In this document: piece after piece, positions 1 through 64,000 of the stretch | Position numbering within the stretch: the first letter of the stretch is position 1 | Layout: each line of letters opens with the position of its first letter | DNA from: Peptococcaceae bacterium | GTDB taxonomy: Bacteria > Bacillota > Desulfitobacteriia > Desulfitobacteriales > Syntrophobotulaceae | Assembly: GCA_012517475.1 (NCBI GenBank) | Contig: JAAYUV010000062.1 | Location: 1 to 64,000 of the forward strand | Direction of reading: 5' to 3' | Length of the DNA stretch: 64,000 nucleotides | Program-made: the position numbers and the translations under genes | Notes under the pieces: generated by a model | The model's input: only the letters and a program-made list of their open reading frames with translations | Told to the model about the DNA's origin: nothing | The model's database searches: none

Positions 1-109
1 CACCAATGTGATGCAGATACTCCACCATCTGATAAAAAAGATCTTCCACAGCATCATAGAGATATTCTTTTCTGAAACGTGCAATGGTACTGTGATCCGG
101 GGTAAAACT
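1..109 (-). pseudogene. Transposase fragment (IS1182/IS5-like), cut by window edge
   Basis: Reading the minus strand from about 109 to 1 gives a peptide containing FTPDHSTIARFRK, a pattern typical of the N-terminal half of IS1182/IS5-like transposases. The frame runs off the left edge of the window. No start codon or convincing upstream transposase sequence is visible to its right, so the piece looks broken at its 5' end. It differs in sequence from the transposase remnant at 47.5-48.2 kb. Confidence 0.6.
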
Positions 110-171
110 AATTGATAGCCTGCATGAAATTCGGTATAATTTTTGTTGTATGATTTATTTAGTTGCATAAT

Positions 172-190
172 TAAATTATACAGTATTTGC
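172..190. promoter_or_regulatory. Possible upstream ARG box
   Basis: TGCATAATTAAATTATACA is an imperfect palindrome resembling the A/T-rich 18-base ArgR/AhrC site. It lies about 150 bases upstream of the better site at 322-335, a spacing that would allow looping by a hexameric repressor. It rests on consensus resemblance only. Confidence 0.35.
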
Positions 191-227
191 GGGCTCTTCG
201 GGGCTCGCATTTGCTATTTCCTGGCAC

Positions 228-280
228 AAAAAAGGAGCCATTGTCAATGAACAATTTTCAGTTCATTGTACAACGGCCCC
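228..280 (-). terminator. Orphan intrinsic terminator reading leftward
   Basis: On the minus strand GGGGCCGTTGT...CAATGAAC pairs with GTTCATTG...GGCTCC and is followed by six T residues. The inner arms, 245-252 and 261-268, are a perfect 8-base inverted repeat. No minus-strand gene lies immediately to its right, so it probably remains from a lost gene or belongs to the adjacent mobile element. It also insulates the arg promoter. Confidence 0.6.
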
Positions 281-320
281 TGTTCTATTGAATAAGAGAG
301 AGAAAAAGTAAAAAAGGTCA

Positions 321-349
321 TTGAATAAATATTCACATGCATGTATAAT
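321..349 (+). promoter_or_regulatory. arg operon promoter overlapped by an ARG box
   Basis: A -35 element TTGAAT (321-326) and a -10 element TATAAT (344-349) are separated by 17 bases. The palindrome TGAATAAATATTCA (322-335) matches the core of the bacterial ARG box (TGAAT-N4-ATTCA). Because the palindrome covers the -35 element, an arginine-bound ArgR/AhrC repressor would block RNA polymerase. No argR gene is in the window. Confidence 0.7.
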
Positions 350-381
350 TATAAAAGGTTTTATCCAAGGAGGAAAATACA

Positions 382-1404
382 ATGAAAGTTGGCATACTAG
401 GAGCAACCGGTTATACAGGTCAGGAACTGCTCCGTATTTTAAATCAACATCCGGAAGCACAAGTTGTTTATCTTGGCTCTTCCAGTTCTGCAGGCAAGAG
501 CTATGAAGAAATCTATCCCCATTGGAACGGCAGCAATTATGCCTTGTCGGAAGAAGAGGTTCCTGAAGTGGATGTGTTATTTGCTGCGATGCCGCATGGA
601 ATCACCGCGCAAAGGGCAGAGGGATTGTTACAAAGGGGAATCAAACTCATTGACCTTGGCGCCGATTTTAGGCTCGTTAATTATCAGGAATATGAATCAT
701 GGTACAAAACACAACATGCCAGTCCTCATTTATTGCAGCATGCGGTATATGGTTTGCCTGAACTCTATCGGGATGAGATCCAGGGAAAAGGACTTATTGC
801 TAACCCTGGCTGTTATCCTACAGCTTCTTTACTGGCACTTGTTCCGCTCCTTCAAAAACAATTAATCAAGAATGATCCGATTATCATCGATGCAAAATCA
901 GGGGTATCCGGCGCCGGCAGGGGAATTGCCCAGCCGCTCCATTTTGCTGAGGTCAATGAGAATTTTAAAGCGTATGGGGTAGGGGAACACAGGCATACCC
1001 CGGAAATTGAACAACAGTTGAGTAAAGCCGCTAACGAAAAAGTTTTGATAAGCTTTACCCCTCATTTGGTTCCGATGAACAGGGGAATACTGGCTACAAT
1101 TTACGTTCAGCCTTATGAGGGGGTTGGGGAGGAAGATCTCCGGAACACGCTCGCAGAAGCATATGAACAAGAAGAATTTGTTCATCTCCTGCCAAAGGGA
1201 ACCTGGCCCCAGACCAAGTACGCATATGGAAGCAATCATGCTTTTCTTCAGCTTAAATTTGATCAACGTACAGGAAGGGCAATTCTCGTATCTGCCATAG
1301 ACAATCTTATTAAAGGCGCTTCAGGTCAGGCGGTGCAAAACATGAACATTCTGTTTGGACTGCCTGAGACCATGGGGTTAGGGACTAAGGGTTTATGGCC
1401 GTAG
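382..1404 (+). CDS. argC: N-acetyl-gamma-glutamyl-phosphate reductase
   Basis: Catalyses NADPH-dependent reduction of N-acetylglutamyl phosphate to the semialdehyde, the third step of arginine synthesis, in the cytoplasm. The 340-residue length is normal for the family. The N-terminus has the dinucleotide-binding loop GATGYTG (residues 7-13), and the catalytic cysteine is C144 in ANPGCYPT. A strong AAGGAGG site precedes the ATG. It is the first gene of argC-argJ-argB-argD-carA-carB, directly behind a promoter with an ARG box, so arginine repression is expected. Confidence 0.97.
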   Translation: MKVGILGATGYTGQELLRILNQHPEAQVVYLGSSSSAGKSYEEIYPHWNGSNYALSEEEVPEVDVLFAAMPHGITAQRAEGLLQRGIKLIDLGADFRLVNYQEYESWYKTQHASPHLLQHAVYGLPELYRDEIQGKGLIANPGCYPTASLLALVPLLQKQLIKNDPIIIDAKSGVSGAGRGIAQPLHFAEVNENFKAYGVGEHRHTPEIEQQLSKAANEKVLISFTPHLVPMNRGILATIYVQPYEGVGEEDLRNTLAEAYEQEEFVHLLPKGTWPQTKYAYGSNHAFLQLKFDQRTGRAILVSAIDNLIKGASGQAVQNMNILFGLPETMGLGTKGLWP

Positions 1405-1480
1405 AAAATCAGAAGATGTGGTACAATACGTACCTAAGGAATAAATATCAAGAAAGCATGTTTGAAATGGGGTAGGTATT

Positions 1481-2728
1481 ATGGGTAGTTCCCAAAAACA
1501 ATGGAAGGTGATTCAGGGTGGAATTGCATCGCCGACCGGTTTTTATGCCAGCGGAGTAAAAGCCGGAATCAAATATACAGATAAATTCGACGTGGCTCTG
1601 ATTAAATCCGAGGTTCCGGCCAGCGCTGCCGGGGTGTTCACCCGGAACGTGGTAAAGGCTCATCCGCTTCTCCTGACTGAAAAACACATTCGGGACGGAA
1701 AAGCGCAGGCTATCATTGTCAATAGCGGTAATGCCAATGCCTGCATGGGTGAAATCGGGGAGAAGGCGGCAATGCAAATGGCTGAAGTTACCGCCGGCGA
1801 ATTAAAAATCCCTGTGACTAACGTACTGGTTTCTTCTACCGGGGTCATTGGCCAGGAAATGCCCATGGATAAAGTGATACCGGGCATTAAAGAGGCAGCT
1901 CAGGCTGTAAAAAGAATCGCAGGCGAAGCAAAAGAAGATATCAAGGACGAGTATTCCCACCAGGCAGCTTTGGCCATTATGACGACAGATACAACCGTAA
2001 AAGAAATGGCATTCGAATTAAATTGCTCCCAGGGACCGATCAGGCTGGGAATCATGGCCAAAGGTTCGGGAATGATACATCCCAATATGGGAACCATGCT
2101 TTGCTTTATTACGACAGATGCCAAAGTTGAACCGGCTATGCTTCAATCACTGCTAAAAGAAGCTGCGGATGAAAGCTTTAACATGGTTACAGTTGACGGA
2201 GACACAAGTACCAATGATATGGTGGTTGTTCTTGCTAATGGTTTGTCAGGAATTGAACCGAAAGAGGAAGAGTGGGGATTATTTTCTAAAATGCTGATCG
2301 AAGCCTGTTGTTCCATGGCAATAGCCATAGCCCGTGACGGGGAAGGAGCCAGCAAGTTTCTTGAGGCAAAGGTGAAAGGGGCACGATCTCCGGAGGACGC
2401 CAGAAAGATTGCCAGGAGTATCTGTTCATCCAATTTGGTAAAATCGGCAATGTACGGGGAAGATGCCAACTGGGGGAGAATTTTGGCGGCAGCCGGATAT
2501 TCCGGCGCATATTTTAATCCGGACAAAGCCGATATTTTCCTTAATGGCTTGCAAGTGGCTGCTCTGGGGCAAGGGTTAAAATTCCCGGAGGATGAGGCGC
2601 TGACTCGTCTAAAAAATAAAGACATTTTAATCGAAATACACTTACAGGACGGAAATTCGCAAGCTTGCGCCTGGGGATGCGACTTAACCCACAAATATAT
2701 CGATATTAATGCGGACTATCGTACCTAG
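1481..2728 (+). CDS. argJ: Glutamate N-acetyltransferase / amino-acid acetyltransferase (ornithine acetyltransferase)
   Basis: Transfers the acetyl group from N-acetylornithine to glutamate, recycling acetyl in arginine synthesis; many homologues also use acetyl-CoA. The 415-residue precursor is expected to cleave itself before the nucleophile threonine in HPNMGTML (T205) to give alpha and beta chains; the residue before it is Gly rather than the usual Ala. [10 protein letters not shown] lies just upstream of the cleavage site. Whether this enzyme is mono- or bifunctional cannot be read from sequence. No argA-like gene is nearby, and argB follows after 32 bases. Confidence 0.96.
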
Positions 2729-2760
2729 TCAATAAGACAAATAGGAAAGATGGGAGAAAA

Positions 2761-3672
2761 ATGAAAACAAAGTTTCAGTCAGAGATCAGTAATCCGGCCA
2801 AAGCAGATATTCTCATAGAAGCGTTACCGTATATTCAGAAATTTGCAGGATCCACCGTTGTAATCAAATATGGCGGTCACGCTATGATTGACAATGTATT
2901 AAAAGAAAAAGTAATGCTGGATATTCTCCTGCTTCATTCAGTCGGAATCAGGCCGGTAATCGTACATGGAGGCGGGCCGGAGATTAATTCTATGTTGAAA
3001 AGAGTGGGAAAAGAGAGTACTTTTATTCAGGGGTTAAGAGTTACAGATAAAGAAACCATGGAGATTGCGGCAATGGTTCTGGTCGGTAAGTTGAACACCG
3101 AAATTGTCTCCATGCTCAATAGCTTCGGGGGAAAGGCTGTTGGCTTAAACGGTCAGGACGCCAGGCTTCTCCTGGCTGATAAAAAGCCAATGAAATTAGA
3201 AAACAAAGACGGGTCTTTGGAAGAGATCGATCTGGGTTTTGTGGGGCAAGTCAAAAAGGTAAACCCCGGTATTATCACCAGTCTTTTGGATCAGGGTTAT
3301 ATACCGGTGATTTCTCCAATAGCGGGGGGAGCAGATGGGGAAAATTACAATGTGAATGCCGATACGGCAGCAGGAATGATTGCCGGGGCACTTCAGGCAG
3401 ATAAATTCCTGTTATTGACCGATGTTAAAGGAGTCCTGGAAGATGTAGCGAATCCTGAATCTCTGATTTCCGTTATTATTAAGCAAGAAGTTCCGAAATT
3501 AATGGCTGAAGGAGTCTTGCAAGGCGGTATGATCCCGAAAGTGGAATGTGCCATAGATGCCCTGGAACAAGGAGTCGGGACGGTCCATATTATCGACGGG
3601 AGACAACCGCATGCTATTCTTTTGGAATTGTTTACAGATGGCGGAATCGGAACAATGATTAAAACAATGTAA
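2761..3672 (+). CDS. argB: Acetylglutamate kinase
   Basis: Phosphorylates N-acetylglutamate with ATP. The 303 residues include the amino-acid kinase motifs KYGGHAM and HGGGPEIN, and NVNADTAAG near the ATP site. An N-terminal helix precedes the kinase fold, and the C-terminus ends in FTDGGIGTM. Both features are typical of arginine-inhibited family members, as expected where argJ makes the pathway cyclic. Feedback inhibition is inferred from this. A 113-base gap follows before argD. Confidence 0.96.
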
Positions 3673-3682
3673 ACATGAAGGT

Positions 3683-3714
3683 AATGCATAAATTTTGCAT
3701 TAATAAATGCATGT
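3683..3714. promoter_or_regulatory. TGCAT-rich inverted repeats before argD
   Basis: AATGCA (3683-3688) and TGCATT (3696-3701) form an inverted repeat, and another AATGCAT copy follows at about 3707. It lies in the only sizeable gap of the arg-car operon (3673-3785). It could be a weak ArgR site or an mRNA hairpin; there is no T-run, so it is not a clear terminator. Confidence 0.3.
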
Positions 3715-3785
3715 TAGTTAGCATGAAAAAGTGAGTTCGAAATTTAACGCAGAATTGGTATTATGGGAAAGGCAGATGAGATAGT

Positions 3786-4979
3786 ATGAATATAGAAACA
3801 ATCCTGACGCTGGGAAAAGAGCATGTGATGAACACCTATGGTCGTTTGCCCATGGCCCTGGTGAAAGGATCCGGAACATGGGTATGGGACAGTGAGGGCA
3901 ATCAATATCTGGATTTTGTGACAGGCCTTGCGGTTACCTCCTTAGGTCATTCCCACCCGGCAATCGTTGAAACGATTATACAGCAAGCCGAGCAGATCCT
4001 GCATTCATCAAACGTGTATTGGATTCCAAACCAGGTGAAATTGGCTAAGCTGCTCACAGATAATTCTTTCGCCGATAAGGTCTTTTTTTGTAACAGCGGT
4101 GCTGAAGCCAATGAAGGCGCCATAAAACTTGCGCGGAAATTCGCCAAAATTCACTATGGACAAAATAAGGTGAACATTGTATCCCTTAAGAATTCTTTCC
4201 ACGGAAGAACCCTGGCCACTTTAACGGCTACAGGGCAAACCAAATATCAAAAAGGTTATGAACCGCTTCCCGTAGGGTTTTCCTATGTGGAAATGAATAA
4301 TGTGGAGGAACTCAAAGGGGCGGTGAATGAAAACACGGCGGCCGTCATTGTTGAACCTGTTCAGGGAGAAGGAGGAGTATATCCTATTTCCAGGGATTAT
4401 ATGATTAAAATCAGAGAAACCTGTGATGAATACGGAGCACTTCTGATTTTCGATGAGGTTCAATGCGGTCTTGGAAGAACCGGAAAATTGTTTGCCCATG
4501 AGTGGACGGGGGTTACTCCGGATATTATGACCCTGGCTAAAGCTTTGGGAAACGGGGTTCCTATCGGGGCTGTTCTGGCAAAAGATCAGGTGGCCGCTTC
4601 TTTCCAGCCCGGGGATCACGCTTCGACCTTCGGAGGAAACCATTTGGTCACAGCGGTAGGATGCAAAGTCATGGAAATCATGACCTCTGAAGGCTTTTTG
4701 GAGGAAGTACGGAATAAAGGGCAATATTTTATCGAGAAGCTGCAGAATCTCGGACAAAAGTATGGGGCAAAAGGTCAAGTTCGGGGGATGGGGATGATGC
4801 TTGGATTACCTTTGGATGAAAAGGCTCCTGACATTGTCGCATTTTGCAGCAAGCAAGGTCTCCTCATTAATTGTGTCGGGGGGAGAACGCTCCGTTTTCT
4901 CCCGCCGCTAACTGTCTCTCTCAGTGAAATTGATCAGGCGATGGAGATTCTGGATACTGCCTTTAGCCGTTGCTTATAA
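3786..4979 (+). CDS. argD: Acetylornithine aminotransferase
   Basis: PLP-dependent class III aminotransferase making N-acetylornithine from the semialdehyde and glutamate. The 397-residue protein carries the phosphate-binding CNSGAEANE (102-110), the cofactor aspartate in IFDEVQCG (D223) and the Schiff-base lysine K252 in LAKALGNG. The context fixes it as ArgD rather than ornithine or GABA aminotransferase. The ribosome site is weak (GGCAGATGAG), so translation may depend partly on upstream genes. Confidence 0.95.
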   Translation: MNIETILTLGKEHVMNTYGRLPMALVKGSGTWVWDSEGNQYLDFVTGLAVTSLGHSHPAIVETIIQQAEQILHSSNVYWIPNQVKLAKLLTDNSFADKVFFCNSGAEANEGAIKLARKFAKIHYGQNKVNIVSLKNSFHGRTLATLTATGQTKYQKGYEPLPVGFSYVEMNNVEELKGAVNENTAAVIVEPVQGEGGVYPISRDYMIKIRETCDEYGALLIFDEVQCGLGRTGKLFAHEWTGVTPDIMTLAKALGNGVPIGAVLAKDQVAASFQPGDHASTFGGNHLVTAVGCKVMEIMTSEGFLEEVRNKGQYFIEKLQNLGQKYGAKGQVRGMGMMLGLPLDEKAPDIVAFCSKQGLLINCVGGRTLRFLPPLTVSLSEIDQAMEILDTAFSRCL

Positions 4980-5015
4980 TCAACCAATATAGTCCGGAAA
5001 TGGAGGGCAAAAATT

Positions 5016-6125
5016 TTGCGGTGTGCGCTAGTGCTGGAAACCGGAAAGATATTCTTTGGCGAATGTTTTGGGGCAGAAATAGAAGCCTGGGGCGAAGTTG
5101 TCTTTAATACAGGAATGACAGGATATCAGGAAGTGCTGACTGATCCGTCCTATGCGGACCAGATTGTTTGCATGACCTATCCCTTGGTAGGAAACTATGG
5201 AGTTAATCTAACAGATAACCAATCAAAAAAAATTCAGGTCAGGGGTTTTATCGTTAAAGAAGCGGCAGAAGGACCGAATCATTGGCAGATGGAATGGTTG
5301 CTTTCGGAAAAACTCCTGAAAGCCGGGGTACCCGGAATCAAAGGAATTGATACGAGGGCCTTGACCAGACATATTCGGGAATATGGTGTTTTAAAAGGGG
5401 TCATCACATCTGACCTGTCCAAGCTGGAAGATACAGTTGTTAAAATAAAACAATGGCAGAATCCGGAGAAACCCGTTCCGGCGGTCAGTACTCCTGAAAT
5501 CTATTCTCTTCCCGCTATCGTTCCCAATCCCAATGGGAAGAAATATCATGTTGTAGCCATTGACTTTGGAATTAAAGGAAATATCCTGCATGCAATGCAG
5601 CAAAAGGGGTTTGACATCACGGTTGTACCCTATAATACCCCTGTCGAAGATATATTGGCTTTGAAGCCGGATGGGATTTTTCTATCCAACGGGCCTGGTG
5701 ATCCCAAGGATGTATCCGAAGGGATTCAAACCATACAAGGTTTGGTAAAAGAAGAACGTCCGATTTTCGGAATATGCCTGGGACATCAGCTTCTTGCCCT
5801 GGCTCTTGGGGGAGATACCTATAAACTCAAGTTTGGGCACCGGGGGGGGAATCAACCGGTGCAGGATCTCAGGACTTCCAAAGTAACAATTACATCCCAG
5901 AATCATGGCTATGCGGTGGCTGAAAATTCACTGAAAAACCTTCCGCTAAAGGTGACTCACCTTAATTTGAATGATAAAACCGTGGAAGGAATCATTCATA
6001 CCGAGCTTCCTGCTTTCTCCGTACAATACCATCCGGAAGCAGGTCCCGGACCAAGTGACTCGCTCTATTTATTTGATGAATTCGCAGCTTTAATTGATGT
6101 TTGGAGGGACAGAGATGCCACTTAA
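5016..6125 (+). CDS. carA: Carbamoyl-phosphate synthase small subunit (glutaminase)
   Basis: Hydrolyses glutamine and passes ammonia to CarB. The 369 residues comprise an N-terminal CPSase domain (about 1-140) and a class I glutamine amidotransferase domain with nucleophile C254 in FGICLGHQ and the His/Glu pair H339/E341 in QYHPEAGPG. Translation appears to start at TTG (5016) behind TGGAGG. Its end overlaps carB. Its place behind argD makes this the arginine-linked copy; a pyrimidine-linked pair may exist elsewhere. Confidence 0.96.
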
Positions 6126-9100
6126 TCCTCTCTGGAAAAAAATTATGGTCATCGGGTCGGGTCCTATAATAATTGGCCAGGCAGCGGAGTTTGATTATGC
6201 CGGAACTCAAGCTTGTAAAGCCCTAAAAGAAATCGGGCTGGAAGTTGTACTTGTCAACAGCAATCCAGCCACCATTATGACCGATGTACAAATGGCGGAT
6301 AAAACCTATCTTGAGCCTCTCTTACCCGAAAGACTTGAGATGATCATGCAAAAAGAACGTCCCGATGCGTTGCTTCCTTCTTTGGGGGGGCAGACCGGAC
6401 TCAACCTGGCTATGGATTTAGAAAGAAAAGGAATTCTGGCTAAATACGGAATTCAAATGATTGGCTGTAATGCAGAGACCATCTATAAGGCAGAAGACCG
6501 GGAAGCTTTTAAGCAGATGATGTTGGAGATCAATGAACCTGTTGCCAAAAGCGCTATTGTGAGCAATCTGGAAGAGGGCGAGATTTTTGCCGAAGAGATC
6601 GGTTTTCCTGTAATCATCCGTCCGGCTTATACTTTGGGCGGAACCGGCGGCGGAATAGCCCATAATCAGAAAGAACTTGCAGAAATCCTGCACCGGGGTC
6701 TCCAGGCCAGCCCGATTACCCAGTGTTTACTGGAACAGAGCGTTGCCGGCTGGAAAGAGATCGAATATGAAGTCATGCGGGATGCCAGTGATAACTGCAT
6801 TACGGTCTGCAATATGGAAAATATTGACCCTGTGGGAATCCACACAGGGGATAGTATTGTCGTAGCCCCATCCCAAACCTTATCCGATGTAGAGTATCAA
6901 ATGCTGAGGGCTGCATCCCTGAAAATAATCAGAGCACTCAAGGTCAACGGGGGATGTAACGTTCAGTTCGCTCTGAACCCGGTGAGCCGGGAATATGTGG
7001 TAATCGAAGTAAACCCCAGGGTAAGCCGTTCCAGCGCCCTTGCTTCCAAGGCTACCGGCTATCCTATTGCCAAAATGGCAGCATTGCTTGCCGTTGGTTT
7101 TACCCTTCCCGAATTAACCAATCCGGTTACAGGGCATACCAGTGCTTGCTTTGAACCAGCTCTGGACTATGTTGTGGTAAAGTTTCCACGCTGGCCTTTT
7201 GATAAATTTCCTGCGGCCGATAATAAACTGGGAACTCAAATGAAGGCTACCGGCGAAGTGATGGCTCTGGACCGAAACCTGGAGGGAGCGCTTCTCAAAG
7301 CAATCCGTTCTTTGGAGATCGGAGCGGTGGGGCTTTCGGTGGCGGATGCCGGAAGCTGGACCGAAATGGAGATTGAAGATAAACTCCGGAATACGGATCA
7401 TGAACGCTTCTTTGCCATTGTTGAAGCATTCCGCAGGGAGTGGACCATAGCTGAAGTGGAGCTAAGCACAAAAATAGACCGTTTCTTTTTAACGAAGATC
7501 AAAGACCTTGTAGCGTTAGAGAAACGGCTGCAAAACGAGCCTCTCCTGGAGGAACTCCTGAGGGAGGCTAAGACCAAAGGGTTCTCGGATTTGGCTATTG
7601 CCAAACTAACCCGAAAACCGGAAGCGGAGATCAGAAAAACCAGAATGCAGGAAGGAATTCTGCCTGTTTATAAAATGGTAGATACCTGTGCAGCGGAATT
7701 TGTTTCAGCTACTCCCTATTATTATTCTACGTATGAACTTGAGGATGAAGTGGAAGTAAAAGACGGTCCGAAGATTGTTGTTTTGGGGTCTGGTCCTATC
7801 CGGATCGGGCAAGGGATTGAATTCGATTACTGCTCCGTACATGCTCTCTGGGCATTGCAGAAGGCCGGTATCGAATCCATTATTATCAACAATAATCCGG
7901 AGACTGTTTCCACCGATTTCGATACCGGAGATAAATTGTATTTTGAACCGCTTACCACGGAAGATGTGCTTCATGTCGTTATGAAGGAAAAAGCGGACGG
8001 GGTCCTTGTTCAATTTGGAGGACAGACAGCGATTAATCTGGCTGAGCCCCTGAGTAAAGCAGGGGTGAGAATATTCGGGACATCCTTTGATGCCATAGAC
8101 ATTGCCGAGGACCGCGAAAGGTTTGCCGCAGTGCTCAATGAATTAGGGATACTTCAGTCCGAGGGAAGAGCAGCCACCACTGTTTCTGCCGCCAGGGAGA
8201 TTGCGGAAGACCTTGGTTTCCCTGTGCTTGTCCGTCCATCCTATGTGATTGGCGGCCGGGCCATGCAGGTAGTACACAACCTCCGGGAGCTTGAGGCCTA
8301 TTTGCGGCAAGCCATCTATCTTTCCCCGGAACATCCTATTCTTGTGGATAAATACCTTGAAGGCAAGGAAGTAGAAGTCGATGCCATTTCCGACGGGGAG
8401 ACAACTGTTATTCCGGGGATTATGGAACATATCGAAAGAGCGGGTGTTCACTCCGGAGACAGTTTGGCCGTTTATCCCACGCAAAGCCTTACCCTGAATG
8501 AAATCAAACAGATTGAAAATATCACTTGCAGAATTGCAAAAAGGATGGGTATTCAGGGTTTAATCAATATTCAATTTGTGGTTGTCAACAGTTGGGTCTA
8601 TGTGCTGGAAGTAAACCCCCGGGCCAGCCGGACGGTTCCCATCCTTTCCAAGGTAACGGGAATTCCTATGGTAAATCTCGCGGTTCAGGTTGCACTGGGG
8701 AAAAAACTTACGGATTTGGGTTATACAAACGGGCTTATTCCGGAAGTGCCGTATGTTGTTGTCAAGGCTCCTGTGTTCTCTTTTGAAAAACTCACGAAGG
8801 TCGAAACTTCCCTTGGCCCTGAAATGAAATCTACGGGGGAAGTCCTGGGCATGGATACCTGTTTTGCGTATGCGCTGGCCAAGGCTTTTGCCGGGTCACA
8901 AATCAACCTGCCTGAAGCAGGTACTGTTTTGGTTTCTGTGGGGGAAAAAGAGCTGCCTGAGGCCATGACCATAACCCGGGAATTTTTTAAGCTCGGATTT
9001 AAGATCAAGGCTACCGGGGATTCCTGTAAAGCATTGTCGCTCTGCGGAGTGGATGCGGAGGAAGTAGATGAAGCAAGCGATGCTTTAAAAGATGCGATCC

Positions 9101-9318
9101 GTAAAAAGGAGTTCTCCTTTATCCTTAGTACTCCCGCTAAAGGAAAACCCACGGAAAGAACCGGATATCTCCTAAGAAGGCTGGCGGCAGAGCATCGCGT
9201 ACCCTGCTTTACCTCTATGGACACAGCCAAAGCAGTCATTCGGGCCCTTCATAAATTGCGTTCAACCCAGGAACCACAGAATATGACATTGCAGGAGTAT
9301 CTAAGTACCAGGCCATAA
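6115..9318 (+). CDS. carB: Carbamoyl-phosphate synthase large subunit
   Basis: Makes carbamoyl phosphate from bicarbonate, ammonia and two ATP. It has 1067 residues, normal for the family, with two homologous ATP-grasp halves (each opening with GSGPI.IGQ, near residue 15 and near 557) and a C-terminal MGS-like regulatory domain after about 930. EVNPR motifs mark both ATP sites. The start at 6115 is chosen because GGAGGG precedes it at the right distance; an in-frame ATG at 6094 lacks a site. It overlaps carA by 11 bases, which suggests coupled translation. Confidence 0.97.
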
Positions 9319-9327
9319 GATATGAAG

Positions 9328-10119
9328 TCACTCTTTCAGCTGCCCTTTAAAAACAGTCACGGCTTGTCCAAACAAATGAACACGGTCTCCTTCCACTTCA
9401 ACCCGTATCATTCCGCCTCTCTTTGAAGCCTGATAAGCCAGAAATTTGTCTTTATTGAGTTTAGCTTTCCAATAGGGTCCTAAACAGCAATGCGCCGACC
9501 CCGTTACAGGATCTTCATCAATACCGGAACCCGGCACAAAAAAGCGGGAAATAAAATCAAACCCTTCGTCTTGACCCTTGCTGGTAACAATAACTCCTCT
9601 TACGGGAAGCTGCCGGAGTTTTGAAAAATCAGGAGTCAATGTTCTCACTATATTTGGGCTGTCGACTTCAAGCAAATAATCCGACTTATGGACGCAGACT
9701 AAAGCAGCCTCAATTCCCAGCGCCTCAAACAGTCCTGGCGGTGGGACAGCCTCTTGAATCGGTTTGGAAGGAAAATTTAACTCTACCCAGCCATTTTTTT
9801 GGGATGCTTTCAGGATGCCGCTTCTGGTAGAAAAGAAAATGTCTTGTTCAGGACTGGCCAGTTTTTCTTCCCAAAGAATATGAGCACTGGCCAAGGTGGC
9901 ATGTCCGCAAAGATCGACCTCGACGGCAGGGGTAAACCATCGCAGATGATATTGATCCCTATCCCGGCAGAGGAAAGCTGTTTCAGACAGATTCATCTCC
10001 ATAGCCATTTTTTGAGCCCACACCGGATCCACAGGCCCGGGCAAAATGCAAACTGCCGCAGGGTTACCGCTGAAAATCTGATCCGTAAAAGCATCGACCT
10101 GATAAATATTAATTGCCAT
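9328..10119 (-). CDS. PhzF-family epimerase/isomerase-like protein
   Basis: 263-residue member of the PhzF (phenazine biosynthesis-like) family of cofactor-independent isomerases, with a diaminopimelate-epimerase fold. The start MAINIYQVDAFTD..FSGNPAAV is characteristic, and MNLSETAFL holds the conserved glutamate used as base by PhzF. The second lobe carries DEDPVTGSAHC. There are no phenazine genes nearby, so the substrate is unknown. It converges on carB with a 9-base gap and has its own AAGAAGGA ribosome site. Confidence 0.85.
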   Translation of the reverse strand: MAINIYQVDAFTDQIFSGNPAAVCILPGPVDPVWAQKMAMEMNLSETAFLCRDRDQYHLRWFTPAVEVDLCGHATLASAHILWEEKLASPEQDIFFSTRSGILKASQKNGWVELNFPSKPIQEAVPPPGLFEALGIEAALVCVHKSDYLLEVDSPNIVRTLTPDFSKLRQLPVRGVIVTSKGQDEGFDFISRFFVPGSGIDEDPVTGSAHCCLGPYWKAKLNKDKFLAYQASKRGGMIRVEVEGDRVHLFGQAVTVFKGQLKE

Positions 10120-10278
10120 CTATATCCTTCTTTCCGGAGCTGTTTTAAGTACTCCAAATATAATACCCTATCCTGTTTAATTATGTAAAAGATGATGAAA
10201 TGATGGTTTACCTTGAGCTTTTGAAGAATTGGTTGTAGACTTGATTGCAGAATTGCAATACTTGCTGGAGGAATTACG

Positions 10279-10650
10279 ATGGATTATTCATACAAGGTAA
10301 TAGAACATTTTATGTGCCCGCGAAACGTAGGGAATATGCCTGATGCAGATGCGGAAGGAACTTTTGGAGATGTAAAATGCGGTGATTCGCTGACAGTGTA
10401 TATAAAAGTCCGCGATAATATTATAACAGACATTAACTACCTGGTATTTGGGTGTGCCGCAGCCGTGGCGGCGAGCAGTGCATTCTCGGTTCTGGCGAAA
10501 GGCAAGACAATCGATGAAGCGCTTCAGATCACAGGGAAAGATGTCATGGAAGCCCTTGACGGTTTGCCGGAGTCCAAACTGCATTGTTCTGTGCTCGGTT
10601 CACAAGCGCTGAGCAAAGCGATTGAAAATTACCGCCAAAAACTTGTCTAA
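10279..10650 (+). CDS. NifU/IscU-like iron-sulfur cluster scaffold
   Basis: 123-residue protein of the NifU N-terminal/IscU family, which holds nascent Fe-S clusters for transfer to client proteins. The three ligand cysteines are present: C34 (VKCGD), C59 (FGCAAA) and C103 (LHCSV). The usual FGCGAAI is changed to FGCAAAV. It stands alone without an IscS-type desulfurase, as is common in Clostridia. Clients could include the aconitase-type and CO dehydrogenase enzymes of this window, but that is inference. Confidence 0.85.
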   Translation: MDYSYKVIEHFMCPRNVGNMPDADAEGTFGDVKCGDSLTVYIKVRDNIITDINYLVFGCAAAVAASSAFSVLAKGKTIDEALQITGKDVMEALDGLPESKLHCSVLGSQALSKAIENYRQKLV

Positions 10651-10723
10651 CCACTTAAAATCCAGGCGGTGTCTATTCTTGGTCACGGATACCAAAAAAT
10701 ACTGTATTATCTTTCGTAAAGGT

Positions 10724-10752
10724 TTGTACCTTTGTTATAGATAAGATATAAT
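10724..10752 (+). promoter_or_regulatory. Promoter for FAH-family gene
   Basis: TTGTAC (10724-10729) and TATAAT (10747-10752) with a 17-base spacer, about 80 bases upstream of the coding start at 10834. Confidence 0.5.
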
Positions 10753-10833
10753 ATCAAAATACGCTAAACGGATTTATACCTATATAATAAAATTGAGGTT
10801 GGTACTAAGGCCAATTCAGGGGGAAAAAGTACT

Positions 10834-11469
10834 TTGACTGTAAAAAATATATTTTGTGTAGGGAGAAATTACGTCCTGCACGCTAAAGAACTAAATAATC
10901 CTGTTCCTGAATCCCCATTATTATTTACCAAACCTACCCATGCGCTGGTAGTGGCCCAAGGTCAGGAAATCACTTTGCCGGGAGGCAGGGGGCAAATTCA
11001 ATTTGAAGTGGAATATGTTATTCATATAGCCAGACGGTATGAGCCGGGAATGAGCTTTGAAGAGCTTGTGGATAAGATGGCTCTCGGAATTGATTTTACA
11101 TTGCGTGATATTCAATCCCAATTTAAACAAAAGGGGTATCCCTGGTTATTATGCAAAGGATTTGTTAATTCTGCCGTGATTACACCCTGGCTGCCGTTTG
11201 CGGGTCTCAAAGAAACGAAAGAGAAAGATTTTTCTCTGGAAAAGAATGGCCGGGAAGTTCAACGCGGCAATATCAAAGATATGATATTCGACCTGCCGAC
11301 CATAACAGAATACACCGCAAGACATCTTGGGCTGGATCAGGGGGATATCATATTTACAGGGACGCCTGCCGGGTCGGGTCCTGTTTCTGACGGAGATAAG
11401 CTGGTTTTTAAATGGGATGACGGTGAAGTTGGGTGTTGTTCTATTAAACTGGAAACAAACCTTTATTAG
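10834..11469 (+). CDS. Fumarylacetoacetate hydrolase (FAH) family protein
   Basis: 211 residues, the size of short FAH-fold enzymes such as acylpyruvases and oxaloacetate tautomerases or decarboxylases. Seen: VGRNYVLHAKEL near the N-terminus, FEVEYVIH (metal-binding acidic residues), GIDFTLRD, and the C-terminal DIIFTGTPAGSGPV. It starts at TTG behind CAGGGGGA. Because citrate metabolism dominates the neighbourhood, an oxaloacetate- or acylpyruvate-type substrate is plausible, but nothing here fixes it. Confidence 0.8.
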   Translation: MTVKNIFCVGRNYVLHAKELNNPVPESPLLFTKPTHALVVAQGQEITLPGGRGQIQFEVEYVIHIARRYEPGMSFEELVDKMALGIDFTLRDIQSQFKQKGYPWLLCKGFVNSAVITPWLPFAGLKETKEKDFSLEKNGREVQRGNIKDMIFDLPTITEYTARHLGLDQGDIIFTGTPAGSGPVSDGDKLVFKWDDGEVGCCSIKLETNLY

Positions 11470-11481
11470 TTATGTAATGCT

Positions 11482-11682
11482 TTATACCGGCATTTTGATT
11501 ACAAAAACTACCGAGACACTCACACTCATCTGTTCATCCTCAAGATACTTTTGCAGTTTTCTCTGGAGTTCGGTCAAAGCATCTTCAATGGTTAAGCTTT
11601 TTGCGGAAAGATTATATTCTTCACAGACTGCTACAAACCATTCGTTCTCTGCGGTAATATTGACAGTCACTTTGAGATCCAT
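11482..11682 (-). CDS. HicB-like small protein
   Basis: 66-residue protein starting at the ATG behind AAGGAGG; the open frame extends further upstream but without a ribosome site. The pattern of alternating hydrophobic strands, ENEWFVAVCEEYNLSA and then a helix TIEDALTELQRKLQKYL, is the partial RNase-H-like fold of HicB antitoxins. There is no HicA toxin next to it and no C-terminal DNA-binding domain, so it is an orphan. It converges on the FAH gene with a 12-base gap. Confidence 0.55.
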   Translation of the reverse strand: MDLKVTVNITAENEWFVAVCEEYNLSAKSLTIEDALTELQRKLQKYLEDEQMSVSVSVVFVIKMPV

Positions 11683-11803
11683 ATAACAACCTCCTTGTTT
11701 ATGGTTTCCTGCCATAATATATGAGCATAGCATTCTCATTGATACTACAGGCATTTGACATAACAAGGAAATCAATTATAGCCTTACTGGTAAGACAAAT
11801 AAA

Positions 11804-12670
11804 TTACACTTGGTAATTATAAGCTTTCGCAAAATTGACAAAGGCTTTTACTATATTGAGTTCTAAAGATTCCTCATGGTAAACAAGCCATGTTTTGCGA
11901 AGCAGGGGTTCCCCGTTTTTACTTATTAAGTCCATTTTATTTAGATTGTTTTCTTTGGAAACAAGGTTTGAGGATAGAATGGCGTATCCCAGACCGTGCA
12001 GTATCATTTCTTTACAGGTATCGACACTGTCAACTTCAGCAACAATAAGCGGCGGTTGAGAATATTTTTCTATCCACCAGTCATCAAGCATGATTTTGGT
12101 GGCATATTCCGTCTGATAATTCAGTCTGGGAAGGTTCGGCAGGTTATCGAGATCGATCGGAAATTTTGCAGCAATACATAATTTTTCCTGACAGAGCAAA
12201 TCCTTATGGCCTAAGAAACGGTGCTCACCGCGAACAAAACCCACATGGACATCCAGATTATGTGCCAACTCGGCAATGCTGCTGCTCCAGCCGGTAGTGA
12301 CCCGGAAATCTACCTCAGGGTATCTTTCCTTGAAAATGCTCAACATCCGCGGGAGCTTGTATTTGCCGAAGAATTTTGAGGTTCCTATTCTTAATGTGCC
12401 TTTTACATTATTGTCCAGATTCAGAATGTTTTCCTTGGTCTTTCGAAGCTGTTCCAGCATTTCCTTGGCATAGTTTACAAGGTATTCTCCTTCCGGAGTA
12501 AACTGTACTCCCCTGCTTCCCCTATTCACGATTCTTATTTTGAATTCGTTTTCCATTTGCTTGATTCTGCTGGTTAAGGCAGGCTGGGAAATAAAAAGTT
12601 CGTGGGAAGCTTTTGTCATATTCTTATATTCAAAAAGGGCGATCAATATCTGCCAATCTCTCTCTTCCAT
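11804..12670 (-). CDS. LysR-family regulator, probably of the citrate lyase operon
   Basis: 288 residues from the ATG with AGGAGG upstream; a longer in-frame start has no site. An N-terminal winged helix-turn-helix (about 4-60, with NMTKASHELFISQPALTSRI) is followed by a periplasmic-binding-protein-like effector domain. It is transcribed away from citD across a 616-base region, the classic LysR layout, so it probably activates or represses citDEFC in response to citrate or a related acid. That role is inferred from position. Confidence 0.85.
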   Translation of the reverse strand: MEERDWQILIALFEYKNMTKASHELFISQPALTSRIKQMENEFKIRIVNRGSRGVQFTPEGEYLVNYAKEMLEQLRKTKENILNLDNNVKGTLRIGTSKFFGKYKLPRMLSIFKERYPEVDFRVTTGWSSSIAELAHNLDVHVGFVRGEHRFLGHKDLLCQEKLCIAAKFPIDLDNLPNLPRLNYQTEYATKIMLDDWWIEKYSQPPLIVAEVDSVDTCKEMILHGLGYAILSSNLVSKENNLNKMDLISKNGEPLLRKTWLVYHEESLELNIVKAFVNFAKAYNYQV

Positions 12671-12780
12671 GATGATCCTCCTTATTCGGAATAATAACTT
12701 CCTGTAACAAGTGCTAAATCGTGTTAAATATAGCATATTCTATAAAAGATAAAAATAAAAGACAAACATCTATAATTATT

Positions 12781-12812
12781 GAACATTTTTGCATTTAATA
12801 TATAAAATGTTC
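12781..12812. promoter_or_regulatory. Inverted repeat near LysR gene
   Basis: Nine-base perfect arms GAACATTTT (12781-12789) and AAAATGTTC (12804-12812) around a 14-base A/T centre. It may be an operator for the divergent LysR protein. A related CATTTT...AAAATG palindrome lies before tctC at 17213-17236. Confidence 0.4.
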
Positions 12813-12860
12813 ATTTATTCGTTTTTAATGGAAAAAACTGATTCTTAATTCTTTGTGGAC

Positions 12861-13194
12861 GATAGAAAGTTCATTAAGTCATAAAAGAATGTAATGGAAA
12901 GGTATTACAACTTGTTATTTTTTAAATAGATAAAAATCTAGTAAAATAAAAATGAAAGAAGATATACTTCTTTATACCTGTCTTACCTTCTTCAACCCTC
13001 CCTAAAATATATGTCTCTCCAAAAAGACTATTGGTTATGCCAATAGTCTTTTTGATTAAGACTATTTATTACCTATTTTAGCCAATCTTGCAGGTGACAG
13101 CAATGCTTTTGGGATGAGATATGATAAGTTCATATCTACTGAGACATAAAAGAATCAAATGGGAGGGCATAACTATTCATTATTTTTTTAAATA
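12861..13194. repeat. Duplicated leader block flanking a terminator
   Basis: Blocks 12861-12927 and 13120-13194 share AAGTTCAT, then GACATAAAAGAAT or GTCATAAAAGAAT, then AATGG, then TTATTTTTT(T)AAATA in the same order with small indels. Their starts are about 259 bases apart. This is a direct imperfect duplication inside the regulatory region. Confidence 0.55.
13021..13053. terminator. Bidirectional intrinsic terminator in the cit leader
   Basis: AAAAAGACTATTGG (13021-13034) is perfectly complementary to CCAATAGTCTTTTT (13040-13053) with a 5-base loop. An A-run on one side and a T-run on the other let it work in either direction. With no gene just upstream, it could act as an attenuator of a transcript started further left. 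Confidence 0.65.
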
Positions 13195-13286
13195 ACTGAA
13201 TTGTTGTAATATTAATGACAAGAATATTAAATAACTTATTTTTATCATAATTCACTGTTAACAATTTTACCGGGAGGAGCAATTCA

Positions 13287-13559
13287 ATGAGCGTTCAAAT
13301 TAAGCCATCCCAAGCTGGAACATTAGAATCCTCGGACATTCTTATCATGCTGGCTCCAGCCGAACCTGGAACCGGGATTTCGATAGAATTGGTAAGCCCG
13401 ACTATTCATCAGTTTGGAGATCAAATCAAAAAGGTTATTACCGATACGCTTCAGGCAAATGGCATTAAAGATATCCTGGTCCATGCCAATGACAAAGGGG
13501 CCTGGGATTATGCTGTTGAAGCAAGGGTGAAAACCGCAATTCTTAGGGCGATCAGTTAA
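13287..13559 (+). CDS. citD: Citrate lyase acyl carrier protein (gamma subunit)
   Basis: 90-residue carrier holding the triphosphoribosyl-dephospho-CoA prosthetic group. The attachment serine is S15 in AGTLESSD, as in Klebsiella CitD. The C-terminal half (NDKGAWDYAVEARVKTAI) matches the family. It is first in citD-citE-citF-citC, with GGGAGGAG upstream. The modifying enzymes CitX (30.2 kb) and CitG (34.3 kb) are encoded later in the window rather than within this operon. Confidence 0.95.
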   Translation: MSVQIKPSQAGTLESSDILIMLAPAEPGTGISIELVSPTIHQFGDQIKKVITDTLQANGIKDILVHANDKGAWDYAVEARVKTAILRAIS

Positions 13560-13571
13560 AGGAGGATAATC

Positions 13572-14462
13572 ATGAAAAAGGACAAACTGAGAAGAGCAAT
13601 GATGTTTGTACCGGGAAACAATCCGAATATGTTGCAGAACTCGGGTATTTACGGTGCGGACAGTTTGATATTCGACCTGGAAGATACCGTATCAATTCCG
13701 GAAAAAGATTCAGCTCCCTATCTGGTTGCGGGTGTAATCAAGCATGTGAAATTTCCCTGTGAAGTCGGTGTCCGTATAAACCATTTAAGTACGCCATGGG
13801 GGAGAACGGATTTAGAAACAGTACTTCCTTCCAAACCTGACTTTATCCGTTTGCCTAAAGCTGAATCGGCTGAAGAGATCAAAATGATTGACGAAATTAT
13901 CAGCGAAGTGGAATACAAGTGTGGTTTTGAACCGGGTTCCATCGAATTGATGGCAGCCATAGAAAGTCCAAAGGGCTTAAGAAATGCTTATGAGATTGCT
14001 ACAGCCAGTCCGCGCATGATGGGCATTGCTATAGGCGGGGAAGACTTTTCCACCTCTCTGAAAACCGGGAAATCCTTAAGCGGCAGGGAATTATTTGTTG
14101 CCAGGAGCATGGTGGTATTCGCAGCGCGGGAAGCCGATGTTTTTGCTCTTGATTCGGTTTTTTCCGATATCAGGGATGAGGAAACTTTCACTCAGGAAGT
14201 GATCCAGGCTAAAGAAATGGGGTTTGACGGCAAATCCTGTGTCAATCCAAAACAAGTTGAAATAATTTATAAAATATTTACCCCTTCACAGAAGGAAATT
14301 GATCATGCCCACCGGGTGCTTGAAGCATATAATGAAGCTTTGGAGAAAAAACATGGCGTAATCTCCATGAATGGGAAGATGATTGATGCTCCGATGATTA
14401 TCCGTGCTGAACGGGTATTAGCCAATGCCACAGCCGCAGGGGTTTATAAGAGGGAGGAATAG
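13572..14462 (+). CDS. citE: Citrate lyase beta subunit (citryl-ACP lyase)
   Basis: 296-residue HpcH/HpaI-type TIM barrel that cleaves citryl-ACP to acetyl-ACP and oxaloacetate. Seen: RRAMMFVPGNNPNML at the N-terminus, IFDLEDTVS, IRLPKAES and AAIESPKG, which together supply the metal and substrate ligands of the family. It lies 12 bases after citD and 3 bases before citF, with AAGGAGG, clearly in one operon. It acts in the cytoplasm in the CitD-CitE-CitF complex. Confidence 0.96.
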   Translation: MKKDKLRRAMMFVPGNNPNMLQNSGIYGADSLIFDLEDTVSIPEKDSAPYLVAGVIKHVKFPCEVGVRINHLSTPWGRTDLETVLPSKPDFIRLPKAESAEEIKMIDEIISEVEYKCGFEPGSIELMAAIESPKGLRNAYEIATASPRMMGIAIGGEDFSTSLKTGKSLSGRELFVARSMVVFAAREADVFALDSVFSDIRDEETFTQEVIQAKEMGFDGKSCVNPKQVEIIYKIFTPSQKEIDHAHRVLEAYNEALEKKHGVISMNGKMIDAPMIIRAERVLANATAAGVYKREE

Positions 14463-14465
14463 ATC

Positions 14466-16004
14466 ATGAAAAATGCAGCAGGCAGAGAAATTCCGGGGAG
14501 CATACCAGGTTATAAAGAGTTTACACCGTATGCCGGACCTTTTGTAACCCATCCAACGGTTCGTAAGGCTGGACCGGTGCTTAAGGCCGTATACCCAGGT
14601 GCAGATAAAGTAGTAAAGACTCTGGACGAGGCGATTGAAGCTTCAGGCTTAAAAGATGGGATGACCATATCCTTTCATCATGCTTTCCGCAACGGCGACT
14701 ATGTGATTAATCAGGTTGTTGCGGCGATTGCCCGCAAGGGAATTAAAGGATTAACCATCGCGCCCAGTTCATTTTTAGATACCAATGATGAATTGATCCC
14801 TTATTTTGAACAAGGGGTACTTGTTGCTGCCCAAACCAGCGGCTTAAGAAATAAATTAGGGCAATTTCTTACAACAAATAAACTGACCAAGCCGGTAGTT
14901 ATCCGCAGTCATGGCGGTCGAGTACGCGCCATCGAAAGCGGCGAACTAAAAATTGACGTGGCTTTTCTTGCTGCGCCCACCTGTGATATTTACGGAAACA
15001 TTAATGGAGTTGACGGCCCTGCGGCGTGCGGATCGATGGGATATGCTATGGTGGATGCCAGATTGGCAGATACCGTGGTTGCCATAACCGATAATCTAGT
15101 CGAAGGCCCTATTTGTCCGGTCAGCATTCCACAGCATCAAGTTGATTATGTTCTGAAGGTTGATTGTGTAGGCGATCCTAAGGGGATTTCAACCGGCGCG
15201 CTCAGAATTACCTCAAATCCTCGTGACCTGGTCATTGCAAAATATGCAGCCAAGGTTATCGAACATGCCGGTTACTTTAAAGAAGGCTTTGGGATGCAAT
15301 TGGGAGCGGGAGCGGCCTCGGTGGCTGCGGGCAAGTACCTGAGAGATACCATGCTAAGAGAAAAAATTGCTGCAAGTTTTGCTATAGGCGGAATTGTAGG
15401 ACCTTTCTGCGACCTGCTTGATGAAGGTTTGATCGGCACTCTGTTTGACGTTCAGAGTTTTGACTCCAGGACAATTGAGTCCATCAAGAATAACCCCAGA
15501 CATCAGGAATATGATTGTACATTCTATGCAAACCCTTGGAATAAAGGACCCATGGTTAACAGACTGGACTATGTGGTGCTGGGTGCTACAGAAGTTGATG
15601 TGAACTTTAATGTAAATGTCATGACGGACTCCAACGGAATTATGATGGGCGCTCTCGGGGGACATCCCGATGCTTCCGCCGGAGCAAAATGTACCATTAT
15701 CTGTGCTCCGCTCATGAGAGGGCGCTTGCCGATGGTTACCGATGCTGTTCAGACCATCTCCACCCCGGGTGAAACAATCGATGTGATAGTAACTGACCGC
15801 GGCGTAGCGGTAAATCCTCTGCGTCAAGATTTGATGGAAAATCTGAAAGGCTCTGGGCTTCCTTTGTTCTCCATTGAAGAACTGAAAAAAATGGCTTATG
15901 AACTGGGAGGAACTCCTAAACCAGTACCTGTAAGTGATGAAATTATGGGAGTTGTGGAATACCGCGACGGTAGCGTTCTGGATTTAATCAGACGTCCGAT
16001 GTAA
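14466..16004 (+). CDS. citF: Citrate lyase alpha subunit (citrate:acetyl-ACP transferase)
   Basis: 512 residues, the normal length for CitF. It exchanges the acetyl group of acetyl-ACP for citrate to form citryl-ACP. It belongs to the CoA-transferase family; the sequence shows the CitF patterns SFHHAFRNGDYV, SHGGRVRAIESGE and GGHPDASAGAKCT. It follows citE by 3 bases with GGGAGGA, which supports balanced expression of the subunits. Confidence 0.96.
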   Translation: MKNAAGREIPGSIPGYKEFTPYAGPFVTHPTVRKAGPVLKAVYPGADKVVKTLDEAIEASGLKDGMTISFHHAFRNGDYVINQVVAAIARKGIKGLTIAPSSFLDTNDELIPYFEQGVLVAAQTSGLRNKLGQFLTTNKLTKPVVIRSHGGRVRAIESGELKIDVAFLAAPTCDIYGNINGVDGPAACGSMGYAMVDARLADTVVAITDNLVEGPICPVSIPQHQVDYVLKVDCVGDPKGISTGALRITSNPRDLVIAKYAAKVIEHAGYFKEGFGMQLGAGAASVAAGKYLRDTMLREKIAASFAIGGIVGPFCDLLDEGLIGTLFDVQSFDSRTIESIKNNPRHQEYDCTFYANPWNKGPMVNRLDYVVLGATEVDVNFNVNVMTDSNGIMMGALGGHPDASAGAKCTIICAPLMRGRLPMVTDAVQTISTPGETIDVIVTDRGVAVNPLRQDLMENLKGSGLPLFSIEELKKMAYELGGTPKPVPVSDEIMGVVEYRDGSVLDLIRRPM

Positions 16005-16041
16005 AGGGTATATCAAAAAACCTTCCGAAGGAGGAAACGAA

Positions 16042-17079
16042 ATGTACGGTCAGGTCGATATTGAGGTCATGGATAATGATATAAAACGGAATGAAGTCAA
16101 GGTTTTCCTTGCCCGATTCGATCTGACCTTTGAAGATGATCTCGAATATACCATTGCTCTCCGATTGGATGGGAAGCTGGTTGGGACAGGTTCCTTTAAG
16201 GATGAGGTGCTGCGCAATATTGCTATCGATGAAAAATATCAGGGCCTGGGTCTTAATGCCATCGTAGTATCCGAACTGATAAAGGAACAAACCAAACGGG
16301 GCAGGCTGCATTATTTTGTTTTTACCAAACCGGGTAAAGCCCATTTGTTTACGGGACTTGGTTTTAAAGAAATAGCCCGGGTAGAACCATATGTGGCCTT
16401 ACTGGAAACGGGATTGGGCTCGATAGATACTTTTTGCGATACGATTAACGATGAAGCCGCTCACTTGAAACCGGATCGCGCAGCCTTGGTGGTAAACTGC
16501 AATCCTTTTACCAAAGGGCATCGTGCTCTGATTCAAAGAGCGGCGGGTGAGAATGAGGCGGTTCTGGTATTTGTGGTAAATGAAGACCGCTCACTCTTCC
16601 CTTTTGCCGACCGGTTTAAACTGGTTAAAGAAGGGGTTGCGGATTTACCCAATGTGGTTGTTGTCCCTTCCGGAAAATATATCATATCGAACGCAACTTT
16701 TCCTTCCTATTTTATACGGGATGAAGATAAGGTCATTGCGCAAACAAGGTTGGACATTACGGTATTCGCCCAGCAAATCGCTCCAAGACTCGGGATCAAA
16801 AGACGTTACGTCGGTGAAGAACCGTATTGTCCGGTAACGAGTGCTTATAATACTGCGATGTTTGATATTTTGCCCAAACATGGCATCGAAATAAATATCA
16901 TGAAGAGAATTGAAGTCCAGGGTGAGATTGTCAGTGCCTCCAAGGTAAGAGATTTCATTAGAAATGGAGATTGGGAAGGAATACAAAGACTTGTTCCCGA
17001 GGTCACCTACAGGTATCTGAAACTTCCATCTACCCAACCAATTATTAATAAAATTAAACTGTCCGATACAAGGCATTAA
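16042..17079 (+). CDS. citC: [Citrate (pro-3S)-lyase] ligase
   Basis: Activates citrate lyase by acetylating the thiol of the CitD prosthetic group with acetate and ATP. 345 residues: an N-terminal GNAT-like region (about 1-120, with DEKYQGLGLNAIV) and a C-terminal nucleotidyltransferase-type domain with NCNPFTKGH (152-160) and EGE-like and ASKVRDF motifs. AAGGAGG precedes the ATG. It usually sits first in enterobacterial cit operons; here it is last. Confidence 0.95.
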   Translation: MYGQVDIEVMDNDIKRNEVKVFLARFDLTFEDDLEYTIALRLDGKLVGTGSFKDEVLRNIAIDEKYQGLGLNAIVVSELIKEQTKRGRLHYFVFTKPGKAHLFTGLGFKEIARVEPYVALLETGLGSIDTFCDTINDEAAHLKPDRAALVVNCNPFTKGHRALIQRAAGENEAVLVFVVNEDRSLFPFADRFKLVKEGVADLPNVVVVPSGKYIISNATFPSYFIRDEDKVIAQTRLDITVFAQQIAPRLGIKRRYVGEEPYCPVTSAYNTAMFDILPKHGIEINIMKRIEVQGEIVSASKVRDFIRNGDWEGIQRLVPEVTYRYLKLPSTQPIINKIKLSDTRH

Positions 17080-17167
17080 CGTAATGCACTAACGTAATTC
17101 TGAATATTTAACTAAGGACATACTCTTTTGCATATAACTTTTGTAGAATTTCCAATCAGGTATCGAG

Positions 17168-17236
17168 CTTGACAAATAATTCCAAAAAGATTTGTCAAGT
17201 TAATGCAAAATACATTTTCAAAATATTCTGAAAATG
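17168..17236. promoter_or_regulatory. Two palindromes upstream of the tct operon
   Basis: CTTGACAAAT (17168-17177) is complementary to ATTTGTCAAG (17190-17199), and CATTTTCA (17213-17220) to TGAAAATG (17229-17236). The first could end the citC transcript weakly; the second resembles the inverted repeat near the LysR gene and may be an operator for tctCBA. Confidence 0.4.
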
Positions 17237-17322
17237 TTAGTATAACCTTGAAGGGAGGGTAAATTTTAGGGTTTTAGGGTTCCTTATTTTAAATGATTAA
17301 TTTAAAGGGAGTGTGGAATTTG

Positions 17323-18354
17323 ATGATTTCTAAAAAAACAAAAGTTTTAGCAGTTCTTGTTGCCATCGTCATGGTAGTTACCTTAGCGGGATGTTCAAAA
17401 TCTGCGGCACCTGCTCAGCAAAAAGCCTGGGCACCTGACAAACCGATCACCTTTACCGCGGTAGCGGGCGCAGGCGGCGGTCTTGACCTCCTTGCCAGAA
17501 CCACAGCTAAACTCTTAGATCAGTCCAAACTTGTTACCCAGCCTATCATGGTTGAAAACAAACCAGGCGGCGGACAGGTTACCGGTACTGTTGCCTTCGC
17601 AACCAAAGAAGCTAAAAATGACTACGCAGTAATGATCGCTTCTACCCCGTTTATCATTAACCATATCAAAAAAGACGGAAACAGCCCGATCGGTCCGGAA
17701 GATATTTATCCGGTGGCCATGGTTCAGGGAGACTATGGCGTAATTGCTGTAAAAGCAGATTCCAAGTATAAAACCTTAAAAGATCTCTTTGATGCCGTGA
17801 AGGCCGATCCTACAAAAGTCCAATTTGTCGGTGGCGGAGCTCCCGGAACCTGGGATCATCTCAATATCATTCAGATTGCTTCCAAAGCCGGAGTTGATCT
17901 CAAATCCATGAAATACAATCCGTATGACGGCGGCGGCGAAGCTTTAACAGCTCTGCTCGGCGGACATGGTGATGCTATGACTTCCGACGTATCCTCTGTT
18001 AAGCAATACGTGCAGGCAGGAAAGGTAAGAGTCCTGGGTGTTTCCGCTCCTGCCAAAATGGCTGATGACGAAATTATGAAAGATATTCCTACCTACAAAG
18101 AGGCTGGCTATGATGTTACCACCGTTAACTGGCGCGGATTCTTTATTGGTAAAGACGCTTCCGAAGGTGCTAAGAAATTCTGGGGAGATACCATTGACAA
18201 ACTGGTGAAAACTCCGGAATGGAAAGCTGAATTGAAGAAAGCCGGTCTTGTTGACATTTATAAAGACTCTAAAACTTTCTTCGACTTTATCAAAGCCGAA
18301 GAGAAAGTATATACCGACCTCTATACTAAACTGGGAATGCCGATTCAACAGTAG
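17323..18354 (+). CDS. tctC: Tripartite tricarboxylate transporter substrate-binding lipoprotein
   Basis: 343-residue extracytoplasmic receptor of the TTT family. It has a lipoprotein signal: positively charged start, hydrophobic stretch, then LAGC with the lipid cysteine at C24. The mature part shows Bug-family patterns such as PDKPITFTAVAGAGGG and VENKPGGG. The start at 17323 is preferred over an in-frame ATG at 17293 because AAAGGGAG lies between them. It binds a di- or tricarboxylate, probably citrate or a relative given the neighbouring lyase. Confidence 0.9.
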   Translation: MISKKTKVLAVLVAIVMVVTLAGCSKSAAPAQQKAWAPDKPITFTAVAGAGGGLDLLARTTAKLLDQSKLVTQPIMVENKPGGGQVTGTVAFATKEAKNDYAVMIASTPFIINHIKKDGNSPIGPEDIYPVAMVQGDYGVIAVKADSKYKTLKDLFDAVKADPTKVQFVGGGAPGTWDHLNIIQIASKAGVDLKSMKYNPYDGGGEALTALLGGHGDAMTSDVSSVKQYVQAGKVRVLGVSAPAKMADDEIMKDIPTYKEAGYDVTTVNWRGFFIGKDASEGAKKFWGDTIDKLVKTPEWKAELKKAGLVDIYKDSKTFFDFIKAEEKVYTDLYTKLGMPIQQ

Positions 18355-18376
18355 TCGATACAATTTAAGTGAATGC

Positions 18377-18400
18377 GGAGAAGAGCTCAGGCTCTTCTCC
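18377..18400 (+). promoter_or_regulatory. Stem-loop between tctC and tctB
   Basis: GGAGAAGAGC (18377-18386) and GCTCTTCTCC (18391-18400) form a perfect 10-base stem with a TCAG loop and no following T-run. Such hairpins after binding-protein genes stabilise the upstream message, or thin out transcription into the membrane-subunit genes, giving more receptor than permease. Confidence 0.6.
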
Positions 18401-18431
18401 CCAAATTTATAGAAAGGAAGTGGTAAAAACT

Positions 18432-18887
18432 GTGAACAAAACATTTGACCGTTATGCCAGCATTGTATTTCTTGTCCTCGGTATCAGCCTGTTCTTCTAT
18501 TCCCAGACAATGAAAGCATCTGTCGGGAGTGTTGTCGGCCCCGAAATCCTGCCGCTGTTTTTTTCCGTTGCACTTATAATCCTCAGTATTATCAATCTGG
18601 TTGCCTCTATCCGATCCAAGGCTGAAAATAAAAAGGGAGAGAAATTGGAATATAAAAAATTCTTTATTATTCTGATCTCCACAATTATATATTCCTTGCT
18701 GATTGAACCTCTTGGTTATGTAATCACGACCTTTGCTTTCCTGATGGTTACCTTTCAAACCATGGAACGCGGGAAATATATACAATCAGCAATTATCGCA
18801 GCAGCAATGTCATTCGGTGTGTATTACCTGTACGTGGAAGTAGCCAAGGGATCACTGCCTGGTCTCCCGAGCTTTCTGGGTTTTTAA
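18432..18887 (+). CDS. tctB: Tripartite tricarboxylate transporter small membrane subunit
   Basis: 151 residues from the GTG behind GAAAGGAAGTGG; an earlier in-frame ATG at 18369 would place the start inside the tctC-tctB hairpin and lacks a ribosome site. Four hydrophobic helices (about 8-25, 40-60, 75-95, 98-140) match TctB. It partners TctA in the membrane; its exact role is unknown in the family. Confidence 0.88.
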   Translation: MNKTFDRYASIVFLVLGISLFFYSQTMKASVGSVVGPEILPLFFSVALIILSIINLVASIRSKAENKKGEKLEYKKFFIILISTIIYSLLIEPLGYVITTFAFLMVTFQTMERGKYIQSAIIAAAMSFGVYYLYVEVAKGSLPGLPSFLGF

Positions 18888-18902
18888 AGGAGGGAAAAAG
18901 AA

Positions 18903-20432
18903 TTGGAATCACTACATTATTTACTAAATGGACTCTCTATTGCCATCCAGCCGTTTAATCTCTTTTTTGCATTCTTTGGCTGCCTGATCGGAACCTTGGT
19001 AGGTGTGTTACCGGGTATTGGTCCGATCAGCGGGGTAGCGCTTCTGATCCCGGTTACGGCCACCATGACCAGCGGACTTCCCATGGAACAGGCTGCTACC
19101 AGCTCTATCATCCTGCTGGCGGGGGTTTACTACGGCGCCATGTACGGCGGGTCGACCACGGCCATCCTGATTAATACCCCGGGGGAAAACTCCTCCGTTT
19201 GCACCACCCTTGACGGTTACCAAATGGCCAAGCAAGGCCGGGCAGGTGCTGCTTTGGCAATCTGCGCTATCGGTTCTTTCGCAGCCGGTCTGATAGCCAC
19301 TGCCGGTCTCGTTTTTCTGGCCCAGCCTCTGTCTGAAGTGGCTTTGAAGTTTGGTCCCTCTGCCGAGTTTTCCCTGATGATTCTCGGACTCTGCGCCCTA
19401 AGCGGTTTGGCGGGTAAATCCGTTACCAAAGCTTTGATTATGACTGTTCTCGGATTGCTCCTTGCCGTGGTTGGGGTCGATCCCATTACGGGGGTTGCCC
19501 GTCTGACTTTCGGGTATTCCGAGCTTTATTCCGGCATAGAATTCTTAACCATCGCAGTCGGCATGTTTGCCATTGCGGAAGTATTCAAAACCATCCTTAC
19601 AAGCGACTATGTTTCAGGGGAAGTAATTAAAGTCGGAAAGGTTATGCCCACCAGGAAAGATCTGAAGGACAGCGCCATGCCGATTCTGCGCGGGTCCCTG
19701 ATCGGCTTCTTTAAGGGAATTGTACCCGGTTCCGGGGCTACCCTGGCTTCGTTCCTGGCTTATCTGGTGGAGAAAAAAGTCAGCAAGAATAAAGAGAATT
19801 TCGGCAAAGGCGCTATCGAAGGTGTTGCTGCACCGGAAGCTGCCAATAATGCCGCGGCGGGCGGCGCCATGATTCCACTTCTGACCTTAGGGATACCCGG
19901 TACCGGAACTACCGCTGTATTGATGGGTGCTCTCATTATGTACAATATCACCCCTGGTCCCCTCCTTTTCCAGGACCATCCGCAGATGGCCTGGGGCTTG
20001 ATCGCCAGCATGATCGTAGGAAACTTTATGCTCCTGATCTTAAACCTGCCGCTGGTTAAAGTATTTGCCAAGGTTATCGAAACACCGCCAAAATACCTGA
20101 TTCCCGGTATCATTGCCGTTTCCATATTTGGTGTTTATGCGGTCCAGCTCAGTGTTTTTAATCTTCTGCTTATGATCGCAAGCGGTGTTGCTGCATACTA
20201 CCTGGCCAAAAATGATTATCCCATTGCTCCGGCGGTTCTGGGATTGATTTTAGGCCCCATGATCGAAAACAACCTGCGCCGGGCCATGAACCTTTACAAC
20301 GGGGATTATTCCATGTTCTTAAAAGATCCTGTTTCTTTAGTTTTCCTGATTATTGCTTTCCTTTGGATCGCCGTTCCTGTCTTCCTGAAATACAGGGGCA
20401 AAAACGTGATTACAGAAGAAGAAGGAGTTTAA
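18903..20432 (+). CDS. tctA: Tripartite tricarboxylate transporter large permease subunit
   Basis: 509-residue polytopic protein with about 12 membrane helices and the two family signatures: GTLVGVLPGIGPISG near the N-terminus and GGSTTAILINTPGE around residue 80. It starts at TTG after AAAGGAGG. Together with TctC and TctB it forms a cation-driven secondary uptake system. Alone it does not show whether citrate, isocitrate, cis-aconitate or tricarballylate is carried. Confidence 0.94.
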   Translation: MESLHYLLNGLSIAIQPFNLFFAFFGCLIGTLVGVLPGIGPISGVALLIPVTATMTSGLPMEQAATSSIILLAGVYYGAMYGGSTTAILINTPGENSSVCTTLDGYQMAKQGRAGAALAICAIGSFAAGLIATAGLVFLAQPLSEVALKFGPSAEFSLMILGLCALSGLAGKSVTKALIMTVLGLLLAVVGVDPITGVARLTFGYSELYSGIEFLTIAVGMFAIAEVFKTILTSDYVSGEVIKVGKVMPTRKDLKDSAMPILRGSLIGFFKGIVPGSGATLASFLAYLVEKKVSKNKENFGKGAIEGVAAPEAANNAAAGGAMIPLLTLGIPGTGTTAVLMGALIMYNITPGPLLFQDHPQMAWGLIASMIVGNFMLLILNLPLVKVFAKVIETPPKYLIPGIIAVSIFGVYAVQLSVFNLLLMIASGVAAYYLAKNDYPIAPAVLGLILGPMIENNLRRAMNLYNGDYSMFLKDPVSLVFLIIAFLWIAVPVFLKYRGKNVITEEEGV

Positions 20433-20495
20433 TCTAAGAATCCGGGAAAAAAGAATTGGAAACCTGTGAACAGGAAACTCAATAATTTAATTTAG

Positions 20496-20560
20496 AAGTC
20501 ATAAGTGTTTTCAATTACCTGGTCCACAATCCGTTATTCTCCCGAAAGCACTTATGACTT
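20496..20560. promoter_or_regulatory. Long stem-loop between tctA and aconitase
   Basis: AAGTCATAAGTGTTTTC (20496-20512) pairs with GAAAGCACTTATGACTT (20544-20560), 17 positions with one wobble, enclosing a 31-base loop. A smaller hairpin CCTGT..ACAGG lies at 20463-20474. A short TTTT follows the big stem. It is either a terminator with an unusually large loop or a structured RNA element. Confidence 0.45.
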
Positions 20561-20675
20561 TTAGCATTGCTGGAAGAATATTTCCTAGTTGGGATCAACC
20601 AAGATTGTGATAAGAATTGTTCTTACGTTTACAAGATGTTAATTGCAGTAGAATGTTGTTTTGGAGGGAATACAA

Positions 20676-22604
20676 GTGGGATTAACTATTACCGAAAAAT
20701 GTATTGAAAAATCATTAGTTGACGGACAAATGATCAGAGGTCAAAGAATCGGAATCCGGGCTGATCAGACGCTTTCCCATGATGTTAACGGCGTGATGTC
20801 CTATCAGGTTCTTCAGGCCATCGGTCTCAAGAAGGTAAAAGTTGATGTAGCTGTACACTACATTGACCATAATATGATTCAGGCTGATTTTAAAAATTCG
20901 GATGATCACAGGTATTTGCAGGATATGACCGCCAAACTCGGTGTAATCTGCTCCCGCCCGGGCAGCGGAATTTGTCACATGCTGCACCTGGAACACTTCT
21001 CCAGGCCGGGAAAAACTTTGATTGGCGGTGATTCTCATACTGTGGCTGCCGGAGGCATCGGGATGTTCTCCATAGGGGTAGGAGGATTTGACGGTGCCAT
21101 GGCCATGGCCGGAGAACCTTTCTATTTTACCATGCCCAAGATCGTGAAGGTAAATCTTACAGGTAAGCTTCCCCCGTTTGTTTCTGCCAAAAATGTTATC
21201 CTGGAAGTCCTGCGCCGGATTTCTGTCAAGGGCGGAGTGGGCAAAGTCCTGGAATACAGCGGACCGGGAGTAGCCACCTTGAATGTAGCAGAGAGGTCCA
21301 GTATTACCAATATGGGTCAGGAGACAGGCGCGACTACCTCCATCTTCCCCAGTGATGAAAATACCAGGAAGTGGATGAAGGCATACCGGAGAGAGGAAGA
21401 GTGGATTCCGCTGGAAGCTGATCCCGATGCCCGGTATGATGAAGTAATCGAGATCAATCTCTCCGAGTTGGAACCGCTGATTGCTTTGCCCCATCAGCCG
21501 GACAAGGTTGTATCGGTGAGGGAAGTGGCCGGAACCAAGATTGACCAGGTTATGATGGGAAGCTGCACCAACACTTCACTACAGGATTTGCTTTCCATTG
21601 CCCATATTTTGCAGGGCAAACCGATCCACAGGGATGTGGATGCCGGTCTTTATCCCTCCACCCGCACCGTTATCCGGGAAAGCATCCGGCGCGGCGCCCA
21701 TGACAAAATATTGGCATCCGGCGTGCGCATCTTCGAACCGGTCTGCGGAGGGTGCAACGGATGTGGTTTTGCGCCGCAAACCAACGGAGTATCTTTAAGG
21801 ACCAATCCCCGTAACTTTGTAGGCAGAAGCGGGACGGCCTCAGACCAAGTTTATCTGGTTGGGCCGGAAGTCGCCGCAGCATCCGCCCTGACCGGTGTCA
21901 TCACCGATCCCCGTGATCTGAACCTGCCTCCTTTTACGTACGAGATGCCGGAACTGTTTGAAGATGACCGGGATATTTTCCAGGCCCCTTCTAATGAACC
22001 TGAAAAAATCGTTATTCGCCGCGGCCCCAATCACCAGCCTATTCCTGAAATGCCTCCGCTTCCTGATACTACTCAGGGTGAAGTGCTGGTCAAGGTAGGG
22101 GACGATATTACAACCGACCATATTTGTCCTGCCGGAGCCAATTTCCTTCCTATTCGTTCCAATATTCCGGAACTCTCCAAACACGCTTTCCGGGTAGTAG
22201 ACAGCACCTTTGCGGAACGAGCAGGAAAGGCAGGCGGGGGGCTGATCGTGGGCGGTATCAACTATGGGCAGGGTTCCAGCCGGGAACAGGCTGCCATGGT
22301 TCCCAGATATCTCGGGGTGAAAGCAGTCATTGCCAAAGGTTTTGCCAGACTGCACCTAGCTAATTTAGTAAATTGGGGATTACTGCCCTTGATTTTTAAA
22401 GATTTTGCTGATTATGAATCAATTGATCAGGGGGATATCCTTACGATTGACACTGCCCAATTAATAGAAGGGCAGGAATATATCGTTAAGAACCTAACCA
22501 AAAAGACAGAGTTTATTGTTGTATCTCCTTTATGTCAGACTGATCTTGATTCAGTCAAAGCCGGAGGAAGGCTTAACCAGGCTAAGCAGAAACTCAAGGC
22601 TTGA
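20676..22604 (+). CDS. Aconitate hydratase
   Basis: 642 residues, the short AcnA-type form found in many anaerobes. It interconverts citrate and isocitrate through cis-aconitate using a [4Fe-4S] cluster, whose ligands are C297 (GSCTNTS), C357 and C360 (VCGGCNGC). The swivel domain near the C-terminus contains YGQGSSREQAA. It starts at GTG after GGAGGG. Placement behind a tricarboxylate transporter and citrate lyase suggests isocitrate or cis-aconitate can be fed into the citrate lyase route. Confidence 0.93.
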   Translation: MGLTITEKCIEKSLVDGQMIRGQRIGIRADQTLSHDVNGVMSYQVLQAIGLKKVKVDVAVHYIDHNMIQADFKNSDDHRYLQDMTAKLGVICSRPGSGICHMLHLEHFSRPGKTLIGGDSHTVAAGGIGMFSIGVGGFDGAMAMAGEPFYFTMPKIVKVNLTGKLPPFVSAKNVILEVLRRISVKGGVGKVLEYSGPGVATLNVAERSSITNMGQETGATTSIFPSDENTRKWMKAYRREEEWIPLEADPDARYDEVIEINLSELEPLIALPHQPDKVVSVREVAGTKIDQVMMGSCTNTSLQDLLSIAHILQGKPIHRDVDAGLYPSTRTVIRESIRRGAHDKILASGVRIFEPVCGGCNGCGFAPQTNGVSLRTNPRNFVGRSGTASDQVYLVGPEVAAASALTGVITDPRDLNLPPFTYEMPELFEDDRDIFQAPSNEPEKIVIRRGPNHQPIPEMPPLPDTTQGEVLVKVGDDITTDHICPAGANFLPIRSNIPELSKHAFRVVDSTFAERAGKAGGGLIVGGINYGQGSSREQAAMVPRYLGVKAVIAKGFARLHLANLVNWGLLPLIFKDFADYESIDQGDILTIDTAQLIEGQEYIVKNLTKKTEFIVVSPLCQTDLDSVKAGGRLNQAKQKLKA

Positions 22605-22670
22605 TCAATTTTTTTTACACACAACGGGAATGTTATAGCGGGACAGGATATTAAGATTGGGGTGTAGTAT

Positions 22671-23447
22671 ATGAACGCTATCGAAAAAAAGATGGTGGAG
22701 ATACTGAGAACACTGCGGGATCATCACGGGGTAACAGCCGTGAAAACATCATTTGAAACGGAGGACGTACAGCTCTTCGAACTGCTGCGCACCATGGAAA
22801 TTGCTTTAACCGCCGGAGTCGGGCTTTTGGTAAAGCTGGGAGGCTGTGAAGCCTGGACCGATATCCGGACAGCCAAAGCCTTTGGTGCGGGCAGTATCCT
22901 GGGCCCGATGATCGAGTCCAGATTCGCCCTGGAAAAATATTTAGAGATGTGTGAACGTTCCTATAGCGCCGAGGAACGCACTGAAATGAAATTCCTGATT
23001 AACATTGAAACTACCGATGGATGCGACAAAATTGATCAGATCCTTTCGGCCTATAACCTGAATATGCTGCACGGGGTTGTACTGGGGAGAACAGACTTGT
23101 GTAATGATCTAAACACCAAAGATGTAGACTCCGCGGAGATATTGAAGGTAGCCCGGGAATTGTTCACTAAAGTCAAAGAGCAATCACTCAGATGTCTGGT
23201 GGGCGGGGGAGTGACCCCCAAATCTGCTCCATTTATGCAACAGCTTGAAGGATTGATTGATGGTTTTGAAACCAGAAAAATTGTCTTTACAGATTATTCC
23301 AAGGCCAAATATAATATGGAAGAAGGAATACGGTTAGCCCTGCAGTATGAATTGTGTTGGTTCGAACTGAAACAGCAGTACTATGGAGACCGTTTTCATG
23401 AGGATAACGGAAAAATAAAAGGCCTTACCCAATATAGTTTATCATGA
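22671..23447 (+). CDS. HpcH/HpaI aldolase / citrate-lyase-beta-like protein
   Basis: 258-residue TIM-barrel protein of the HpcH/HpaI-CitE superfamily, which cleaves or makes C-C bonds using Mg2+ and pyruvate- or oxaloacetate-like substrates. Seen: GPMIESRFALEKY, LINIETTDG (metal-side glutamate) and VLGRTDLCNDL. It is shorter and clearly different from citE at 13.6 kb, so it is not a second lyase subunit by sequence alone. It follows aconitase in the same direction with a weak ribosome site. The substrate is unknown. Confidence 0.75.
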   Translation: MNAIEKKMVEILRTLRDHHGVTAVKTSFETEDVQLFELLRTMEIALTAGVGLLVKLGGCEAWTDIRTAKAFGAGSILGPMIESRFALEKYLEMCERSYSAEERTEMKFLINIETTDGCDKIDQILSAYNLNMLHGVVLGRTDLCNDLNTKDVDSAEILKVARELFTKVKEQSLRCLVGGGVTPKSAPFMQQLEGLIDGFETRKIVFTDYSKAKYNMEEGIRLALQYELCWFELKQQYYGDRFHEDNGKIKGLTQYSLS

Positions 23448-23522
23448 ATATTTTTGGCCCCTTCATTCCAGGTTGACAATACCTATACAATTACAGATGC
23501 TAGGTAAATATCGGGTGAGTAA

Positions 23523-24569
23523 ATGAAAAAGTATATTTTCGCTATAATTATCGGAGTCATTGGCGGCGGTTTGTTTCAGTTAACCCGTATGCCGCTGCCC
23601 TGGACCCTGGGGCCGATGGCGACGGTTGGAATTGCCCAGCTTTACTTTAAAAAAGAGATCTTCTGGCCTTCCGACATAAGAAATATGGGTTTAGTTGTCT
23701 TGGGCTACGTGATGGGAAGATCGTTTACTCCTGAAACGGGAGAGCGCATCCTGTCTTATCTTCCTTGGCTGATTGTTGTTACTTTATTAACCACCATTTT
23801 ATGTCTGCTTGGTGGATTGATAACCAAGCGTTATACGAATATATCTTTATCAACCAGCCTTTTTGGCAGTTTGCCGGCCGGCTTATCCCAAACAGCGGCT
23901 ATATGTGAAGAAATAGAAGGTTCAGATTCTACGGTAGTTGCCTTAATGCAGACAGTTCGTGTCATTCTGGTGGTTTTTATCGTGCCGTTTATTTCATTGC
24001 ATGGTTTTTCCAACAGCGTTAACCGGTTACCTAATTCCATAAAGTATGGAATAAATGATGTGTTGACTTTGGCAGGGTGTATAGTTTTTATCTCCTTCCT
24101 GGTATATCTGGGCAAATTTATAAAGGTTCCGGGCCGGTATATTCTCATGCCAATACTCGGAACTGCCGCAATTACCATAGGGGGGATTAATACACCGTCT
24201 TTACCCGCCTGGGTAATTTCCGCAGCACAGTTATGTATCGGCATAAAAATGGGTATGAGTGTAAACCTTACAAGTCTGGCTAATTGGCGGAAAATATCCT
24301 TTTACAGTATGTTAAACTTCTTTGGCTTACTTTCCATGCTTATGGCAGCAGACTATCTGATTTCCAAATTCACAACCATACCTTACCTCACCATTTTTAT
24401 TGGGACTGCTCCCGGGGGAATGGCTGAGATGGGACTGACCGCGATGATGGTCAAGGCGGATCTTCCTACGGTAATAGCCTTTCAAATTTTTCGCCTGTTG
24501 TTTGTGTTTCTCGTCGTAATACCATTTTTGAGTTGGTGGTTTAAACGGAAGAATCATATTCAATCCTAA
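23523..24569 (+). CDS. AbrB-family membrane protein
   Basis: 348 residues with about ten hydrophobic helices arranged as two similar halves, each with a pattern like [11 protein letters not shown] (first half) and [13 protein letters not shown] (second half). This is the AbrB-type duplicated membrane domain (COG3180). Family members are often found next to TTT transporters and are suspected carboxylate transporters or regulators, but the function is not established. Upstream ribosome site GGGTGAG is weak. Confidence 0.8.
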
Positions 24570-24582
24570 AGGAGAGGAGATC

Positions 24583-26199
24583 ATGAAAAGCAGAATAACC
24601 TTGGTCGGTTTAGTAATCATTTTAGGTTTACTATTGGTGACGGAGCAGGTGCTGACTTTCTGGCTTGGTTTCCGGACGGGAATATTGATAAGTGCGGCAT
24701 TGGTCTTAATCATTGCACTTGGTTTATACTATTGGGTTCAGCGCCAATTCCGAAAATCTCTCGAAGAAGTGAGTATAGTTATCAGGGAAATTGCTGAAGG
24801 GGATTTCAACGTTTCCTTTGATTCTATAAAAAATAATGATGGTATTGCCGGATTGGCGTCAGACGGAAATTTACTGATTAAGAATATCAAAGATATCATG
24901 AGGAAGATCCTGGCAGAATCAGAAACAACCTATGTTTCTGCTATATACCTGAAAGAAAAGATTGAAGAGGCTGCGAAAGCCAACCGGGACATCGCTTTGT
25001 CGGTAACTGAGATAGCGGGCAATGCCGAGAAACAAACGGAAAGTCTTTTGCTGGCGAGGAATCAAGTAGCTGATTTAGTGAATTCAGCTACTGAAGTAAA
25101 AGCCATGGCCGTACATACTTCAGGTCAAATAAAAATGATGGAACAAGTGGTTTCGGAACTGAAGGAAATGTTTGCCCTGGTTCAAAGCGGTATTAACGAA
25201 ACAGCCGGTACCAGTGAAAGCGCCTTTCAAGGTTTTGCCCACCTGGAAAAAGAAGCAGGTACAATAGCCAGTATTGTTGGTACAGTAGGGGATATTGCCA
25301 GGCAGACGAATCTTTTGGCATTAAATGCTGCCATTGAAGCTGCCCGTGCCGGAGAAAGCGGCAGAGGGTTTGCGGTGGTTGCTGAAGAAGTGAAAAAGCT
25401 GGCTCAAGGTTCGGAATTAGCGGCTAAGGAAATAGAAGATATCGTCAAGACTATCCTCAGCGAGATGAATGATCTCTCAAAGCTGGTCCAGGCCAATATG
25501 CGTACGGTGCAATCTGATGTGAAGAGGATTGATACAGCTCAGGAAAAGTTAAATCTTATGGTTAATGAATTTATTCCCATGACTGAGGCAGTAAAAAGGA
25601 TTACAGATTTTTCCGTGAAACAGTTTGAAAGTTCCAATATTGCAGAAAGTGCAATTCAGGAGATTGCCGCATTTTCTGAAGAAAGTATGAGTCAGGCCCA
25701 AAGCAGTGCTACGGTAACGGAAGAACAGGCTGGCACAGCTGAAGAGATTGAAAAGGCAGCGACAGGGCTGGTATCAGTATCTGAGAACCTCAGGAAGCTG
25801 TCTACGAAGCTTGCAGAAGGTAAAAACGGGATATCCGCTGCAATGCAACAGAAAATCGCAGAAGGATTCTCTATACTGGAAAACATGGCTCAACAAGATA
25901 TTTTTTGGCAGAAGGCTAAAGACCAGTGCGCCAAGGCCTGTGATGTTTCCAAATACAAAGTTTTTGATGCTTTTAATTTTATTGACATGGATGGAGAGGT
26001 GATTGTTACAACGACAGCGTATAAAGAAAATCGATCCTTCAGGATTTGGTTTATCAATGCCATAAAAGGACAAAAATATTGCTCAGAGCCGTATTTTGCC
26101 CGGAGTGGTAAGACGATTCTTTCCATATCAGTTCCGGTACGCAATCCCGGAAACGAAGTGGTTGCGGTTTTATCAGGGAATATTGAGAAAGACTGTTAG
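24583..26199 (+). CDS. Methyl-accepting chemotaxis protein with C-terminal Cache-like sensor
   Basis: 538 residues. Two membrane helices (about 5-21 and 32-52) are joined by a loop of only ten residues, so there is no external sensing domain. A HAMP-like segment (about 52-105) leads to a signalling coiled coil with the receptor tip at 238-273 ([18 protein letters not shown]). Residues about 420-538 form an extra domain with [18 protein letters not shown] and [19 protein letters not shown], the pattern of Cache/PDC sensors. The sensor is therefore predicted in the cytoplasm. Neighbours suggest it reports a tricarboxylate or its metabolites. AAAGGAGAGGAG precedes the start. Confidence 0.88.
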
Positions 26200-26361
26200 A
26201 AAATTCTTGTTCTTTAGAAATATTTATCGCTACTAATAAGATCTCTGTATTTTACATATTTTCTTATCTTTTTTATACTTACATTAACTATAATCGTTCT
26301 CCTTTTATACAAAAACTTTATTTGTATTTAAAAATAATTACGACAAGAAGAGGTGAATTAT

Positions 26362-27705
26362 ATGACCACAAGAAAAGTTGGGATTACGGATACGACTTTA
26401 AGAGACGGGCACCAGTCCTTACTTGCCACAAGAATGAAGATTGAAGACATGATTCCTATTATCGGGAAATTGGATGAGATCGGATTTCATTCCATGGAAG
26501 TTTGGGGAGGTGCTACATTTGATACGTGTATGCGTTTCCTTAATGAAGATCCATGGGAACGCCTGGATAAAATTAAAAGCACTTTAAAAAATACCAAAAC
26601 CCAAATGCTGTTAAGGGGACAAAACCTGGTCGGGTACAGGCACTATGCTGATGATGTGGTAGAAGAGTTTGTCAAAAAAGCGGCAGCTCATGGCATGGAT
26701 ATCTTCCGTATCTTTGATGCCATGAATGACGTCAGAAACATGTGTAAAGCGATGGAAGTTGCTAAAAAAGAAGGCGCCCATGTACAGGCTACATTCAGCT
26801 ATACGATCAGTCCGGTTCATAACCTGGAGTATTATATGACCATGGCTCAAAAGCTGGTAGACATGGGTGCGGATTCATTCTGTATTAAAGATATGGCCGG
26901 GATTCTCAAGCCATATGTAGCTTATGAACTCGTCAGCGAATTAAAAAAGCGTTTTCAGCTGCCGGTTCAGATTCATACCCACTATACAAGCGGAATGGCA
27001 TCTATGATGTATCTGAAAGCCATTGAAGCGGGCGCTGACGTGGTGGATACTGCAATTTCCAGCCTTGCGCTTGGAACTTCCCAGCCCGCTACGGAAACCA
27101 TGGTCGCTTCCTTGAAGGATACCCCTTATGATACCGGTTTAAATCTTGAAGCCCTTTCCGAAATTGCCAAGTACTTTAAAGAAGTACGCAAAAAATATAA
27201 GGAATTTGATGTGTATTCCGGCAGCGTGGATACGAACGTTCTTCTCTATCAGGTTCCCGGAGGGATGCTGTCCAACTTCATCAGTCAGCTGCAGCAGCAG
27301 GAAGCGGAAGACAGATTGCCGGAGGTGCTCGCCGAAGTACCGAGGGTAAGAGAAGATCTGGGATATCCGCCGCTTGTTACTCCGACAAGCCAGATTGTGG
27401 GCAGTCAGGCGCTGCTGAATGTCCTTTTGGGCCGTTATAAAATGGTTACCACAGAAGTCCGATCCTATCTAAAAGGTATGTATGGCGCAACACCGGGACC
27501 TGTTAATGAGCAAATCCGCAAGCAGATTATCCGTGACGATGCATCTATTACCTGCCGGCCGGCGGACATGATCGCTCCGGAGCTGGCAGCCGCCCGGGAA
27601 GAAATCGCAGCCTATATTCAAAAGGAAGAAGATGTCTTATCCTATGTGCTCCTTCCTCAGGTAGCAAAGGAATTTTTTGAAAAACGAAATGCGCAAAATC
27701 AATAA
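26362..27705 (+). CDS. oadA: Oxaloacetate decarboxylase alpha subunit (carboxyltransferase)
   Basis: 447-residue carboxyltransferase that moves CO2 from oxaloacetate to biotin, giving pyruvate. Seen: DTTLRDGHQS (start of the HMGL-like barrel), IKDMAG with the active-site lysine, and the metal ligands in QIHTHYTSG. It lacks the C-terminal biotinyl domain present in many OadA proteins; the biotin carrier is encoded separately at 29.2 kb. The ATG at 26362 is used, with AGAGGTGA just upstream; an in-frame GTG at 26353 overlaps that site. A pyruvate carboxylase B role is less likely because oadB follows. Confidence 0.93.
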   Translation: MTTRKVGITDTTLRDGHQSLLATRMKIEDMIPIIGKLDEIGFHSMEVWGGATFDTCMRFLNEDPWERLDKIKSTLKNTKTQMLLRGQNLVGYRHYADDVVEEFVKKAAAHGMDIFRIFDAMNDVRNMCKAMEVAKKEGAHVQATFSYTISPVHNLEYYMTMAQKLVDMGADSFCIKDMAGILKPYVAYELVSELKKRFQLPVQIHTHYTSGMASMMYLKAIEAGADVVDTAISSLALGTSQPATETMVASLKDTPYDTGLNLEALSEIAKYFKEVRKKYKEFDVYSGSVDTNVLLYQVPGGMLSNFISQLQQQEAEDRLPEVLAEVPRVREDLGYPPLVTPTSQIVGSQALLNVLLGRYKMVTTEVRSYLKGMYGATPGPVNEQIRKQIIRDDASITCRPADMIAPELAAAREEIAAYIQKEEDVLSYVLLPQVAKEFFEKRNAQNQ

Positions 27706-27745
27706 TTAAGCTTGCATAATCAGAATAACAACGGAGGAATGTAGT

Positions 27746-28876
27746 ATGGAATCATTGATTCATGACCTGACAATGGGGATAACAGGTCTGACGTGGAAAA
27801 TGGTAGTCATGTGGGGTATTGGCTTTATCCTCATGTATCTGGCGGTAGTGAAGGATTACGAACCGCTGCTTTTGATGCCGATGGGGTTCGGGGCAATATT
27901 ATGCAATATTCCGTTCTCCTCTGCGATTGGACCCGACGGACCTTTGACAACGTTACTCAACGCAGGTATTGCCAATGAATTATTTCCTGTTTTAATCTTT
28001 GTTGCCGTTGGAGCCATGTGCGATTTTACTCCGCTTTTGCAGATGCCGTTTATGATGATTTTCGGCGGCGCTGCCCAGTTCGGAATTTTTGCAACCATTG
28101 TCCTGGCTGCTGTTCTGGGATTCCCTCTTAACCAAGCTGCAGCGGTAGGAATCATCGGGGCGGCGGATGGTCCGACAACTATTTTCGTGGCCAACAAATT
28201 TGCCAAAGAATTACTGGGTCCTCTTTCAGTAGCTGCTTACTCTTATATGTCATTGGTGCCTATTATTCAGCCGCCTGTCATCAGACTTCTTACCACCAAA
28301 AAAGAGCGTATGATCCGCATGCCTTATAACGCAGCGGAAGGAGTCTCCAAAAAAGCTTTGATCATTTTCCCCATCATGGTAACCATCGTAGCCGGAATTA
28401 TTGCTCCAATCAGCGTTGCACTGATCGGTTTCCTGATGTTCGGTAACCTGTTAAGAGTTTGCGCGGGTGTAGAAAAATTAAGTGATACCGCCCAGACTAC
28501 TTTGGCTAACCTTGTTACATTGTTATTAGGAATTACCATCGGAGGAACAATGGTTGCCGACGGATTCCTGAATGTTAAAACGCTGGCAGTTATGGGTCTT
28601 GGTCTGGTAGCCTTTATTTTTGATACTGCCGGTGGTGTTTTGCTGGCCAAATTCATTAATCTCTTCCGCAAGGAAAAGATCAACCCAATGATTGGGGCAG
28701 CAGGGATTTCCGCCTTTCCAATGTCCGGTCGCGTTGTAGCCAAAATGGCGTTGCAAGAAGACAAAGGGAATTATATTATCATGCAGGCCATTGGGGCAAA
28801 TGCTTCGGGACAGATTGGCTCAATTATTGCCGGTGGCGTGGTATTGGCTGTAGTCGGCTCAATGCTGGGAATGTAA
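27746..28876 (+). CDS. oadB: Na+-translocating decarboxylase beta subunit
   Basis: 376-residue membrane protein that decarboxylates carboxybiotin and exports Na+. About nine to ten helices are visible; the conserved GAADGPTT holds D141, which corresponds to the essential aspartate of Klebsiella OadB, and GANASGQIGS is near the C-terminus. It follows oadA by 40 bases behind GGAGG. This supplies an ion gradient during citrate fermentation. The same family serves methylmalonyl- and glutaconyl-CoA, but oadA and citrate lyase point to oxaloacetate. Confidence 0.94.
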   Translation: MESLIHDLTMGITGLTWKMVVMWGIGFILMYLAVVKDYEPLLLMPMGFGAILCNIPFSSAIGPDGPLTTLLNAGIANELFPVLIFVAVGAMCDFTPLLQMPFMMIFGGAAQFGIFATIVLAAVLGFPLNQAAAVGIIGAADGPTTIFVANKFAKELLGPLSVAAYSYMSLVPIIQPPVIRLLTTKKERMIRMPYNAAEGVSKKALIIFPIMVTIVAGIIAPISVALIGFLMFGNLLRVCAGVEKLSDTAQTTLANLVTLLLGITIGGTMVADGFLNVKTLAVMGLGLVAFIFDTAGGVLLAKFINLFRKEKINPMIGAAGISAFPMSGRVVAKMALQEDKGNYIIMQAIGANASGQIGSIIAGGVVLAVVGSMLGM

Positions 28877-28892
28877 TAAGGAGGAGTAGGAA

Positions 28893-29042
28893 ATGTCTGC
28901 AATCACGCAATCGTTACAGCTTATGTTGATCGGTCTTCCCATCATGTTCGGTGTCATCCTTCTTTTTATGGGGCTGACAGTTTTAATCACGAAAGTTTTT
29001 CCTTATAAACCTGAAGAAGAGGAAGAGGACGCCGAAGGGTAA
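28893..29042 (+). CDS. oadG: Oxaloacetate decarboxylase gamma-type small subunit
   Basis: 49-residue protein: one membrane helix (about 8-33, LMLIGLPIMFGVILLFMGLT) followed by a short acidic tail PYKPEEEEEDAEG. This is the layout of OadG/MmdD-type gamma subunits, which anchor the alpha subunit and beta subunit together. It lies 16 bases after oadB with AGGAGGAG, inside the oad operon. It is easy to miss because of its size. Family assignment rests on topology and position more than on residue matches. Confidence 0.75.
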   Translation: MSAITQSLQLMLIGLPIMFGVILLFMGLTVLITKVFPYKPEEEEEDAEG

Positions 29043-29177
29043 TTAATTTACGGAAAAAGAATAACCTGAAAATTGAAGGATTTACTACAGACATGGAGAA
29101 TATTAAGGATAATTTGATAATTCTTTTGTTCATGGGTATGATAAATTTAATAAGAAATATGTAAGGAGAGTTCTAAA

Positions 29178-29390
29178 ATGGAAAATATTTTAGCACCAAT
29201 TCCTGGCACAATCGTCTCTGTCGCTGTAAACGCGGGGCAAACCGTAAAGGCAGGACAGAAGATCCTTATCCTGGAAGCACTTAAAATGCAAAATGAAATT
29301 TTCTGCGAGGAAGCGGGTACCGTAAAGGAAATTCTGGTCAAAGAAGGAGCTAAGGTCAAAGCCGGACAAACTCTGGTAGTGATCGAATAA
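29178..29390 (+). CDS. Biotin carboxyl carrier protein of the decarboxylase
   Basis: 70-residue free-standing biotinyl domain. The biotin lysine is K36 in LEALKMQNE, mid-hairpin, and the mirror strand ends GAKVKAGQTLVVIE. It carries CO2 between OadA and OadB. In Klebsiella this domain is the C-terminus of OadA; here it is a separate gene, as in methylmalonyl-CoA decarboxylase systems. AAGGAGAG precedes it, and an intrinsic terminator follows. The 135-base gap before it shows no gene. Confidence 0.93.
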   Translation: MENILAPIPGTIVSVAVNAGQTVKAGQKILILEALKMQNEIFCEEAGTVKEILVKEGAKVKAGQTLVVIE

Positions 29391-29405
29391 ATTACAAAAA
29401 TCATT

Positions 29406-29440
29406 AAAATCCTGCTCGAAAAGACACGAGCAGGATTTTT
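29406..29440 (+). terminator. Terminator after the oad operon
   Basis: AAAATCCTGCTCG (29406-29418) pairs with CGAGCAGGATTTT (29427-29439), loop of 8, T-run at the end. It ends the oadA-oadB-oadG-biotin carrier transcript. Confidence 0.85.
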
Positions 29441-29490
29441 ACCAATGCGATGGCGTAAACGGATGTAAGGGGTATAAGAAAGGAGAATCT

Positions 29491-30189
29491 ATGATGAAAC
29501 TCACCTATCACGGACATTCTTTTTTCGAAATTGCCGGAAAATCAGGAACGATTCTGATCGATCCTTTTATTACGGGAAATGCTCAGGCTTCCCACATTAA
29601 GGCTGCGGATTTTAAAGATGTTACGGCAATACTGGTGACCCATGGACATGGGGATCATTTTGGAGACACTCTGGAAATCTCACAAAACACCGGAGCTCTG
29701 GTTATCGGAGTAGCCGAATTGGCAAAGTACTGCGCGAAAATGGGCGCCGCTTCTCACCGAATGCATATTGGGGGAAAGTACCAGTTTCCCTTTGGTACAG
29801 TAAAATTGACCCAAGCGATTCACGGGTCTGCTTTTGATGTCAACGGCCAGTCTATTTATGCCGGCTTGGCGTGCGGATTTATCATTCAAATGGATGGTCT
29901 TTGTTTATACCATGCCGGAGATACAGGCCTTTTTGGGGATATGGAACTGATCGGCAGGTTTAACCCGATTGATCTGGCGATGATTCCTATCGGCGATAAT
30001 TATGTAATGGGCCCGGAAGACGCCGCTTATGCCTGTAAGCTTTTAAAAGCCAAACAGGTTATACCCATGCATTATAATACTTTCCCGGAAATAAGGCAGG
30101 ATGTCAACGAATTTATTCAACTATTGAAGAAAGAATCTCCCGACACCAATGCGCTGCCTCTTCAGCCCGGACAGAGTATGAGTTTATAA
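29491..30189 (+). CDS. Metal-dependent hydrolase, UPF0173 family
   Basis: 232-residue metallo-beta-lactamase-fold protein with the metal motif VTHGHGDHFGD (residues about 50-60), further ligands in HAGDTGLFGD and a C-terminal IPMHYNTFPE. This is the widespread UPF0173 group of unknown substrate. It has AAAGGAG upstream and lies between two citrate-related clusters without an obvious link to them. Confidence 0.85.
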   Translation: MMKLTYHGHSFFEIAGKSGTILIDPFITGNAQASHIKAADFKDVTAILVTHGHGDHFGDTLEISQNTGALVIGVAELAKYCAKMGAASHRMHIGGKYQFPFGTVKLTQAIHGSAFDVNGQSIYAGLACGFIIQMDGLCLYHAGDTGLFGDMELIGRFNPIDLAMIPIGDNYVMGPEDAAYACKLLKAKQVIPMHYNTFPEIRQDVNEFIQLLKKESPDTNALPLQPGQSMSL

Positions 30190-30222
30190 ATACCAAGGAA
30201 ACAGTTAGGATGAAACATACAA

Positions 30223-30738
30223 GTGGAAAATAACCTCTTTGAACAGATTCTGCGAGGAAGGGAACAACGGGCTGAACGTCAGCGCCAATTGATAGAAACC
30301 TATCAAAAACCGTTGGTCTCTTTGACCTTAAATATTCCCGGCCCTGATAAGATTTCGTCCCCATTAGATAAGGTCCATTCCGTAGGGGTTGAAATCCTGG
30401 AAAAGGAGCTGAAGAACCATAACTACGCGGTGGTGTGGAAAGAACAAAGTGTTAATCCGGCGGGACATCAGGCTTTCCTGGTTGTAGACGCTGACCCGAG
30501 ACAATTAAAAGAACTAACGGTTAATATTGAAGAACAACAGCCGTTAGGAAGAATCTTTGACTATGATGTATTCGACTGCGGGGCTAAACAGGTTAACAGG
30601 GAGTTGCTGGGCCTTCGCGGGAGAACCTGTTTGCTGTGCGGAGAAAAAACCGACATCTGCCGGAGAAGTAAAAAACATACTTTAGATGAGTTAATGAACT
30701 GCATTAATCAAATCATTAAACAGTCGGAGGTTTTATGA
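30223..30738 (+). CDS. citX: Citrate lyase holo-ACP synthase
   Basis: 171 residues starting at GTG. CitX transfers the triphosphoribosyl-dephospho-CoA group onto CitD, producing holo-citrate lyase. Recognised by FEQILRGREQRAERQ near the N-terminus, PLGRIFDYDVFD, and the C-terminal RTCLLCGEKTDICRR..KHTLDEL, which match the E. coli CitX pattern. It overlaps bioY by 4 bases, so lyase maturation and biotin uptake appear to be co-expressed. It lies 13 kb from citD. Confidence 0.9.
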   Translation: MENNLFEQILRGREQRAERQRQLIETYQKPLVSLTLNIPGPDKISSPLDKVHSVGVEILEKELKNHNYAVVWKEQSVNPAGHQAFLVVDADPRQLKELTVNIEEQQPLGRIFDYDVFDCGAKQVNRELLGLRGRTCLLCGEKTDICRRSKKHTLDELMNCINQIIKQSEVL

Positions 30739-31274
30739 ACACAAGAAATCTCGCCTTAACTGCAGCAATGGCTGCATTGATGTGCCTGGCCGGAATACTC
30801 TTCCGCTGGGTCTCTCCCGCCCTTGTCCCCTTCAGTATCCTTCCTGTCTTAATGCTGCTGTCGGGACTCATCCTGGGGGCACGATACGGCGCATTGGCCA
30901 TGATCGTATATATTTTTCTAGGATTACTGGGACTGCCCGTTTTCTCCAGTGCGCCGTTTGGTGGAATAGGTTATATATTTAAGCCTACTTTCGGATATTT
31001 GTTAGGATATATCGGGGCAGCTTTTACCGTGGGAATAATTTATAAGAAAAAACAACTGTGGAGTGCGATTATTGCCGTTTTGGCCGGTCTAACCGTACTT
31101 TATACTTTTGGCCTCGGTTATCTTTATGTGGTCATGAATTATATCCTCGGGCGTCCTACAACCGTAGGGGTAGTATTGGCCACCGGTTTTCTCCCCTTCA
31201 TAGCGATGGATCTGGTAAAAGCGGGCATTGCCGCGTGGGTAGGAAACGAAGTAATAAAGCGCCGCCAGGAATAA
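30735..31274 (+). CDS. bioY: Biotin transporter S component
   Basis: 179-residue membrane protein with about six helices, the substrate-binding part of a biotin ECF transporter. RNLALTAAMAALMCLAG, PVFSSAPFGGIGYIFKPTFGYLLG and FLPFIAMDLVKAGIA are typical of BioY. It overlaps the end of citX and is followed by its own ATPase and EcfT genes, a complete biotin-specific uptake set. The biotin demand of oxaloacetate decarboxylase explains its location. Confidence 0.93.
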   Translation: MNTRNLALTAAMAALMCLAGILFRWVSPALVPFSILPVLMLLSGLILGARYGALAMIVYIFLGLLGLPVFSSAPFGGIGYIFKPTFGYLLGYIGAAFTVGIIYKKKQLWSAIIAVLAGLTVLYTFGLGYLYVVMNYILGRPTTVGVVLATGFLPFIAMDLVKAGIAAWVGNEVIKRRQE

Positions 31275-31298
31275 TGAAAGTAGTTATGGAGCATAAAA

Positions 31299-32798
31299 AT
31301 GCCGGTAGATGAGCTGCAAGGAATCGATATAGAGTATAGATTATTACACAATATACACTTTAGCCTGAAACGAGGAGAGGTCCTGGCTTTGATGGGCCCC
31401 AACGGCTCAGGAAAATCCACCCTGGCCAGGATTATTGCCGGATTAACGCTGCCGGCCTCGGGAGAGGTTATTCCATTAGACCATGGTAAAAAATTATCCT
31501 GGCAGAACATCGAGAGATGGCAAACTATTGGATTCATAGGACAGCATCCGCGAAGACAGACGATTGGAGCAACTGTTGCGGAGGAGCTGGGGTTTGGGCT
31601 CCTTAATCAGGGGCACAAAGTCAGTGAAGTCCGGCTTCGTGTTCAGCAGTTGGCTCATGAAATCGGGTTGGAAAAGCAGCTGAATCAATCACCGTCAAGC
31701 CTATCGGGCGGAGAAAGACAGAGACTGGTCTTTGCCGCCGTACTAGCCTTAAAGCCAAGTTTTCTTATATTGGATGAATCTTTGACAATGCTGGATTCCA
31801 GATCCCAGGAGCGCTGTCTTCGACTTCTTAATACCAGGGCGGCGGATATGGGTCAGATCTGGATCACTCATGATCCCGAACTGGCTGTCAAAGCTGACCG
31901 TTTGCTCATCATGAGGGATGGCAGGATGCAAGACTTGGGGGAACCATCCGGAGTTCTGAACAATACCCGGGTTTGTCGGGAGTATTCCATCCGGTCGCTG
32001 TTCCCGGACAGTACTTTTGATGAAAACGGAAAAAAACCGGACACAAAAAAGAAGAAAATAACACAGAAGAATATTCTGGAGTGGGAAAAAACCCAATATT
32101 CCTCCAGATTGGAAATTTCCCAAAAAGTGAAGGCGTTTGAATTCATTGGAATAGTAGGCCCTTCCGGTTCAGGAAAATCAACCTTATTAGAAAGTGCAGC
32201 TGCCCTGATAAAACCAGATACCGGAACATATTATGCTTTTGGCCAGGAAATAACGAAGACGAAAAATGATTTAAGGCAAAAAGTAAGACTTCTTTTGCAG
32301 GAACCCGGAGAATACCAGATCGGTAGAAACGCATACCATGAGGTTTTCTATCTTCAAAGCCGCAGAATAAAAAAAGAACGATTCAATGAGAATATGGAAT
32401 ACCTTAAAGCCTTTGGAATCCCGGAAAACCTCGCAAACCGGCCGCTTGAAAACCTAAGCGGCGGGGAAAGACAAAAGGCTGCAATTGCTGCAGCCTTGGA
32501 AAGTCTTCCGGAAGTGCTTTTGCTGGATGAACCTCTTATCGGACTTGACCTTAATGGTCGTCTCTATATACAGTCTTTTCTCAGGGAAATGAAAGGGAAA
32601 ATTAGCATTTTATACGTTACCCATGACCTGTCGGAAATTACGGATATAGCAGACCGGTTATGGTTGATAGAAAACGGCCGGTTAAAACTTGATTGCCTTA
32701 TGGAAGACTGGTTTAAACATAGGGAACAATTGCAGAGGGCCGGTATACACTGCCCCAAGGCCAATCAGCAACCGGAACAGGAAAACATAACAAATTGA
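31299..32798 (+). CDS. ECF transporter ATPase, two ABC domains fused
   Basis: 499 residues with two complete ABC ATPase units. The first has Walker A GPNGSGKST (33-41), signature LSGGERQR and Walker B FLILDE; the second has GPSGSGKST near 285, LSGGERQK and VLLLDEP. A charged linker rich in lysine (about 235-265) joins them. In most Clostridia these are two genes (ecfA1, ecfA2). With BioY and EcfT it powers biotin import. Confidence 0.9.
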   Translation: MPVDELQGIDIEYRLLHNIHFSLKRGEVLALMGPNGSGKSTLARIIAGLTLPASGEVIPLDHGKKLSWQNIERWQTIGFIGQHPRRQTIGATVAEELGFGLLNQGHKVSEVRLRVQQLAHEIGLEKQLNQSPSSLSGGERQRLVFAAVLALKPSFLILDESLTMLDSRSQERCLRLLNTRAADMGQIWITHDPELAVKADRLLIMRDGRMQDLGEPSGVLNNTRVCREYSIRSLFPDSTFDENGKKPDTKKKKITQKNILEWEKTQYSSRLEISQKVKAFEFIGIVGPSGSGKSTLLESAAALIKPDTGTYYAFGQEITKTKNDLRQKVRLLLQEPGEYQIGRNAYHEVFYLQSRRIKKERFNENMEYLKAFGIPENLANRPLENLSGGERQKAAIAAALESLPEVLLLDEPLIGLDLNGRLYIQSFLREMKGKISILYVTHDLSEITDIADRLWLIENGRLKLDCLMEDWFKHREQLQRAGIHCPKANQQPEQENITN

Positions 32799-33610
32799 GC
32801 TTATCTGGACGTAAGGGGAATAAGAGATTGGATGCAGGATTATATTTGCCAGGTGAAAGTATATTACACAAATTGGATTCGCGTTTAAAAACGGGTAGTT
32901 TGGTTGCAGTAAGCTTCCTGACAACGATGGCCCATGGTCTGGGGCTGTTTAGTTTAAGTGTGGGAATCCTGGTCCTATTCTTCTTGAGCGGCCTTTCTTT
33001 CAGGAGAATCCGGTCTTTATTCTTAGCCGTTGCCATATTGGGGTTATTTTATGCCGTTGCCTTAGGCTGGTATTGGGATGAATCCTGGCATTTTTGGCGG
33101 GGCTATTGGTCAACTGAGGGCTTAATCCAGGCAGGAATCATTATGCTGCGGATCGGCATCATTTTTATCTTAACCAGACTATATATGGCTGTCACATCTC
33201 CCTCGGATCAAGGTCTTGGGATAGCCTATTTTTTTACCCCCCTAACCAGGATTACACCCAAAGCGGCGGATTTTTCCCTGCTCATTACGTTAACACTCCG
33301 GTTCTTGCCGCTATTGATAGAAGAAGCAGGCATGCTGTATAAAGCCAGGCTGGCTAAAGGCAACATACCTCAAAACACCGGCAAAAGAATCATCGAGCTT
33401 GCCAATCTATTGCTCCCCCTTTTATCCATTACCCTAAGAAGAGCAGAGGAACTGGCGGACAATCTGCTGACACGCGGATATGTTTCAGGGGGTTACAGGG
33501 TTCTGGGAATAAAAGAATGGGAAAAAAGAGACAGCATAGGAACGGCTGTTTTATTGGTATGGCTGGCTATAACAATTTTAATCCAGAATGTAGGTGTATA
33601 TAGCTATTGA
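32795..33610 (+). CDS. ecfT: ECF transporter transmembrane coupling protein
   Basis: 271-residue CbiQ/EcfT-type protein with about five membrane helices and the coupling helices that contact the ATPases, marked by YKARLAKGN and LTRGYVSGGY. Translation starts at TTG overlapping the ATPase stop codon (TTGA), or slightly downstream. It completes the biotin module. Confidence 0.9.
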   Translation: MSLSGRKGNKRLDAGLYLPGESILHKLDSRLKTGSLVAVSFLTTMAHGLGLFSLSVGILVLFFLSGLSFRRIRSLFLAVAILGLFYAVALGWYWDESWHFWRGYWSTEGLIQAGIIMLRIGIIFILTRLYMAVTSPSDQGLGIAYFFTPLTRITPKAADFSLLITLTLRFLPLLIEEAGMLYKARLAKGNIPQNTGKRIIELANLLLPLLSITLRRAEELADNLLTRGYVSGGYRVLGIKEWEKRDSIGTAVLLVWLAITILIQNVGVYSY

Positions 33611-33648
33611 TTCGAAGACATAAACTAAAAAACGAAGGAGGAACGGGT

Positions 33649-34098
33649 ATGATCTTTGAAGCGATCGGGGTTGTCAAATCACCTGTGAAAGAAGGGATAG
33701 ATGAGAATTGGGGTAAGGTAATCTCGGAAATCCACCTGGAACCGAAACTAGCTTCAGGGTTATTGGGAATTGATCAATTTAGTCACATTATTGTCGTATT
33801 CTATATGGATAAAGCTACTTTTAAACCACAGTCGGATCTTATTCGCAGACCCCAGGGGCGGGAAGATATGCCCGAAGCAGGTATATTCAGCCAGAGAGCG
33901 AAACATCGTCCTAATCCTATTGGCATCACTGCAGTAGAATTAATAAGGTCTTCCGGCAGTGTTTTAGTGGTGAAGGGACTGGATGCGATTGACGGGACAC
34001 CGGTTATTGATGTGAAACCGTATTATCCGCAGTTTGATAGGATAGAAAATCCAGTGGTTCCGGATTGGGTAAACCAACTCATGAAGAAGTATTTCTGA
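33649..34098 (+). CDS. trmO: tRNA (N6-threonylcarbamoyladenosine37-N6)-methyltransferase-like protein
   Basis: 149 residues of the TrmO/TsaA (UPF0066) family, which methylates t6A37 in tRNA-Thr with S-adenosylmethionine. Seen: FEAIGVVKSPVKEGID, GIFSQRAKHRPNPIGIT (the SAM-site signature) and DIKPY-like VIDVKPYYPQFD. The ATG at 33649 with AAGGAGG is used; an upstream TTG overlaps ecfT. It shares the operon direction but no obvious pathway. Some clostridial members of this family act on other substrates. Confidence 0.85.
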   Translation: MIFEAIGVVKSPVKEGIDENWGKVISEIHLEPKLASGLLGIDQFSHIIVVFYMDKATFKPQSDLIRRPQGREDMPEAGIFSQRAKHRPNPIGITAVELIRSSGSVLVVKGLDAIDGTPVIDVKPYYPQFDRIENPVVPDWVNQLMKKYF

Positions 34099-34188
34099 TG
34101 AGATTGAGTATAAGCGTTTATACTATTGGTGTGGCTTATCGTAGTCAATTAAAATTTGATATTGTATTTTTTAAAATATAGTTATTAT

Positions 34189-34225
34189 TATGTAACTAAG
34201 ATGAGAATCATGTAACTATAACGAA
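34189..34225. promoter_or_regulatory. Direct repeat upstream of citG
   Basis: ATGTAACTA occurs twice about 21 bases apart (two helical turns) in the A/T-rich 175-base gap before citG. It could be a regulator site for the gene; no regulator can be named. Confidence 0.3.
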
Positions 34226-34273
34226 CATCATGATATCATTATATATTTGCCATAGAATATGTGAGGAAAACAA

Positions 34274-35152
34274 ATGAGAAACAGATTAGTTTCGATAAAC
34301 AGAGAGGATCAGGCATATCAGATAGGCAGCTTTGCTATTCAGGCCATGATCTACGAAGTTTCCTGTTTTCCTACCCCAGGATTGGTTTCTCCTGTTTCTA
34401 ATGGTGCACATAAAGATATGAACTATTATACGTTTATTGACAGCACCTGTGCCCTGATCAGATACTTTATTGAGTTTGCCCGGCTTGGTTTAAGCGGGAT
34501 CTCCGGTGTTCAGTTATTTGAACGAATTAGAACCGTCGGCCTTATTGCTGAGGAAGAGATGTTCAGGAAAACAAAAGGGGTCAATACCCATAAAGGAATG
34601 CTGTTTTTGTTGGGGATTTGCTGCGCTGCAGTTGGAAAATGTATTGGAGAAAAAAGAAGATTTGAAGATACCCCCAAGATTATCAGAGAGATGACGGCAG
34701 GATTAGTTGATAAAGAATTGGTCCGTCTGCAAAAGAAAGAAAAACTTTCCTATGGTGAAAAACTATATTCGCAATATAAAATCGAGGGTATCAGGGGCGA
34801 AGTAGAAAAAGGAATACCGACCGTCTTTGATTATTCATTGAAACTATATACCGAATGCTCAGAACTCAGTATTAATGACAGGCTTGTGCATACACTATTG
34901 GGGATCATGCAAATCTGTGAAGACACAAATATTGTACATCGGCATTCGCTTTTAACGTTAAAGACCGTTCAAGCCAGAGCTAAAGAAATTATGATGGCTG
35001 GGGGGATGAAAACCGAAAAGGGAAGAAAGATGATTGAGGATCTTCAAAACGAATTTATTCTGGAAAATATAAGTCCTGGAGGAAGTGCCGACCTGCTGGG
35101 GATCACTGTTTTTTTGTCTCTGGTCCGGGACTGGTATTTCGCCGAGATGTGA
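34274..35152 (+). CDS. citG: Triphosphoribosyl-dephospho-CoA synthase
   Basis: 292 residues. CitG condenses ATP and dephospho-CoA to the prosthetic-group precursor of citrate lyase. The family signatures PTPGLVSPVSNGAHKDM and TKGVNTHKGMLFLLG are clear, and the C-terminal SPGGSADLLG is also conserved. With citX, citC and citDEF it completes the lyase maturation set within the window. It has its own A/T-rich upstream region, so it may be regulated apart from citDEFC. Confidence 0.92.
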   Translation: MRNRLVSINREDQAYQIGSFAIQAMIYEVSCFPTPGLVSPVSNGAHKDMNYYTFIDSTCALIRYFIEFARLGLSGISGVQLFERIRTVGLIAEEEMFRKTKGVNTHKGMLFLLGICCAAVGKCIGEKRRFEDTPKIIREMTAGLVDKELVRLQKKEKLSYGEKLYSQYKIEGIRGEVEKGIPTVFDYSLKLYTECSELSINDRLVHTLLGIMQICEDTNIVHRHSLLTLKTVQARAKEIMMAGGMKTEKGRKMIEDLQNEFILENISPGGSADLLGITVFLSLVRDWYFAEM

Positions 35153-35171
35153 GTGATGATTTACGGAAGTC

Positions 35172-35192
35172 AAAAAGTATGCTATACTTTTT
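35172..35192. promoter_or_regulatory. AAAAAGTAT-N3-ATACTTTTT palindrome
   Basis: Perfect 9-base arms around GCT, immediately before the first GGTATACC operator. Its core GTAT-N3-ATAC resembles the operators that follow. The flanking A- and T-runs also fit a weak terminator for citG. Confidence 0.45.
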
Positions 35193-35305
35193 GGTATACC
35201 GTATACCTTTTAAGCCAAGGAGCCAAAGGCACTACTGGATAAAAAATTTATGGTGTATTTGGTATACCGTGTACCATTAATAGTTCAATTGGTATACCGT
35301 ATATC
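35193..35305. promoter_or_regulatory. Three GntR-type operators
   Basis: Copies at 35193-35207 (GGTATACCGTATACC, perfect around the central base), 35261-35275 (GGTATACCGTGTACC) and 35291-35305 (GGTATACCGTATATC). The last two are 30 bases apart, three helical turns. They lie directly upstream of a GntR/FCD gene and contain the GT..AC half-sites this family recognises, so autoregulation and control of the hydratase gene behind it are likely. Confidence 0.7.
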
Positions 35306-35332
35306 TAAAAGGCTAATACTTTGGAGGTTATC

Positions 35333-36004
35333 ATGAATGAATTGTTTATTCCCAAAGGACTGACAGATATCCAGCCTATCCGAGAAATCATTTACCAACA
35401 GCTTAAGAGTTTCATTTTAGACGGAATTCTTAAGCCGGGGGATAAATTAATCGAAAGGGATATTGCGGCAAAATTCAATACCAGCCGTACTCCGGTGCGT
35501 GAGGCGGTTAGAAAGCTGGAAACGGAAGGGCTGATTGAATACTTGCCAAGAAAGGGAGTTGTGGTTCGCGGTTTCAACATCGGGGAAGTTCAGGAGATTT
35601 TTAAGATCCGGAAAGCCTTGGAATGTCTCGCAATTCAAAAAGCCATACAAAACATGACCAGTGAGAAAATTTCAGCGCTGGAACATATCGTTAGGCGTTT
35701 AGAAATGGTAAAAGAGGAGGATTCAACATTACCGTCTGTTGAAGAACTCTTATTTGAATTTGACGAGGTCATTATTGATACGGCCGATATGCCAATTCTT
35801 AAAGGTTTTATCAAAACTCTTAATGAATCCCTGCAGCGCTATCGAAGGCTGAACCTTTCGAAACTGACCAGAAGATCTGATGCAGTCAAAGAGCATAAAA
35901 GTATTTTGCAGGCCATCATAAAAAGAGATACCCAGCTTGCGGAGGAGTTGGTGTGTATTCATATAGACAACGCCCAGAGAGAACTGCTCAAAAGTGTTAA
36001 ATAA
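35333..36004 (+). CDS. GntR-family regulator (FadR/FCD type)
   Basis: 223 residues from the ATG behind TTTGGAGG. An N-terminal winged helix (about 10-75, with LIERDIAAKFNTSRTPVREA) is followed by an all-helical FCD effector domain. Such regulators often sense carboxylic acids. Three palindromes precede it, and the first hydratase gene follows 57 bases later, so it probably controls its own operon in response to a di- or tricarboxylate. Confidence 0.9.
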   Translation: MNELFIPKGLTDIQPIREIIYQQLKSFILDGILKPGDKLIERDIAAKFNTSRTPVREAVRKLETEGLIEYLPRKGVVVRGFNIGEVQEIFKIRKALECLAIQKAIQNMTSEKISALEHIVRRLEMVKEEDSTLPSVEELLFEFDEVIIDTADMPILKGFIKTLNESLQRYRRLNLSKLTRRSDAVKEHKSILQAIIKRDTQLAEELVCIHIDNAQRELLKSVK

Positions 36005-36061
36005 AAAGTTTCTGCGGCTTAATACTCGTTAAATATGGAAAATTGTTATGGAGGGAAAAGC

Positions 36062-38407
36062 ATGATTGAACTAATTAAAAAAGGAGTTTACTTGTTAAAA
36101 GACCGGGTAATCATGGAAGGGGCGGATCAACTCCCGCTGGAAGAGGCAAACAAACGTCTGCTCAGTGAAAACCTCTCTCCTCTGTCAGAAAAAGAGATTA
36201 GCCGGGAAAAAGCGCAAACCGGTACCATTGCCTATAACATATTAAAAGACCATAATTCCAGCGGAGACCCAAGAAAGCTAAGGTTAAAATTTGATGCACT
36301 TACTTCTCATGATATTACCTATGTTGGTATCATTCAGACTGCAAGAGCCAGCGGACTAAAGGAATTCCCGGTTCCCTATATTCTTACAAACTGCCATAAC
36401 AGTCTGTGTGCCGTAGGCGGAACAATTAATGAAGATGATCATCTTTTCGGCCTGTCGGCTGTTCGCAAATATGGAGGCATTTATGTTCCCGCTCATTTGG
36501 CGGTGATTCATCAATATATCAGAGAGATGCATACCGGCTGTGGTCAGATGATTCTTGGCTCGGACAGCCACACCCGCTACGGGGCGCTTGGAACCATGGG
36601 GATTGGCGAAGGGGGACCTGAGATTGCTAAACAGCTCCTGCAAAAAACATATGATGTGGCCTATCCGGAGGTTATTGCTGTTTATCTTGAGGGACAGCCG
36701 GTTAAGGGGGTAGGGCCGCAGGATGTTGCACTGGCGATTATCGGCGCTGTATATAAGATTGGATTTGTTACCAATAAGATACTTGAATTTGTCGGGCCCG
36801 GAGTTGGCAATCTCAGCGTTGATTTCCGGAATGGTATTGATGTAATGACCACCGAGACAACTTGTTTGTCCTCAATCTGGCGTACTGATGAAAAGGTAGA
36901 AGAGTATTATCGAGTCCATGGAAGGCCTCAGGCGTTTAAGAAACTTGATCCGGGTGAAGTAAGCTACTATGACGGGGCTGTTAAAGTGAATTTAAGCAAG
37001 GTAGTCCCCATGATTGCCCTTCCCTTCCATCCGAGCAATGCTTACCCTATTGCAGAACTTAACCGCAATGCTGAGGATATCCTTCGGGAGATAGAGATCC
37101 AAGGGCAAAAACAGTTGGAAAATCCGGATATCACATTTACTTTAAGGGATAAGCTGGTCAATGGACGACTGAAGGTGGAACAAGGTGTAGTTGTAGGCTG
37201 TTCAGGCGGAACCTATGAAAACATTACCGCCATGGCCCAGATTCTTAAAGGCCGCTCCATAGGAAGCGGAGAATTCGCTTTAAGTGTTTATCCTTCAAGC
37301 CAGCCGGTCTTTGCAGAACTCATGGCCAATAAGTCAATGGAAACCCTTGTTAATTCGGGAGCCACAATCAGAACTGCTTTCTGCGGCCCATGTTTTGGCG
37401 CCGGAGATACCCCTGCAAATAATTCGCTTAGTATCAGGCACGCAACCCGTAATTTCCCGAATAGGGAGGGATCGAAGCCGACAAACGGCCAAATCGCATC
37501 AGTAGCCTTGATGGATGCCCGTTCCATCGCTGCAACTGCGATGAATGGCGGAATTCTTACTCCGGCTACAGAAGTAGATTATAACGACGAGTCTATTCCC
37601 TACCGCTTTAATAATCAGCCCTATCTGAACAGGGTTTACCAGGGGTATGGCAAAGCTCAGCCCGAAGCGAGCCTCCGACTGGGGCCTGGGATTGCCAATT
37701 GGCCGGAAATCAGGGAGCTCCCGGAAAATTTACTGCTGAAAATATCCTCGGTTATTCATGATCCGGTAACAACTACGGATGAATTAATTCCCTCGGGGGA
37801 AACATCATCTTTTAGATCTAATCCTTTTAAACTCGCGGAATTTACCCTTTCCCGGAAAGATCCCCTATACGTTAAACGGGCAAAATCAATTCAACAATTG
37901 GAAAAGATGAGGCAGGAATTTGTGTTAACAGGTGAACTTTCCGAAGAAGTGCTTCATGTTTTCAAGCCTCTTATGGATGAACAGCATACCGGCACGGAAG
38001 TACCCTCGGGACTGATAAAGAATACCGGATTAGGCAGTGTGATTTTTGCTGTTAAACCAGGGGATGGATCGGCCAGGGAACAGGCTGCTTCCTGCCAGCG
38101 GGTTTTAGGCGGAGATGCCAATATCGCGGTTGAATATGCAACCAAACGTTATCGCAGCAATGTAATCAACTGGGGAATGATTCCGTTTACCATTAACCAG
38201 GAAGATATTAAGAAATTAGCTGTTGATGATTACATCTTTATCCCTGGAATTCGGAAGGTCATTTCGGATGGATCGGAAAGTGTTCAAGCGGTGATAATCA
38301 ATCAGGAAAAGAGATTCAAACTGAATTTGCGTCTTGAAAATTTGTCTAAGGATGATCGGGACATCATTCAGGCGGGATGTTTAATAAACTATTATGCTTC
38401 TAAATAA
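36062..38407 (+). CDS. Aconitase-superfamily hydratase, copy 1 (YbhJ-like)
   Basis: 781 residues of the aconitase superfamily, most like the uncharacterised YbhJ type rather than AcnA or AcnB. The Fe-S ligands are present: C380 (GCSGGT), C441 and C444 (FCGPCFG). Substrate-site patterns include GSDSHTRYGALG and the swivel-domain GDGSAREQAAS. The start at 36062 has GGAGGG upstream. It follows the GntR gene. A second copy at 39.5 kb is about 85-90% identical. It probably hydrates or isomerises a tricarboxylic acid; which one is unknown. Confidence 0.85.
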   Translation: MIELIKKGVYLLKDRVIMEGADQLPLEEANKRLLSENLSPLSEKEISREKAQTGTIAYNILKDHNSSGDPRKLRLKFDALTSHDITYVGIIQTARASGLKEFPVPYILTNCHNSLCAVGGTINEDDHLFGLSAVRKYGGIYVPAHLAVIHQYIREMHTGCGQMILGSDSHTRYGALGTMGIGEGGPEIAKQLLQKTYDVAYPEVIAVYLEGQPVKGVGPQDVALAIIGAVYKIGFVTNKILEFVGPGVGNLSVDFRNGIDVMTTETTCLSSIWRTDEKVEEYYRVHGRPQAFKKLDPGEVSYYDGAVKVNLSKVVPMIALPFHPSNAYPIAELNRNAEDILREIEIQGQKQLENPDITFTLRDKLVNGRLKVEQGVVVGCSGGTYENITAMAQILKGRSIGSGEFALSVYPSSQPVFAELMANKSMETLVNSGATIRTAFCGPCFGAGDTPANNSLSIRHATRNFPNREGSKPTNGQIASVALMDARSIAATAMNGGILTPATEVDYNDESIPYRFNNQPYLNRVYQGYGKAQPEASLRLGPGIANWPEIRELPENLLLKISSVIHDPVTTTDELIPSGETSSFRSNPFKLAEFTLSRKDPLYVKRAKSIQQLEKMRQEFVLTGELSEEVLHVFKPLMDEQHTGTEVPSGLIKNTGLGSVIFAVKPGDGSAREQAASCQRVLGGDANIAVEYATKRYRSNVINWGMIPFTINQEDIKKLAVDDYIFIPGIRKVISDGSESVQAVIINQEKRFKLNLRLENLSKDDRDIIQAGCLINYYASK

Positions 38408-39317
38408 CTTGGAACACATCTTTTGTTATCTTAATAAAATCAACTGCTATCCGGGGCAGATAGGTTCCTTGTTTGAAGGCAATGGCGAGGATCCTGGGAG
38501 GTACCGGATCATCTAAAGAAAAAAGCATGGGCGGCTCCGGGAAGCTGCTGAACTTACTGATTGAGGCCAGGGAAAACGTTACACCCAGACCGGCTGCAAC
38601 CAAAGCGTTTGCTGTATCTAAACTCTTTGTTTCCAGCAGGATTCTGGGTGTGAATCCCATTTTTCTGAATACTTCATTGGCAATTTGCCGGAGTCCCTGG
38701 CCATGGTGCAATAATATAAAGGGTTCATCCTTTAACCAGTTCAGCGAAATGGAAGGGTATAAACTATTTTTATTATACTTAGCTCTGGCCTGAACGGGGT
38801 GGCCACTCGGAAGGGTAAGCAGAAGTTCCTCACTGAGGATGACTTCGTAGGCAATATCTTCAGACTGAATGGGAAGAGCCATAACTGCAAGGTCAATTAT
38901 CCCTTTAACCAGCCAATCTTCCAATTCTGCAGAAGTTCCTTCCATCAGTTTTATTTCTACTTGCGGAAATAGTCTGTAAAAAATAGGAAGTACTTTAGGC
39001 AGAAGAAAAGTGCCCCGGTGCGGTGTAATCCCCAGGTTGAGTCGTCCCCGCCGTGTTTCAGCGATATCCTCCATCTGGTGAGTTAATTCTTTCTGCATCG
39101 ATAAGATGTTTCGGGCCTTTTCTGCAAATATTTCTCCCGCGTAGGTTAGTTTGATAGGATTTGTTGTTCGATCAAATAACTGAACATTCAGCTGGTGCTC
39201 CAGATTTAAAATATACTGGCTAAGACTTGGCTGAGTAATATAGAGTTTTTGAGCGGCCTTAGAGAAGCTTCGTTCCTCTGCTACTTTTAGCATATAAACC
39301 AGATGACGGAATTCCAT
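38400..39317 (-). CDS. LysR-family regulator between the hydratase copies
   Basis: 305 residues from the ATG with AGGAGG. The helix-turn-helix lies at about 4-60 (FSKAAQKLYITQPSLSQYI), followed by a substrate-binding-type effector domain. It converges on hydratase copy 1 with an 8-base overlap and is divergent from copy 2, so it probably regulates copy 2. A matching upstream element before the CitMHS transporter suggests it controls that operon as well. Confidence 0.88.
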   Translation of the reverse strand: MEFRHLVYMLKVAEERSFSKAAQKLYITQPSLSQYILNLEHQLNVQLFDRTTNPIKLTYAGEIFAEKARNILSMQKELTHQMEDIAETRRGRLNLGITPHRGTFLLPKVLPIFYRLFPQVEIKLMEGTSAELEDWLVKGIIDLAVMALPIQSEDIAYEVILSEELLLTLPSGHPVQARAKYNKNSLYPSISLNWLKDEPFILLHHGQGLRQIANEVFRKMGFTPRILLETKSLDTANALVAAGLGVTFSLASISKFSSFPEPPMLFSLDDPVPPRILAIAFKQGTYLPRIAVDFIKITKDVFQVI

Positions 39318-39399
39318 ATTAGTCGACCTCCTGGGATGATATCGGACACCCAATATAATTATGTCAGAAACCAAATATAACTAAAAGCCTATGTCGCTT

Positions 39400-39442
39400 A
39401 CAATACTTATATTATTTGACTAATTTGTATTTTGAAGACAAC
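39400..39442. promoter_or_regulatory. Shared upstream element, copy A
   Basis: AATACTTATATTATTTGAC, AATTTGTA and ACAAC occur in the same order and spacing as in 41931-41976 before the CitMHS gene. It lies in the LysR-hydratase 2 divergent region and is a candidate LysR-binding or promoter element. Confidence 0.55.
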
Positions 39443-39522
39443 CAATTTGTTTTTAAATCAATACTGCTTTATCTATGTAAATTACTTTTATTCCAATTTG
39501 GAAAAAATTAAGGGGGAATATG

Positions 39523-41862
39523 ATGATTGAATTAATTAAAAAAGGAGTTTATCTGTTAAAAGGCCGGGTAATGATGGAAGAGGCAGATCAACTCCAGCTG
39601 GAAGAGGCAAACAAACGTTTGCTTGGCGAAAACCTCTCCCCCCTGTCAGAAGAAGAGATTAGCCGGGAAAAAGCGCAAACCGGCACCATTGCCTATAACA
39701 TAATGAATAAGCATAATACCAGCGGAGACCCAGGAAAGCTAAAGTTAAAATTTGATGCGCTAACTTCTCCTGATATAAACTATGTTGGAATCATTCAAAC
39801 TGCAAGAGCCTGTGAGCTGAAGAAGTTTCCGGTTCCTTATATTCTTACAAACTGTCATAACAGCCTGTGTGCCGTAGGCGGAACAATTAATGAAGATGAT
39901 CATCTCTTTGGCCTTTCTGCCGCTCACAAATATGGAGGTATCTATGTTCCTGCTCATTTGGCGGTGATTCATCAATACATCAGAGAGATGCATACCGGCT
40001 GTGGCCAAATGATTTTGGGCTCAGACAGCCATACCCGCTACGGCGCGCTTGGTACCATGGGTATTGGCGAAGGGGGGCCCGAAATTGTTAAACAGCTCTT
40101 GCAAAGAACATATGATGTGGCCTATCCGGAAGTGATCGCGGTTTATCTTGAGGGGCAACCGGTTAAGGGAGTAGGACCGCAGGATGTTGCACTGGCGATT
40201 ATCGGAACAGCTTATAAAGATGGTTTTGCTAAGAACAAGATCTTGGAATTTGTCGGGCCTGGAATTAGCAGCCTCAGCGTCGATTTCAGGAACGGAATCG
40301 ATGTGATGACGACGGAGACAAATTGTTTATCCTCAATCTGGTGTACCGACGAAAAGGTTGAGGAATATTACAGTACTCATGGCAGGCCGGAGGCTTATAA
40401 GAGACTCCAACCGGCGGAAACCTGCTATTATAGCGGGGCAATCAAAGTTGACTTAAGTAAGATCGTTACGATGATCGCCCTTCCTTTCCACCCCAGCAAT
40501 ACCTACCCCATTGCAGAACTTAACCGCAATGCTGAGGATATCCTCCGGGAGATAGAAATCCAAGGGCAAAGACAGTTGGAAAATCGGGATATTACATTTA
40601 CCTTAAGGGATAAGCTGGTTAATGGACGACTAAGGGTGGAACAAGGCGTAGTTGTAGGTTGTTCGGGCGGAACCTTTGAAAACATTACCGCCATGGCCCA
40701 GATTCTTAAAGGCCGCTCCATAGGAAGCGGGGAATTTGCCTTAAGCGTTTATCCTTCAAGTCAGCCGGTTTTTGCAGGGCTCATGGCCAATAAGTCAATG
40801 GAAACCCTTGTTAATTCGGGAGCAACCATCAGAACTGCGTTCTGCGGTGGATGTTTTGGAGCTGGAGATACCCCTGCCAATAACTCGCTGAGTATCCGAC
40901 ATGTAACCCGTAATTTCCCGAATAGGGAAGGATCGAAACCGACAAACGGCCAAATTGCATCTGTAGCCTTGATGGATGCCCGTTCCATAGCTGCAACCGC
41001 CATGAATGGGGGAATTCTTACCCCTGCTACAGAAGTAGATTATAACGATGAGTCTATTCCCTACCGCTTTAATAATCAACCTTATCTGAATCGGGTTTAC
41101 CAGGGGTTTGGCAAAGCTCAGCCTGAAGCGAGCCTCCGACTGGGTCCTGGTATTGCCAATTGGCCGGAGATCAGGGAGCTTCCGGAAAATTTGCTGCTGA
41201 AAATATCCTCGGTTATTCATGATCCGGTAACAACCACCGATGAATTGATCCCATCGGGAGAAGCATCGGCTTTCAGATCTAATCCCTTTAAACTCGCGGA
41301 ATTTACTCTTTCCCGAAAAGATCCTCAATATGTTAAACGGGCTAAATCTATCCAGGAATTTGAGAAAATCAGGAAGGAATTTCTGACATCGGGAGAGCTC
41401 TCGCAGGAACTTTTCGGTATTTTCAAACCCCTTGTTGGTGAAAATTCTGATCCTCAGTATGTCAGGGAGCTGATAAAGAATACCGGATTGGGAAGTGTGA
41501 TTTTTGCTGTGAAACCCGGGGATGGATCGGCCAGAGAGCAGGCTGCTTCCTGCCAGCGGGTTTTAGGCGGAGATGCCAATATCGCGGTTGAATATGCAAC
41601 CAAACGTTATCGCAGCAATGTAATCAACTGGGGAATGATTCCTTTTACGATAAATGAAAATGATATCGGGAAATTAGCTATTGAGGATTTTATCTTTATC
41701 CCCGGAATTCGCAGGAGTATCACGGAGGGTTCGGTACATGTCCAAGCTCGGATTATAAATCAAAATGGAGAAACCGAACTTGTTCTCAAACTGGAAAATC
41801 TCTCAAAGGAAGATAGGGATATTATTCAGGCGGGATGTTTAATTAACTATTACTCGAAATAG
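39523..41862 (+). CDS. Aconitase-superfamily hydratase, copy 2 (YbhJ-like)
   Basis: 779 residues, collinear with copy 1 from MIELIKKGVYLLK onward and with the same cluster ligands C380, C441, C444; the cluster loop reads FCGGCFG instead of FCGPCFG. Differences concentrate in residues around 80-100 and 290-320 and in the 640-660 region, while long blocks elsewhere are identical. An ATG one codon earlier (39520) is possible, but 39523 fits AAGGGGG and the copy 1 start. It is controlled from the LysR-divergent region. Substrate unknown. Confidence 0.85.
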   Translation: MIELIKKGVYLLKGRVMMEEADQLQLEEANKRLLGENLSPLSEEEISREKAQTGTIAYNIMNKHNTSGDPGKLKLKFDALTSPDINYVGIIQTARACELKKFPVPYILTNCHNSLCAVGGTINEDDHLFGLSAAHKYGGIYVPAHLAVIHQYIREMHTGCGQMILGSDSHTRYGALGTMGIGEGGPEIVKQLLQRTYDVAYPEVIAVYLEGQPVKGVGPQDVALAIIGTAYKDGFAKNKILEFVGPGISSLSVDFRNGIDVMTTETNCLSSIWCTDEKVEEYYSTHGRPEAYKRLQPAETCYYSGAIKVDLSKIVTMIALPFHPSNTYPIAELNRNAEDILREIEIQGQRQLENRDITFTLRDKLVNGRLRVEQGVVVGCSGGTFENITAMAQILKGRSIGSGEFALSVYPSSQPVFAGLMANKSMETLVNSGATIRTAFCGGCFGAGDTPANNSLSIRHVTRNFPNREGSKPTNGQIASVALMDARSIAATAMNGGILTPATEVDYNDESIPYRFNNQPYLNRVYQGFGKAQPEASLRLGPGIANWPEIRELPENLLLKISSVIHDPVTTTDELIPSGEASAFRSNPFKLAEFTLSRKDPQYVKRAKSIQEFEKIRKEFLTSGELSQELFGIFKPLVGENSDPQYVRELIKNTGLGSVIFAVKPGDGSAREQAASCQRVLGGDANIAVEYATKRYRSNVINWGMIPFTINENDIGKLAIEDFIFIPGIRRSITEGSVHVQARIINQNGETELVLKLENLSKEDRDIIQAGCLINYYSK

Positions 41863-41907
41863 AATTAATTCAGACCCCTCTCAGAATCAGCTTAGAAATA
41901 CTCCGTA

Positions 41908-41976
41908 TATAGTTTAAGAACTATAATATTTATAATACTTATAGTATTAGACCAATTTGTAGTTTTGTGATACAAC
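41908..41976. promoter_or_regulatory. Palindromes and shared element before CitMHS gene
   Basis: TATAGTT..AACTATA (41908-41925) and ATACTTATAGTAT (41935-41947) are palindromic. 41931-41976 matches the element at 39400-39442 closely. These are likely regulator sites for the transporter-dehydrogenase operon. Confidence 0.55.
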
Positions 41977-42093
41977 ATAATTAATAATACCTTTGAATAT
42001 TTGGGTTAAACGGTAATGGATGTAGTCAGAAAACATTTTTAGTTTGCTATATAGAATAATCGTTAACATGGATTAGCATCAGGGGGAGTTAGA

Positions 42094-43398
42094 GTGGATT
42101 TTTTGGCAGTTCTGGGATTTATCATGATTATTTCCTTTATGTATTTGGTTATGTCTGAGCGTATGTCCCCTTTTTCCGCTATGATTATTATTCCGATCAT
42201 TTTTGGTTTGATTGCAGGTGCAGGGCCTGGAATAGGAAAAATGATGATGGACGGGGTCAAGGGAGTAGTCGGAACGGCTACAATGCTGATGTTCTCGATT
42301 TTGTATTTTGGAATTATGATTGATGCGGGTCTGTTTGACCCGTTGATCCTGAAAATACTCGAAGTTGTGAAAGGGGATCCGTTAAAGATCATAGCGGGGA
42401 CAGTCGTATTAAGCGCTTTTATGGCTTTGGGCGGAGACGGATCAACCACTTTTATGGTGGTCGTTACGACCATGCTGCCCTTGTACAAACGGATTGGCAT
42501 AAGTACGGTTATTCTGTCGGTCATGACGCTTATGACAACGAGCATATTCAATTTAGTACCCTGGGGTGGAGCGACTTCCCGCGTGCTTATAGCTTTAAAT
42601 GTTGAGGTTTCTGATGTCATTCTCAAAATCATGCCTGGAATGGGATTAGCACTAACTTTTATGTTAGTTGTTGCCTGCATTGTCGGAAAACGGGAACGGT
42701 CCAAACTGGGTTATACAACAATGAATGAAGAATTGCTTCAGGAAATTGCTGCCTCTGTTCAGCAGCGAAACACCCATCTCAAGAGACCGGACTTATTCTG
42801 GGTAAATCTTATTTTGACATTGGGTTTGATGTCAGGGTTGGTTTTTGAAGTTGCGCCTTTGGCTGTATTGTTCGAAATGGGGGTGGCTTTGGCGCTGATC
42901 ATCAATTATCCGTCGCTTAATGAACAGCGCAGTCGTATTGCTCAGCATGCCCCTAATGCGATAAATATCGCTACCATTATTTTCTCAGCAGGGATATTTA
43001 TGGGTATTTTTTCCGGAACAAAGATGTCTGACGCGATCGCTTTAAGTCTAATCAATATGATACCGGCTTCTTTAAGCCATTATATGATATTAATAACTGC
43101 CTTGATCAGCGCTCCGATAACATTCTTAGTAACGAATGATACGTATTATTTTGCCATTGTTCCTATCTTTGCGAAAATAGCGGCGAATTACGGTATTGAA
43201 CATGCTCAGATTGCCAGGGTATCTCTGATGGGACATTCGGTACATTTTTTGTCGCCTCTGATCGGATCAATTTGGCTGCTTCTTGGAATGACGGAGGTTA
43301 GTTTAAGGGATCTTCAGAAATATGCTTTCCCTTTGGCTTTAGGGATTATGACAATTTACATATTAACTGGGATCGTTTTAGGATTGATTCCGGTTTAA
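42094..43398 (+). CDS. CitMHS-family citrate:cation symporter
   Basis: 434 residues with about 12 hydrophobic helices, starting at GTG. The CitMHS family (Bacillus CitM/CitH) imports citrate complexed with a divalent metal, driven by protons. Recognised by FSAMIIIPIIFGLIAG, FMALGGDGSTTFMVV and VTNDTYYFAIVPI. It is followed 26 bases later by the dehydrogenase gene, forming a two-gene operon closed by a terminator. It is a second, separate route for tricarboxylate uptake in this window. Confidence 0.9.
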   Translation: MDFLAVLGFIMIISFMYLVMSERMSPFSAMIIIPIIFGLIAGAGPGIGKMMMDGVKGVVGTATMLMFSILYFGIMIDAGLFDPLILKILEVVKGDPLKIIAGTVVLSAFMALGGDGSTTFMVVVTTMLPLYKRIGISTVILSVMTLMTTSIFNLVPWGGATSRVLIALNVEVSDVILKIMPGMGLALTFMLVVACIVGKRERSKLGYTTMNEELLQEIAASVQQRNTHLKRPDLFWVNLILTLGLMSGLVFEVAPLAVLFEMGVALALIINYPSLNEQRSRIAQHAPNAINIATIIFSAGIFMGIFSGTKMSDAIALSLINMIPASLSHYMILITALISAPITFLVTNDTYYFAIVPIFAKIAANYGIEHAQIARVSLMGHSVHFLSPLIGSIWLLLGMTEVSLRDLQKYAFPLALGIMTIYILTGIVLGLIPV

Positions 43399-43424
43399 TA
43401 TTAATAAATGCAGGGAGAAATTAT

Positions 43425-44582
43425 ATGGATAAGCTTACAGTTGCCAAGGAAAAGTTTGAAGAAAACGTAAAATCCGAGCTGGCTAGAATTGCCAAAATGA
43501 AGGAACAAAAAGAATTATTGGATTTTTGTCAACTGGACAAGGTGATTATCGGGGTTGTAGATGGAGATGGTATCGGGCCAATTATCATGGAACAGGCTAA
43601 AAGGATCATCGATTTGCTCCTAAATATCGAAATCAAAAGGGGCATCGTGGAGGTCCGAATCATTGAAGGTCTAACCATCGAAAACAGATCCCAACAAATG
43701 AAGTCAGTTCCGGATGAGGTTCTCGACCAATTAAAAAAATGCCATGTCATACTGAAAGGACCCACTACTACCCCCAGAGCCGGTGACCCTTGGCCAAATC
43801 TCCCCAGCGCCAATGCCACTTTGCGCAGGGAGTTGGATCTTTTTGCCAATATCAGGCCTGTGCGCGTCCCGGAAGAAGGGATTGATTGGGTATTCTTCAG
43901 GGAGAATATTGAAGGAGCATACATTCTAGGCAGCAAAGGGATAGAGGTAGATGAAGATTTGGCTATTGATTTTGTGGTCACAACATCAATAGGTTCGGAA
44001 CGAATTGCGAGAGCTGCTTTTGAATATGCCCGAAATAACGGAAAAACCAATGTCACTGCAGTTACCAAAGCAAACATTGTCAAGTTGACAGATGGAAATT
44101 TCCTTAAGGCCTGTAAAAAAGTAGCCCTGGAGTATCCGGGGATAGAATTGCAGGAGCGTTTGGTTGACGTGGTTGCGGCAAAACTTGCCGACAAAGAGTT
44201 TAACCAAGGACTCGAGGTTTTTGTCTTGCCAAACCTTTATGGGGATATTATCTCCGATATTGCGGCGGAGTATCAGGGCGGATTAGGAACTGCAGGCAGT
44301 GCAAATGTTGGCAATAGGTACGGCCTGTTTGAGGCTATTCATGGAACAGCGCCATTTTTAGTGAAAAACGGAAGAGCAAAGTATGCTGACCCGAGCAGTG
44401 TATTAAGGGCCCTGGTAATGCTGTTAAGACATATCGGTTATATTAATAAGTCAGCGAAACTGGAAGAAGCGTTGGATATCTGTACAAAAAAAGAGAAAAA
44501 GATCTGCGTCACCAGTGACAGGGATGGCGCTTCGGCGGAAGAATTTACGGATTATATTATAGACACAATCCGTAGTCTATAA
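43425..44582 (+). CDS. Isocitrate/isopropylmalate dehydrogenase family enzyme
   Basis: 385-residue beta-decarboxylating dehydrogenase that oxidises a 2-hydroxyacid with a neighbouring carboxylate. Seen: VDGDGIGP, the substrate-arginine region LRRELDLFANIRPVRV, FFRENIEGAY, and the cofactor-site HGTAPF. An N-terminal extension of about 40 residues precedes the fold. Coupling with a citrate transporter and hydratases suggests isocitrate, but homoisocitrate or a related acid cannot be excluded. NAD versus NADP use is not clear from sequence. Confidence 0.85.
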   Translation: MDKLTVAKEKFEENVKSELARIAKMKEQKELLDFCQLDKVIIGVVDGDGIGPIIMEQAKRIIDLLLNIEIKRGIVEVRIIEGLTIENRSQQMKSVPDEVLDQLKKCHVILKGPTTTPRAGDPWPNLPSANATLRRELDLFANIRPVRVPEEGIDWVFFRENIEGAYILGSKGIEVDEDLAIDFVVTTSIGSERIARAAFEYARNNGKTNVTAVTKANIVKLTDGNFLKACKKVALEYPGIELQERLVDVVAAKLADKEFNQGLEVFVLPNLYGDIISDIAAEYQGGLGTAGSANVGNRYGLFEAIHGTAPFLVKNGRAKYADPSSVLRALVMLLRHIGYINKSAKLEEALDICTKKEKKICVTSDRDGASAEEFTDYIIDTIRSL

Positions 44583-44628
44583 TAGAATTCCGAAAAAATA
44601 CAAAAGATAAAAAGAATATGCTTATAAC

Positions 44629-44668
44629 AAAGAGGAATGCCCGATTATGAACTTGGGTATTCCTCTTT
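44629..44668 (+). terminator. Terminator after the CitMHS-dehydrogenase operon
   Basis: AAAGAGGAATGCCC (44629-44642) pairs with GGGTATTCCTCTTT (44655-44668), with one wobble. It closes the transcript. The rest of the 329-base gap 44583-44911 is A/T-rich and shows no gene. Confidence 0.7.
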
Positions 44669-44911
44669 CCTGTATTCTTAAAGCTGTTACCGGAATACAA
44701 TTTGCCGTTGGAAGAATATGGAACGATAAAAGGGAAATGAATACATTATAATTAATGAATTTTTTAAAGGTTTCCTGTATGATAATAATGACTCAATTTC
44801 ATTAGACTTAAGACGTTTATCATTTTTTGATAACATTAGAATACTATGTATTCGAACCATTAATGCACTTATTATTATTTAATAACCAAATAGTTGAAAG
44901 GATCTGGAAAA

Positions 44912-46102
44912 ATGAAGTTATCACAGCGTATTTTAGGGATTAAGCCCTCAGCTACTTTTGCGGTAGATGCAAAAGCAAAGGAACTCTTAAATCAGGGAAA
45001 AGACGTTATTTCTTTCGGTGCGGGAGAACCCGATTTTATATCTCCTCCTGCAGCGTTCGAATATGCAGAAACGGCTATGAAAAAAGGCAAAACACATTAC
45101 ACGCCGACTCCGGGAATTATAGAACTCCGGCAAGAAATATGCAATTATTATCAGAATCGTTTTGACCTGAAGTATACTCCTGATCAGGTCATAGTAGGCT
45201 GCGGAGCAAAACCTTGTATTTATGAAGCTTTGGCCGGGATTATCGATCCGGGAGACGAAGTGATTGTTTTAGCCCCGACTTGGGTTAGTTATATTGAACA
45301 AATTCAGTTGCTAGAGGGAAAAGTAGTTGTTGTTGAGACTCAAAACAATGATTTTATTCCGGCGTTGGAGGATATAGAGGCAGCAATTACCGACAAAACC
45401 GTTGCAATCCTTTTAAATTCTCCCTCCAATCCAACCGGGGTCATGCTGCCCGAAGACACGATAAAGGGAATCGGTCAAATTATTATAAAAAATAATCTCT
45501 GGCTTATCTGGGATGAAATATATGAACGTCTTGTCTATGGTCAGGCTAAGCATGTAAACGCAGTTCAAGTTGTTCCGGAATTGATGTCCAGGACGATGAT
45601 TATTAATGGATTCAGTAAAGCCTATGCAATGACCGGCTGGCGTATCGGCTATGTGATCGCGCCGAAAGAACTGGCTTCCAAGATCAACGCCCTGCAAAGT
45701 CACCTTACATCTAACCCAACTTCCATTGCCCAATGGGCGGCCGTAGGCGTTTTGAGACATAGCAACGACGACGCGATTAAAATGAAGGACATCTTTTCTC
45801 AAAGAAGAGATTTGATTTGCGGTCTTTTGAGGGATATGCCGCACATTACTTTCCCCGAACCGGATGGAGCTTTCTATGTATTTGTCAATGTTCAGCAGTG
45901 CATCGGCAAACAATATGAAGGAAAAGTAATAGAAGATGACCTTTCTTTCTGCAGTATTCTTTTAGAGGCTGAACTTGTCGCCGTTGTTCCGGGGAGTGCA
46001 TTCCTGGCACCAGGGTATCTGAGAGTATCCTATGCAAGCTCTACGGAAGTTATTGAAGAAGGAATGAAACGATTAAAACGTTTCCTTCAAAAAATTGTAT
46101 AA
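44912..46102 (+). CDS. Class I/II aminotransferase (aspartate-aminotransferase-like)
   Basis: 396-residue PLP enzyme. The Schiff-base lysine is K236 in NGFSKAYAMTGWRIGY; LNSPSNPTG binds the cofactor ring and the C-terminal LRVSYA holds the substrate arginine. The fold-type I layout is that of AspC/subgroup I-gamma enzymes. The start at 44912 follows AAAGGATCTGG; a TTG at 44894 is less likely. It lies after the dehydrogenase and before a DapA-like aldolase, so it may transaminate the 2-oxoacid made by that pathway; a plain aspartate or alanine role is equally possible. Confidence 0.85.
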   Translation: MKLSQRILGIKPSATFAVDAKAKELLNQGKDVISFGAGEPDFISPPAAFEYAETAMKKGKTHYTPTPGIIELRQEICNYYQNRFDLKYTPDQVIVGCGAKPCIYEALAGIIDPGDEVIVLAPTWVSYIEQIQLLEGKVVVVETQNNDFIPALEDIEAAITDKTVAILLNSPSNPTGVMLPEDTIKGIGQIIIKNNLWLIWDEIYERLVYGQAKHVNAVQVVPELMSRTMIINGFSKAYAMTGWRIGYVIAPKELASKINALQSHLTSNPTSIAQWAAVGVLRHSNDDAIKMKDIFSQRRDLICGLLRDMPHITFPEPDGAFYVFVNVQQCIGKQYEGKVIEDDLSFCSILLEAELVAVVPGSAFLAPGYLRVSYASSTEVIEEGMKRLKRFLQKIV

Positions 46103-46246
46103 AAATGGGAAAAAACATCGCTTCCTGAAACGCACAGGATATGTTATACTTATAATTCACCCTATGAAAAAAGTCACTAACAGCTGACATTGCATCATAT
46201 TTATTTACAAAGATAGATGAATTTTAAGAAAAAAGGAGGAAAAAGA

Positions 46247-47134
46247 ATGTTTAATCTTCGCGGAATGTATGCCCCTATAGCAACCCCGTTTGAGAATGAC
46301 GAAATTGCTTATGACAGACTTGAAGAGAACATGAACTTCTGGCTTAATTCCAAATTATCAGGCTTTATGGTAATGGGCTCTAACGGAGAGTTCGTAGTTA
46401 TGAAACCAGAGGAAAAAAAGGAATTAATTCGTGCCGTTTGCGAAATGTCAAAAGGCAAAAAGCCTGTAATCGCCGGAACAGCATGTGAATCAACGAGAGA
46501 TACCATTGAATTAACCGAGTTTGCCGCCAAGGTTGGAGCAGACGCGGCAATAATGATTAATCCCAATTATTACAAAAGAGCCTTGTCCGATGAAGTAATT
46601 AAAACTTATTATATCGATGTGGCTAATGCCAGTCCAATACCTGTTCTATTGTACAATAATCCCGCAAACACCGGTATTAACCTGTCTTCGAAATTGGTAG
46701 CCGACCTTTCTTATCATCCCAATATTATTGGCATTAAAGATGCCGGGGGAAATATTGTTCAAATCGCTGAGATCATTAATAATTCAGATCCCAATTTTGT
46801 TGTGCACGCCGGTTCAGCCAATTTCCTTTACCCGAGTTATGTTCTTGGTGCAGTAGGAGGAACCTGTGCATTAGCGAACATTTTACCGGATGAATGTGCA
46901 GAAATACAAGAATTAGTTGATGCAAATAAGCACAATGAAGCACGATTGCTTCAACTCAGACTGCTTGAAATTAACCACTCCGTAACCGCGCGCTGGGGAA
47001 TTTCCGGTCTGAAAGCGGCGATGGAAATGCTGGGACTCTTTGGAGGAATCCCGCGGCGTCCGCTTCTGCCCCTAAGTGATCAGGATAAAAAGCTGCTTAG
47101 AGATATTCTCGAAAAAGCCAAAAAACCTGCTTAA
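46247..47134 (+). CDS. DapA-family aldolase/synthase
   Basis: 295-residue TIM-barrel protein of the dihydrodipicolinate synthase/N-acetylneuraminate lyase family. The Schiff-base lysine is K164 (IIGIKDAGG) and the assisting tyrosine Y136 (LLYNNPANTG). True DapA proteins usually read IKDSS or IKEATGD here, so a pyruvate-dependent aldolase or dehydratase of other specificity (for example 4-hydroxy-2-oxoglutarate aldolase type) is at least as likely as lysine synthesis. AAAAGGAGG gives the start at 46247. No dapB is nearby. Confidence 0.8.
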   Translation: MFNLRGMYAPIATPFENDEIAYDRLEENMNFWLNSKLSGFMVMGSNGEFVVMKPEEKKELIRAVCEMSKGKKPVIAGTACESTRDTIELTEFAAKVGADAAIMINPNYYKRALSDEVIKTYYIDVANASPIPVLLYNNPANTGINLSSKLVADLSYHPNIIGIKDAGGNIVQIAEIINNSDPNFVVHAGSANFLYPSYVLGAVGGTCALANILPDECAEIQELVDANKHNEARLLQLRLLEINHSVTARWGISGLKAAMEMLGLFGGIPRRPLLPLSDQDKKLLRDILEKAKKPA

Positions 47135-47195
47135 GGGAAGGTTGAAACATATTTATATACCCGATTTTCTAACATAGGTTAACAGATATTTGAGA

Positions 47196-47350
47196 AGGGG
47201 TTGTTGCAAAACTACTTAAGAAGGTTTGCATAATGTATAGCCGCTCTCGGCAGATTGCGCCATCCGTGGCGCAATCTGCCGCGCTCCGCATCGTGCTTCG
47301 CTTGACGCTGTCTATACATTACGGAAACTAGCCGTTTTGCATCAGCCCCT
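47196..47350. repeat. Hairpin element with IS-like ends (possible MITE)
   Basis: GGGGTTGTTGCAAAACTA on the left is matched on the other strand by GGGGCTGATGCAAAACGG at 47350, and both arms continue to AATGTATAG. At its centre CGGCAGATTGCGCCA (47248-47262) and TGGCGCAATCTGCCG (47267-47281) form a perfect 15-base stem. It may be a miniature element using the same transposase. Confidence 0.5.
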
Positions 47351-47459
47351 TTATTTTTTGAAATACCAAAAGAGGACGTAACGAAACTTTAGTTTCGCTG
47401 CGCCCCTTTTGCTTTATGATTATAATTCCAAAAAAATTATAAGGCTTTACTCTGTAATT

Positions 47460-48227
47460 ACTGCCATCTTCCTCATATTATGTGCTATGCAATGCAAACC
47501 CCACTCTAATTTGACCTTTTCTAAACTTCCTTGTGGAAGGTGTTGTATTTTACATAATGCCTGAGTTCTTTATCTTGTAGATATTCATAGTTCTCTTCGC
47601 TACCATAACCGGCATCAGCAATAATATTCTTAGGCAGTTTTCCTGTTTTCCGTTTAACATGTTTTCGAGAATTTCCTGCTGATGTTCATATTTTTGCATC
47701 TCGGCAGGTAATCCTTAGTCAGTGTTTTCCTAACTTTTCTTAACTTCTTGGTTTCAGCATCTGGTTTCTCTTCTTCTGGTTTCTCTTCCTCTGGTTTCTT
47801 AGCGAGTCTTTCATCAATTTTTCTTACCGTTTCCTCAATGGCTCCTGAATCAATGGATAATATCTTTCATCCGTTCACCCCGGAAGCGATTGACCGCCAT
47901 AAAATCAGGCTGATTGCCACCGCAAAGCCACATGTACATGATGTTTTCACGTGCTGCTTTTGCAATTCTCCGGCATGAAAATATCTTATCTGTATAGGCG
48001 TAAATCAGGAGTTTTGTCATCATAACCGGGTGGAAACTAGAACGGCCGCCTCCCGAATATTTTGCAAACAGGGGTTCCAGGTTCATTTGGTCAATAGCTC
48101 TATTTACTACTCGTACCACATGATTTTCGGGAATCAGGCTGTCTATACTTAAGGGAAGCGTTAGTTGATCCTGTGTGTAGGGAATGAATACTTTTTTGGT
48201 ATGTACTTTTTGCCCTTTCTTTGACAT
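47460..48227 (-). pseudogene. IS1182-like transposase, broken
   Basis: The N-terminal part (48227 down to about 47850) reads KKGQKVHTKKVFIPYTQDQ and then SLIPENHVVRVVN and VNRFRGERMKDII, the IS1182 N-terminal domain. Further left on the minus strand, out of frame, NIIADAGYGSEENYEYL is a piece of the DDE catalytic domain. The part in between is largely missing or scrambled. A ribosome site AAGGGAGG precedes the N-terminal piece. It is not functional. Confidence 0.75.
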
Positions 48228-48370
48228 CGTAAACCCTCCCTTAAGGAATACATTTATTTCTAATTATACCATATTTATCTGCATAATACTTCATATTTCT
48301 ACTGATTACTTCAAATATTGTAGACTTGCACAGAATGCGGAAGCGAGCGTCAAGGGCTAGTAGCGTTTAG

Positions 48371-48459
48371 CAAACAGGAATTCGCAGCGTTAAGACATGC
48401 CAACGGTTCACTTGCAGTAAGCCCGGAGGTTTTGGCATGTTAGCGAGAATTTCTGTTTG
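48371..48459. repeat. Large imperfect hairpin at the IS right end
   Basis: The arm 48371-48403 (starts CAAACAGGAATTCGC, ends GACATGCCAA) is complementary to 48432-48459 (TTGGCATGTTAGCGAG to TCTGTTTG) with bulges; weaker pairing continues outward. It lies in the 396-base stretch 48228-48623, which has no gene. A smaller hairpin with AAAGATG/CATCTTT arms lies at about 48516-48550. Confidence 0.5.
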
Positions 48460-48623
48460 TAGCTACGATACCGTGCGAGCGGAGCATCTGGGCGAGGCTA
48501 CACTACCCAAAATAAAAAGATGCCCCAAATATTACTTTGAGACATCTTTATTCCTGTGTTTAGTTACAGCCCCTTAAAAATTCATTAATCATAAGGAAAA
48601 TACGAGTATCATGAAAAATTTGC

Positions 48624-49331
48624 TTATAAGCGTTTAATCCAATATTCTTCCAGGTCATCCAAAGCCTTTAGGAAATGGTCTCTTACAATGGTCTCAGCTT
48701 TGTCCTCATCACGGTTTTTAAGGACTTCATAAATCGTTTTATGTTCGCTGACGGAAACTGAGGCACGATGACTGTAGAAACTCAAACCGGAATTGAAGAA
48801 TCCGTTCCATAACTCTACGATGAGGTTATAAAGACGGGGAGATTTTGCTGCAGAATCGATGATTTGGTGAAAATCAGTATTCAATAACGAAAGCTGTACA
48901 AGCTCGTTATTTTTGAGGCTTTTCTCCATCTGTTCACATAATTTTTCCAGCTCCCGCAGCTGCTCTTCAGATATATTTCTGCATGCCAGGCGGGCAGCAG
49001 CGCCCTCCAAAACACTTCTTATAAAATATATTTCCCTAAGATCGTCCAATTCCAAAACTGATACGGTAAAGCCTTCATCGGCTTGATAATTAACAAGATG
49101 ATCTGCTGTCAGGCGGAAAAGAGCATTGCGGATCATGGATTCGGTGGCGCCTATTCTTTCCTCCAAATCCTTAACTTCAGCTTCGGAAATTCGATAATCC
49201 GGAGGAAATACTCCGGATAGAATTGCATTGCGTAAAAAAATATAAACTTCTTCTTCCACCATGGGATTGGTTTTTTTCACTTTATGGGAATCCATAAAAT
49301 CATCCGTCAATTTATCTAGCAGATTTAACAT
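48624..49331 (-). CDS. GntR-family regulator (FCD type)
   Basis: 235 residues. The winged helix (about 25-90, with RISEAEVKDLEERIGATESMIRNAL) is followed by an FCD helical effector domain containing FHQIIDSAAKSPRLYNLI and SEHKTIYEVL, the residues that usually bind a metal and carboxylate. It begins behind AAGGAGG and faces the FAH-SDR gene pair across 424 bases, so it probably regulates that pair. Confidence 0.88.
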   Translation of the reverse strand: MLNLLDKLTDDFMDSHKVKKTNPMVEEEVYIFLRNAILSGVFPPDYRISEAEVKDLEERIGATESMIRNALFRLTADHLVNYQADEGFTVSVLELDDLREIYFIRSVLEGAAARLACRNISEEQLRELEKLCEQMEKSLKNNELVQLSLLNTDFHQIIDSAAKSPRLYNLIVELWNGFFNSGLSFYSHRASVSVSEHKTIYEVLKNRDEDKAETIVRDHFLKALDDLEEYWIKRL

Positions 49332-49755
49332 GTAATCAGTCCTCCTTTATATATATATTATCATGTTTTTTGATCATTGTATAAAATTCTTTTGGCTCAC
49401 TGCATAGCATTCTTTTCCCATATTTCTTCTTATGATATTTGTTATTTAAAAATTCTCATATTTTAGCTTTTTTTGCAAGTAAAAAATAAATATTTCCTGG
49501 TTATTTTATACTCCAATCAATCTGAGAACAACACAGGTGGGGACGATGTATACTTAATACTTATCTGAAATTAATACTATAATATAGAATTATGTAATAG
49601 TATATTTTATAATTGTATTAAGTTTCACGATCCTGAATAATTAAACCATTGATACTTTCCATGTTTTATTATAAAATATTCTATACATCTCAAAATGATT
49701 TATTATTATCAATTATTAGCCTTTTATGCAAGATAATTTTAAGGAAGTGATAGCT
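49332..49755. promoter_or_regulatory. Divergent A/T-rich control region
   Basis: 424 bases without a gene between the FCD regulator and the FAH gene. ATACTAT (49574-49580) and ATAGTAT (49597-49603) form an inverted repeat that could be the regulator's site. No clear hairpin terminator or RNA gene is seen. Confidence 0.4.
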
Positions 49756-50631
49756 ATGCGTCTGGCCTCAATAAAGTATGGGGGCGAAGTTGCGGCAATA
49801 ATAACAAAAGAAGGTTTATTACCGGTTCGCGCATTTAAAGATTCAGGGATGAATTTTGCAGAAAATTTGTTTTCACTGATTTCCACTGAACAATTAGAAG
49901 AATTGCAGGGCTGGTGGGAAGCCGAAAGCCGTGATAATTTTAGCTATTGGACACGATATATAGTACCATTTGATAAAGTAGTTTATGCGCCCTTATACCG
50001 GCACCCAAGAAAAATTTGGGGTATTGGGCTAAATTATATGGAACATGCCAAGGATCTTCATGAAAACACTCCCAAAACAGAACCGGCCAGCTTTATGAAG
50101 CCGGACACTTCTATTATCGGACACGGAGATTTCATTGAAATTCCTATTCAATCACAGCGTACAACGGCAGAAGCGGAATTAGGTGTAATCATAAAAAAAC
50201 GCTGTTATGGAATTGGCGAAAAAGAAGTAGGGGAATATATTGCCGGGTATACTACGATTATCGATATGACTGCTGAAGACATTTTGATGCAGAATCCGCG
50301 TTACCTTACCCGTTCCAAGAGCTTTAATACGTTTTTCAGTTTTGGTCCGCATTTTGTAACACCGGATGAAATAGATGATTTGTTCAATTTAAAAGTTGCT
50401 ACAGTCATTAACGGCAGAGTTCACCGCGAGAACATAATCGGAAATATGACTTTCAGACCCGAGACTTTAGTGGCTTTCCATTCTCAAGTCATGACGTTGC
50501 TGCCGGGCGATATCATTTCTACCGGTACACCCGGAGCAGTAGCCATCAGTGAAGGTGACGTTGTGGAATGTCACATCGAAGGATTTACTCCTTTGGTAAA
50601 TCCGGTTCGGGATCTGAAAATACAGAAATAG
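49756..50631 (+). CDS. Fumarylacetoacetate hydrolase family protein (second)
   Basis: 291 residues: an N-terminal small domain (about 1-75) and a FAH domain with WGIGLNYMEHAKDL, the metal-binding TTAEAELGVII, YTTIIDMTAED and DIISTGTPGAV. The start at 49756 follows AAGGAAGTGA. It is followed 30 bases on by an SDR gene. FAH-SDR pairs often act on 2,4-diketo or acylpyruvate intermediates of sugar-acid or aromatic breakdown; the substrate here is unknown. It is distinct from the 211-residue FAH protein at 10.8 kb. Confidence 0.82.
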   Translation: MRLASIKYGGEVAAIITKEGLLPVRAFKDSGMNFAENLFSLISTEQLEELQGWWEAESRDNFSYWTRYIVPFDKVVYAPLYRHPRKIWGIGLNYMEHAKDLHENTPKTEPASFMKPDTSIIGHGDFIEIPIQSQRTTAEAELGVIIKKRCYGIGEKEVGEYIAGYTTIIDMTAEDILMQNPRYLTRSKSFNTFFSFGPHFVTPDEIDDLFNLKVATVINGRVHRENIIGNMTFRPETLVAFHSQVMTLLPGDIISTGTPGAVAISEGDVVECHIEGFTPLVNPVRDLKIQK

Positions 50632-50661
50632 TTGATGTAGAATTCTAAGGAGGAAAATATT

Positions 50662-51447
50662 GTGGATCTAAATTTACAAGGGAAAGTTGCATTGGTGATT
50701 GCTTCCAGCCAGGGTCTTGGTAAAGCGATTGCTACGGAATTGGTCTTGGAAGGCGCCAACGTCATGATAACCAGTATTGACGGACCGATGCTAAAAATAG
50801 TTCAGGAGGAACTTCAGGCTTTGGGCAAAGGGAAAGTTGCCCAATATGAAGCAGATATCACCAAGGCTGAAGATATTCGTTCACTCGTTCAATTTACCAG
50901 GGATACCTTTGGTAAGATAGATATTCTGGTTAATAACGCAGGCGGCCCTCCGGGCGGAAGTTTCGATAACTTCAAGGATGAGGACTGGCAAAAGGCTTAT
51001 GAGCTGAATCTTCTCAGCTATATCCGAATTATCCGTGAAGTGCTCCCGGATCTTAAGGTTAGCGGCGGGCGTATTGTGAACATGACGTCCTCCTCTGTGA
51101 GACAACCTATTCCTAACCTGATTCTTTCCAACACCTTCAGGATGGGGGTTTTGGGGCTTTCTAAATCCCTCGCTGAAGAACTTGCTCCCTTTAACATTCT
51201 TGTCCATACCGTGGCGCCCGGTCGTATCGCTACGGACAGGGTTGCTTTTCTGGATAAATTGAAGGCGGAAAAAATGGGAATCACACCTGAAGAAGTTGCA
51301 GCGCAATCCCGTAAGACCATTCCCCTGGGCAGATATGGCGAACCGGAAGAGCTTGCCAAGGTAGTCGCATTTCTTGTTTCCGGTGCATGCACGTATATGA
51401 CAGGAAGTGTTATCCAAATTGATGGCGGGATGATCAAATCCGTATAA
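50662..51447 (+). CDS. Short-chain dehydrogenase-like protein lacking the usual Tyr-Lys pair
   Basis: 261 residues, starting at GTG behind AAGGAGG. The Rossmann fold is clear: SSQGLGKAIA (cofactor loop), ILVNNAGGPPGG (NNAG motif), VNMTSSS with the catalytic serine, and a C-terminal GSVIQIDGGM. Where classical members have YxxxK, this protein reads SNTFR, so the tyrosine and lysine appear replaced by Ser and Arg. A recognisable subgroup with VRQPIPNLILSN shares this. The reaction is therefore uncertain; annotation as a FabG-type reductase would be unsafe. Confidence 0.8.
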   Translation: MDLNLQGKVALVIASSQGLGKAIATELVLEGANVMITSIDGPMLKIVQEELQALGKGKVAQYEADITKAEDIRSLVQFTRDTFGKIDILVNNAGGPPGGSFDNFKDEDWQKAYELNLLSYIRIIREVLPDLKVSGGRIVNMTSSSVRQPIPNLILSNTFRMGVLGLSKSLAEELAPFNILVHTVAPGRIATDRVAFLDKLKAEKMGITPEEVAAQSRKTIPLGRYGEPEELAKVVAFLVSGACTYMTGSVIQIDGGMIKSV

Positions 51448-51490
51448 TTCAAGCGCACAGCAGGATAACAAAAAAAGTAGAACATGATAG

Positions 51491-51520
51491 AACCGCCGAC
51501 AGCTGTCAGCGGCTTTTCCT
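51491..51520. terminator. Terminator between SDR and GntR genes
   Basis: CCGCCGACAGCTGTCAGCGG (51493-51512) is a near-perfect palindrome followed by CTTTTCCTTTT. It lies between two convergent genes and can stop transcription from the SDR side. Confidence 0.6.
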
Positions 51521-51553
51521 TTTGGCTTTCTGTTAATGGCTGAAACTGATTGA

Positions 51554-52267
51554 TCAACCGGAATTTGAGAAAGAGGAACTTGCAGATAATTTGCAGTAAT
51601 CTCCCCGGAAGTAAGTGATACCGAGCCCAATGGGTTTATTTTGGGTGTTAAATAGTTTTTGTTCGACTACTAATAGAGGGATTGTATTATATAGGGATAA
51701 ATGTTTGGCGACTTCCTCATCAGGCAATTCAGCCGAAATGGTCAACTCTTTTTTTATGGCGAATAAAGATGTGTATTTGGAAACCATATCGGGAAATGTT
51801 CCGTATTTTATCTCCTTTTCCACCACGGGCATCCCTTTATAATATATCAGGTATTTTTGGTCGAAGGCTACTTTCTCTCCATTACTATAAAAAAGTCTTT
51901 TAACAAGAATGATTTTTCGGTTGCTTGATAAATTCAAGCTGTTGATTAACTTGGCAGTAGGAAGGACAATATTTACCTCAATTAATTTCGTTTGATCTAT
52001 ACTATTAATCAAATTAGACATTTCATTATAATACAACGTGTATTTTTCAGAATCAGGTTCGTTCACAAAGCTTCCCTTACCCGGAATAGATGTAATATAT
52101 CCCTCGCTGATTAATATAGCCAGTCCTTTCCTGACAGTCATCCGGCTTACTTTGTAGGTTTCACATAAAGCATTCTCAGAAGGAATTGCATCACCGGGTT
52201 TTAGAGCAGCGCTCTTGATTTTGTCTTTAATATCTTCAACAATTTGCAAATATATGGGTAGCTCCAT
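51554..52267 (-). CDS. GntR-family regulator (HutC/UTRA type)
   Basis: 237 residues. The winged helix (about 8-70, with PSENALCETYKVSRMTVRKGL) is followed by a UTRA ligand-binding domain ending in FNTQNKPIGLGITYFRGDYCKL. HutC-type regulators recognise GT-N-TA-N-AC sites. Exactly such a motif, GTATATAC, occurs at the metF, amidohydrolase and cooS promoters downstream, which makes this protein the best candidate for their repressor. It is transcribed away from metF. Its ligand is unknown. Confidence 0.88.
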   Translation of the reverse strand: MELPIYLQIVEDIKDKIKSAALKPGDAIPSENALCETYKVSRMTVRKGLAILISEGYITSIPGKGSFVNEPDSEKYTLYYNEMSNLINSIDQTKLIEVNIVLPTAKLINSLNLSSNRKIILVKRLFYSNGEKVAFDQKYLIYYKGMPVVEKEIKYGTFPDMVSKYTSLFAIKKELTISAELPDEEVAKHLSLYNTIPLLVVEQKLFNTQNKPIGLGITYFRGDYCKLSASSSFSNSG

Positions 52268-52435
52268 AATGGATAACTCCTTGAAAAATGATTACTTGTC
52301 CATATTATACAAAAAAAAGAATTAAACATCTATTCTCTCCTAAAATTTGTTTCATAACAAAGAAGACTTAATACCATCCGTAAATCTATAGAATAATACT
52401 GGATATACAACAAGATAGTACCTGGCATGCCGGTA

Positions 52436-52483
52436 TTGACTTAAGAAACGAAATGATAGTATATTATAACTAGTATATACATG
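52436..52483 (+). promoter_or_regulatory. metF promoter with GTATATAC operator
   Basis: TTGACT (52436-52441) and TATATT (52460-52465) with an 18-base spacer, followed at the likely transcription start by AGTATATACATG (52472-52483). The operator position fits repression. Confidence 0.6.
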
Positions 52484-52528
52484 AATATATCAATTTAGAC
52501 TTATACCCAAAGAATTAAGGTGATAATG

Positions 52529-54088
52529 ATGAAAAAAACATTCCGGCAACTTATCCAAGAGAAAGAATTTATTATTACCTGGGAGTTGGTGCCCGGGCGT
52601 GGATCTTGGGAAGATACTCATCGTAACGTACTGAAGCTTGCTGATCAGGCAGCTATTGGAAAAAAGGTTCATGCTGTAAGCCTGACGGAAAATCCCGGAG
52701 GAAAAACTGGTATACAGCCGGAAGTCATTGGCAGGGAGATTGCGGAATTAGGTATGGAATCAATTATTCATATCACCTGCAAAGATAAGAACCGCAGTCA
52801 ATTGGAAAGTCACCTGTATGCTTTGGAACGGTTAAAATTAAATAATTTGCTTGTAATTAGCGGTGATTATGCCACTGAAAGTATCCTTGGCTGCCCGAAA
52901 CCTGTTTTTGATATTGATTCTACGCACCTCTTAAAGTTAATTACTGAAATGAACAGCGGAATAGAATTTTCTACGCCCCGGGGAAAAACCCGAATCAAAC
53001 CCAGCAATTTTTTCCCCGGCGCGGCAGTATCTCCGTTTAAAGCAACCGAAGCAGAGCAAATGCTTCAGTATTCTAAGTTAAAAAAGAAAATAGAAAACGG
53101 TGCCCAATATATTATTACCCAAATAGGCTACGATGCCAGGAAATATCATGAACTTCTTTTATATGTAAACACCATGAAGTGGAAGGTACCTCTTATAGGA
53201 AATATATTTATGGTTGACTATCCTGCGGCCAGGATCATGAACAAAAATAATATTCCCGGATGTGTTGTAACAGATAAGTTGTTGGCTCAGTTGGAACAAG
53301 AAAACCAATCCTGCGACAAGGGTATCGCCGTAAGGATGGAAAGAGCCGCAAAGCTTTTTGCGGTGCTTAAAGGTATGGGCTATCAGGGGGTACATCTTGG
53401 AGGGCTGAACGTTACGTATGAACAAATTGAATATGTGATATCCAGAGGGGAAGAATTGCTTCCGAACTGGAAGGAGTATGTTTCCGAATTTGATTATCCT
53501 CAGGACCAGGGATTTTATATTTTTGAGAAAAATAATGAAACCGGCTTAAACCAGGAAAAGATGTCTGATTCGCCGGAAAATGCACAAAAGAAAACGGATA
53601 TAAATTATAAAATTTCCAGGGGCTTTCATAAGCTGTTTTTTGTTCCCGGTAAAAAATTCTTTCCGGTTATGCAGAAACTGTCTTCCCGACTTGAAGGCAG
53701 AAAACTGGAAAAATACTTTCACGGGATAGAACGTATTTCCAAGGAGTTTATGTATAACTGTCAGGACTGTGGGGATTGTGCCCTTACCGATGTAGCATAT
53801 GTATGTCCAATGGGTGATTGTCCTAAAAACCAGCGGAACGGGCCTTGCGAAGGAAGTTACTACGGCTGGTGCGAGGTATACCCGGGAAAAAGGCAGTGCG
53901 TATGGGTAAAGGCTTATCAACGCCTGAAAAATTATCATGAAGAAAAGCAATTAAATTCCTATCCGGTAAGTCCTTATAATTGGAAACTCCAGCATACATC
54001 TTCATGGATAAATTACTATACGGGTAAGGATCATTCGGCGGAACGGCTGGGGATTCAACGGGGAAATACTAAAGAACAATCGAAATGA
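52529..54088 (+). CDS. metF: Methylenetetrahydrofolate reductase fused to an MTHFR C-terminal (MetV-like) domain
   Basis: 519 residues. The N-terminal part (about 1-310) is the MetF TIM barrel that interconverts methylene- and methyl-tetrahydrofolate (FIITWELVPGRG, ITQIGYDARKYHELL, GGLNVTYEQIEYVI). The C-terminal part carries cysteines C411, C414, C417 (NCQDCGDC) followed by CPMGDCPKNQRNGPC, the MetV/MTHFR_C zinc-binding pattern that in acetogens is a separate subunit. The start follows TTAAGGTGA; ATG 52526 is also possible. In the methyl-oxidising direction it would take methyl groups from the corrinoid system next door. Confidence 0.88.
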   Translation: MKKTFRQLIQEKEFIITWELVPGRGSWEDTHRNVLKLADQAAIGKKVHAVSLTENPGGKTGIQPEVIGREIAELGMESIIHITCKDKNRSQLESHLYALERLKLNNLLVISGDYATESILGCPKPVFDIDSTHLLKLITEMNSGIEFSTPRGKTRIKPSNFFPGAAVSPFKATEAEQMLQYSKLKKKIENGAQYIITQIGYDARKYHELLLYVNTMKWKVPLIGNIFMVDYPAARIMNKNNIPGCVVTDKLLAQLEQENQSCDKGIAVRMERAAKLFAVLKGMGYQGVHLGGLNVTYEQIEYVISRGEELLPNWKEYVSEFDYPQDQGFYIFEKNNETGLNQEKMSDSPENAQKKTDINYKISRGFHKLFFVPGKKFFPVMQKLSSRLEGRKLEKYFHGIERISKEFMYNCQDCGDCALTDVAYVCPMGDCPKNQRNGPCEGSYYGWCEVYPGKRQCVWVKAYQRLKNYHEEKQLNSYPVSPYNWKLQHTSSWINYYTGKDHSAERLGIQRGNTKEQSK

Positions 54089-54216
54089 AAGTGATGAAGT
54101 TTAGAATCGCACGAACGCAGTTTGAATCAGAACTAAAAACTTTTTTTGGATGAGGCGGTAGTCATATTTCCGAATATACATTCAGATAAGAGTGATTACT
54201 TTTATCATCAGAATAT

Positions 54217-54249
54217 TCAGCAAAGTCTTTAATTTGCTGATTTTTTTTT
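54217..54249 (+). terminator. Terminator after metF
   Basis: TCAGCAAA (54217-54224) and TTTGCTGA (54233-54240) form the stem, followed by nine T residues. It abuts the sigma-54 promoter that follows, cleanly separating the two transcripts. Confidence 0.85.
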
Positions 54250-54264
54250 GGCATGAGAATTGCA
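54248..54264 (+). promoter_or_regulatory. Sigma-54 promoter of the methyltransferase operon
   Basis: TTGGCATGAGAATTGCA has the -24 GG and -12 GC doublets of the RpoN consensus (TGGCAC-N5-TTGCW) with correct spacing. It implies an enhancer-binding activator acting from upstream; none is encoded in the window. The 240-base leader that follows (54265-54503) contains TTGTAATT..AATTACAA (54420-54444) and no gene. Confidence 0.75.
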
Positions 54265-54503
54265 TTACTTTATATAGATAAAATAAACAATTTTACGGGA
54301 ACAAAGTGAAAGGAGAAATATCCGGGAACATAAGCAAATCAGAGAAATCGTGTGATATTTCAACGCAGCTTAGCCGGAAAAGAGGTGGAGATAAAGAATT
54401 CATACCAAAGCCATAAAATTTGTAATTGTAATTTGGAATTACAAGGGCGGAACAATTCAATGAAGATTTTAGAACGATAAGAAGGAGGAGAAACCAATAA
54501 TTA

Positions 54504-55313
54504 ATGATTATTATAGGCGAAAAAATTAATGGCTCCATTCCATCAATGGGAAAAGCCATTCGGGAAAAGGATGAAGCATATATTCGTGATTGCGCTAAAA
54601 AGCAGGCCGATGCAGGAGCTACCTATCTTGACGTTTGTGCATCGGTACCGGAAGAGTTTGAAGTTGAAACATTGAAATGGTTAATCGGCTTAGTTCAGGA
54701 AGTTACCGATACACCTATTTGTGTCGATAGTCCAAGCCCGTATTCCATTGTAGCAGCATTACCCTTCTGCAAAAAAACAGGTTTGGTTAATTCCGTTTCT
54801 ATGGAAGGTGAAAAAATAGATGTAATATTCCCGGTTATCGCTGATACGAAATGGGAATGTGTAGCGCTCCTATGCGACGACAAAGGGGTCCCTCATTCGG
54901 TGGAAAAACGCTTAGAAGTGTTTGAAAATATTATGAAAAAGGCAAAAGAGTACAATATTGCTCCATCCCGCTTGTATATAGATCCATTGGTGGAAACTTT
55001 ATCTACCAATGAAGCCACCCTAACTATGTTTGCAGAATGTGCAAGAGAAATAAGAAAACGGTATCCAACCATTCATGTAACAAGCGGCTTAAGTAATATT
55101 TCATTTGGATTGCCTGCTCGGAAGCTTATCAATCAAGCATTTATGGTTTTGGCCATGAATGCCGGTATGGACAGCGCGATCGTTGACCCCACAAACAGAG
55201 ACCTGTTAGGCTTGATTTATGCCACAAAAGCTTTATTGGAACAAGATGAATATTGTTTAGAATATATCTCGGCATTTAGGGAAGGGATCATTGGACCTTT
55301 GCCAAAAGCTTAA
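54504..55313 (+). CDS. Tetrahydrofolate:corrinoid-protein methyltransferase (MtvA/AcsE-like)
   Basis: 269-residue pterin-binding TIM barrel of the dihydropteroate-synthase-like superfamily. It is the methyltransferase II of three-component systems, moving the methyl group from the methylated corrinoid protein to tetrahydrofolate. Seen: IIIGEKINGSIPSM (start of barrel), GATYLDVCAS, NSVSMEG and VTSGLSNISFGLP. GGAGGAG lies somewhat far (13 bases) from the ATG. It heads an operon with a corrinoid protein and a UroD-like methyltransferase, the composition of known vanillate or phenyl methyl ether O-demethylases. Confidence 0.88.
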   Translation: MIIIGEKINGSIPSMGKAIREKDEAYIRDCAKKQADAGATYLDVCASVPEEFEVETLKWLIGLVQEVTDTPICVDSPSPYSIVAALPFCKKTGLVNSVSMEGEKIDVIFPVIADTKWECVALLCDDKGVPHSVEKRLEVFENIMKKAKEYNIAPSRLYIDPLVETLSTNEATLTMFAECAREIRKRYPTIHVTSGLSNISFGLPARKLINQAFMVLAMNAGMDSAIVDPTNRDLLGLIYATKALLEQDEYCLEYISAFREGIIGPLPKA

Positions 55314-55378
55314 TTTACGCTCAAATTATTTAATGAGAAAGATAACAAGTACTAAATATAAAAGTAGGAGGTTTGACC

Positions 55379-56017
55379 ATGTCTAAAATTCAAGAAATCC
55401 AACAAGCAGTTGAATTCGGTAAGAAAAAAATTATCAAAGGTCTTATAGAGGAAGCATTAGCGGAAGGTTGCCAGGCAATCGATATTTTAAACCAAGGTAT
55501 GATTGAAGCAATGAGTATTGTGGGTGAAAAATTTAAAGCCGGCGAGATTTATGTTCCTGAGATGCTGGTAGCAGCCCGTGCCATGAAAGAAGGCGTTGAA
55601 ATCATAAAACCGCATTTATTAAGCGACCAGAATACTGTCGCCGGTAAATTCATTATCGGTACGGTTGAAGGTGACTTGCACGATATCGGTAAAAACCTTG
55701 TTGCGATGATGATTGAAAGTGCAGGATTTACGGTCATCGATTTAGGCGTAGACGTTGCACCGGAAAAATTTATCGAAGCAATTAAAGCGAATCCGGATTG
55801 TCGCCTTGTAGGTCTTTCCGCATTATTAACAACAACCATGCCAGCTTTAAATAAAGCAGTAGCTGCAATTATTGAAGCCGGTTTAAAGAGCCAAGTTAAG
55901 ATAATGGTCGGTGGCGCCCCTATTTCTCAAGAATTTGCAGATAAGATCGGCGCTGATGGTTTTGCAGCGGATGCCGCATCGGCCGCATCTATAGCAAAAG
56001 AATTAGTTGCTTCTTAA
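55379..56017 (+). CDS. Corrinoid (cobalamin-binding) methyl carrier protein
   Basis: 212 residues from the ATG behind TAGGAGG. An N-terminal helical cap (about 1-88) is followed by a B12-binding Rossmann domain with the cobalt-ligand histidine H101 in GDLHDIGKN and the loops GLSALLTTTM and VGGAPIS. It shuttles methyl groups between the substrate methyltransferase and methyltransferase II. Repeated reduction to Co(I) needs an activator ATPase (RamA type), which is not in the window. Confidence 0.92.
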   Translation: MSKIQEIQQAVEFGKKKIIKGLIEEALAEGCQAIDILNQGMIEAMSIVGEKFKAGEIYVPEMLVAARAMKEGVEIIKPHLLSDQNTVAGKFIIGTVEGDLHDIGKNLVAMMIESAGFTVIDLGVDVAPEKFIEAIKANPDCRLVGLSALLTTTMPALNKAVAAIIEAGLKSQVKIMVGGAPISQEFADKIGADGFAADAASAASIAKELVAS

Positions 56018-56045
56018 CTATTAAAATAATCGGGAGGCAGATAAG

Positions 56046-57194
56046 ATGAACAGTCGCGAAAGATTATTGTGTGCTTTGAATCATAAAGAACCGGACCGTA
56101 TCCCGCTCGATCTAGGAGCAGGGTGTTCATGTAAATTTACAAAGTATTTTTATGTCAAGCTTTTAGATTATTTTGGACTTAAAGAAGATATCGTTATGAA
56201 TCACATTCCTTACCAGCTTGTCTCTGCATCGGACAAAGTATTGGATCTTTTAAAATGTGATGTGCGTTCCGCCACACTCCATCCCATCCCCCAGGGCGAG
56301 AATCCTTACGCTAAGAAATGGGAAGACGAAAATAGCTATTATTATACCAATAATTGGGGAACTCAGTATAGAATGCCCAAGCATCAGGGTCTGTATTACG
56401 ACTTAGTCGGAGGTGTTTTAGAAGATGCCGAAGACGAGGAAGACGACAAGAAGTTTATATGGCCTATACCCGAAAAATTCCCTAAAGCGGATCGCAAGCA
56501 GCTGGAAGACTACCGCGCCGCAGGATTTGCCACCACGATTTCAGAGCAGTTTGGTAATGGATTTCTTCAACAAGGACCGCTGATGTGGGGCTTTGAAAAC
56601 TGGTTTGCAATGCTGGTGACCGAGCCGGAACGCTGTACTCCGTTTATGGATAAATTACTTGAAAAGAAAATAGAATACTATGATAACATTTTTGATACGT
56701 ACGGCGGACTTGTTGATGTATGCTGTGAAGCGGATGATTTTGGCACCCAGCGCGGAACATTTATTTCTCCAAAACTCATTAAAGAGATGATACTTCCTTA
56801 TCATAAGAAACTAAATGACTATATCAAGTCCAAGGGAGCCAGCCATATGACGCTGCACACCTGCGGCTCTGTTGAAGCGATAATACCGGATATCATTGAA
56901 GCAGGTTTCGATTGTCTGAATCCGGTACAAATATCTGCGGCGAATATGAGTCCCGAACACTTGAAGAAAACATACGGCAACGACATCGTATTCTGGGGCG
57001 GCGGGATCAATACGCAGGCTACTCTCCCCAATGGGACGCCTGAACAGGTTAGGGAAGAAACCAAGAGAAACATTGATATTTTCGCTAAAGATGGCGGATT
57101 TGTATTCTCTACTGTCCACAATGTACAGGATGATGTTCCAATTGAGAATTTTATTGCTATGTGGGAAACTTTCCAAGATAACTGTAAGTACTGA
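56046..57194 (+). CDS. UroD-family substrate:corrinoid methyltransferase
   Basis: 382 residues of the uroporphyrinogen-decarboxylase-like methyltransferase family (MtaA/MtbA/MtvB relatives), not haem synthesis. The zinc motif is H271-x-C273 in LHTCGSV, with a further candidate ligand late in the protein. An acidic insertion (EDAEDEEDD) sits near 125. It should demethylate a substrate such as a methoxylated aromatic or other methyl donor and pass the methyl to the corrinoid protein. The exact substrate cannot be read from the sequence. Confidence 0.87.
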   Translation: MNSRERLLCALNHKEPDRIPLDLGAGCSCKFTKYFYVKLLDYFGLKEDIVMNHIPYQLVSASDKVLDLLKCDVRSATLHPIPQGENPYAKKWEDENSYYYTNNWGTQYRMPKHQGLYYDLVGGVLEDAEDEEDDKKFIWPIPEKFPKADRKQLEDYRAAGFATTISEQFGNGFLQQGPLMWGFENWFAMLVTEPERCTPFMDKLLEKKIEYYDNIFDTYGGLVDVCCEADDFGTQRGTFISPKLIKEMILPYHKKLNDYIKSKGASHMTLHTCGSVEAIIPDIIEAGFDCLNPVQISAANMSPEHLKKTYGNDIVFWGGGINTQATLPNGTPEQVREETKRNIDIFAKDGGFVFSTVHNVQDDVPIENFIAMWETFQDNCKY

Positions 57195-57200
57195 TGATAA

Positions 57201-57256
57201 GTGGGTGAACTGTTCAAAACCGGGGGAAGCAACGGCTTCCTCGGTTTTAAACCCAC
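57201..57256 (+). terminator. Nested hairpin after the methyltransferase operon
   Basis: Inner stem AAAACCGGGGGAAGC (57216-57230) with GGCTTCCTCGGTTTT (57234-57248), enclosed by GTGGGT (57201-57206) and ACCCAC (57251-57256). A TTTT lies inside the 3' arm. It is probably a partial terminator that reduces expression of the DUF2284 gene. Confidence 0.55.
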
Positions 57257-57301
57257 CTAATGGCTTTTTCTGAAGGCATGAGAAGCAAAGGGGCTATGGA
57301 G

Positions 57302-57853
57302 ATGGAAACAATAGTAAGCAATCTGGTCAAGGATGCCCTTGCATTGAATACATCACGTGCAACAATCGTTGAAGTAGCAAAAATACAGTTTAATGAAGAC
57401 TTAAGAAAGCTATGTGAACAGAATTCATGCGGATCTTACAATAAGAATTGGATGTGTCCTCCGGCAGTGGGTTCCATCAACGATTTGCGTGAGCGATTCA
57501 CGGAATTTAAACAAGGCCTGTTGTTCCAGACTGTACATCTCTTAGAAGATTCTCTTGATTGGGAAGGGATGCAAGAAGGAAAGAATAAGCATACCGAGAT
57601 ATTCCGGGAGATCCTTGAGATGATGGAGAATAACTACAACTTCAATAAAATTCTTCCATTTAATGCAGGCCCCTGTACTTATTGTCCCAAATGCTTCTAT
57701 CTTGTTGGAGAAAAGTGCCGGTTTCCCCAGAAAGCAGTATCCTCTGTTGAAGCCAACGGAATTGACGTAATGGCCTTGGTCAAAGAATGCGGGATTCCTT
57801 ATAATAATGGTAAAAATACAGTTTCTTATGTATCACTGATACTGTTTAAATAG
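57302..57853 (+). CDS. DUF2284 metal-binding protein
   Basis: 183 residues from the ATG behind AAAGGGG; other in-frame ATGs upstream (57260, 57278, 57296) have worse sites. Cysteines cluster as CGSYNKNWMCPP (about residues 43-54) and CTYCPKCFYLVGEKCRFP in the second half, a ferredoxin-like pattern suggesting one or two metal or Fe-S sites. DUF2284 proteins are found beside corrinoid methyltransferases; a role in electron supply or corrinoid reactivation is a guess. Confidence 0.8.
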   Translation: METIVSNLVKDALALNTSRATIVEVAKIQFNEDLRKLCEQNSCGSYNKNWMCPPAVGSINDLRERFTEFKQGLLFQTVHLLEDSLDWEGMQEGKNKHTEIFREILEMMENNYNFNKILPFNAGPCTYCPKCFYLVGEKCRFPQKAVSSVEANGIDVMALVKECGIPYNNGKNTVSYVSLILFK

Positions 57854-57855
57854 AA

Positions 57856-58080
57856 ATGTTTTCAGTTCTAAGGAGATATGATTATGGTACTTCTTCCAGG
57901 GAGATTAATGGGACATTAGCGGAAATAAAAAAGGAAATCACTGAAGTATTTGCGCTTATTTCAAACTTCGGTAATATAAGCCAGGCGCAGGCTGCCCATA
58001 CTCAAGAGTTTGCGTCAGGAAGTCAACGATTAATAGAACTGGCGGAAAGACTTACTGTTATCTCTCAATCCTTGCTGTGA
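57856..58080 (+). pseudogene. Remnant of a chemoreceptor-like coiled-coil protein
   Basis: 74-codon frame. From about residue 17 it reads INGTLAEIKKEITEVFALISNFGNISQAQAAHTQEFA in part, resembling the C-terminal coiled coil of methyl-accepting signalling proteins. The first 15 residues look like unrelated sequence, and the best ribosome site (AAGGAGATATG) points to a different frame that stops after 11 codons. It is therefore probably a truncated gene, though a small coiled-coil protein is possible. Confidence 0.4.
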
Positions 58081-58085
58081 CCATA

Positions 58086-58147
58086 TTGACTGAAAAAATG
58101 AAAAATGCTATGGTAATAATTGAAACAAGTATATACAGGGGTATACC
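58086..58147 (+). promoter_or_regulatory. Amidohydrolase promoter with GTATATAC operator
   Basis: TTGACT (58086-58091) and TATGGT (58109-58114), 17-base spacer, followed by AGTATATACAGG (58128-58139) and GGTATACC (58140-58147). The operator lies just after the expected start point. Confidence 0.55.
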
Positions 58148-58155
58148 GATCAAAG

Positions 58156-59091
58156 ATGTTAATTGATGCTCATATTCATATATCCCTGAATGGCAGGGAT
58201 TTTGCAGCATCCCGTAAGATGCATCAGACAAGTAACAACGACATCATCAAAAATCAATTAAATGAATACAAAAAGTTAGGAATATACCTGCTGCGGGATG
58301 GGGGCGATAATTTAAACATATCTTTCCGGGCCAGAGAGATTGCCCGTGAAGAGGGGATGATCCTGAGAACCCCGGTTTATGCTATTTACAAACGGGGAAC
58401 TTACGGGAGCTTTCTGGGTAAACCAATTACGGATCTTGATGAGTTTGATCAGGAATTCAAAAATTTACTTCGTTTTCAGCCTGATCACTTAAAAATTATA
58501 TTAACGGGTTTGGCAGATTTCAATTCCTTCGGAAAGATTGATGGGATAGCTTTTCATGATCAACAGCTTTACCATATGGTACAAAGCGCAAAAGACAAAG
58601 ATTTACCGGTAATGGTTCATGCCAACTCTGCAAAAGCAGTTCAAATGGCCGTCAGGGCAGGTGCAGATACAATTGAACATGGATATTACCTTGGTGAAGA
58701 AGAATTATATCAAATGGCTGAACAAGGAACAATCTGGATACCGACATTAGCGCCAATCGGAAACCTAATTGCTTATAACGATTCCAGACATCAAAGTCAA
58801 ATGGATAATATCTTAAAGATATATGAGTCCCAAACAGAAAAAGTAATAAGAGCAAATCAAATTGGCGTAAAAATAGCAGTCGGCAGTGATGCCGGTTCCC
58901 GGTGTGTGAATCACGGTCAGGGTTTTTGGGATGAAGTTTTTTATCTTACTCAAGCGGGACTAAAAAAAGAAGAAGTGTTAAAGGACTCATTTGTTAACGG
59001 GATTCAGGCCTTAGGCCTTAGGAAAGATGAATTGGATTGTTGTTTCAAGGACGTTAATAATGTAATAAATCCGGGTTTAGAGGGAATGTAA
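58156..59091 (+). CDS. Amidohydrolase-family protein
   Basis: 311-residue metal-dependent TIM-barrel hydrolase of the imidazolonepropionase/prolidase-like group. Metal ligands: DAHIHI at the N-terminus, VMVHANS, TIEHGYYL and the late aspartate in VGSDAGSR. The start at 58156 is preferred; an earlier in-frame TTG (58120) would put the operator inside the coding region. It ends one base into the next gene (ATGTAATG), so the two are translationally coupled. It might hydrolyse an amide or cyclic amide of a methylated substrate; this is inference. Confidence 0.82.
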   Translation: MLIDAHIHISLNGRDFAASRKMHQTSNNDIIKNQLNEYKKLGIYLLRDGGDNLNISFRAREIAREEGMILRTPVYAIYKRGTYGSFLGKPITDLDEFDQEFKNLLRFQPDHLKIILTGLADFNSFGKIDGIAFHDQQLYHMVQSAKDKDLPVMVHANSAKAVQMAVRAGADTIEHGYYLGEEELYQMAEQGTIWIPTLAPIGNLIAYNDSRHQSQMDNILKIYESQTEKVIRANQIGVKIAVGSDAGSRCVNHGQGFWDEVFYLTQAGLKKEEVLKDSFVNGIQALGLRKDELDCCFKDVNNVINPGLEGM

Positions 59092-59756
59092 TGAAAACAG
59101 CCATTATCTGCTGCGAGAACCTAAAATATGAATTAATCAAAACCTTAAAAAAATCAGGAAGTTCTATTCCTGTGATCTGGATTTCATCCGATTATCACAT
59201 TAATTCCGACAGGTTAAGAGAAAAGCTGCAACAAGAAATTGACCAGCTTCAAGATTTTGAAAAGATTTTGTTAGGTTTTGGGTGTTGCGGGAATTCCGTT
59301 ATTGGCTTAACAGCAACAACGGCGGATTTGGTTATCCCCAAAGCGCACGATTGCATTGAAATTTTATTAAGCCGGAGGAATAAAAAGTTTAAACGCAGGG
59401 CGAGTACCTATTTCTTGAGTAAGGGATGGCTTCAGAGTGACAAAGGGATTATCCAGGAACATAAACGTTTAGTGGAACGATATGGGGAAGTAAAAGCAAA
59501 AAATATATTAAAAATTATGCTGAACCAATACTATTCTTTGATGTTTATTGATTCCGGCGTATCGGATAAGGCTGAACTTGATCGACTGCTGAAGACTTCA
59601 GAACAGTTTGCAGCGGCGGCTAATTTGGAACTGATGGTAGAAAAAGGTGGTTATTGGCTGCTGAAAGCACTGGTTCAGGGATTATTCGAAAAAGACTTTA
59701 TCATAATAAAAAAAGGAGAGACCGTACCAATGACAGCTTTTATGTCCTCCGGTTAA
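59091..59756 (+). CDS. DUF1638 protein
   Basis: 221 residues. Features: IICCENLKYEL at the start, LLGFGCCGNSVIGL with paired cysteines, and VIPKAHDCIEILLSR. These match DUF1638, a family of unknown function that occurs beside corrinoid methyltransferase genes in methanogens and anaerobic bacteria. The conserved Cys and His residues suggest metal or corrinoid contact. It overlaps the amidohydrolase stop codon, so the two probably work together. Confidence 0.78.
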   Translation: MKTAIICCENLKYELIKTLKKSGSSIPVIWISSDYHINSDRLREKLQQEIDQLQDFEKILLGFGCCGNSVIGLTATTADLVIPKAHDCIEILLSRRNKKFKRRASTYFLSKGWLQSDKGIIQEHKRLVERYGEVKAKNILKIMLNQYYSLMFIDSGVSDKAELDRLLKTSEQFAAAANLELMVEKGGYWLLKALVQGLFEKDFIIIKKGETVPMTAFMSSG

Positions 59757-59773
59757 GTAAAGAATATATTTTT

Positions 59774-59802
59774 TTAACCTCGTTAGTATATACAGGTATA
59801 TT
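59774..59802 (+). promoter_or_regulatory. cooS promoter with GTATATAC operator
   Basis: TTAACC (59774-59779) and TATATT (59797-59802), 17-base spacer, with AGTATATACAGG (59785-59796) filling the spacer. A bound repressor would block polymerase directly. Confidence 0.6.
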
Positions 59803-59847
59803 ATTATATAGCACATTTACATAAATACTTTGGAGGAGGAAACAGGG

Positions 59848-61797
59848 ATGGATGAAAACTTAAGATCTGTAGATTTAGCGGCGCAAGAACTTTTTCAAAA
59901 AGCAAGCGAGGATAATATCGAAACGCTCTGGGATAGAAAAGCTGCTTTGAAAACGCAATGTGGTTTTGGGGAACAGGGAGTTTGCTGCCGAATTTGTAAT
60001 ATGGGACCATGCAGGGTTAGTCCGGTCCCGGGAAAAGGCGTTCAGCGCGGAATCTGCGGCGCGACTGCAGATGTTATTGCTTCCAGGCATTTTGCCAGAA
60101 TGGTTGCGGGAGGGGCATCTGCCCACTCTGACCATGGCAGGAATATCGCCCATATTTTGCATATGGCCGGAGAGAATGGAAATTATAAGGTTCGCGATGA
60201 AAAGAAACTATTGGAAGTAGCAGGTAGGTGGGGTATTTCTACTGAAGGAAAGAGCATCGATTCTCTGGCGCATGAAGTTGCCGAGGCAGCTTTAAATGAA
60301 TTTGGAAAACCTTTTGGAAGTATGACTTTACCGCCGAGCGTGCCTGAACAAAGAAAAAAAGTATGGGAAGAAAATAAGATTGTTCCCAGAGCCATAGACA
60401 GAGAAGTTGTCTCGATCATGCATGCAACCACCATGGGTTGTACCGCCGATGCCGACAGCATGATCAATTTAGCCATGAGGACATCCATGACGGACGGTTG
60501 GGGCGGGTCATATATCGGCACGGAGTTTAGCGATATTTTATTCGGTACACCGGTTCCGCGTGAAATCGAAGCCAATCTGGGCGTTATCCAAAAAAATATG
60601 GTCAATATTGTCTTACATGGACATGAACCCAGTCTTTCCGAAATGGTAGTACTGGCATCCGAAGATCCTGAAATAAAAACTTTAGCGACTAAAGCCGGTG
60701 CGGAAGGCATTAACCTGGTGGGTATATGCTGTACCGGAAATGAAGTCACCATGAGACATGGCGTAAAGATTGCCGGCAATTTTCACCAGCAGGAACTTGC
60801 AGTTTTAACCGGGGCGATCGAAGCCGTAATTGTTGATGTCCAATGTATATTCCCTGCCTTAGCCAATTTAACCCGGTGTTTTCATACGAAATTTATAACG
60901 ACTTCCCCTTTGGCAAAGATAACTGGGGCTACGCATATAGAATTTAATGAAGAACATGCTTATGAGAGTGCGAAAAGTATAATCAGGGAAGCAGTTGAGA
61001 ACTTCAAAAACAGGAAACAGGATAGAGTTCAAATTCCTCAATATAAATCTCAAGGTACTGTGGGTTATAGCAATCGTGCGATTATTGGGCAGTTGGACAG
61101 AGTAGTAAATTCCTATACGGATAAGCCGGGAACATTTAAGCCGCTCGCCGATTGTTTGGTATCCGGAGTTTTAAGGGGAGCTGTCGGGGTTGTAGGTTGC
61201 AATAATCCTAAAGTAAAGAGTGACTACGGGCACCTTGAGATTATAAAGAGAATGATAGCGAATGATGTCATTGTCGTCGTTACGGGCTGTGCCGCTCAGG
61301 CAGCCGCCAAAGCAGGACTCTTAAGCAAAGATGCGGCAACGAAGTACTGTGGAGAAGGTCTGCGTAAGGTATGTGAGCTCGCGGATATTCCGCCTGTTCT
61401 CCATATGGGTTCCTGTGTGGATATCAGCCGTATTCTGGAACTCGTTGGAGAAGTAGCCAAAATACTTCATTTGGATATGAGTGAATTGCCTGTTATTGGA
61501 GCGGCTCCCGAATGGATGTCGGAAAAAGCGGTAGCTATTGGAACCTATGTTGTAAGCTCAGGTCTTGATGCTTTTCTCGGTGTAGTGCCTCCGGTCACGG
61601 GTAGTCTCGAAGTCACAGATATTCTGACCAATAGAATTGAAAACTGGGTTGGCGGTAAGTTCTATTTTGAGACTGACCCGGTTGTCGCTGCTGAGAAAAT
61701 GTTGGCCAGGATCGAAGAAAAGCGAGCGAAGGTAGAAGAGATTGCCTTACAACGGATGAACATTACAAAGTACGATGATCTAAGCCCGGGCTTTTAA
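59848..61797 (+). CDS. cooS: Anaerobic CO dehydrogenase catalytic subunit
   Basis: 649-residue Ni-Fe CO dehydrogenase interconverting CO and CO2. All cluster ligands are present: C38, C46, C47, C50 and C55 in the N-terminal Fe-S region, and the C-cluster set H259, C295, C333, C451, C481, C523 aligning with CODH-II of Carboxydothermus. The ATG follows TTTGGAGGAGG. It leads cooS-cooC-ATPase-acsD, which places it in the acetyl-CoA synthase branch (AcsA) rather than as a stand-alone CO oxidiser. The acsB gene is beyond the window. Confidence 0.96.
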   Translation: MDENLRSVDLAAQELFQKASEDNIETLWDRKAALKTQCGFGEQGVCCRICNMGPCRVSPVPGKGVQRGICGATADVIASRHFARMVAGGASAHSDHGRNIAHILHMAGENGNYKVRDEKKLLEVAGRWGISTEGKSIDSLAHEVAEAALNEFGKPFGSMTLPPSVPEQRKKVWEENKIVPRAIDREVVSIMHATTMGCTADADSMINLAMRTSMTDGWGGSYIGTEFSDILFGTPVPREIEANLGVIQKNMVNIVLHGHEPSLSEMVVLASEDPEIKTLATKAGAEGINLVGICCTGNEVTMRHGVKIAGNFHQQELAVLTGAIEAVIVDVQCIFPALANLTRCFHTKFITTSPLAKITGATHIEFNEEHAYESAKSIIREAVENFKNRKQDRVQIPQYKSQGTVGYSNRAIIGQLDRVVNSYTDKPGTFKPLADCLVSGVLRGAVGVVGCNNPKVKSDYGHLEIIKRMIANDVIVVVTGCAAQAAAKAGLLSKDAATKYCGEGLRKVCELADIPPVLHMGSCVDISRILELVGEVAKILHLDMSELPVIGAAPEWMSEKAVAIGTYVVSSGLDAFLGVVPPVTGSLEVTDILTNRIENWVGGKFYFETDPVVAAEKMLARIEEKRAKVEEIALQRMNITKYDDLSPGF

Positions 61798-61862
61798 GAG
61801 ATATTTAAGTAATTACTCAAAATATAGAGGTATAAAATGAATAATCAAGTTAGGGTGATGTC

Positions 61863-62633
61863 ATGAAAATAGCAATTACGGGTAAAGGCGGCGTTGGCAA
61901 GACAACTTTTGCTGCCATCTTAAGTAGGTTGTATGCGGCTGAAGGTTACAGGGTATTGGCAGTAGATGCGGATCCTGACGCAAATCTCGCCTTGGCTTTG
62001 GGTTTTCCGGAAGAAATCATTGCTAAAATAATCCCGATTGCTGAGATGAAGGAGATGATTGCCGAAAGAACCAATACGCCGTCAGATTCCTTTGGAAAAA
62101 TGTTTAAGCTGAATCCCCAGGTTGATGATATTCCGGAAAAGTACTGTACAGAGTATAACGGTGTAAAACTTTTAACCATGGGAACGGTCGAGACCGGCGG
62201 CAGCGGTTGTGTTTGTCCGGAACATGTGCTGTTAAAAAAGCTCACCTCACATCTGGTACTGCAAAATAAGGATGTTGTCATCATGGACATGGAAGCTGGG
62301 ATTGAGCATCTGGGAAGAGGAACCGCCCAAGGGGTTAATGCCTTTATTGTAGTCGTAGAACCAGGGGCCAGGAGCCTTCAGACTTACGACAAAGTGAAAA
62401 AACTTGCTCAGGATTTAGGCGTTCCAAAGGTTTTCGCCGTGGGCAATAAGGTGAAAAATCAATCGGATAGGGAGTATATACTCAAATATTTAGACGCCAA
62501 TACCTGTTTGGGATTTATTTCATACAGCGAAGAGGTGGTTAACTCCGACCGGCCGGATCAATCTCCTTTTACGAATGCCAAGACGGTTGAAGAAGTCAAA
62601 GTGATAAAACAGCAGCTTAGTCTGGTGACATAA
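61863..62633 (+). CDS. cooC: CO dehydrogenase nickel-insertion ATPase
   Basis: 256-residue MinD/ParA-type ATPase that loads nickel into the CODH C-cluster. The deviant Walker A is KGGVGKTT (8-15), and the metal-binding CxC pair is C116/C118 (SGCVCPEH). VIMDMEAGIEHLGRGT is the Walker B/switch region typical of CooC. It lies 65 bases after cooS, with AGGGTG before the ATG. Confidence 0.93.
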   Translation: MKIAITGKGGVGKTTFAAILSRLYAAEGYRVLAVDADPDANLALALGFPEEIIAKIIPIAEMKEMIAERTNTPSDSFGKMFKLNPQVDDIPEKYCTEYNGVKLLTMGTVETGGSGCVCPEHVLLKKLTSHLVLQNKDVVIMDMEAGIEHLGRGTAQGVNAFIVVVEPGARSLQTYDKVKKLAQDLGVPKVFAVGNKVKNQSDREYILKYLDANTCLGFISYSEEVVNSDRPDQSPFTNAKTVEEVKVIKQQLSLVT

Positions 62634-62699
62634 AGAGAATCGGCATTATGGTATTCAAGGTGGAACAAACAAAAGGACACCGTCGAAGGGGGTAATAAG

Positions 62700-63467
62700 A
62701 TGGGACACACAATTGCAGTTGCCGGAAAAGGAGGAACAGGAAAAACCACAATTACCGGACTTCTGATAGATACCTTGGTCAAACAGGGAAAAGGACCTAT
62801 TCTTGCCGTCGATGCGGATGCCAATTCCAATTTGAATGAAGTCCTTGGTGAAAAAATTGAAAACACACTTGGAGAAATAAGAGAAGAAATCAACAAGCGA
62901 GAATCAAACGGAGGTTCCTTCCCGGGTGGGATGACGAAGGCACAGTATCTTCAGTACCGGCTTAATACAGCAATTACCGAGGGGAAGGGGTACGACCTCC
63001 TGGTGATGGGAAGATCTGAAGGCACAGGTTGTTACTGTTACGTTAATGGTATCCTGCGGGAACAATTGGATAAATTATCGGACAAATATAAGTATCTTGT
63101 TATTGACAACGAAGCTGGAATGGAGCATTTAAGCAGGGGGACTTCGAAGCAAATTGATACCCTGCTGCTGGTAAGCGATTGTTCTCGTCGGGGAATTCAA
63201 GCCGTCGGAAGAATAAGCACCCTTGTAAAAGAATTGGAGCTAAAGGTATCCCAACAGTTCCTAATTATCAACAGAGCACCGGAAGGGAAACTTGAAGAAG
63301 GAATTTTCGACGAAGTTTCAAGCCTTGGATTAAACCTTTTTGGGGTTGTTCCTCTCGATGATTGGGTTTATGAATATGATGCAAAAGGAAAGGCTTTGGT
63401 TTCTTTGCCCGAAGAAAGTATTTCCAAAAAAACTGTGAAAGAGTTATGCGGGAAAATGGGATTTTAA
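62700..63467 (+). CDS. Second CooC-like ATPase (AcsF-like)
   Basis: 255-residue paralogue of CooC with Walker A KGGTGKTT, CxC pair C111/C113 (GCYCYVNG) and the switch EAGMEHLSRGT. In acetogen acs clusters a second member (AcsF) sits here and is thought to help metal loading of acetyl-CoA synthase. The position directly before acsD supports that. The split of work between the two ATPases is inferred. Confidence 0.85.
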   Translation: MGHTIAVAGKGGTGKTTITGLLIDTLVKQGKGPILAVDADANSNLNEVLGEKIENTLGEIREEINKRESNGGSFPGGMTKAQYLQYRLNTAITEGKGYDLLVMGRSEGTGCYCYVNGILREQLDKLSDKYKYLVIDNEAGMEHLSRGTSKQIDTLLLVSDCSRRGIQAVGRISTLVKELELKVSQQFLIINRAPEGKLEEGIFDEVSSLGLNLFGVVPLDDWVYEYDAKGKALVSLPEESISKKTVKELCGKMGF

Positions 63468-63481
63468 AGGAGGAGATTTAA

Positions 63482-64000
63482 GTGGCTTTTAAAACTTCAG
63501 TTCAAAAGTACACTGGCAGCATTAATAAGTTGGAGTTCGGTTCAGGTGAAAATTCTAAAGCGCTTGGCGGCGAAAATGTCTTACCATTTTATACTTTTGA
63601 CGGAAATATCGGGGGTAAACCATTAATTGGGCTGGAAATCCTGGATGTCTATCCCGAAAAATGGCTGGATGAACTGCAGCAGATTTATGGAGATGCAGCG
63701 AATAATGCCGTTCAATGGGCCAGGTTTGTGGAAGAAAAGTTTTCACCCGACTTTATCTGTTTAAGATTAGAAGGGGCAGATCCCAACGGATTGAACAAAT
63801 CTCCGGAAGAAGCCGCGGCCTTGGCTAAAGAGGTTGCCCAAGCCATTAAGGTTCCGCTTGTGGTTGCAGGAACACAAAACCATGATAAAGATACAAAATT
63901 ATTCGAAAAAGTCGCTGAAGTATTAGAAGGATGCAATGTTATTTTGCTTTCAGCGGTCGAAGATAATTATAAAAAAATTGGAGCTGCCGGAGTTCTTGCT
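63482..64000 (+). CDS. acsD: Corrinoid iron-sulfur protein small subunit (acetyl-CoA synthase complex delta), partial
   Basis: GTG start behind AAAGGAGGAG, frame open to the window end (173 codons seen of about 310). FKTSVQKYTGSINKLEFGSG and LPFYTFDGNIGGKP match the N-terminus of AcsD/CdhD, the TIM-barrel subunit that pairs with AcsC and carries the methyl group to acetyl-CoA synthase. GLEILDVYPEKW and FICLRLEGADPNG follow. It confirms a Wood-Ljungdahl cluster extending to the right. Confidence 0.92.
   Translation, partial: MAFKTSVQKYTGSINKLEFGSGENSKALGGENVLPFYTFDGNIGGKPLIGLEILDVYPEKWLDELQQIYGDAANNAVQWARFVEEKFSPDFICLRLEGADPNGLNKSPEEAAALAKEVAQAIKVPLVVAGTQNHDKDTKLFEKVAEVLEGCNVILLSAVEDNYKKIGAAGVLA

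Follow-up and report, generated by a model that had tools for sequence, protein, structure and literature searches.

Six adjacent genes at 54248–59756 raise the question of whether they act as one undescribed demethylation module, as the initial annotation of this DNA proposed, or belong to separate systems. All six are present at these positions, with every score against Pfam and NCBIfam profiles far above cut-off, and they are two side-by-side units rather than one. Unit 1 is a three-component corrinoid methyltransferase spanning 54249–57194, and perhaps extending to 57853; Unit 2 is an amidohydrolase–DUF1638 pair that is part of a Wood-Ljungdahl cluster.

Organization of the locus

The contig is 134 kb long, and the window (the whole stretch of DNA analyzed) covers its initial 64 kb. 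Genes were named by homology, and those of the CODH/ACS set by sequence together with synteny (Table 1). The region is recognizable as a Wood-Ljungdahl locus because an MTHFR/DUF5981 fusion gene lies upstream of the six genes and a CODH/ACS set downstream, in the order cooS, two cooC-like genes, acsD, acsC, acsE, acsB and acsV; beyond these are genes for a DUF3786 protein, a minus-strand corrinoid protein, a PAS/sigma-54 activator, an MFS transporter and a RACo-type protein. The initial annotation left these flanks out of its list, and it missed the terminator at 54217–54248 with the perfect sigma-54 promoter behind it, as well as the strong hairpin at 57212–57252. This hairpin and a putative chemoreceptor-like remnant stand between the first three genes and the amidohydrolase gene, whose stop codon overlaps the DUF1638 start by one base (TAATG).

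Table 1. Features of the window from the GntR/UTRA regulator to the CODH gene.
Feature	Coordinates	Strand	Remarks
GntR/UTRA regulator	51554..52267	-	Divergent from MTHFR fusion; homologues found in corrinoid/DUF1638 clusters
MTHFR + DUF5981 fusion (MetV/MetF type), Wood-Ljungdahl methyl branch	52520..54088	+	
Intrinsic terminator 3' of MTHFR-fusion gene	54217..54248	+	8-bp stem and T run, z -3.2
Sigma-54 promoter TGGCATGAGAATTGCA	54249..54264	+	0 mismatches to TGGCAYRNNNNTTGCW
Pterin (methyl-THF:corrinoid) methyltransferase, MT II	54504..55313	+	Pterin_bind; PRK07535, 367 bits
Corrinoid protein	55379..56017	+	B12-binding_2 and B12-binding; DxHxxG motif
UroD-superfamily methyltransferase, MT I candidate	56046..57194	+	URO-D, PF01208, 84.6 bits
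Terminator/attenuator-like hairpin after UroD gene	57212..57252	+	-19.9 kcal/mol, z -2.1
DUF2284 protein	57302..57853	+	169 bits; longer ORF 57260-57853 has 8 Cys
Frame without start, chemoreceptor C-terminus-like	57853..58080	+	Putative remnant, by resemblance
Amidohydrolase	58156..59091	+	Amidohydro_1, 56 bits; alternative start 58120
DUF1638 protein (PF07796)	59091..59756	+	134 bits; curated cut-off 27
CODH catalytic subunit (CooS/AcsA)	59848..61797	+	Scores reach 1218 bits against CODHs from syntenic clusters

The predicted demethylase unit

Domains, closest structures and a conserved unit in other genera all support the earlier assignment of the first three genes to a predicted three-component demethylase. 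The components expected of a three-component O-demethylase are found: a small corrinoid protein with B12 cap and binding domains and the DxHxxG motif, a pterin-type MT II, an MT I candidate of the UroD superfamily (PF01208), and, encoded in the genome, RACo/RamA-type activases (RACo domains at L001:16568–18466 and an acsV-like gene at L001:8995–10944). The best PDB match of the MT II is to 4o0q/4o1e/4o1f (337 bits), which we take to be the methyltransferase of a Desulfitobacterium hafniense O-demethylase. 4O1E and 4O1F serve as MT II templates in a published study of the Cdm chloromethane system (PMC13222342). The modeled UroD protein, at low confidence (pLDDT 60), has a fold similar to those of UROD and a Methanosarcina methyltransferase, and neither phmmer nor a profile search, started from the UroD family, matched any PDB entry. 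MT I proteins of the VdmB/OdmB type carry the zinc motif D/E-X27-29-C-X39-C; it is absent from the window UroD protein, in which only an HxC at 271–273 is conserved.

Orthologues of the UroD protein, with 53–90% identity overall, recur in Desulfosporosinus, Desulfofustis, Sporomusa and others, and those with 80–90% identity are found in seven of 60 sampled relatives; named organisms include Desulfosporosinus spp., Desulfofustis glycolicus DSM 9705 (86%), a Gracilibacteraceae MAG (85%) and Sporomusa sp. KB1 (69%). The recurring unit around them is PAS/sigma-54 activator – MFS – pterin methyltransferase – corrinoid protein – UroD. DUF2284 joins it in three genomes, this one together with G031 and G053, and is an optional member of the module; its start is probably at 57302, since its orthologues are 182–184 aa long. 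The best family for the MFS transporter is aromatic acid/H+ symport (270–289 bits, below the model cut-off of 419), and in two loci, those of Desulfofustis and the Gracilibacteraceae MAG, genes for TRAP binding proteins come next instead of an MFS gene. TRAP carriers typically take carboxylates. The UroD unit, these carriers and the nearest structure of the MT II together suggest as substrate a methylated carboxylic acid, probably a methoxylated aromatic one.

Probable sigma-54 control

The element TGGCATGAGAATTGCA begins at the base directly after the terminator and is the sole perfect sigma-54 element in the 64-kb window. In 11 of the 14 module loci scanned, the window included, such an element lies 76–517 bp upstream of the gene that opens the UroD operon. 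Module loci hold 18 of them in 280 kb, against 0.45 expected under a first-order Markov model; an equal length (280 kb) of related genomes, taken as control, has two. None occurs in 13 amidohydrolase/Wood-Ljungdahl loci, and none is found ahead of the amidohydrolase gene in the window; a near-match at 58191 was rejected, having one mismatch and lying within the amidohydrolase coding sequence.

Another perfect element on the contig, at 74586, precedes the MFS transporter gene. The activator and transporter genes lie ~18 kb downstream of the demethylase operon, with Wood-Ljungdahl genes between, and given the perfect sites before both operon and transporter, the demethylase operon, its carrier and its activator look like one co-regulated set.

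The amidohydrolase and the Wood-Ljungdahl cluster

Five genomes of the same family share the gene order MTHFR fusion – formate transporter – Fhs – FchA – FolD – pterin methyltransferase – amidohydrolase – (DUF1638 in G021) – CODH – cooC – cooC – acsD – acsC – acsE, with acsB after acsE where the fetched stretch reaches that far. The window retains both ends of this order, and the demethylase unit stands where the middle would be; the Fhs gene of this genome is on contig C10, and a match to the Wood-Ljungdahl-type pterin methyltransferase, which adjoins the amidohydrolase in nearly all genomes examined except this one, is on C92. Eight further amidohydrolase orthologues (47–56% identity), found among 398 genomes of the phylum, are all beside pterin methyltransferase, Fhs, CODH or RACo genes. 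A conserved place by CODH, Fhs or pterin methyltransferase genes is seen in 13/13 other amidohydrolase loci, and in one of these (G021) DUF1638 directly follows the amidohydrolase. Among the genomes of the order searched, a UroD orthologue is present in 8/61 and an amidohydrolase orthologue in 6/74; both occur together only in this genome, which is about the number expected by chance.

The metal ligands H6, H8, K113, H155, H175 and D245 (HxH, K, H, H, D), the pattern of the amidohydrolase superfamily, are invariant in 11 orthologues, so that the protein is probably an active, metal-dependent hydrolase, plausibly for a folate/C1 repair or salvage step. A single-sequence AlphaFold model of it (pLDDT 37) is too low in confidence for use. 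It is a tentative and rather doubtful suggestion that the amidohydrolase, the adjoining Wood-Ljungdahl-type pterin methyltransferase and DUF1638 are an uncharacterized accessory of the Wood-Ljungdahl methyl branch, borrowed by demethylase modules that land in the cluster; such an accessory might, for example, hydrolyze a dead-end folate or corrinoid adduct.

DUF1638

Counting phmmer matches of at least 60 bits, a corrinoid-type gene (pterin methyltransferase, corrinoid protein, UroD or RACo) lies within 5 kb in 29 of 36 DUF1638 loci of the order, versus none of 20 in a small control set, and this neighborhood bias favors a general role for DUF1638 in systems built on corrinoid methyltransferases. 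The window DUF1638, the only copy found in this genome, groups as sister (tree support 89/97) to the copy in G021, which likewise stands between the amidohydrolase and CODH genes; copies near UroD modules group elsewhere in the tree. Because DUF1638 is also near UroD genes in five other loci (L043, L037, L048, L049 and L052), with its own sigma-54 site in two, it may serve the demethylase, though in the window it is a gene of the Wood-Ljungdahl cluster. The Desulfofustis protein is a fusion with hydantoinase-like domains, and no convincing relative of DUF1638 was found among solved structures. A DUF1638 gene of Phaeobacter inhibens is required for methionine synthesis alongside a RamA-like protein and is genetically linked to B12 reactivation (PMC5764234), and the DUF1638 protein of Ruegeria pomeroyi rises in abundance on N-osmolytes (PMC12478193). 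The likeliest role of DUF1638 is to help maintain corrinoid proteins in an active state.

In the gene neighborhoods examined, DUF1638 is recurrent beside corrinoid methyltransferases. To call it foreign to demethylation chemistry, as the initial annotation in effect does, is too strong, given the neighbor statistics and the published link to B12 reactivation. Its presence at the locus does not define a new module.

Proposed mechanism and alternatives

From the gene content, conserved units, promoter sequences and synteny observed, we infer activities, substrate and regulation as follows, and consider it probable that the locus combines a substrate-induced three-component demethylase of a likely methoxylated aromatic acid with a separate Wood-Ljungdahl unit, amidohydrolase–DUF1638. 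The PAS-domain sigma-54 activator would sense the substrate and activate both the 54249 promoter and that of the aromatic-acid MFS transporter gene. Bound by the UroD-like protein, the methylated substrate (in the likeliest case a methoxylated aromatic carboxylate) would be placed where Co(I) of the corrinoid protein can attack it; through the pterin methyltransferase, methyl-Co(III) would then give up its methyl group to tetrahydrofolate, and oxidized Co(II) would be reactivated by the RACo-type proteins encoded on the same contig. Methyl-THF would enter the adjacent Wood-Ljungdahl cluster, to be oxidized via the MTHFR fusion or condensed by CODH/ACS.

The earlier proposal of a substrate that requires both demethylation and C–N hydrolysis, handled with the help of the amidohydrolase and DUF1638, draws on the adjacency of the genes on one strand in this genome and on the one-base overlap, and read-through transcription from UroD into the amidohydrolase may occur; but an orthologue of the amidohydrolase is in none of 19 stretches around other UroD relatives (some of which cover one genome twice), it keeps its Wood-Ljungdahl position in genomes without a UroD orthologue, and in the window it is set off by the hairpin and remnant and has no perfect sigma-54 site before it. 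G021 has the pair itself, again in a Wood-Ljungdahl cluster, but no orthologue of this UroD protein, and the amidohydrolase orthologues of G021 and 12 other genomes are in C1-folate/CODH clusters; this answers to the outcome that the initial annotation had itself named as refuting its reading. Since amidohydrolase–DUF1638 belongs to the Wood-Ljungdahl cluster, and DUF1638 is a recurrent neighbor of corrinoid methyltransferases, a C–N-hydrolyzing demethylation module is not supported, and we regard it as highly improbable. Scarcely more probable is that the pterin methyltransferase–corrinoid pair serves mainly the Wood-Ljungdahl pathway or methionine synthesis, with UroD incidental. The cluster is indeed embedded among Wood-Ljungdahl genes, and related amidohydrolase loci do hold a pterin methyltransferase, but there is a dedicated acsE gene downstream, whose product scores 503 bits against NF040758, contig C98 carries a long MetH-like frame of 1139 aa, and the window MT II scores 394–528 bits against UroD-module copies versus ~300 against the Wood-Ljungdahl-type copy.

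A more serious contender, if still unlikely, is a different methyl donor for the UroD methyltransferase, such as a haloalkane, a methylated amine, a thioether or an aliphatic methoxy acid. The UroD superfamily does hold haloalkane methyltransferases (PMC13222342). The MFS transporter also matches organic cation carriers (TIGR00898 and SLC22 structures), although aromatic-acid symporters are its best family; the TRAP carriers of related loci point to carboxylates, any carrier would be superfluous for haloalkanes, and the MT II is nearest to what is presumably an O-demethylase component of Desulfitobacterium. A methoxylated aromatic acid remains the preferred substrate.

Comparison with known systems

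The demethylase is a well-formed example of an already known system, inside a Wood-Ljungdahl cluster with its own amidohydrolase. Recognizing it sets an ordinary demethylase apart from two questions, namely what substrate the Wood-Ljungdahl amidohydrolase takes and how DUF1638 serves corrinoid enzymes. The arrangement appears to be a methyl-stripping module coupled to carbon fixation, in which the CODH/ACS genes lie between the operon on one side and its sensor and carrier on the other, the module apparently having sigma-54 control of its own.

Described O-demethylases (MtvABC of Moorella, Odm/Vdm of Acetobacterium, Dhaf_4610-4612 and Dhaf_0720-0722 of Desulfitobacterium, and MtoABCD of Methermicoccus) likewise consist of three soluble components, a UroD-superfamily MT I, a small corrinoid protein and a pterin MT II, with a RACo/RamA-type activase, and the Mto genes have an adjoining MFS carrier (PMC8630106). 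The present system differs in having a dedicated PAS/sigma-54 activator and sigma-54 promoters, a form of control for which the literature searched gave no O-demethylase precedent, and in having its carrier and activator genes on the far side of the Wood-Ljungdahl cluster. The Cdm chloromethane system of Acetobacterium dehalogenans has the same three-part architecture with a UroD-superfamily MT I, but acts specifically on haloalkanes and can do without a carboxylate transporter; CdmB, for all its resemblance to O-demethylases, does not accept methoxyaromatics (PMC13222342).

For Unit 2, the Fig. 9 legend of PMC3584212 lists the amidohydrolase Toce_0798 of Thermosediminibacter oceani among the Wood-Ljungdahl cluster genes compared; as far as this legend goes, those clusters are alike in having an amidohydrolase and a folP-like gene with fhs/cooS genes, whereas the window has the demethylase module in place of the upstream folate genes. 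The DUF1638 protein shares its Pfam family with PGA1_c13340 of Phaeobacter inhibens, whose gene adjoins corrinoid genes and is the one linked genetically to B12 reactivation, while the window copy lies in the Wood-Ljungdahl cluster (PMC5764234).

Genes flanking the locus and a probable second sigma-54 unit

The start-less frame in the window is likely a rearrangement scar, and the upstream gene pair is possibly a catabolic unit of its own.

Additional features of the window
Feature	Positions	Strand	Location
Transposase-like fragment	47850-48227	minus	~4 kb upstream of locus
Fumarylacetoacetate-hydrolase family gene and short-chain dehydrogenase, paired	49726-51447		close upstream of locus
Chemoreceptor-end-like open frame without start	57853-58080		between DUF2284 and amidohydrolase

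On C92, another contig of the same genome (G000), downstream of a second PAS/sigma-54 activator there is a perfect sigma-54 site, at 8152, as well as a gene for DUF2193 (match of 829 bits); this stretch (L178:5967-9697) is probably another catabolic unit under sigma-54 control.

DUF1638 in other genomes

In Desulfofustis glycolicus (L052:14425-17289), DUF1638 and hydantoinase A-type domains are fused in a 954-aa frame near a UroD module, a fusion that possibly points to an ATPase as the partner of DUF1638. Where DUF1638 adjoins UroD modules in comparison loci L043 and L037, a perfect sigma-54 site lies immediately 5' of it (positions 7934 and 11995, respectively, the latter counted on the reverse complement), and these sites suggest that DUF1638 is co-regulated with demethylation in other genomes.
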